Source: Candidatus Bathyarchaeota archaeon
GTDB lineage: Archaea; Thermoproteota; Bathyarchaeia; Bathyarchaeales; Bathyarchaeaceae
Assembly: GCA_020344715.1 (NCBI GenBank)
Contig: CP070828.1
Span: forward strand, 83,938 to 94,818
Reading direction: 5' to 3'
DNA length: 10,881 bases
A model generated the notes under the pieces. The model was not told where the DNA came from. It saw nothing but the letters and a program-made list of their open reading frames with translations, and searched no databases. Each line of letters begins with the position of its first letter. The first letter of the stretch is position 1. A program made the translations under genes and the position numbers. This document shows positions 1-10,881 of this stretch, in pieces.

Positions 1-1
1 C

Positions 2-1168
2 GTGGAGGAACTTGCAAGCAGATTAAAAGATGATCTCATAGAAAACGCAAGACGCGCTTTGAACGAATTTGATGGTGCCTACGCTTTTGCTATTTCCCAT
101 TCCGATAGGATAATTGCCGCACGTGACATGCACGGGTTGGTTCCAATGTACTACGGCGAAAACAGAAGGACCTGTGGCGTTGCTTCCGAACGCAAGGCAT
201 TGTGGGCGCTTGGAATGAGAAAGGTGAAATCGTTTCCTCCTGGAAACGTTGCTGCGATAAACAAGCGAGGCTTCGCCTTCGAAAGAGTAGCTACGATAGA
301 GCAGCCTCAAACTAAATCAATAGACATGGAAGTCGCCATCAACCATCTGAGAGAACTCCTTTTGGAATCAACAATAGATAGAGTTGGAGACAGCGAAAAA
401 GTGGCTGTAGCCTTTTCCGGCGGTCTGGATAGTTCGGTCATTGCTGCTTTGGCAAAAGTGATCGGAGTTGACGTTCGTCTAATTTCCGTAGGACTGGAAA
501 ATCAGTCGGAGCTTCAACACGCAGAAAAGGCAAGTAGGGCTTTAGAGCTTCCTATTCAGGTTCAGACACATGACTTAGGCAGCGTCAAGGAAGTTGTTTC
601 CAAAGCGTTGTGGTTAATTGAGGACCCGAACCTGATGAAGGTTGGAATTGCAATCCCCTTCTTCTGGACAGCGGAGATCGCTCATAGAATTGGATGCCGT
701 GTTCTCTTAGCTGGACAAGGGAGCGACGAGCTTTTCGGCGGTTATCAAAGATATCTGCGTGAACTTCAACGGAAAGGTCCGGAAGCCTTGCGAGAAATTC
801 TGTTTCAAGACGTTGTTTCATCGTATAAAACAAACTTTCAAAGAGACTATCCGATCTGCGCCTACCATAAAGTTGAGCTGCGTTTGCCGTTCATAGATCG
901 CGAAGTGATGAGCTTTGCGCTTGGCTTGCCGCTCGAACTGAAAATAGAATCTACCGATGATTTGCTTCGGAAGAGGATACTGAGAAGGGTGGCTGCAAAC
1001 CTGAAGATACCTGACTTCATCGCAGATCGTCCAAAGAAGGCGATTCAGTACGCGACTGGAACCGACAAAGCGCTCAGGAAGATTGCGAGATCGGAAGGTT
1101 TAACCGTTCGCGACTATCTTAACAAGCTTTCCTCCAAGATGTATCCAGAGTTGGAAGCATCGCCATGA
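2..1168 (+). CDS. asnB: Asparagine synthetase (glutamine-hydrolysing), 5' end outside window
   Basis: Predicted to convert aspartate, ATP and glutamine to asparagine in the cytosol. The first ~95 visible residues are the end of the class II glutamine amidotransferase domain (DGAYAFAI at 24-31, RDMHGLVPMYYG at 41-52, ASERKAL at 61-67). The catalytic N-terminal Cys and roughly 85 residues should lie before the window, so the GTG at position 2 is probably not the start. The synthetase domain has the ATP-pyrophosphatase P-loop SGGLDSS (139-145), GQGSDELFGGY (238-248), ELRLPFID (292-299) and RPKKAIQYATG (343-353), all typical of AsnB. The stop overlaps the next start as ATGA, which implies co-translation with the deacetylase. 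A related AsnB-like amidotransferase acting on another carboxylate is possible, but the motifs favour asparagine synthetase. Confidence 0.88.
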   Translation: MEELASRLKDDLIENARRALNEFDGAYAFAISHSDRIIAARDMHGLVPMYYGENRRTCGVASERKALWALGMRKVKSFPPGNVAAINKRGFAFERVATIEQPQTKSIDMEVAINHLRELLLESTIDRVGDSEKVAVAFSGGLDSSVIAALAKVIGVDVRLISVGLENQSELQHAEKASRALELPIQVQTHDLGSVKEVVSKALWLIEDPNLMKVGIAIPFFWTAEIAHRIGCRVLLAGQGSDELFGGYQRYLRELQRKGPEALREILFQDVVSSYKTNFQRDYPICAYHKVELRLPFIDREVMSFALGLPLELKIESTDDLLRKRILRRVAANLKIPDFIADRPKKAIQYATGTDKALRKIARSEGLTVRDYLNKLSSKMYPELEASP

Positions 1169-1803
1169 GCACAGCGATCCTCTTTACACCTAGATATTTG
1201 GAACACGACACAGGGAAAGGTCATCCAGAATCTCCTACCCGTCTGCGGGTCATAATGGACGAGCTGGAGAGAAGCGGGCTTCTCAAAGTTGGAAGGTGCT
1301 CAATTGTCGAGCCTGAACCGGCTCGGATCGAGGATGTGGAGCTTGTCCACGATTCTGAATATGTCGACCTTGTCAAGCGTGTATGCGAGTCGGGAGGGGG
1401 TCTGCTCGACCTCAGCGACACAGTGGTGAGCCCTAAAAGTTTCGAAGTAGCGCTTTTGGCTGTTGGAGGAGCAGTTGGAGCAGTTAGGCTTGTTGCAGAA
1501 AAAAAATTCCAGAACGCCTTCGCACTTGTTCGACCGCCTGGTCATCACGCAGGTCGCTACTACGCGTTGGGTTTCTGCGTCTTCAACAATGTTGCTGTGG
1601 CAGCCGAATACCTCATTCGCTACCTGGGTCTGAAACGCATCTTAATTCTAGACGTTGATTCGCATCATGGAAATGGAACGCAGGAAATCTTCTACAACAC
1701 AAACAAGGTACTCTACTTCGGTTTACATGAAGACCCGCGAGGCTTTCCAGGAACAGGCTTCGTGATGAAGTGGGTGAGCTGGAAGGACAAGGATACACGG
1801 TGA
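1165..1803 (+). CDS. HDAC-family deacetylase, N-terminal part (frame broken)
   Basis: N-terminal two thirds of a zinc-dependent arginase/deacetylase-fold amidohydrolase, the family of histone deacetylases, AcuC and acetylpolyamine amidohydrolases. It would remove acetyl groups from lysine-like amines. Visible motifs are HPESPTRL (20-27), the active-site His pair in RPPGHHA (123-129), and DVDSHHGNGT (163-172) with the zinc ligands Asp165 and His167. After FPGTGF (194-199) the reading frame leaves the family and ends at 1803 with residues that do not fit. The next base frame, from 1764, continues the family as DEVGELEGQGYTVNIPLP. One base appears to be missing around 1762-1763. Restoring it gives a protein of about 356 residues, normal for the family. 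The ATG start overlaps the asnB stop by 4 bases. Either the gene is recently inactivated or the base call is wrong; all catalytic motifs are intact. Confidence 0.85.
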   Translation: MSTAILFTPRYLEHDTGKGHPESPTRLRVIMDELERSGLLKVGRCSIVEPEPARIEDVELVHDSEYVDLVKRVCESGGGLLDLSDTVVSPKSFEVALLAVGGAVGAVRLVAEKKFQNAFALVRPPGHHAGRYYALGFCVFNNVAVAAEYLIRYLGLKRILILDVDSHHGNGTQEIFYNTNKVLYFGLHEDPRGFPGTGFVMKWVSWKDKDTR

Positions 1804-2234
1804 ACATACCATTGCCATTCCGAACATCAGACAGAGCTTACCTGAAAGCCTTTGATCAGATAGTTACTCCAATAGCTCAACAATACAAACCGGAGTTTAT
1901 TCTGGTCTCAGCAGGATTTGATGGATTCTACCCAGATCCAGTTGGGTCACTCTCGCTTTCTGCCCATATCTACACAGAAATCTACTCCAGGACTCTCAAC
2001 CTGTCATCTCAATTCTGCAATGGAAGACTAGTGGCAATTCTAGAGGGCGGATATCATCTTGAGACTCTAGGCAGATTAGTAAGCAGTGCGATTGCAAGAT
2101 TGGCAAACATTTCTTATACCACCGAGAGCAAGCGCAGTTTGCATCGTTCTGCACGGCTTGAGAGAAAGGCCGAACGGATCATAAACGAAGTTAAACGCGT
2201 TCAATCTTCATTTTGGAGCCTCAAAGATTCTTAA
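1770..2234 (+). CDS. HDAC-family deacetylase, C-terminal part (continues the frame-broken gene)
   Basis: This is the remaining third of the deacetylase begun at 1165, one base out of frame with it. The GTG at 1770 is used only as the first possible start codon; true homology runs from about 1764. It carries GYTVNIPLP (8-16), the third zinc ligand in SAGFD (Asp51), and the catalytic-Tyr motif EGGY (92-95). Together with the upstream part it therefore holds a complete HDAC active site. A basic helical tail of about 35 residues (from 120) follows. No ribosome binding site supports independent translation, and alone this piece could not fold into the deacetylase domain. The most likely reading is one gene, 1165-2234, with a single-base deletion or sequencing error. 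Confidence 0.8.
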   Translation: MGELEGQGYTVNIPLPFRTSDRAYLKAFDQIVTPIAQQYKPEFILVSAGFDGFYPDPVGSLSLSAHIYTEIYSRTLNLSSQFCNGRLVAILEGGYHLETLGRLVSSAIARLANISYTTESKRSLHRSARLERKAERIINEVKRVQSSFWSLKDS

Positions 2235-2479
2235 TCTGCGATTCAATCTATGCCGTCAGTGGCACCACTGAAGGCTGGGCATCGGGGCTCTGCACGCAAG
2301 ACCTTCACGCGGACTAGCAGGTAGGATTCTCTATTCATTTCACTCAGATCCACAGACCAAACCTTCCGCAAGTTCCGCCCCCATAGCGCCCTGATGACCC
2401 CCCATGGCTCCAACCACGATGCTCTCTCTTCTTAGAAGCGAACGAACGTGAAAGACAGAAAACAATGTGTTTCAGAAAG
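2235..2479. other. Gap between convergent genes; weak small-ORF candidate on minus strand
   Basis: This stretch separates the 3' ends of the deacetylase gene and the ribophorin-like gene. The minus strand has an open frame from a TTG at 2413 to a TGA at 2243 (56 codons). Its second half reads like protein (an ATG at 2338 begins MNRESYLLVRVKVL), but there is no ribosome binding site and I do not recognise it. Another minus frame over 2400-2460 is also open. It may be a decayed gene fragment or chance. On the minus strand, 2465-2451 is T-rich (TTTTCTGTCTTT) and could help end the ribophorin-like transcript. No tRNA or box C/D RNA was found. Confidence 0.2.
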
Positions 2480-4315
2480 CTAGGCGATTTCCTCTCTGAG
2501 TCTCAAGAGCACGCCGTCAATTGCGGTTTTGGACCGCTCTCTCCTTCGATAATTATCTTCAAGCAACTTGTGATAGACAGCTGTGGATATTTCGCCCCGT
2601 CTATATCTTGTTTCCGTTCGGCGAATGCCTGCTTCGATCCCCTCCAGTTCTGCCTCAGCAATCTCGATTCGCCGCATCATATCGGCATATTTCGGGCTAG
2701 CCGTCTGCAGTTTCTCTCTGAGTTGAGCGAGGTCTTTGGATAAAACTGAAAGGCGGCTTTCCAATGCTTTCTTTCTCATTTTATAGCGACGTCGTGGAAT
2801 CTTCCGTTTTCGGGTCTTTTCATCTAACGCTTCAAGTTCGCTAGCGTTCCGTCTTTTCTGTTCATAGGCATCGACATACCTCTTCAGTTCTTCCGGTCTT
2901 ACTAGAATGGTTGGAATAGGAGCTGCAGGTCGAGGGGCACGCCAAAAGAGAGCCAAAACGCTCAAAACAACTGCAGCTGTACCTGCCCATAAAGTCGGGC
3001 GGAAAGAAGCCCAGAAAACAGCGTGTTCATAGGCAGCTTCTAAAGAAAGAGATTGAAACGGTGTGACGTTATAGTATGAGAAGGTCAAGATTTCTTGGAA
3101 AGCACTGTTTTGCACCACACCAGAATCTGAAGGAGATACAAATCGGGCACCTTCGGGCAGTGTCAGGGTTACAACAAGCTTTCTTGTTGCCCAGTTGAGG
3201 TTTTCCAATGAGACCAGCGTAATATGATAGGTTTGCCAGTCATTTTGCTCAATAACGCCTTCCCATGGAACCCGATAGGTTAATTCAAACCTTGCTGACT
3301 CATTCTGGGCGTATGGACTACTGAAAGCTAAAGTGACATTTGTCGGTGTGGTCGCATTTCCCGGTTCGATTCTTAGATTCTGCTCCTTGAAAGGGCGTTC
3401 AAACGCGTCCCACGCTGTCACTTCATATCCGCCTCGAAACAATTGTACAGTCAGCTCGGAAAGCCTTCCGGCTTTTGAAGTTATTTCGTAGGAGTCAGAC
3501 AGACGAAGGTATCTTGCGCTTTCAATCGTGATGGCTCGCTTGATATTCTTCGCCTCAATGACCAGAAAGCTCTCACCGCGTCCTTCAAATTCAAGCCATG
3601 ATGGCTTATAAGCAAATGATTCTAGGTTGTTTTTCGTGTGATTGAAGAATTGTAGATCCGCTATTGTCTTGTTTGTGAACTCAATGCCCTCGTCTTCAAA
3701 TGAACTGCTTGAGAATTTGACACTGCTTGGAAAAACAATTGTCAGGTTAACTACTGAAGCCTCTTGAGTCAAGCTTGGATAGGCTGGAAAGGTGGCGTTG
3801 GACGTTATCCACTCCACTCCAGGCTCTGGCTCAAAGGGAGAAATACTCGATGATACAAGATCCGAAAATACGAATACAACCGTAAAGTCGTAATGCTCTC
3901 CGTTGCTTATCTTTATCACTTGCGGAAAATCTATCTCAACTCCATAGAACCCGATTTTTCCTAAACCAACGTCAGACTTCACATCCAATTGTTGATTCGA
4001 AGAGTCATAGGCGAAAACATCATTGAGACCGGACTGGTAAATGAAGGGAAATCCTAGGTTGAAGCTTTCGAATTCAAGCTCTTCGCCTTTCGCATACATC
4101 TTGACAGTATCGTTTATGACTGTTAATCCGCCGTTTCGAATCTGTACAGTGTGGTCTACTTGGATATCTAGCGAGTCTGATGTAATTGCTGTGGCCTGGA
4201 CACTGGCAGGACCGCAAGCGATAAAGGCAGTAGTAAGAGCCGCAATAACGAACAAGATGAGAAGATGGAGACGCTGGTTTCTCACCAAGCTGAACACCAC
4301 ATTGAGTGCAATCAT
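2480..4315 (-). CDS. Ribophorin I (OST1)-like single-span membrane protein
   Basis: Predicted 611-residue cell-surface membrane protein. It has a signal peptide with a hydrophobic core at 16-34, ending IACG; Cys34 could be a lipobox, otherwise cleavage after VQA. A beta-rich ectodomain (about 43-437) carries eight N-x-S/T sequons (173, 190, 215, 225, 320, 326, 339, 416). One membrane helix (441-458) is followed by a charged, helical cytosolic tail (474-611). Human ribophorin I has the same plan: 607 residues, about 410 luminal, one helix, about 150 cytosolic. Recalled RPN1 matches include LTLPEGARF against IILPEGAKN about 50 residues before the helix, AYPSLTQ against PYPTKTQ, KKALES against KKSLET in the tail, and an ungapped final stretch with Tyr and Ile-Asp aligned. 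In eukaryotes this subunit belongs to the oligosaccharyltransferase beside STT3 and its tail contacts the ribosome; a similar role here is inference. I chose ATG 4315 over 4360 because it gives a normal signal peptide and TATA-like sequences lie just upstream. Confidence 0.75.
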   Translation of the reverse strand: MIALNVVFSLVRNQRLHLLILFVIAALTTAFIACGPASVQATAITSDSLDIQVDHTVQIRNGGLTVINDTVKMYAKGEELEFESFNLGFPFIYQSGLNDVFAYDSSNQQLDVKSDVGLGKIGFYGVEIDFPQVIKISNGEHYDFTVVFVFSDLVSSSISPFEPEPGVEWITSNATFPAYPSLTQEASVVNLTIVFPSSVKFSSSSFEDEGIEFTNKTIADLQFFNHTKNNLESFAYKPSWLEFEGRGESFLVIEAKNIKRAITIESARYLRLSDSYEITSKAGRLSELTVQLFRGGYEVTAWDAFERPFKEQNLRIEPGNATTPTNVTLAFSSPYAQNESARFELTYRVPWEGVIEQNDWQTYHITLVSLENLNWATRKLVVTLTLPEGARFVSPSDSGVVQNSAFQEILTFSYYNVTPFQSLSLEAAYEHAVFWASFRPTLWAGTAAVVLSVLALFWRAPRPAAPIPTILVRPEELKRYVDAYEQKRRNASELEALDEKTRKRKIPRRRYKMRKKALESRLSVLSKDLAQLREKLQTASPKYADMMRRIEIAEAELEGIEAGIRRTETRYRRGEISTAVYHKLLEDNYRRRERSKTAIDGVLLRLREEIA

Positions 4316-4333
4316 CCGAAATTTGCTTGCGTA

Positions 4334-4356
4334 TCTATTATGGTTTACCCTTATAA
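4334..4356 (-). promoter_or_regulatory. Candidate TATA boxes for the ribophorin-like gene
   Basis: Read on the minus strand, GGTTATAAGG (around 4353) and CCATAATAGATAC (around 4339) both resemble archaeal TATA boxes. Initiation about 25 bases downstream would fall 0-15 bases before ATG 4315, a short or absent leader. This fits the lack of a Shine-Dalgarno sequence there. It also places the promoter inside the longer reading frame that starts at 4360, which argues against that start. The rest of 4361-4500 is the divergent intergenic region shared with the iron-sulfur protein gene. Confidence 0.4.
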
Positions 4357-4500
4357 CCATTAGTTTTTCAGGTGTAACCCTTCACTGCGCGCGCGATATC
4401 TCCCAAGAACCTTCTCCCCGCAAGGGTCCCTCTTCTCCGACTAGTACTCGAGTAGCAAACTTCTTCAAGTACGCTTTTCACAGATGATGAGTGAATCGGA

Positions 4501-5256
4501 ATGAATCTGATAAAAGAAATCAAGAACCAAGCGATTAAAGCTGGCTTTGTTTGCGTTGGCGTTACCTCCCCGGAAAGGCTTCTTGGACTGCCCCATGGAT
4601 GGGTTGGCAACGTTATAAATCTACGTACACCAGAAGAAGAACTGGAGAATGTCAACTCCGTGGTTTTACTGGGCTACTATGCTTGGGACAAATCCTTCAA
4701 TATAGCAGTAGACTCAACATATCTCAAGCAGCGCAAGGATTACACTCCAAAAGTGCCCTTGGAAAGATACCAGCTCTACTACGAAGTCCTGAAAAACAAA
4801 GCCTGGGCCATAGTCGACTACATCACAAAAAAAGGCTTCGAGGCACAACTCTCACTCACCATTCCACTAAAACCATCAGCTGTTATCTGTGGGCTCGGCA
4901 GCCAGGGAAAAAACACTCTTCTAGTTACGCCCAACTACGGACCAAGAATAAGACTAATCGCCATACTCACCACAGCCAAACTTGACTTTGACGAACCGTT
5001 CGAAGACGACCTGTGCGGAGACTGCGCAAAATGCATCACCGCGTGCCCAACAAAAGCCCTTGAACCACACAAAATCAACATCAACCGCTGCTTAACCTAT
5101 GCCGCTGAAGCACCGAACTCAAAAGACGTCCCAGACGACGTGCGCAGAATCGAACAAAAACTAACCCAGAGACCGACTCCAAACAGTTACGTTGAATGCA
5201 TAATATGCCTCGAAGCCTGCCCCATCGGACGATTAGTCAGATCAAAAAAAGACTAG
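4501..5256 (+). CDS. QueG-related double [4Fe-4S] protein (epoxyqueuosine reductase-like)
   Basis: Predicted cytosolic redox protein of 251 residues. The N-terminal two thirds resemble the cobalamin-binding domain of epoxyqueuosine reductase QueG, with GLGSQGKNTLLVTPNYG (131-147) in the place of the family's GLGWIGKNTL. The C-terminal third has two ferredoxin-type motifs, CGDCAKCITACP (Cys172, 175, 178, 182) and CIICLEACP (Cys233, 236, 240), plus Cys197 in NRCLTY, enough for two clusters. In true QueG an Asp in a D-(S/T)-x-P motif lies about a dozen residues before GLGW and acts in catalysis; here that stretch (QLSLTIPLKPSAVIC) has no acidic residue, and the Trp is Ser. QueG's terminal HEAT repeats are also absent. 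I therefore expect a paralogue with another, unknown reductive role. It is transcribed divergently from the ribophorin-like gene. No strong ribosome binding site is seen before ATG 4501. Confidence 0.75.
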   Translation: MNLIKEIKNQAIKAGFVCVGVTSPERLLGLPHGWVGNVINLRTPEEELENVNSVVLLGYYAWDKSFNIAVDSTYLKQRKDYTPKVPLERYQLYYEVLKNKAWAIVDYITKKGFEAQLSLTIPLKPSAVICGLGSQGKNTLLVTPNYGPRIRLIAILTTAKLDFDEPFEDDLCGDCAKCITACPTKALEPHKININRCLTYAAEAPNSKDVPDDVRRIEQKLTQRPTPNSYVECIICLEACPIGRLVRSKKD

Positions 5257-5405
5257 ATAGACGTAATTGCGGCGCATCAAGTCAGAAATGGGCGCGCGAT
5301 GTTCCGTGCTATCTATTCGATAGAAAACTGACAACTGCTTCTCTATGGAATCTGTGAGGTTTTCTACCTGTGCCCCGGGAGGTGGCTAGTTCGCATCTAG
5401 TATCT

Positions 5406-5750
5406 TCAACCTAATCCACGTTTTGAATAGTAGTCTTCTTCTTTCTTGGACCCAAAACTTCGTATGCCCTTTTCCTTGATCTGCTTTCTTAGTCTCTTTG
5501 CACGTTCGGGATCGATTTCTTTTCGCTTCTCCAGATACCTGATTATTTCCTCTGTTTGTTGCTTGTTGTCGCAACGGCGAATAAAATCAACTACATCTGG
5601 CTTGTAACTAGCGAACCTTTTGGAGGAGGTTTTTTCAGCGTCTTCAACTTCGGAGCGGACCGAGGAAATTACAACTCGTTGCTGCGTCTTTTCCATTTCG
5701 TTGACCAAGCTGGGAAACATCTTCTTGAGCTCTTTCTTGTCAATCTCCAT
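5406..5750 (-). CDS. DUF2095-like conserved archaeal protein, function unknown
   Basis: A small, highly charged cytosolic protein of 114 residues. It looks like the archaeal family DUF2095, which I recognise by an opening such as MEIDKKELKKMFPSL, a central YKPDVVDFIRRC, and an ending in which LRKQIKEKGIRSFGSKKEEDYY closely follows a YLEKR helix. No catalytic motif, signal or membrane segment is visible; it appears mostly helical, with a basic C-terminus. I chose ATG 5750 because the family begins near this Met and AAGGAGG lies upstream at 5770-5764 (spacing 13, a little long). The alternative ATG at 5795 adds 15 low-complexity residues and has no ribosome binding site, though a weak TATA-like TTAAGTAA at 5838-5831 could serve either start. 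It lies downstream of the nucleotidyltransferase and eS1 genes on the same strand, so a translation-related role is only a guess. Confidence 0.75.
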   Translation of the reverse strand: MEIDKKELKKMFPSLVNEMEKTQQRVVISSVRSEVEDAEKTSSKRFASYKPDVVDFIRRCDNKQQTEEIIRYLEKRKEIDPERAKRLRKQIKEKGIRSFGSKKEEDYYSKRGLG

Positions 5751-5891
5751 GTTGTTCTGCCTGCCTCCTTGAAACCCAGCAGCAGCAATGTTCATTCAGA
5801 GTGTAGCCAACTCTATTTGTGAGACAACAATTACTTAACCGTTGACCCGCGAAGCAGTTTGCCGCAATGCAAGAACACGATTTGCCGAAGT

Positions 5892-6515
5892 CTAAGGAAT
5901 GAATCTTGCCAAAGGACGCTCTCTTAGCACTCGGGTCAGTTGAAGAGTATTCAAACCGGTAACCATGTCGCCGTAAATCTCACATTTCTCATGGTGGTTC
6001 GCCTTCTCCACGGGACGAACAACAATCTCCGCTTCGTTCCCAGACGGAAGCATAAGATATATGTGAAAAGACGTTTCTTTCCTTCCCTCTTTGGTCACGG
6101 ATATTCTTTCGGTTTTGGCAATCGAAAAGCTGCTTTTCTGAAGTTGAGCCAAAACTGAGTTTGATGTGAAAGCAAAGGCAATGATGTCAATGTCACTGTT
6201 TCTATGGATGGTACCACGCCAAAGGCTTCCGACAAGTCGTGGGCTAAAATCCTTCAGTTTCTGCATAATTCTGAGCGCTTCTTCGCGCATTTGAATCAGC
6301 CTCTTGTTTCTTAATGGACCTTCCCGTTCTTCGGCAATTTCATCAAGTTCCAGTGCTACATCTAAATTGCTGGGAAGTATCCGTGCCCTCAAATTTTCTG
6401 ATGCTCTCTTTTTAGCTTGCTTATATTCTTTCTCTTGAGACGTGTAAAGCAGAAGAGCGGCTTCACGAGCGACTTTCTTCTTTAATAATGACAAACGTGA
6501 ATTCCCATTTCTCAA
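5892..6515 (-). CDS. Nucleotidyltransferase-fold protein with helical N-terminal extension
   Basis: Predicted soluble protein of 207 residues in the polymerase-beta-type nucleotidyltransferase superfamily, which transfers NMP from NTPs to RNA, protein or small molecules. The core signature is GSLWRGTIHRNSDIDI (96-111): the GS pair plus metal-binding Asp108 and Asp110. Glu163 in AEIVV is a candidate third acidic ligand. A charged helical segment of about 90 residues precedes the core. The RGT-xx-R-xSDIDI form resembles CCA-adding and poly(A)-polymerase-like enzymes more than short MNT antitoxins, but no accessory tRNA-binding domain is present and the substrate is unknown. The start is a TTG at 6515, with AGGAAG some 7-9 bases upstream; there is no other Met until residue 76, and an in-frame stop lies just upstream. 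It begins 50 bases after the eS1 stop, so co-transcription with eS1 is likely. Confidence 0.72.
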   Translation of the reverse strand: MRNGNSRLSLLKKKVAREAALLLYTSQEKEYKQAKKRASENLRARILPSNLDVALELDEIAEEREGPLRNKRLIQMREEALRIMQKLKDFSPRLVGSLWRGTIHRNSDIDIIAFAFTSNSVLAQLQKSSFSIAKTERISVTKEGRKETSFHIYLMLPSGNEAEIVVRPVEKANHHEKCEIYGDMVTGLNTLQLTRVLRERPLARFIP

Positions 6516-6565
6516 AGATGTTATCTTCCTTCAGAAAACTGGAGGGACAAGTTACATAATAGATT

Positions 6566-7156
6566 CTATCCAGCCGTCGGAGGTTGAGCCACTAGTCTAG
6601 ACTTTCGGATGCCAACGTGACGCAAAGGCGCGATTTTCTTTGCATCATTGTAGACATCAGACGCGATTTTTCCAAGCACTACCTCTTGCACAAACTGGTC
6701 GAAAGTCAACACCGCCGCTTTCTCTTGAAGAACCCGTCTCATGATCATCCGCAGAACTCGTTCCTGAGTGGTTTTTGTTCGCGTCAAAGTGAAAGCACAC
6801 ACAGCAACTCGCAGTTTGTAGCCATCTTTGGTTGCGACGTCGAGAATCTGATCCACCGTAGTTGTTCTTCTTCTAACAAGGCTTCTCAAATAATCTCGCG
6901 AGTACTCGTGTCCCTTAAAGATCGTGTGCGCTTTTTTGCCTTCCACCGCAAGAATTTGAAAATACATCTTTAGGTACTGATGAGTAAAGTCATTGGTCAA
7001 ATCATAAAGCGTCGCATCCATAATTCTACCAACCAACTTTTCCGGATCATCAGTCGGAATCGAGCCTAACTCGGTATTGCCGAAATAGGGCGGCGACGTC
7101 ACTGCATACCAGTCTTTACTTCGCCATTTGTCACGCACACGCCTTTTGGAAGACAA
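6566..7156 (-). CDS. rps3ae: 30S ribosomal protein eS1 (S3Ae)
   Basis: Small-subunit ribosomal protein shared by archaea and eukaryotes, located near the mRNA exit of the 30S platform. Family blocks run through the whole protein: RVRDKWRSKDWY near the start, DDPEKLVGR, TLYDLTNDF, FKGHEYSRDYLRSLVRRRT, DGYKLRV, KAAVLTFDQFVQEVVLGKIAS, and a basic ending IRKSRLVAQPP. The TTG at 7156 is taken as the start. It gives 196 residues beginning MSSKRRVRDKW, as in other archaeal eS1 proteins, and has GGAGG six bases upstream. The longer frame from ATG 7189 adds 11 residues that do not fit the family, lacks a ribosome binding site, and would begin upstream of the start site expected from the TATA-like box at 7194-7202. 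The gene therefore has its own promoter downstream of serS. Confidence 0.95.
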   Translation of the reverse strand: MSSKRRVRDKWRSKDWYAVTSPPYFGNTELGSIPTDDPEKLVGRIMDATLYDLTNDFTHQYLKMYFQILAVEGKKAHTIFKGHEYSRDYLRSLVRRRTTTVDQILDVATKDGYKLRVAVCAFTLTRTKTTQERVLRMIMRRVLQEKAAVLTFDQFVQEVVLGKIASDVYNDAKKIAPLRHVGIRKSRLVAQPPTAG

Positions 7157-7162
7157 GAGGAA

Positions 7163-7167
7163 CCTCC
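7163..7167 (-). promoter_or_regulatory. Ribosome binding site deciding the eS1 TTG start
   Basis: GGAGG with a six-base spacer to TTG 7156. No comparable site precedes the in-frame ATG at 7189. Confidence 0.6.
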
Positions 7168-7193
7168 ATTGTGACGGAGAAATTAGCATAGAA

Positions 7194-7202
7194 GTATTAA
7201 AA
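7194..7202 (-). promoter_or_regulatory. TATA box of the eS1 gene
   Basis: TTTTAATAC on the minus strand, preceded by ATAAACC as a possible TFB-recognition element. Transcription should begin about 25 bases on, near 7172. That leaves a 16-base leader containing the GGAGG at 7167-7163 ahead of TTG 7156. The geometry supports both the promoter call and the short start of eS1. Confidence 0.6.
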
Positions 7203-7244
7203 GGTTTATCGTTTCAGACTAGCTCAAGGAAGCTTTTTGTCATC

Positions 7245-7303
7245 ACCCAGATAGTTGCAGTGCAACCTAGTTGCAAATAGGTTTACAACTGGTTCATCTG
7301 GGT
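7245..7303 (-). repeat. Nested inverted repeat at the 3' end of serS
   Basis: The outer arms pair ACCCAGAT+AGTTG (7245-7257) with CAACT+ATCTGGGT (7286-7290 and 7296-7303): 13 base pairs with a five-base bulge. Inside the loop, TGCAAC-CTA-GTTGCA (7261-7275) forms a perfect six-pair hairpin with a three-base loop. The upstream arm in the serS transcript contains the stop codon. No T-run follows, so this is not a classic intrinsic terminator. It may protect the transcript end, mark processing, or separate serS from the eS1 promoter 40 bases further on. Confidence 0.5.
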
Positions 7304-8580
7304 CGTATTCTTTCGGTTCCCTTCATATATGTCCGCAGAACTTCAGGAATTACTACCGAGCCGTCTTTCTGCTGGTAGTTTCCTAGAATTGCCACCATTG
7401 TTCTTCCTGTGGCTAGGGCTGTTGAGTTAAGGGTGTGAACAAAACCTTTTGTCGGGGCGCCTTCTTTTTCTCTATATTTTATGTTTAATCTTCGCGCTTG
7501 GTAGTCTGTGCAGTTGCTGCAAGAGATTATTTCGCGGTATTTGTTTTGCGCCGGCATCCAAGTTTCAATGTCGTATTTCTTTGCAGCTACTGTTCCGATG
7601 TCGCCAGTGCAGACATTGACGACTTGATGTGGCAGACCGAGTTTCTGAACCAGTTCCTCGGCATTTCCTATTAGTTCTTCATGCATGGTCCATGAATCTT
7701 CAGGCGTGCATAGAATGAACTGCTCAACCTTGTTGAATTGGTGAGTTCTAAATATTCCTCGTGTGTCTTTTCCATGGGCGCCAGCCTCTTTTCTGAAGTT
7801 TGCACTGATTCCGACGTATTTTAGTGGCAGGTCTTGGGCGTCGAGAACTTCATCCATAAACATTGCTGCTATTGGATGTTCAGACGTGGCTATCAAATAG
7901 AGATCTTCGTCTTGAACCTTGTACAGCATTTCTTCAAAATCGCTTAGGGCAGTTACACCCTCGTAGGGTCTTCGCCTCATCATGAAGGGAGGCTCAATTG
8001 GGATGTATCCCTTCCTTACTAGCTCGTTGAGGGTAAATTCTATTAGCGCCAAGTCAAGCGAGACACCCTCGTTCTTCAAGTAGTAAAATCGCGCTCCTGA
8101 AACCTTGCTTGCCCTTTCAACATCCATTATGTCCAAGCCAACAGCTAAGTCAATATGATCCTTCACCGGAAAATCGAATCTCGGCATTTCTCCCCATTCT
8201 CGTATTGGAACATTGTCTTCTTCGCTTTCGCCAAGAGGCACCGACTCATGGAGAAGGTTGGGAAGCCTCATCAATATGTAATCAATCTTCTCCTTGTCTT
8301 CCTTCACGCTTTTCTCTACTTTCTCTATTTGCCGTTCAATTTCGCGTGCTTCCTTAATTTTTTGAGCAGTATCTTTGCCGGCTTTCTTTAACTCAGCAAT
8401 TTTGGCGTTTGCCAGGTTCATTTTATGTCTAAGCTCGTTTAGACCAGTCAGCTGTTCTCTCCATTTCTTGTCGTGTTGGATCAGCTCATCTAGCATTTCG
8501 AGCTTTTCGGGGTCTCTTCTCTTTTTCAGGTTTCCTTCAACGACATCTGGATGTTCTCGAATGAATCTGATGTCGAGCAT
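7294..8580 (-). CDS. serS: Seryl-tRNA synthetase, canonical class II
   Basis: Charges tRNA-Ser (and tRNA-Sec where present) with serine in the cytosol; 428 residues, the usual length. Residues 1-105 form the long antiparallel coiled-coil arm that reaches the tRNA variable arm, beginning MLDIRFIREHPDVV. The class II core follows, with the serine-binding TSE (232-234), motif 2 FRKEAGAHGKDTRGIFRTHQF (about 262-282), NKYREIISCSNCTDYQARR (346-364), and motif 3 ending GNYQQKDGSVVIPEVLR (400-416). This is the widespread SerRS, not the rare zinc-dependent methanogen form. ATG 8580 is the standard family start; only a weak AAGG precedes it. The gene begins 72 bases after the Pcc1 stop. That gap holds TATA-like sequences (TTTAAAGTA, CGTATAGA), so it may be read both from the uS15 transcript and from its own promoter. 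Confidence 0.97.
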   Translation of the reverse strand: MLDIRFIREHPDVVEGNLKKRRDPEKLEMLDELIQHDKKWREQLTGLNELRHKMNLANAKIAELKKAGKDTAQKIKEAREIERQIEKVEKSVKEDKEKIDYILMRLPNLLHESVPLGESEEDNVPIREWGEMPRFDFPVKDHIDLAVGLDIMDVERASKVSGARFYYLKNEGVSLDLALIEFTLNELVRKGYIPIEPPFMMRRRPYEGVTALSDFEEMLYKVQDEDLYLIATSEHPIAAMFMDEVLDAQDLPLKYVGISANFRKEAGAHGKDTRGIFRTHQFNKVEQFILCTPEDSWTMHEELIGNAEELVQKLGLPHQVVNVCTGDIGTVAAKKYDIETWMPAQNKYREIISCSNCTDYQARRLNIKYREKEGAPTKGFVHTLNSTALATGRTMVAILGNYQQKDGSVVIPEVLRTYMKGTERIRPR

Positions 8581-8652
8581 GTTTGACGCCTTGGATAGTT
8601 CATGGAACTCTATTGTGTAATCTATACGTAGTGAATCTACAAATAGGATACT

Positions 8653-8913
8653 TTAAATTATTCGCAGTTTCTTGTCTTTCACGGTGGAAAAGGCTTTTTC
8701 AGCAACCGAAACACATGCTAGAAGGTCATCTATTGTTGAGATGAAGGTTTGTAGTCGGGTCTTACAGTCTATCTGAGTGAGCACTTCGTTTTTTTTCCTT
8801 GTTGTTCTTACATATAAGCCAGGTGGTACTTTTGCGTTGTCAGGTGAAACCGCATCCGCAACGGCCTCTGCTTCCTCTACAACTCTATACGTAAGAATGA
8901 TTTCAGCCTTCAA
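8653..8913 (-). CDS. pcc1: KEOPS complex subunit Pcc1
   Basis: Small dimer-forming subunit of KEOPS (Kae1-Bud32-Cgi121-Pcc1), the complex that makes N6-threonylcarbamoyladenosine at position 37 of ANN-decoding tRNAs. The 86-residue product has the family pattern: beta-strand KAEIILTY, helix EAEAVADAVSPDN, then VPPGLYVRT, and a C-terminal helix TFISTIDDLLACVSVAEKA. The frame is open up to ATG 8943, but TTG 8913 is the better start. It has GGAGGGG at 8927-8921 with a seven-base spacer, it gives the usual Pcc1 N-terminus directly on the first strand, and it cuts the overlap with the upstream nuclease gene from 41 to 11 bases. That overlap implies translational coupling to the nuclease. No other KEOPS gene lies in the window. 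Confidence 0.9.
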   Translation of the reverse strand: MKAEIILTYRVVEEAEAVADAVSPDNAKVPPGLYVRTTRKKNEVLTQIDCKTRLQTFISTIDDLLACVSVAEKAFSTVKDKKLRII

Positions 8914-10366
8914 TCGGCTTCCCCTCCAGTTGTTGCTTGACAAGTCTATTTACAAGTTTAATGAACGCATCGACGTTCTTGACCGGCACCTGCGCACCAG
9001 CTGCGATATTATGTCCTCCGCCTCTGCACGAGTATTTCTCAGCCGCAATCTTCAAGATTTCACCCAGGTTTAACCCTTTTTCTACAAGCAGGTCGATCGT
9101 TCTGGCTGAAAATTTCGCGAATTCCTCCCCTTGAATAGCTGAATATGCTATCAGAGGTTTCTCAAGGTTGGGTATGTTGGTTGACAGAAGAGACGATATG
9201 GTTCCAATCATCTTGTCGTCGATCATCCCTTGACCGTGCGCTACGTATATGTTGGTCAACTCTTCTATGCGTCCGGGTTTCTCAGTTAGCCAGCTGAGGT
9301 ACTTCGTAATTGTTCTCCGATATTCATCTAGCACTTTACCAGCTTCTTCTAGTGCGGCGCTCCTATCTCCCATGCAGATGGAGACTCCCACACCGGCTCT
9401 GCCCATCCGTCCGGTGGAGTTAAGCAAAACGGAAAACTCTCGGGCATCTCTAAGCGGCGTCCAAGGTTCTTCATGGCTCAGCGTGTAAACACGCCCAATC
9501 AAATTCAGTGCAATATTACCGGAAAGCCCCTTTGAAGCGAAATGATCTGCCAAAGCTGAACATAGCTTCTTTTTCTCTTCTTCTGAAAGATCTCGTAGCA
9601 CACGCCATCGGTCTCCCTTTTTAGGGGTTATCCCTATTCGCGCCAGAAAAGCTACGCTTCGGTCTTCCTGACCGCTCAGGTCGGGAATAAAAGGAACAGT
9701 TGTATAGGCTAACGCCTTGTGGATGGGGCGAGTTTCTCTGCCAAAAAGCATAAGGTCGGTTTCAGTTTGAAGGTTCCCTGCAGTCTCCGCGTCTTCAACT
9801 ATTATTTCGTTGGCTCCTCCAAGTGCCCTTGATTCGTATTTGTCTTGCATGTCTCCAAGAGCCCCTATGACTGCGATTTGAGCTAGATCGATGTTGACCT
9901 CGTTGAGAGCCTTGGCCACAAGATATGCTACTCCAGCACCGCTAAGATCTCGCGAGCCGTCTATTCCGTGAAGGTGAGGATTAACGTGAACGAATTCTGG
10001 ATTGGCCTCTTCTGTAGTTTGATGATGGTCCAGTATGATCAGGTGGTTGTCAGCAAGCTGAGCGTTCAATATGTCGAGGTTGCCACTTCCAAGATCTGTA
10101 AAAACGGTCAGCGCTGGTTTGTCTGCAGCAATGCTGTCTATATTTTTCTCATCGAGCCATCTCTCAATTCGAATGCGAAAAGACGCACCTAATCTCGCAA
10201 GAGCTTTTCCGACTATACCAGCTCCAGCTAAGCCATCTGCGTCCAAGTGCGAAACAACATGAACCAACTTGTGGCTTTCCACGGTTTCGAGAATCAGATC
10301 TGCAGCTTGTTTGGCGCTGTTATGAAGAGAGTCAAACTGCTCCTTACTAACGGCCTCATCAGGCAT
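8903..10366 (-). CDS. Archaeal RecJ-like DHH nuclease (GAN type)
   Basis: Predicted Mn-dependent single-strand exonuclease of the DHH/DHHA1 superfamily, 487 residues. Archaeal members include GAN, which binds GINS in the replisome and is related to eukaryotic Cdc45. The DHH domain is intact: HLDADG (40-45; Asp42, Asp44), FTDLGSG (Asp91), LDHHQ (Asp113, His114, His115) and GALGD (Asp172). The C-terminal DHHA1 domain has the substrate-binding CRGGGH (447-452). All metal ligands are present, so it should be active, unlike Cdc45. A role in Okazaki-fragment, repair or RNA processing is known for relatives, but I cannot tell which applies. ATG 10366 follows the uS15 stop by 8 bases, and the gene's end overlaps Pcc1, placing it in the middle of one operon. 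The uS15-RecJ neighbourhood recurs in archaea as I recall. Confidence 0.93.
   Translation of the reverse strand: MPDEAVSKEQFDSLHNSAKQAADLILETVESHKLVHVVSHLDADGLAGAGIVGKALARLGASFRIRIERWLDEKNIDSIAADKPALTVFTDLGSGNLDILNAQLADNHLIILDHHQTTEEANPEFVHVNPHLHGIDGSRDLSGAGVAYLVAKALNEVNIDLAQIAVIGALGDMQDKYESRALGGANEIIVEDAETAGNLQTETDLMLFGRETRPIHKALAYTTVPFIPDLSGQEDRSVAFLARIGITPKKGDRWRVLRDLSEEEKKKLCSALADHFASKGLSGNIALNLIGRVYTLSHEEPWTPLRDAREFSVLLNSTGRMGRAGVGVSICMGDRSAALEEAGKVLDEYRRTITKYLSWLTEKPGRIEELTNIYVAHGQGMIDDKMIGTISSLLSTNIPNLEKPLIAYSAIQGEEFAKFSARTIDLLVEKGLNLGEILKIAAEKYSCRGGGHNIAAGAQVPVKNVDAFIKLVNRLVKQQLEGKPIEG
8921..8927 (-). promoter_or_regulatory. Ribosome binding site deciding the Pcc1 TTG start
   Basis: GGAGGGG lies inside the last codons of the nuclease gene, seven bases before TTG 8913. 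Nothing comparable precedes the in-frame ATG at 8943. Confidence 0.6.
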
Positions 10367-10374
10367 GAAAAACC

Positions 10375-10815
10375 CTATTTGATGAATGCTGTTCGAGCTT
10401 CATATTCCCAATCGGGTGGAAGTATGTTTTCTCGTTTGTAATATCGTGAAAGCTTGTAAATTTTTGATTCGATAAGTTGAAGCGCCCGTTTGTTTGGCAG
10501 ATCTTTCTTGTTCTTCTCAAGATGAACATAAAGGCGACCCGCCTTCTTCAACAAGCTTTCTAGGTCTTCCGGCAGAGAAGGAACAAGTTCAGCATCTCTT
10601 AGGATTTGCGTTATCGTCTTTCCCATAATGGGCTTGACTAGGGGTATGCCGTATTGGTCGCGAAGGATCGTTCCTATTTTGCTGGGATTGTGACCTTCCT
10701 TGGCAAATTTGATCACTAATGCCTCCACTTCTTCGGTGGTGTACCTACACCATGCAGGCGGTCTTTTGCTTACAGGTCGGATTGAGTGGGATGTTCCTTT
10801 TTCGGTTTTTGGCAA
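10375..10815 (-). CDS. rps15: 30S ribosomal protein uS15
   Basis: Small-subunit protein binding 16S rRNA helices in the central domain. At 146 residues it is the long archaeal/eukaryotic form: an N-terminal extension with RPPAWCRYTTEEVEALVIKF (18-37), then GHNPSKIGTILRDQYGIP and KTITQILRD, before the common four-helix core ending SKIYKLSRYYK and LPPDWEYE. The start is TTG 10815, seven bases after GGAGG (10827-10823). It gives the usual N-terminus, and no ATG precedes it in a sensible position. It is the first gene of the uS15-GAN-Pcc1(-SerRS) transcript, behind a strong TATA box. Confidence 0.96.
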   Translation of the reverse strand: MPKTEKGTSHSIRPVSKRPPAWCRYTTEEVEALVIKFAKEGHNPSKIGTILRDQYGIPLVKPIMGKTITQILRDAELVPSLPEDLESLLKKAGRLYVHLEKNKKDLPNKRALQLIESKIYKLSRYYKRENILPPDWEYEARTAFIK

Positions 10816-10822
10816 GTTTCGT

Positions 10823-10827
10823 CCTCC
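10823..10827 (-). promoter_or_regulatory. Ribosome binding site for the uS15 TTG start
   Basis: GGAGG on the minus strand with a seven-base spacer to TTG 10815. It confirms use of the unusual start codon. Confidence 0.6.
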
Positions 10828-10857
10828 GTAGACTTCTTAAGAGCGAAGCCTCACCCG

Positions 10858-10866
10858 TATTTAAAA
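10858..10866 (-). promoter_or_regulatory. TATA box of the uS15 operon
   Basis: TTTTAAATA on the minus strand is close to the archaeal box A consensus, preceded by ACAAAGG as a possible TFB element. Transcription is expected near 10836, giving a leader of about 20 bases that contains the GGAGG. This is the best promoter in the window and suits a highly expressed ribosomal operon. Confidence 0.65.
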
Positions 10867-10881
10867 CCTTTGTTATATGTA

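Follow-up and report, generated by a model that had tools for sequence, protein, structure and literature searches.

A ribophorin I (OST1) homologue is a usual gene of Bathyarchaeia and co-occurs with a small OSTC/DC2-like membrane protein

The stretch of DNA analysed here (the window, 10,881 nucleotides from a Candidatus Bathyarchaeota archaeon) carries an open reading frame whose product is, by homology and fold, almost certainly a full-length homologue of the oligosaccharyltransferase (OST) subunit OST1, or ribophorin I, the subunit through which human OST contacts the ribosome. The best explanation as a whole, to which a probability of about 0.8 is assigned, is that the gene encodes a bathyarchaeal OST1 that would lie in the cell membrane beside the catalytic STT3/AglB. 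Its outside domains would hold or release nascent chains during glycosylation, its inside four-helix tail would dock the translating ribosome, and a small OSTC-like protein would link the whole to the SecYE channel. Secretion and N-glycosylation would in this way be coupled, as they are in human OST-A, in a cell that has no ER.

The open reading frame extends over 2480-4360 of the minus strand (626 codons), with its upstream-most ATG at 4360. A length of 611 residues had been predicted earlier, which agrees with the 611 codons counted from the ATG at 4315; the likely start is the GTG at 4300, giving a product of 606 aa, because the closest relative of the window protein (P0001, 606 aa, 94% identity) begins at the equivalent position. 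The order proposed in the same prediction, a signal peptide, an ectodomain, a single membrane helix and a cytosolic tail, was recovered by hydropathy and in the AlphaFold model, and the protein displays the architecture of the OST1 type, with a signal peptide (by hydropathy), beta-rich outside domains and one membrane helix. From these two sources, the ectodomain measures approximately 387 residues, and four tail helices lie between residues 489 and 625. The tail is basic, 25 of its positions being of K/R type in at least 90% of the rows of profile A1, which consists of 40 rows from close relatives of the window protein.

Table 1. Features of the window, with coordinates, strand and basis of assignment
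Feature	Position	Strand	Basis
OST1/ribophorin I homologue	2480..4300	-	ORF, start of P0001, homology searches
Signal-peptide-like N-terminus, residues 21 to ~57, hydrophobic core 31-49	4190..4300	-	Hydropathy only
Ectodomain, residues 61-447, beta-rich, nine N-x-S/T sequons	3020..4180	-	AlphaFold model, fold matches
Single membrane helix, residues 448-474	2939..3019	-	Hydropathy, AlphaFold model
Cytosolic tail of four helices, residues 486-626, 38 K/R vs 25 D/E	2483..2905	-	
Histone-deacetylase-family gene, two ORFs, frameshift near 1785	1165..2234	+	ORF list, Pfam
DUF2095 gene	5406..5795	-	Pfam; in 31/42 class loci holding OST1, own locus included
Translation cluster upstream, same strand: eS1, SerRS, Pcc1-like (below Pfam cut-off), DHH/DHHA1 protein, uS15	6566..10815	-	

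Homology to RPN1 was shown by profile searches. Profile A2 (31 rows: relatives together with Asgard and other archaeal members) matched human RPN1 at E = 4.6e-32, collinear over nearly the entire protein, with profile positions 15-249 corresponding to RPN1 8-254 and positions 251-570 to RPN1 275-607 in the same order. Profile A4, containing TACK members and no Asgard rows, gave E-values of 7.3e-28 for human RPN1 and 2.5e-14 for yeast Ost1, while A1 reached RPN1 at 7.6e-6, and the single window protein gave a match at E = 2.2e-7 in a phmmer search of the PDB. Bit scores against human RPN1 were 137 for an Asgard-only profile, 100.5 for the TACK-only profile and 27.6 for close relatives only, a comparison that is confounded by alignment diversity and in whose place the tree was used. 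The tail of the window protein aligned with that of MK-D1 OST1 at 33.3 bits, compared with 12.5 bits for the best of 1000 shuffles. The resemblance to full-length ribophorin I put forward in the original prediction is thereby upheld, and the four motif matches to RPN1 that it had listed stood in part. In the multiple alignment, two of the four are in exact register, namely Y-x-(V/L)-P at residue 362 and LTLPEGARF at 399-407; the other two fall in the right neighbourhood but are shifted, AYPSLTQ/PYPTKTQ by about 5 residues and SFLVI/PFLTI by about 3. The suggested check against the ribophorin I family PF04597 gave a divided outcome: the window protein alone matched no Pfam family above cut-off and did not match PF04597 at E ≤ 1, but 29 of the 40 A1 rows and 19 of the 31 A2 rows matched it at E ≤ 0.01, implying that the Pfam model falls short of reach here. 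It should be noted that reaching PF04597 with a single sequence is a matter of detection threshold and no defining feature of OST1. A PF04597 search of the source genome gave no match and is uninformative, since 14 control genomes likewise gave none.

The predicted structure leads to the same assignment. The AlphaFold model, computed from 40 sequences, had a mean pLDDT of 84.0 and a pTM of 0.61, and in its comparison with solved structures, which had also been proposed, the eight best Foldseek matches all belonged to OST entries from human and yeast. The fold of ectodomain and membrane helix agrees with that of solved RPN1/Ost1, and the tail, a cytosolic four-helix bundle, matches 8WHN, the ribosome-binding domain of an Asgard OST1. 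The rmsd was 4.6-5.7 Å in five matches spanning the ectodomain and membrane helix and 16-21 Å in three that extend into the tail, so the placement of the ectodomain relative to the tail is uncertain in the model. One rival reading is that the likeness to RPN1 is superficial, the window protein being a beta-sandwich surface protein of other descent whose tail is a coiled coil. This is judged to be refuted by the structural matches to OST chains together with the collinear match between A2 and RPN1, and its probability is negligible. As a true OST1 homologue, the protein shares with human RPN1 and yeast Ost1 (OST subcomplex I) nearly whole-length collinear homology, a beta-rich ectodomain and a single membrane helix, and with human RPN1 also the tail bundle. 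It differs from them in an identity of 10-14% in the structural alignments, and it would reside in the cell membrane of an organism without an ER. Comparable length and the tail fold are shared with Asgard OST1 (Prometheoarchaeum MK-D1), although identity to three Prometheoarchaeum proteins is about 16% over the alignment. The Asgard tail is, to our knowledge, the closest relative with a published binding test. In that experiment, the MK-D1 tail pulled down human ribosomes (PMC11417166).

The tree of OST1 comprised 68 rows with unknown root, including 32 Asgard rows and two eukaryotic rows, both of them incomplete. The window protein falls in a group with 13 further rows from its own class (support 99/96). 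Both eukaryotic rows cluster with the 32 Asgard rows (97/99), their placement inside Asgard not being resolved. Eukaryotic OST1 is therefore grouped with the Asgard form and not with Bathyarchaeia. Two divergent rows of the class fall outside its main group, there are eleven long end branches, and 35 of the 68 rows have odd letter composition. The preferred reading has OST1 predating Asgard, with eukaryotes carrying the Asgard form. Moreover, the neighbourhood of the gene is kept within the class: 42 class loci, the window locus included, have some 1.5 kb of flanking sequence, and of these 31 hold DUF2095 and 30 the deacetylase gene. Against horizontal transfer of the gene from Asgard or eukaryotes, or a contaminated bin, stand the tree, in which the window protein is set apart from the 34 Asgard and eukaryotic rows, and the gene neighbours, which are common to relatives. 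No supporting sign for such an origin was found in the tree or the neighbours, leaving it with a very small probability; both the tree place and the neighbours fit vertical descent of OST1 within the class. In the window itself, the deacetylase gene is split, covering profile positions 1-187 and then 190-296 across a frameshift that may reflect a sequencing error. The window is bordered at positions 1 and 10881 by runs of exactly 100 N, and such runs were found in all three examined stretches of the source genome, two of them touching the window ends. Though single-contig, the source genome is a gap-joined draft, rated 64.6% complete. The earlier remark that the gene stands alone and not beside STT3 is uninformative, because the window is one assembly contig with 100-N runs at both ends.

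OST1 is a usual gene of this bathyarchaeal class. It was found in 27 of 31 genomes (the source genome and 30 relatives), including all 16 that are near-complete. Across the phylum, profile A2 matched 124 of 299 genomes at E ≤ 1e-10, a cut chosen by the analyst, and 182 at 1e-3; at the stricter cut, OST1 is present in 58 of the 66 sampled class genomes (own included) and in 66 of the 233 phylum genomes outside the class. The A2 count replaced that of A1 (74/299) since A1 missed OST1 in two of three Prometheoarchaeum genomes. Weak matches, those of the 58 of 182 genomes with a best E above 1e-10, were left out. Sixteen such genomes were examined, and in 15 the match was an ORF of 100-283 aa aligned only from profile position ~445 onward, a part that is coiled-coil; CdvA chains also appear in the A2 search of the PDB. 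The sixteenth, a match of 547 aa in G239, may be a real divergent OST1, as may those in G172, G192 and G228, which belong to a family with other strong matches. In the Asgard phylum, 98 of 99 genomes matched A2 at 1e-3 and 90 at E ≤ 1e-30.

Variant forms of OST1 were observed in other lineages. Several Asgard proteins (L118, L119, L120 and L133-L149) are extended at the N-terminus by some 440 residues (some 690 in L120), L146 being cut by a contig end. All 20 Asgard OST1 ORFs of at least 820 aa among the 99 genomes contain FKBP_C (best 1.9e-11), 11 a bacterial Ig domain and three DOMON, and PF04597 is matched at E ≤ 0.01 in seven. Judged from these domain matches, the long form appears to join ribophorin I to a secreted prolyl isomerase, a fusion of which nothing was seen in the literature searched; a phmmer search of the PDB with the L119 extension gave no match at E ≤ 0.01. 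Another Asgard form (L121, L122, L123), of about 700-730 residues, has a longer ectodomain. Within the phylum of the window, OST1 of family f20 (L068, L071, L074) is 416-430 residues long and retains the membrane helix while the four-helix tail is absent; in all seven f20 genomes with a strong A2 match, the match stops at position 430-448 of 575. The tail is therefore not indispensable.

A second gene accompanies OST1. It encodes a membrane protein of 142 residues, located in the source genome outside the window (G000:C1:342925-343353), and its match to PF04756 (OST3/OST6), at 2.7e-5 and below the Pfam cut-off, covers the C-terminal half of that family. A profile of six of the seven sequences considered, L066 being omitted as its ORF from the first M is only partial, matched OSTC chains in the PDB at 9.9e-11 and 8.2e-10, the best being human OSTC/DC2. 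Among the 31 genomes the gene is present in 30 (one match partial, at a contig end), with 16 of 16 near-complete ones included, and in 10 of the 23 genomes with STT3 it is found no more than 10 kb from the STT3 gene. It occurs in 121 of the 299 phylum genomes and in all 66 of the class, eight of which hold it with OST1 giving no match. Outside the class (233 genomes), 45 hold both genes, 21 OST1 only, 10 the OSTC-like gene only and 157 neither (Fisher p 2.6e-22, kinship uncorrected). The archaeal protein resembles human OSTC/DC2 in its size of about 140-150 aa, its membrane segments and its PDB match, and differs in being distant in sequence. Were it instead a truncated Ost3/Ost6, the comparison with OST-A would fail. 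The half-length match to a family named OST3/OST6 and the small size of the profile speak for this, but none of the five PDB matches at E ≤ 1 is a chain named Ost3, Ost6, MAGT1 or TUSC3, in a library that includes 6ezn, 7oci and 6s7t, entries expected to hold Ost3/Ost6-type chains. A truncated Ost3/Ost6 is accordingly considered unlikely, though still a serious contender, and the OSTC/DC2 type is favoured. N-terminal matches to PF04756, including G000:C1:491154-491411 of the source genome, were rejected as ordinary thioredoxins, for controls such as E. coli match too.

OST1 and OST3/6 are reported from eukaryotes, TACK and Asgard (PMC11417166). The OST3/6 of TACK may be the OSTC-like protein found here. 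The prokaryotes that have Ost1 and Ost3 are elsewhere given as Asgard (PMC10307638), ribophorin is listed among Asgard eukaryotic-signature proteins (PMC8813620), and a 2016 study considered the non-catalytic subunits to be without promising archaeal homologues (PMC4973528). Mammalian DC2 is described as an OST-A member linking OST-A to the translocon (PMC7226087), and OSTC in PMC12338589 denotes the entire complex. OST1 outside Asgard is thus already in print, and what is added here is its usual presence in the class together with the co-occurring OSTC-like gene. Neither a description of a bathyarchaeal OST1 gene nor the pairing of OST1 with an OSTC-like protein in archaea was found in the literature searched.

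The catalytic subunit STT3 (PF02516) was detected in 23 of the 31 genomes and in 15 of the 16 near-complete ones. The source genome gave no PF02516 match. At the place that STT3 takes in other families (L052, ORFs of at least 90 aa) the neighbours were present and STT3 was absent; these neighbours, named by eye, are presumably PAC2-, GcvT-, topoisomerase- and CarS-like. In G001, of the same genus, STT3 sits elsewhere (L062). One genome rated 100% complete (G024; L061, G024:C44) holds OST1 and the OSTC-like gene with no STT3 match. OST48/Wbp1 (PF03345) was found in none of the 31 genomes, yet also in none of the 14 controls. The window protein is very likely an OST subunit, and its tail probably docks the ribosome. 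Points against the overall reading are the lack of an STT3 match in the source genome and in G024, the class genomes with the OSTC-like gene and no OST1 match, the tail-less OST1 of f20, and the negative outcome of the 2016 study. The source genome and G024 would suit an OST1 of genuine descent that has left glycosylation and serves, for instance, as a ribosome-membrane tether or as an AglB-independent S-layer-associated protein, and for the Asgard subunits a function in N-glycosylation is, according to PMC8993221, still to be shown. Such a role is improbable given the near-constant STT3 of near-complete relatives, the presence of both accessory genes in every one of them, the co-occurrence of these genes, and a source genome that is gapped and 65% complete.

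With OST1 as a glycosylation subunit, Bathyarchaeia thus appear to hold a minimal OST-A-like gene set, since OST1 and the OSTC-like protein co-occur and STT3 accompanies them in nearly all near-complete relatives. It is conceivable, at somewhat less than even odds, that they run a minimal OST-A, composed of STT3, an OST1 whose tail docks the ribosome, and a subunit of OSTC/DC2 type tied to the Sec channel, and that co-translational, translocon-docked N-glycosylation is older than Asgard and the ER. If true, such glycosylation would be at least as old as the ancestor that TACK and Asgard share. Furthermore, the usual presence of tailed OST1 and its OSTC-like partner in a non-Asgard class makes a question of the ER, how glycosylation came to be coupled to translocation, testable in archaea that have none, for which the lineages with tail-less OST1 provide a natural comparison.
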